Shown here: positions 1-12,602 of the stretch, piece by piece
Layout: the number at the start of each line of letters is the position of its first letter
Position numbering within the stretch: the stretch's first letter is position 1
Source of the DNA: Bryobacterales bacterium
GTDB taxonomy: Bacteria > Acidobacteriota > Terriglobia > Bryobacterales > Bryobacteraceae
Reading direction: 5' to 3'
Assembly: GCA_003487005.1 (NCBI GenBank)
Contig: DNFG01000279.1
Coordinates: 1,676-14,277 of the forward strand
Length of the DNA stretch: 12,602 nucleotides
The notes under the pieces: model-generated
What the model was told of the DNA's origin: nothing
Database searches by the model: none
The model's input: only the letters and a program-made list of their open reading frames with translations
Translations under genes and position numbers: made by a program

Positions 1-293
1 CCGCGGTTATCGAGAACGGCGACATCGACGTTGATGTTGAGGGAGTCGCTGGTGAAGGTGGGGCCGATGGTCTCTTCGGCGGCTTCGGCGGCCTTTTTGA
101 GTTTGGAAGGGATTTTGGGCTGGTCGGCGGCTTTGGGCGGGATGGCGCCGGGGCCTTCGACGGACTTGACGCGGGGGCGGGCCACAGTATCGCCGGATTC
201 CTTTTTGGGGCCCTGCTGGGCGAACATGAAACCGCCGACGGCGAGCGTGACGGCGAGAAGCAGGCGCAGTGGCTGACGGGCAATTCGCATCAT
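1..293 (-). CDS. Secreted VWA-domain protein of the acidobacterial type, N-terminal fragment
   Basis: Only the first 97 codons are present, because the gene runs off the left edge. It opens with tandem ATGs (293 and 290) preceded by AGGAAAGGGACC, a plausible purine-rich ribosome binding site. Residues 1-26 form a signal peptide: basic MMRIARQPLR, a hydrophobic LLLAVTLAVGGFMFA core, and a likely cleavage after FAQ. A Pro/Lys/Ala-rich linker follows (about 27-80), then SLNINVDVAVLDNR. This resembles the strand that opens many acidobacterial VWA-related proteins (pattern vnv.V.V.D..G.), in which a von Willebrand type A domain follows. The VWA domain itself lies outside the window, so the family call is inference from the N-terminal segment, and another exported protein is possible. 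It is codirectional with the rhomboid gene upstream, 77 bp away. That gap contains a TAGTAGTAG triplet repeat and no convincing promoter. Confidence 0.55.
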   Translation of the reverse strand, partial: MMRIARQPLRLLLAVTLAVGGFMFAQQGPKKESGDTVARPRVKSVEGPGAIPPKAADQPKIPSKLKKAAEAAEETIGPTFTSDSLNINVDVAVLDNR

Positions 294-370
294 GGTCCCT
301 TTCCTGGTCAAGTATCCCCTCACTCTACTACTACTGACGACGCGAAGCGGGCGGAAGTTGCGAAAGTGTG

Positions 371-1177
371 TCAGTTCACCCAGCGGTCGGGGGGATTGCC
401 GCCGCCGTGTTTGCGGAGGTAGACCTGGAACTTCTTCTTGGCGCGGCGGAGTTTCCAGTCTTTGTACTGCTGGCGGAGGGTTTCGGCGATGCCGGGTCCG
501 CGGGGTCTGGGACGGGAACGGGCGCCGGAGCCGGCGCCGGCCATGAAGCGGGAGCGGAGGGCGAACCAGCCGACGACGAAGCCGCCGAGGTGGGCGAAGT
601 GGCTGACGCCGCTGCCGGCGCCGGTGGAGGCGCTCATGGAGCTCAGGAAGGCGATGGCGCCGATGATGGCGACAAAGTATTTCGCCTTCATCGGGAAGAT
701 AAACATGAACAGGATGGTGGCTTCAGGGAACAGGACGCCGAAAGCGATCAGGAGGCCGTAGATGGCGCCGGAAGCGCCGATGGTGCGGGTATCGAGGCCT
801 CCGAAGAACAGGTTGGCGGCGATGACGCACAGACCGGCGCCGATACCGCAGATGAAGTAGAAACGGAGGAAGCGGCGCGTGCCCCAGACGCCCTCGAGCG
901 TGGAGCCGAACAGGTAGAGCGCCAGCATATTGAACAGGATGTGAGAGAAGCCGCCGGGGTCGTGGAGGAACAGGTACGTGAAGGGCTGCCAGAGTGCGAA
1001 GCCGGTGAGGACGTCGCGGGGCACGAGCATGAAGGGCTCGAGGAAGCCGTAGCCTCCGCCGCGGGCGAGTACGAAACCGAGCAGGAAAAGCGCCGAATTG
1101 ACGATCAGAAGCATTTTGACGCCCTGACCGGCGCTGGGCAGGGTGGGCGGGGCGAAATTGCGTCCGGGGAAACCCAT
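371..1177 (-). CDS. Rhomboid family intramembrane serine protease
   Basis: This 268-residue polytopic inner-membrane protease cleaves transmembrane substrates within the bilayer. The rhomboid signatures are all visible: HILFN at 79-83 (His and Asn supporting the oxyanion site, as H150/N154 in GlpG), the nucleophile motif GASGAIYG with Ser136, and SHFAHLGG at 192-199, whose His196 matches the catalytic His of the AHLGG motif. About six hydrophobic segments lie between residues 22 and 207. After them comes a cytoplasmic tail (208-268) rich in Arg, Lys and Gly, ending RWVN. M1 is chosen over M22 because rhomboids usually keep a short polar segment before TM1, although no strong ribosome binding site precedes either. 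It is transcribed away from acs across a 100-bp intergenic region, and downstream lies the secreted VWA protein. The physiological substrate cannot be predicted. Confidence 0.93.
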
Positions 1178-1277
1178 AATCGCGGGGGAACGAAAAGTTC
1201 CTCTTCACGATAGCAGACCCATCCGGGGCGGGGTGCTGGCAAGTGGCGGGGGCCGCTTTGGTAAACTCTCGGAAAGT
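1178..1277. promoter_or_regulatory. Divergent intergenic region between the rhomboid gene and acs
   Basis: This 100-bp spacer must carry the start signals for both the leftward rhomboid gene and rightward acs. A TAAACT hexamer just before the acs start could serve as a -10 element, but no good -35 is found at normal spacing. GGAAAGT directly before the acs ATG is a weak ribosome binding site. No inverted repeat strong enough to call an operator was seen. The regulatory role is inferred from gene arrangement, not from a recognised motif. Confidence 0.35.
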
Positions 1278-3209
1278 ATGTCAGAACAAGCCGTGTTTGC
1301 TCCCCCCGCCGAGTTTGCCGCCGCCGCCCATGTGGGCAGCCTGGAGGCGTATCGCGATCTGTACCAGCGCGCCGAGGAAAATCCGGAGCAGTTCTGGGGT
1401 GATTTGGCCGAAAAAGAGATCTTTTGGTATCAGAAATGGTCGCATGTCTTCGAATGGCATCCGCCGTTCGTGAAGTGGTTCGTGGACGGGAAGACGAATG
1501 CGAGCGCGAACTGCCTGGACCGGCATGTCGAGGCCGGGCAGGGCGACAAGGTGGCGCTGCTGTGGGAGGGCGAACCGGGCGACACGCGGCGGATCACGTA
1601 CGCGGAGATGCTGGCGGAGGTGTGCCGGTTCGCGAACGGACTGAAGGAACTGGGCCTGAAGGCGGGCGACCGAGCGGTGATTTACATGCCGATGGTGCCC
1701 GAGGCGGTGGTGGCTATGCTGGGTTGTGCGCGGTTGGGGGTGACGCACAGCGTGGTGTTTGGGGGATTTTCGGCCGAAGCGTTGAAGGCGCGGATTCAGG
1801 ATCTGGAGGCGCAGGTGGTTTTGACCGCCGACGGCGGATGGCGGCGGGGCAGGGAAGTGAAGCTGAAGCCGGCGGTGGACGAGGCGCTGGGCGAATGTCC
1901 GACGGTGAAACACGTGGTGGTGTACGAGCGGACGAAGTCGGGTGCGGCGATGGTGGACGGCCGGGATGTGTGGTGGCATGACCTGGTGGCGGGCAAGGCC
2001 GCCGAGTGCGCGCCGGAGCAACTGGATTCGGAGCATCCGCTGTTCGTGCTGTACACGTCGGGGACGACGGGCAAGCCGAAGGGGATCCTGCACACCACGG
2101 GGGGGTATCTGCTGCACGCGCGGATGACGATGAAGTGGGTGTTCGACCTGAAGGACGACGATGTGTACTGGTGCTCGGCCGACATTGGCTGGGTGACGGG
2201 GCACACGTACATCGTGTACGGGCCGATGGCGATGGGCGCGACGCAGATCATGTACGAAGGCGCGCCGGATCATCCGGGCTGGGACCGCTGGTGGGCGATC
2301 GCGGCGAAGTACAAGGCGACGGTCTTTTACACGTCACCGACGGCCATCCGGGCTCTGATCAAACAGGGAGAGGCATTGCCGGCGAAGCATGATCTCTCGA
2401 GCTTGCGGTTGCTGGGTTCGGTGGGCGAGCCGATCAATCCGGCGGCGTGGGAGTGGTATCACCGGGTGATTGGCGGCGGGCGGTGCCCGATTGTGGACAC
2501 GTGGTGGCAGACTGAGACGGGCGGCATATTGATCGCGCCGATGCCGGGCGCGGTGCCGCTGAAGCCGGGTTCGGGGACGCTGCCGATGCCGGGGATTCTG
2601 GCCGAGGTGGTGGATTTCGACGGCAATCCGGTGGGTGTGGATCAGGAAGGCTTTCTGATCGTGAAGCGGCCGTGGCCGAGCATGATTCGCAATATCTGGG
2701 GGGATCCGGAGCGGTTCGAACAGCAGTATTTCAGCAGGATTCCGGGGATTTACTTCACGGGCGACGCGGCGCGGCGCGACGCGGACGGCTATTTCTGGGT
2801 GTTGGGCCGGGTGGATGACGTGATGAACGTGAGCGGCCACCGGTTGTCGACGATGGAGGTGGAGAGTGCGCTGGTGAGGCACCCGGCGGTGGCGGAAGCG
2901 GCGGTGGTGGGCAAGCCCCACGAGATCACGGGACAGGCGGTGTGCTGTTTCGTCACGCTGAAAGAGGGCAATTGGGACCACGGCGAATTGGGCAAGGAAC
3001 TGCGGCAGTGGGTGGCGCGCGAGATCGGATCCTTCGCCCGGCCGGAGGAGATCCGGTTCGCGGAAGCGCTGCCGAAGACGCGTAGCGGCAAGATCATGCG
3101 ACGGTTGCTGCGGGAAATCGTGACCTCGCACACGGTATCTGGAGACGTGACGACGCTCGAGGATCTGGGAGTTGTGCAGCGGTTGGCGGCGCAGCACGAC
3201 GACGACTGA
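1278..3209 (+). CDS. acs: Acetyl-CoA synthetase (AMP-forming)
   Basis: The enzyme activates acetate with ATP to acetyl-AMP and then forms acetyl-CoA in the cytosol. The product is 643 residues, normal for Acs (about 650). The start [10 protein letters not shown] at 1278 is preferred to an in-frame ATG 45 codons earlier, because that extension runs back over the start of the divergent rhomboid gene and is not Acs-like. The ANL-family signatures are present: P-loop [10 protein letters not shown] (260-269), [10 protein letters not shown] (407-416) with Trp410, the residue that restricts the acyl pocket to acetate, YFTGD with Asp496, [14 protein letters not shown] (510-523) with the Asp513 hinge, and [11 protein letters not shown] with Lys605. 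Lys605 is the equivalent of Salmonella Lys609, so the enzyme is probably controlled by reversible lysine acetylation. Every landmark sits four residues before its Salmonella counterpart. The gene is followed after 50 bp by a codirectional EEP-fold gene. Confidence 0.96.
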
Positions 3210-3259
3210 TTCGGGCGGATTTCTCTTTGCCGGGCGGCTGCTTCGTGGCATGATGTGGC

Positions 3260-4375
3260 ATGCCCGGCTATTCGATGATTCGCGCATATCCCGAGTCCGA
3301 GCGGACGCGGGTTCTGGAGCGGCTGCTGGCGCTGAGATCAGCGCTGGATGCCGGCGTGGCGGCGGCGCGTCCGGATTCATTGCTGCTGGCGACCTGGAAT
3401 TTGCGGGATTTCGATTCAAACAAATTCCAGCAGGGGCCACGATTGCGCGAAACATTTCATTATCTGGCTGAAATTATCGCGCGATTTGACCTGGTGGCCA
3501 TTCAAGAGGTGAATCGCGATCTGGGCCCGCTGAAGCGGCTGATGGCGCTGTTGGGCCATGATTGGGATTACCTCGTGACCGGGGTGACCGAGGGAGATGG
3601 AGGCAACAGCGAGCGAATGGCGTTTGTTTTCAACGCCAAGCGCGTGCGGTTTACGAGCCTGGCCGGGCAGGTGGTCCTGCCGAAGACGCGACTGGTGGAT
3701 TCAGGGGCGGCCTCCGGGGAGGGGCTGCAATTTGCCCGGGCTCCCTATCTGGCGAGTTTTCAGGCCGGGTGGTTCAAGTTCAATCTGGCGACGGTTCACA
3801 TCTATTTTGGAAGTGAATCAGGGGCGCAACTCGCGAGGCGGGTCAGCGAGATTGAGAAGATCGCCCGTCATTTTCGTGACCTCCAGAAAAAGGAGAGTGA
3901 GATTCCGGGACAAGCGGTGGATTATATTCTTCTTGGCGATTTCAATATCGTGAGCCCCGAGCACCAGACCATGCAGGCTCTGCGCAAGAACGGGTTCGAG
4001 GTCCCGGACGCGCTGCAGGGCTTCCGGACCAACCTGGGCAAGGACAAGTATTACGACCAGATCGCGTTTCGCCCCCACGACCGGCGGCTGGAATTGGGCC
4101 AGGCGGGGGGGTTTGACTTCCGGGAGGCGGTGTACCGGCCGGAGGATTACGGGGAGTACCATGATGCGATGCCCGCGGCGCACCGGGACTTCCACCAGCG
4201 TGGCTCCAAGAAGGGGCAGGCCCGGACGGAGGACGAGAAGCGCGACTACTACAACCGCGAGTGGATCACGTGGCAGATGTCGGACCACCTGCTGTTGTGG
4301 GTGGAACTGAAGGTGGACTTCACGAACGAGTATCTGGACAGCCTGCGGCCGGGACGAGTGCCACTGGCGGGATGA
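3260..4375 (+). CDS. Endonuclease/exonuclease/phosphatase (EEP) fold protein
   Basis: This 371-residue cytosolic protein has the DNase I/exonuclease III-like metal-dependent phosphohydrolase fold. In order: ATWNLRDFD (44-52, Asn47), VAIQEVN (79-85, metal ligand Glu83), GGNSERMAFVFN (114-125), VHIYFG with His180, LLGDFNIVSPEH (224-235, Asp227 and Asn229), YDQIAF (Asp266) and QMSDHLLLW (339-347) with the Asp342-His343 pair. All catalytic positions expected for the superfamily are therefore kept. There is no signal peptide or membrane segment. The start is uncertain: M1 (3260) and M6 (3275) both lack a clear ribosome binding site. The substrate cannot be told from sequence; nucleic acid, phosphoinositide-like or other phosphodiesters are all possible for this fold. 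The gene follows acs by 50 bp, so cotranscription is possible without an obvious functional link. The first two thirds are AT-richer than the neighbours (about 47-48 percent GC in 3421-3480 and 3901-3960). Confidence 0.88.
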   Translation: MPGYSMIRAYPESERTRVLERLLALRSALDAGVAAARPDSLLLATWNLRDFDSNKFQQGPRLRETFHYLAEIIARFDLVAIQEVNRDLGPLKRLMALLGHDWDYLVTGVTEGDGGNSERMAFVFNAKRVRFTSLAGQVVLPKTRLVDSGAASGEGLQFARAPYLASFQAGWFKFNLATVHIYFGSESGAQLARRVSEIEKIARHFRDLQKKESEIPGQAVDYILLGDFNIVSPEHQTMQALRKNGFEVPDALQGFRTNLGKDKYYDQIAFRPHDRRLELGQAGGFDFREAVYRPEDYGEYHDAMPAAHRDFHQRGSKKGQARTEDEKRDYYNREWITWQMSDHLLLWVELKVDFTNEYLDSLRPGRVPLAG

Positions 4376-4379
4376 GCGG

Positions 4380-7310
4380 TCAGCCGGTCAGGGCCCGGAC
4401 GGCCTCGACGAGCGAAGCGGCGGGTGAGTTGACGGGAATGAATGCATCCGGGCGCAAGGCCGGATGCGGCTCGGAGAGGGTGGCTACCCGGATATGGGGA
4501 AATTCTTCGCGGAAGAAGGCGAGGGCTTCGGACGGAGTGTAGCCGGGCAGTTCGAGCGGGGTGAGGATGAGATCGACCGCGCGGCGGCTTGTATGTTTGA
4601 GGCACTCGGCGCTGGTGGTGGCGAGAATGGTCGCGTAGCCGGCTTCGCGGAGTATGATGTTCAACTCATCTCGGGTGGGGCCCGAGGGCGCGGCGAGCAG
4701 GACGCAGCGCGGGCGGAGCGGGGCGTCGAGGACCTCTCGCACCTTGCGGCCGAGCGAATCGGGGGTGAAGGGTTTGGGGAGGAAGTTGAGTCCGGCGTCG
4801 AGCACGCCGTGATGGACGATGGCGTTTTCGGTATAGCCGGAGATGAAGAGAACGCGCATCTGGGGCCGTCGGGGTGCGAGGCGTTGGGCGACTTCGCGGC
4901 CGCTCAGGCGGGGCAGGACGACATCGCTCAACAGCAGGTCGATGTGGCTGGCGCTGTCGGCCATCTCCAGCGCGGCGTTGCCGTCTTCAGCCTCGATCAC
5001 CCGGTAGCCGAGATCCTCGAGCACCGTGCGGGTGAACCGGCGGACGCGTTCGTCATCCTCGACGAGGAGGATCGTCTCGGTGCCGGTGGCCGCGGGGGTG
5101 GAAAGCGGTGCTTCATCCGGGGGAGGGGTCTCACCGGGAAGGGCCTCGGCCGCGGGGAGGTAGACCTTCATGGTGGTGCCGATGCCCGGTTCGCTATAGA
5201 CGCTCATCTGGCCGCCGCTTTGCTTGACGATGCCGTAGACCATCGGCAGGCCGAGGCCGGTGCCGCGGCCGCGCGGCTTGGTGGTGAAAAAAGGCTCGAA
5301 GACGCGGGCCAAGGTGGCGGCATCCATGCCGTGGCCGGAGTCGGTGACGGTCAACAGAACGTGGGGCCCTGGCTGGTACCCGGCATGAGTGGCGGCGAAG
5401 TCTTCGTCCAGCATCACATTGAATGTCTCGATGACGATGCGGCCGTGACGGCCCTCCATGGCATCGCGGGCATTGATGACGAGGTTCAGCAGGACGTGCT
5501 CGAACTGCGCGGCGTCGGCCCGGACGAGTGCCAGATCAGGGGAGAGCCCGAGCGCGATCTCGTGGCTCTCGGGCGTGATGCGCCGCAGCATCGGCTCGAC
5601 ACGATGGACGATCTGATTGAGGCTGAGCAGTTCCGGCTGAAGGACCTGCCTGCGGCTGAAGGCGAGGAGTTGGGTGGTCAGCAGGGCGGCGCGATTACCG
5701 GCCTGTTCGATGGCCGCGAGCATCGGTTCGAAGTTGGTGCCGGCGGCACTCCGGCGGCCGATTTCGGCATAGCCATTGATGACAGTGAGGAGGTTGTTGA
5801 AGTCGTGAGCGATCCCGCCGGCGAGTTCGCCGATCGCCTCCATCTTCTGGGCCTGGCGCAGCTGTTCCTCGAGCTTGCGCTCCTGTGTGACATCGATGGC
5901 GACGGAGAGGCGCGCCGGACGGCCGGCGAGAGGGAGTGGATGCGACCAGCCTCTCACGATCATCTCGGAGCCGTCCTTGTGGCGGTGTTTCCAAAGCCCC
6001 GAGCGGGGACCGGGCTGACGGTTGGTGATCAGCCGTGAGTAGGCGAGGTCCTTCTCATCGGGATGGACGAGATCAAAAACAGTGAGGCACAGGAATTCTT
6101 CCCGCGTGTAGCCGTAGTGACGCAGAGCGGCCTCGTTCACGGCCAGCATCTGGTAGGTTTCGTCGTCGTACATCCACATCTGCTGGGGGTTCTGGTCGAA
6201 GATGAGGCGGTAGCGCTCTTCGCTCTCCAGCAGACCGCTTTCCGTCTCAACGTGAGCGGTGATGTCGCGAGCGACGGCAAATCCGATGTTCTCTTCGGCG
6301 GACCAGGCGGAAGACCAGTCGAGGTGGACGAGGTGCCCATCCTTGTGGCGAAGGCGATTACGAAAGCTGCTGACTGCCTGGCCCGACTGAATGCCGGCCG
6401 CAATTGCGCGGGTTGCCTCCAGGTCTTCGGGCGCAACGAGATCAAACAGGGCCGCGCCCCGCATCTCCTCCGGGGTGTATCCCAGGATTCGTTCGACCGC
6501 TTTGCTCACGGTCCGGTAGCGGCCATCCGCGGTCCAGGTGCAGATCATGTCGCGCGAGCTGTCGGCGATGCGGTGGAGCCGGTTCAGGGCCTGGCGAAGC
6601 TGGGCCTCGACCTGTTCGAGATGCTCGGTTCGCTCACGCTGGCCGGTGGTGTCGGAGAACATGACCGCGAGTTCATCCCCGCTCCGGAAGACTTTGACGT
6701 GGAACCAGCCCCCAAGCTGAGCACAGTTGGCCTCGTAATCCGTGGAAACGCCTGTTTCAAAGACCTGCCGGCACGCCAGGTCCAGCTGGCTTCCGGTCGA
6801 TTCATGCAGGACGTCGAGCAGGTGGCGTCCCGTCAGGCCGGAGGGCAGCGCGCCGAGCATGCTTGCTCCGTGACGGTTGACGTAGGTGATCCGCCAGTCG
6901 CGATCGAGCATCAGGACGCCATTGTCGATGGATTCGAGCATGTGGCGGAAGCGCGGCGCCGCGCTGGTGAGCCAGCCCGCCGCGAGCAGGGCCGCGACTT
7001 CCTCCAGTCCATCCTCACAGGTGGTGCAACGGGCGGCCAGAGTCAGTCCGGGCGCACCCGGGATGGGGATCCGGACCAGCGGTTCATGGGCGTGCCAGGG
7101 ATGGGGAGTGGCCGCATCCGCACTGGAGTGCCATTCCGGGCGGGCGCCCGCGGCAATCAGCCACTCGCCGGGATCTCCGTCGAGGTCCGTTGTCCAGGCA
7201 ACTCCGGCGAATCCGCCAGTGAGCCGGGCGGCCAGGGCCGCGGCGTGTTGGGAGACCACCAGCATGGCCGGGGTGTCCCAGGCTGGATCGACCGGTACGG
7301 GAGGCGCCAT
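4380..7310 (-). CDS. Cytoplasmic hybrid sensor histidine kinase with three PAS domains and two receiver domains (the second degenerate)
   Basis: This 976-residue kinase has no transmembrane segment, so it should sense a cytoplasmic signal. Its layout is an N-terminal region of unknown or GAF-like type (1-118); PAS1 (about 119-222); a short coiled coil (224-246); PAS2 (about 244-355) and PAS3 (about 363-476), both ending in the usual D(I/V)T motif; and HisKA with phospho-acceptor His502 in [11 protein letters not shown]. The ATPase domain follows with N-box Asn613 in [11 protein letters not shown]1 DSGHGM (657-662), EPFFTTK (672-678) and G2 GRGTGLGL (681-688). Receiver 1 (745-862) has acidic Asp752/Asp753, phospho-site Asp796 and Lys846. 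Residues 867-976 look like a second receiver that has lost these residues. The gene lies 25 bp downstream of ymdB and is probably cotranscribed. It converges on the EEP gene with a 4-bp gap. No separate output regulator is adjacent, so its phosphorelay partner is unknown. Confidence 0.92.
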
Positions 7311-7335
7311 GGTGCGCCTACCAAGATACTACGCT

Positions 7336-8133
7336 TCAGGCATCCGGGTGGCCGGATTCCCCGATGGCCAAAGCCTCGATGGAAGTGGCGCGGCCGGTTG
7401 ATTCGTCGATTGTCACAATCGCCCCGTGCAGTTCCAGTCCGGCCTTGGCCGCCTCGAAGCGCATCGGCAGTTGCGTGAGGAAGCGCTGAACAATCATCTT
7501 CTTCTCCACGCCGATCACGGAATCATAGGGCCCCGTCATCCCGCTGTCGGTCTGATAGGCTGTGCCGCCTGGCAGGATGCGGGCATCGGCGGTGGGGATA
7601 TGCGTGTGCGTGCCGATCAACGCCGAGATCCTCCCGTCGAGGTGCCAGCCCAGCGCCATCTTTTCGCTGGTGACCTCGGCGTGGAAATCCACGAAGATCA
7701 CTTTGACCTCCGGAGGCAGAGTGGCGAGGAGTTCGTCGGCCTTGCGGAACGGACACTCCAACGGGGGCAGATGCACGCGCCCCTGCAGATTCAGCACGGC
7801 ATAGGGCACGCCATTGCGCGCGACACCCTGATACAGGCCGGTGCCGGGCAGTTCGGCGGCATAGTTGGCGGGACGCAGCAGTCGAGGCTGCCGGGCGAAA
7901 TGATCATAGATATCGCGCTTGTCCCAGACGTGGTTGCCGGTGGTGATTACGTCGAGGCCCAGGCTGAGCAGTTCTTCGGTGATCGGGGGCGTGATGCCAA
8001 CCCCGCCGGCGGCATTTTCGCCGTTCGCGATGGCCAGATCGATCTTCTGTTCGGTGATCAGTCGTTGCAGGTGGGCCGCCACCATGCGGCGTCCGCCGGA
8101 TGCGAAGATATCGCCAATAAAGAGGAGCTTCAT
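7336..8133 (-). CDS. ymdB: YmdB family metallophosphoesterase (cyclic nucleotide phosphodiesterase)
   Basis: The predicted product is 265 residues, against 264 for Bacillus subtilis YmdB, a binuclear-metal phosphodiesterase acting on 2',3'-cyclic nucleotides. The start MKLLFIGDIF at 8133 is chosen because the family begins at this strand. A longer in-frame reading to 8235 adds 34 non-family residues and runs into the 6S RNA gene. All metal and catalytic residues fall at or within one position of the B. subtilis numbering: Asp8 (GDIF), Glu39-Asn40 (ANGENAAG), Asn67-His68 (TTGNHVWD), His151 (DFHAEVTSEK), His176 and His178 (GTHTHIPTAD). No good ribosome binding site precedes the start. In firmicutes ymdB often follows rny (RNase Y), but here it follows a 6S RNA gene instead. 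The hybrid kinase gene starts 25 bp downstream. The biochemical call is strong, while the cellular role in this organism is unknown. Confidence 0.93.
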   Translation of the reverse strand: MKLLFIGDIFASGGRRMVAAHLQRLITEQKIDLAIANGENAAGGVGITPPITEELLSLGLDVITTGNHVWDKRDIYDHFARQPRLLRPANYAAELPGTGLYQGVARNGVPYAVLNLQGRVHLPPLECPFRKADELLATLPPEVKVIFVDFHAEVTSEKMALGWHLDGRISALIGTHTHIPTADARILPGGTAYQTDSGMTGPYDSVIGVEKKMIVQRFLTQLPMRFEAAKAGLELHGAIVTIDESTGRATSIEALAIGESGHPDA

Positions 8134-8170
8134 AGGAGCAGGGGCCCGGGCAGGGAACCCGGAAAGATGT

Positions 8171-8357
8171 GGAGCGCCCCGCGCGGCCGTGCCAGTCCCT
8201 GAATCGACCCCGACAAAAACACGGGGGGAGCCCACCGAGCGCCTTCAGGCTTCTCCTTGCGGAGCATGCTCACCGGCGCTTCATACGAGTCAGACTCCGG
8301 ATTCAATGATATCGGATCAATTTATGGAACCAGTCACCTGCTTTGCAGCAGCGCTCC
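8171..8357 (-). ncRNA. ssrS: 6S RNA, regulator of sigma-70 RNA polymerase
   Basis: This is about 187 nt of RNA read leftward, close to the 184 nt of E. coli 6S RNA. Its apical part, GGTGAGCATGCTC (8274-8262) followed by GAGAAGCCT (8255-8247), matches the E. coli apex nearly base for base. Pairings traced by hand: closing stem 8351-8357 with 8171-8177 (7 bp, perfect); CTGGTTCC (8333-8326) with GGGACTGG (8199-8192), plus GTG/CAC beyond one bulge; TTGATCC (8320-8314) with GGGTCGA (8210-8204); an internal bubble near 8301-8313 opposite 8211-8226; then 8293-8298 with 8227-8232; 8275-8280 with 8238-8243; and a CTCC-GCAA-GGAG tip (8256-8253 with 8264-8261). The bubble mimics an open promoter and traps the sigma-70 holoenzyme, chiefly in stationary phase. 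The exact ends are uncertain by several bases. The gene sits between sua5 and ymdB. Confidence 0.9.
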
Positions 8358-8366
8358 CTGCCAGTC

Positions 8367-8372
8367 AGGATA
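8367..8372 (-). promoter_or_regulatory. Possible -10 element for the 6S RNA
   Basis: TATCCT read leftward ends about 8 bases before the predicted 5' end of the 6S RNA (about 8358-8359), the right place for a -10 hexamer. No matching -35 (TTGACA-like) lies 16-18 bp upstream, so the promoter is only partly supported. The 52 bases between the sua5 stop and the RNA leave room for one. Confidence 0.35.
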
Positions 8373-8397
8373 ACCCATCGCGCGCCCGTTTTGCGCG

Positions 8398-8419
8398 AAA
8401 AAATGAGGCTCAGGCGCCT
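8398..8419 (-). terminator. Weak intrinsic terminator at the end of sua5
   Basis: Read leftward, a short stem AGGC/GCCT with a six-base loop that spans the sua5 stop codon is followed by CA and six T residues. The stem is only 4 bp, so it would terminate poorly. The run of T and its placement just upstream of the 6S RNA gene make it worth recording. Confidence 0.3.
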
Positions 8420-9048
8420 TCCAGGCACTCGGCGATCTCTCGCTCGGTGACCGTGCCGGACTTGATGATCCGCCAGTAGGGCTCCGTGATATCCACCGTT
8501 GTGGACCCATGCCCGACACAGTGGCCGCCATCCAGCACCAGGTCCACGCGGCCGTCCATGGTTCCAAAGACCTCGATCCCGCTGGAGCACGTCGGTTGTC
8601 CGCTGACATTGGCTGACGTGGCGATCAGCGGCTGTCCCAGCCAGTCGATCAGCGCCTGCGCCACCCTCGACCGGGACTGACGCAGCGCCAGTCGGCCCGT
8701 GTTGCCGGTCACCTTCAAGGGAATCTTCGCCGAGGCCGGCACGATGATGGACAAAGGCCCCGGCCAGAAGTGACGGGCCAGCAGGTAGAACCGCGCCGGC
8801 AGTTCCGTCACCAGTTCCTCGGCCATCAGGAAATCACTGACCAGCAGGGGCAGGGACCGGTGCTGTTCGCGGCCTTTCGCGGCGAAGACCCGGCCCACGG
8901 CGTGCAGGTTGAAGGGATCCGCCACCAGCGTGTAGAGCGAATCCGTTGGGATAGCGAGAACATCACCGCGCCGGATCGCGATGGCGGCGCGTTCAACAGC
9001 CTCCACGCTCGGCTGCTGCGGATCGATTTCTATCAGGTCGGTGGCCAC
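8410..9048 (-). CDS. L-threonylcarbamoyladenylate synthase (Sua5/YciO/YrdC/TsaC family)
   Basis: This family makes threonylcarbamoyl-AMP from threonine, bicarbonate and ATP, the first step of the t6A37 modification of ANN-decoding tRNAs in the cytosol. The product is 212 residues, the short TsaC-like form without the extra Sua5 C-terminal domain. Visible motifs are IPTDSLYTLVADP (33-45), KGREQHRSLPLLV (58-70), FWPGPLS (94-100), GRLALRQ (118-124), IATSANVSG (142-150) and GSTTVD (181-186), together covering the ATP and threonine pocket of the family. The start is GTG at 9048. It is the only reasonable choice, because the metHF stop codon is in frame 24 bp upstream and no ATG occurs before residue 75. 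A GAGAGG lies 15 bases before it, rather far for a ribosome binding site and partly locked in a 5-bp hairpin (9056-9069). Translational coupling to the gene upstream is therefore likely. Confidence 0.92.
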   Translation of the reverse strand: MATDLIEIDPQQPSVEAVERAAIAIRRGDVLAIPTDSLYTLVADPFNLHAVGRVFAAKGREQHRSLPLLVSDFLMAEELVTELPARFYLLARHFWPGPLSIIVPASAKIPLKVTGNTGRLALRQSRSRVAQALIDWLGQPLIATSANVSGQPTCSSGIEVFGTMDGRVDLVLDGGHCVGHGSTTVDITEPYWRIIKSGTVTEREIAECLEGA

Positions 9049-9072
9049 GATGAAAGAGAGAAACCTCTCAGC

Positions 9073-10953
9073 TTACCGCGGCCCGATCACCCCGGCAACT
9101 TCGACCGCCATCTCGTAGCGGCCGAACGGCGCACTCAATTGCACCCCTTCGACCAGCGGGCGCACCTGAGTCACCATCTCCTTCGCGATCGCCACCCCCT
9201 CGGCCCGCGCGGCTTCCGGGTTCGCCGCGGCCCGCATTCGTTCCATGTACGCCTCCGGCACCGGCACCCGCAGCTCATTCACCATGAACTCGGCGTTCCG
9301 GTAGCTCGTCAACGGCCAGATGCCCGCGATGACGGGAATGCGAAACTCGCGGATCCGCTCCAGAAAGTTCTCGATCAGCGCGAGGTCGAATACCGGCTGC
9401 GTCACGATAAATTCCGCCCCGGCTTCCACCTTCCAGCGCGTGCGCTTGATCTCTTCGTCCATGTTCAACGCGCCGGGGTTCGCGCCCACGCCCAGCAGCA
9501 GCGCCGTCTGCGAGCCGATCGGGTTGCCGCCGATATCGAGGCCGTGATTCAGGTTGTTGACGATGTTCGCCAGCCCGATGGCATCCACGTCAAACACCGC
9601 GGTGGCGTCCGGATAGGCGCCCATCCGCGGCGGATCGCCCGTGATACAGATCAGGTTGCGAATCCCCGCGGCGTGCGCCCCCAGCAGTTCACTCTGAATG
9701 CTCAGAATGTTCCGGTCGCGGCAGCAGAAGTGCAACACGCTCTCGATGCCGGCTTCGCGCTCGATCAACTGGCAGGTGACCTGCGCGCTCATCCGCGCCG
9801 ACGCGCGCGGCCCGTCCGGCACATTGATCGCGTCAATTCCATGGTCCTTGCACAGCCGCGCTCCGAGGATCTCCTTCGCCGGATCCACCCCGCGCGGCGG
9901 CAGGATCTCGACGAACGCCACGAACTGCCCCGCCGCGATCTTCGCGCCGAGCGTGGACTTGTCCGCCACCGCCACCTTCTCCATCGCCTGCGCTTTCGCC
10001 TTCGGCTCCTCGACGGTCACCTGCAGCGACCGCTGACCCGGTTGCAGGCTCCGCGCTTCGCTGCGAATGCTCCGGATGTGCTCCGGCGTGGTGCCGCAGC
10101 AGCCTCCGACGATCCGGACCCCCGCCCACAGCATCCGCCGCGCGTACTGCGACATGTATTCCGGACTGCTCAAATAGATGTTCCGGCCTTCCACCTTCGT
10201 CGGGTGGCCCGCGTTCGGCAACGCGCTCAAGGGCTTCTTCGTTAGCGCGAGCATCCGCTCCACCGCCTCGAACATCGCCTTGGGCCCCACCGAGCAGTTC
10301 AGGCCGATCACGTCCGCGGGCGATTCGTCGAGGAACCGGGTGAAATCCTCGAGTTCGGTCCCATCCAGCAGCCGCCCGTCGTCGCCGATGGTCATCTGCG
10401 CCACCAGCACCAGATCCGGCCCCGCCGCGGCCCGCGCCGCCGCCAGCGCCTCTCTCAACTCCGTCACGGAGCCGAAAGTCTCCATCAGGACCAGGTCCAC
10501 TCCCGCTTCCACCAACACTTCCGCCTGTTCGGCGAAGTAACGCCGCGCTTCCTCGAACGACGTGGGCCCCAGCGGCTCAATGTGCAACCCCAGCGGTCCC
10601 ATTGATCCGGCCACGAAGACGTCCGCCTTTTCACCAGCCGCCGCGCGGGCCAGTTTGACGCCCGCCCGGTTGATCTCGGCGAGCTTGCCGTCAAGACCGA
10701 ACGTCTCCAGACGCGGCCGGCTGGCTCCGTACGTGTTGGTTTCGAGGATCTCCGCCCCCGCCTTCACATATTCTTCGTGAATTTCGCGGATCAAATCCGC
10801 TTGCGAGAGGTTCAATTCGTCAAAGCAGCGGTTGATGAACACGCCGCGTCCGTAGATCATTGTCCCCATCGCGCCATCGGAGACCAGGACACGCTTCGAC
10901 AGGCGCTCGCGGAACTGCGCGGCTCGGGACAGGGATTTCAAAGATTGAGACAT
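9073..10953 (-). CDS. Bifunctional homocysteine S-methyltransferase / 5,10-methylenetetrahydrofolate reductase
   Basis: This 626-residue fusion resembles B. subtilis YitJ. Residues 1-310 form the zinc homocysteine methyltransferase domain. It has DGAMGTM at 26-32, ETNTYGA at 71-77, GSMGPLG at 116-122 and METFGS at 157-162. The three zinc ligands are Cys220 in LNCSVGP and Cys285-Cys286 in GGCCGTTPEH. A Lys/Glu/Ala-rich linker (about 311-335) leads to a MetF-type TIM barrel (336-626), which reduces methylene-THF to methyl-THF with FAD. There Glu349 in FVEILPPR and Asp440 in CITGDPPR match the catalytic Glu28 and Asp120 of E. coli MetF, and FIVTQPVFD is at 515-523. The protein could couple methyl-THF production to methionine synthesis, but it lacks the cobalamin-binding modules of MetH, so the methyl donor of the first domain is uncertain (SAM or S-methylmethionine in related enzymes). 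It lies 46 bp after the DUF62 gene and 24 bp before sua5. The gaps are too short for a SAM riboswitch. Confidence 0.95.
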   Translation of the reverse strand: MSQSLKSLSRAAQFRERLSKRVLVSDGAMGTMIYGRGVFINRCFDELNLSQADLIREIHEEYVKAGAEILETNTYGASRPRLETFGLDGKLAEINRAGVKLARAAAGEKADVFVAGSMGPLGLHIEPLGPTSFEEARRYFAEQAEVLVEAGVDLVLMETFGSVTELREALAAARAAAGPDLVLVAQMTIGDDGRLLDGTELEDFTRFLDESPADVIGLNCSVGPKAMFEAVERMLALTKKPLSALPNAGHPTKVEGRNIYLSSPEYMSQYARRMLWAGVRIVGGCCGTTPEHIRSIRSEARSLQPGQRSLQVTVEEPKAKAQAMEKVAVADKSTLGAKIAAGQFVAFVEILPPRGVDPAKEILGARLCKDHGIDAINVPDGPRASARMSAQVTCQLIEREAGIESVLHFCCRDRNILSIQSELLGAHAAGIRNLICITGDPPRMGAYPDATAVFDVDAIGLANIVNNLNHGLDIGGNPIGSQTALLLGVGANPGALNMDEEIKRTRWKVEAGAEFIVTQPVFDLALIENFLERIREFRIPVIAGIWPLTSYRNAEFMVNELRVPVPEAYMERMRAAANPEAARAEGVAIAKEMVTQVRPLVEGVQLSAPFGRYEMAVEVAGVIGPR

Positions 10954-10999
10954 TCGGGTTTTACGGGCCCAGGACCTGCTTCCAATTTACCGCAGCACT

Positions 11000-11794
11000 T
11001 CAGACCAACTCCAGATCCACCGGGCTTCCCGCGCCCACTCCCAGCTTCCGGTCCGCCCGCCCCTGATTGATCGCGATCTCGATTGTCCCTCCACTGCCCA
11101 ATACCGCCACCACCGCCCCCGGCGCCGCCGATGCATAGCTGGGCGACAGCCCCTCAATCAATTCGTAGCCCACCTTCAATACAACCCGCCGCCTGCCCAA
11201 CTCCGGGAACTCCGCCGCCGCGAGATTTGTGATCAGGTTCCCGAACCGGTCCACGTGCAGCACCTCGCCCGTCCAGAAGCGCTTGCCGGTTCGCACCGGC
11301 GCGGGCACGGGTAGACGCCGCGCATCGGTGATCAGCTTTCCCGCCTTCGCCGGCGTCACCCCCGCTGCCAGATGTGCCGCCACCGGCGCGAACACGTCCC
11401 GCCCATGAAATGTCGCGCTCACCTTCGCCAGCCACAACTTCCGGTTCGCCAACTCGCGCACTTTCGCCTTCGGCAGCGCCAGAACGTCGCTCAGTACGCC
11501 ATTGTCGGGTCCAATGAACACTTGCCCGCCCGCCTCCACCAGCAATCCCCGCCGCTCGCTCCCCACGCCCGGGTCCACCACCACCACGTGAATCGTCCGG
11601 GCAGGGAAATACCGCCACGACTCCCCCAGCAGATACCGCGCCTGCCCCACCTGGAACGGCTGCACTTCGTGCGTGATGTCCACCACCCGCGCCCTCGGCG
11701 CGATCCCCGCGATCACCCCCTTCATCACCCCCACGAAGTGGTCCTCCAGACCGAAATCGGTCAGTAGCGTGATCAAACGGCTTGAATCGGGCAT
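11000..11794 (-). CDS. SAM hydroxide adenosyltransferase (DUF62 family, SAM hydrolase)
   Basis: This 264-residue cytosolic enzyme is related to fluorinase and chlorinase, but the hydrolytic members split S-adenosylmethionine with water into adenosine and methionine. Motifs seen are ITLLTDFGLEDHFVG (8-22), VVVDPGVGSERR (71-82), GPDNGVLS (95-102), FHGRDVFAPVAAHLA (129-143), and a C-terminal half opening with GEVLHVDRFGNLITN (176-190). The Asp74, Arg81, His130 set fits the Asp-Arg-His triad that marks the hydroxide adenosyltransferases and separates them from halogenases. The start at 11794 is the first ATG and has no clear ribosome binding site, with only 44 bp to the divergent cysteine desulfurase. 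The next gene downstream remakes methionine, so the pair may set SAM/methionine balance. That link is inferred from gene order. It leads the leftward gene run that extends to 4380. Confidence 0.93.
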   Translation of the reverse strand: MPDSSRLITLLTDFGLEDHFVGVMKGVIAGIAPRARVVDITHEVQPFQVGQARYLLGESWRYFPARTIHVVVVDPGVGSERRGLLVEAGGQVFIGPDNGVLSDVLALPKAKVRELANRKLWLAKVSATFHGRDVFAPVAAHLAAGVTPAKAGKLITDARRLPVPAPVRTGKRFWTGEVLHVDRFGNLITNLAAAEFPELGRRRVVLKVGYELIEGLSPSYASAAPGAVVAVLGSGGTIEIAINQGRADRKLGVGAGSPVDLELV

Positions 11795-11808
11795 GGGCTT
11801 GTTAAAAT
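11782..11808 (+). promoter_or_regulatory. Candidate extended -10 promoter for the cysteine desulfurase gene
   Basis: TGTTAAAAT at 11800-11808 fits the extended -10 pattern TGnTAtaAT and lies 30 bp before the ATG at 11839. TTGAAT at 11782-11787 could be a -35, but the spacer is only 15 bp. It overlaps the start of the divergent DUF62 gene. Support is from sequence pattern only. Confidence 0.4.
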
Positions 11809-11838
11809 CAGAATAACGGGTTCAACCTGGGATTTCCG

Positions 11839-12572
11839 ATGGGTTTCTACTTCGATCACAACGCGGCCACCCCCGTGTCGGCCGAGGCGCTGGCCGCCTT
11901 CACCGCCGCCGCCCGTGATGTGTTCGGCAATCCCTCCAGCATCCACTCGCCCGGCCAGGCCGCCCGCCAGACCGTCGAATCCGCCCGCCGCGACGTCGCC
12001 GCCCTCCTCGGCGCCACCCCGAAAGAGATCGTCTTCACGAGCGGCGGCACCGAAGCCGATAATCTCGCCCTGTTCGGCATCGACGCCCGCCACGTCATCG
12101 TCTCCGCCGTCGAGCATCCCGCCGTCCTCGCTGCCGCCCGCGAACTCGAACGCCGCGGCGTCGCTGTCAGCATCGCTCCCGTCACGCCCGAGGGCCTCAT
12201 CGACCTTGACGCCCTCCGCACTCTTGTCACCCCGGAGACCGGTCTGATCTCCGTCATGCACGCCAATAACGAGACCGGCGCCATCCAACCCCTCGCCGCC
12301 ATCGCCGAAATTGCCCGCGACGCCGGCGCCCTCCTGCACAGCGACGGTGTTCAGGCCGCCGGACGGATGCCCGTCGATGTCCGCGCTCTTGGTGTCGACC
12401 TCTACACCATCAGCGGCCACAAACTCGGTGCCCCCAAGGGAATCGGCGCCCTCTACATCCGCGACGGCGTCAAACTCCGCGGCCAGATCTTCGGCGGCCG
12501 CCATGAACGCGAGCGCCGCGCCGGTACCGAAAACGTTCCCGGCATCGCCGCCCTCGCCGCCGCTGCCCGGTG
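11839..12572 (+). CDS. Cysteine desulfurase (NifS/IscS class V aminotransferase), 3' end missing
   Basis: This PLP enzyme removes sulfur from cysteine for Fe-S cluster assembly and tRNA thiolation. The 244 residues present are the first 60-65 percent of a protein usually 380-400 long. They include YFDHNAATP (4-12), FGNPSSIH (29-36), FTSGGTEADN (66-75), VEHPAV (91-96), the ANNETGAIQP segment (142-151), HSDGVQAAG (167-175, Asp169 and Gln172), PLP lysine Lys195 in SGHKLGAPKG, and GGRHERERRAGTENV (219-233). The loop with the catalytic cysteine would lie further on and is absent. The reading frame appears to end with TGA at 12571-12573, but its last base belongs to adapter sequence, so the stop is false and the gene is simply cut. 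A weak ribosome binding site (TGGGAT) precedes the ATG. Whether it is the housekeeping IscS type or a dedicated NifS-like enzyme cannot be told from one truncated gene. Confidence 0.93.
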
Positions 12573-12602
12573 AGATCGGAAGAGCGTCGCGCAGGGAAAG
12601 AG
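12573..12602 (+). other. Illumina sequencing adapter left at the end of the contig
   Basis: The last 30 bases begin AGATCGGAAGAGCGTCG, identical over 17 bases to the start of the Illumina TruSeq universal adapter (reverse complement of the read 1 primer). They continue with GCAGGGAAAGAG, where the adapter has GTAGGGAAAGAG after an intervening base. Over the 30 bases only two positions differ, both C where the adapter has T. This is library artefact rather than genomic sequence, and no biological feature should be called in it. Confidence 0.93.

Follow-up and report, generated by a model that had tools for sequence, protein, structure and literature searches.

A 6S RNA gene directly upstream of ymdB in a member of the Bryobacteraceae, and the likely origin of its address

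6S RNA is a well-known small RNA that restrains RNA polymerase. In the 12,602-nt stretch of Bryobacterales DNA analysed here (hereafter the window), 276 bp without a protein gene (8134-8409) separate two genes of the minus strand, a Sua5/YciO/YrdC-type gene (sua5; 8410-9048; PF01300, E = 1.4e-46) and ymdB, which encodes a YmdB-like metallophosphoesterase (7336-8133; PF13277, E = 8.1e-102). An earlier note made from the sequence alone had proposed that this gap, whose size is borne out, holds a 6S RNA gene at a site unlike that of its proteobacterial counterparts. Is this a true 6S RNA gene, and how did it come to lie before ymdB?

We found that the minus strand of the gap carries a full-length match to the 6S/SsrS covariance model RF00013 (cmscan; 8172-8355, positions 1-187 of 187, 48.5 bits, E = 2.3e-7). 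The covariance-model check that had been proposed thus gives a significant match, which exceeds the curated Rfam cut-off of 46.4 bits by 2 bits and has several non-standard pairs marked in its alignment. A lineage model (R1), of which the window is one of the ten training sequences, matches 8171-8358 with 195.5 bits. Together the two models delimit a gene of about 187 nt (8171-8358, minus strand), and the coordinates read from the sequence alone were correct to within a few bases. RF00013 is the sole Rfam family with a match in the window at E values up to 1, no second RF00013 match was found in the window's genome (4.47 Mb, 84% complete), and the 6S stretch has no match in the plasmid collection at an E value of 1e-5. 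The likeness to the E. coli apex is exact, as GGTGAGCATGCTC (13 nt; 8262-8274, 5′ side of the apical arm) and GAGAAGCCT (9 nt; 8247-8255, 3′ side), both on the minus strand, are identical in E. coli K-12 ssrS. Likewise, the 7-bp closing stem is present in the sequence, formed by GGAGCGC (8351-8357) and GCGCTCC (8171-8177). The folding stability of the window RNA is unremarkable for its composition (z-score of -1.22; equalled or bettered by 22 of 200 shuffles) and the case therefore rests on homology and covariation.

In a scan for ymdB relatives, the same RNA was found directly before ymdB in nine of 22 loci (L002-L022 and L026; the 151 bases upstream in L009 are too few to judge the presence of 6S). 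The window and these nine ymdB-linked loci were aligned (A2, 10 sequences), and their consensus is a 6S hairpin with a closing stem, an apical arm and, as had been read from the window, a paired lower arm and an open central bubble. Among its 56 pairs, 14 show changes on both sides. R1, built from these ten near sequences, was searched against 61 sources; the 40 matches, A2 included, were fitted to the A2 structure (A3). Both-side changes then affect 45 of the 56 pairs, compared with a mean of 23.6 in shuffles (reached by 0 of 500), and 92.5% of cells pair, compared with 80.3% in shuffles. For the closing stem (helix 1), all six counted pairs are changed on both sides in some relative and 98.2% of cells are paired.

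A further alignment (A4) was made with MAFFT alone from 26 sequences of the family that are not in A2. From these, RNAalifold again folded the closing stem, the upper arm, the apical stem and part of the lower arm. It did not yield the template stem of A2 and A3 but a 3-pair hairpin at the 3′ side of the central bubble. In A4, 23 of 39 pairs show both-side changes (9.6 in shuffles; 0 of 500 shuffles reach this) and 93.6% of cells pair (88.0% in shuffles), a proportion that falls to 42-57% when the partners are slid by 1-3 columns; because A4 supplied its own structure and its members were originally found by RF00013 or R1, these figures have some built-in lean towards 6S. Compensatory changes, which the earlier note had asked of relatives, are thus abundant, including among 26 relatives that were not used for the first structure. 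The GCAA-capped tip that had been described holds for the window and some relatives, while other relatives have a longer apical hairpin. The apical loop of L005, L022, L026 and most A4 sequences contains an additional segment, variable in length, which is absent from the GCAA-capped form of the window. Altogether, window 8171-8358 (minus strand) is almost certainly an ssrS (6S RNA) gene, and the one found in this genome.

In the window, ymdB follows the 6S gene on the same strand, with its start 37 nt past the 6S 3′ end, and sua5 lies 5′ of the 6S gene. The longest ymdB reading frame opens at GTG 8235, 34 codons upstream of ATG 8133, and the danger of over-extending ymdB was rightly pointed out. 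Indeed, of the 80 loci kept from the scan for ymdB relatives, 77 have an alignment to the form starting at ATG 8133 that begins at its residue 1, and the other 3 one that begins at residue 2. This supports ATG 8133 as the predicted start, the 34-codon extension being occupied by the 6S gene. The 6S call is the correct annotation of a gene overlooked by protein-only pipelines, and it protects against a false 34-codon extension of ymdB. A special translation start for ymdB was considered and dropped. In 27 of 29 loci, the 18-base stretch from -22 to -5 ahead of ymdB shows no Shine-Dalgarno-like string, and by eye the sequences upstream of the putative starts of eight other window genes have no clear one either, so that its lack is not peculiar to the ymdB locus; the GAGG of sua5 sits some 15 bases or more before its start. 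Elsewhere in the window, 9073-10953 (minus strand) encodes one 626-aa protein with homocysteine S-methyltransferase and methylenetetrahydrofolate reductase domains, and 4380-7310 (minus strand), directly downstream of ymdB, a hybrid sensor kinase with PAS, HisKA, HATPase and receiver domains, a relative of which is at the same place in L002.

How widespread is this RNA? Our class sample comprised 61 genomes (G000-G060), among them 37 of the window's own family (G000-G036) and 20 order-mates (G037-G056). At E ≤ 0.001, RF00013 matches 27 of the 37 family genomes, of which 5 of 37 pass the Rfam cut-off, and 29 of the whole 61, with six over the cut-off. R1 detects 6S in 32 of 37 family genomes and in 32 of 61 overall, with no match in five family members (G010, G012, G025, G027 and G033) nor in any of the 20 order-mates. 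A re-search with R2, which covered 28 genomes and matched four, found none in these five family members and 17 order-mates, and neither did RF00013 at E values up to 1 in the five and 16 order-mates. In all, 23 unmatched genomes yielded not even a weak 6S when the E value was relaxed to 1 for RF00013 and to 0.1 for R2; some neighbouring lineages appear to have no 6S RNA or one too diverged to detect. In a wider sample of the phylum, RF00013 matches 206 of 297 genomes, 177 of them above the cut-off. The counts in phylum and family together indicate that 6S is widespread in Acidobacteriota and that the form of this family is mostly missed by the Rfam cut-off. Thus, the cut-off overlooks 6S in most of the family genomes sampled, a gap that the lineage model repairs.

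The location of the gene was said to differ from the ssrS-ygfA linkage of Proteobacteria. This is literally true, but the gene orders of relatives suggest that it is probably the same neighbourhood by descent. In E. coli, the order is zapA-ssrS-fau, and the ssrS-fau operon, whose dicistronic transcript is processed, is reported to be widely conserved among Proteobacteria (PMC7641849). In the window, zapA is not directly upstream nor fau directly downstream, these places being taken by sua5 and ymdB; the one zapA match in the window's genome is on another contig (C459), and zapA is present in 35 of 37 relatives. Outside the class, relatives show zapA-6S-rny or 6S-(fau)-rny-ymdB. Indeed, in five loci 6S lies 1.6-2.7 kb upstream of ymdB with rny (RNase Y) in between: L024 and L028 from Desulfobacterales, L027 from Deltaproteobacteria, L029 from Thermoanaerobaculia (Acidobacteriota), and L054. 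In L027 and L054, fau (5-formyltetrahydrofolate cyclo-ligase) is also found between 6S and ymdB; zapA precedes 6S in L024 and L028, was not detected in L029, and the upstream sequence of L027 and L054 is too short to show it. The 30 best-scoring phylum loci (L140-L169), which are not a random sample, cover up to 1.5 kb of flanking sequence per side. Downstream of 6S, 18 of them have rny, three have ymdB (L140, L150 and L159) and nine have neither within reach, while zapA is upstream in 14 and fau was detected in none.

In the class itself, the N-terminal family of RNase Y was not found in any of the 61 genomes sampled, and it was found in 6 of 14 control genomes. ymdB has been kept in the class, as 12 of the 14 searched genomes without an R1 match have it. 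Moreover, zapA stands directly before ymdB in four genomes (G037, G048, G057 and G059) in which no 6S was found, and the intermediate order zapA-6S-ymdB occurs in L150 and L159. Taken together, the relatives bearing rny and zapA, the missing RNase Y and the zapA-ymdB loci are most simply explained if 6S-ymdB is a shrunken neighbourhood. We therefore consider it probable that an older zapA-6S-(fau)-rny-ymdB neighbourhood lost rny, that zapA moved elsewhere, and that the pair is what was left, a reading that is drawn from gene orders, all five genes being together in no single locus. The simplest reading is that this old neighbourhood was worn down differently in each lineage, Bryobacteraceae keeping 6S-ymdB, which ties the link between the two genes to the E. 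coli context.

A true 6S gene might also have been placed before ymdB by an independent insertion. The genes upstream do differ among 6S loci, and sua5 is followed by ymdB without 6S between them in L011, L013, L014 and L015 and in two family members without a 6S match, G025 (L175) and G033 (L176), where the two genes adjoin directly. The arrangement in G025 and G033 fits local loss, but it also fits late insertion elsewhere. Against insertion, order and strand are as in the larger neighbourhood, intermediates exist for both zapA-6S-ymdB and zapA-ymdB, and RNase Y is missing from the whole class sample. Altogether, we regard an independent insertion as improbable and retain the shrinkage of an older neighbourhood.

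Does the gene have signals of its own? Upstream of the 6S gene, TATCCT (8367-8372, minus strand) is a probable -10 promoter element. We examined 36 loci, 30 from the 32 R1-matched family genomes (G034, whose locus is cut by a contig end, and G016 were left out) and six from the scan for ymdB relatives. In 33 of the 36, the model start is preceded at a distance of 3-11 bases by a TANNNT hexamer, a pattern picked after the sequences were viewed; in these loci, 2.8% of 10,324 control positions have one. This -10-like hexamer points to a housekeeping-type promoter that probably belongs to the 6S gene itself. Beside the central bubble, TTGATCCGAT (8311-8320, minus strand) is the likely template of the pRNA, a position which we assign by analogy with E. 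coli. The TTGATCC at this likely template is invariant in A2 (10/10), and A4 conserves it too apart from a few sequences, L107, L108 and L116 among them. By the same analogy, a pRNA made from the window template would likely begin with AUCGGAUCAA. We do not claim the closing stem as an intrinsic terminator; no T-rich tract follows it in the window, and such tracts are found after it in some relatives (L102, L116 and L132).

The nearness to ymdB raises the question of whether the structure serves ymdB. ymdB follows 6S in 29 of 36 loci; six of these loci were chosen through ymdB, and the unbiased figure for the linkage is thus 23 of the 30 family genomes with a usable locus. In the 29 linked loci, ymdB begins a short way past the 6S 3′ end (11-186 nt, median 28), which suggests read-through into ymdB and would suit a cis-acting leader, riboswitch-like or an attenuator, in place of a free 6S RNA. 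Nonetheless, ymdB was not found within about 1.5 kb in 7 of the 30 family genomes (G004, G006, G009, G022, G024, G028 and G032), which carry the RNA all the same, and this speaks against a purely cis-acting leader. Since the full 6S model is matched, a -10-like element is present upstream, and rny is the downstream gene in 18 of the 30 best-scoring phylum loci, we hold a leader to be very unlikely. As for a chance match or an eroded 6S pseudogene, the narrow excess of 2 bits over the cut-off and the folding z-score of -1.22 weigh little against the RF00013 E value of 2.3e-7, the covariation in relatives, the conserved apex, template and promoter-like hexamer and the status of sole copy found in the genome, so that we give it practically no credence.

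The mimicry of an open promoter by 6S RNA, its occupation of the polymerase and its pRNA-driven release are established in E. coli and B. subtilis. By analogy, the 6S gene of Bryobacteraceae would be transcribed from its own housekeeping-type promoter, with TATCCT as the predicted -10 element, into an RNA of about 187 nt expected to fold into a long hairpin whose central bubble would imitate an open promoter. This RNA may bind the housekeeping RNA polymerase holoenzyme and curb transcription as growth slows; synthesis by the polymerase of a short pRNA, predicted to begin AUCGGAUCAA, on the template beside the bubble would then release the 6S RNA. Promoter use, polymerase binding and pRNA release in this family are presumed from these models, as are the expression of the window 6S and its pRNA synthesis. 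It is also conceivable, if rather doubtful, that 6S and ymdB form a two-gene transcription unit in Bryobacteraceae, in which read-through past the closing stem supplies the ymdB mRNA. The level of the YmdB phosphodiesterase would then depend on how much 6S is made, and so on growth phase, in a class that seems to have lost RNase Y, whose gene separates 6S from ymdB in relatives.

Altogether, the gene is an ordinary new family member in Acidobacteriota, a phylum where 6S is common. Like E. coli ssrS (183 nt, compared with about 187 nt here) it forms a 6S hairpin, shares with it identical apex strings of 13 and 9 nt, and has CCGATAT at the likely template as E. coli does. It differs at most other positions, by having ymdB and not fau as the downstream gene, and by zapA not being adjacent. 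The 6S genes of other Acidobacteriota (L140-L169 and L029) are full-length RF00013 matches, as is that of the window, and lie upstream of rny or ymdB on the same strand in 21 of the 30 best-scoring loci and in L029. These 30 score higher, however (86-117 bits versus 48.5 bits), and, unlike in the window, rny follows 6S in 18 of them and in L029. With respect to the RF00013 model itself, the window is full-length and above the cut-off, yet its family is mostly below it (5 of 37 over). What this locus adds to the known systems is modest: it shows that the Rfam cut-off suits this family poorly, and it offers a way to explain the 6S address.
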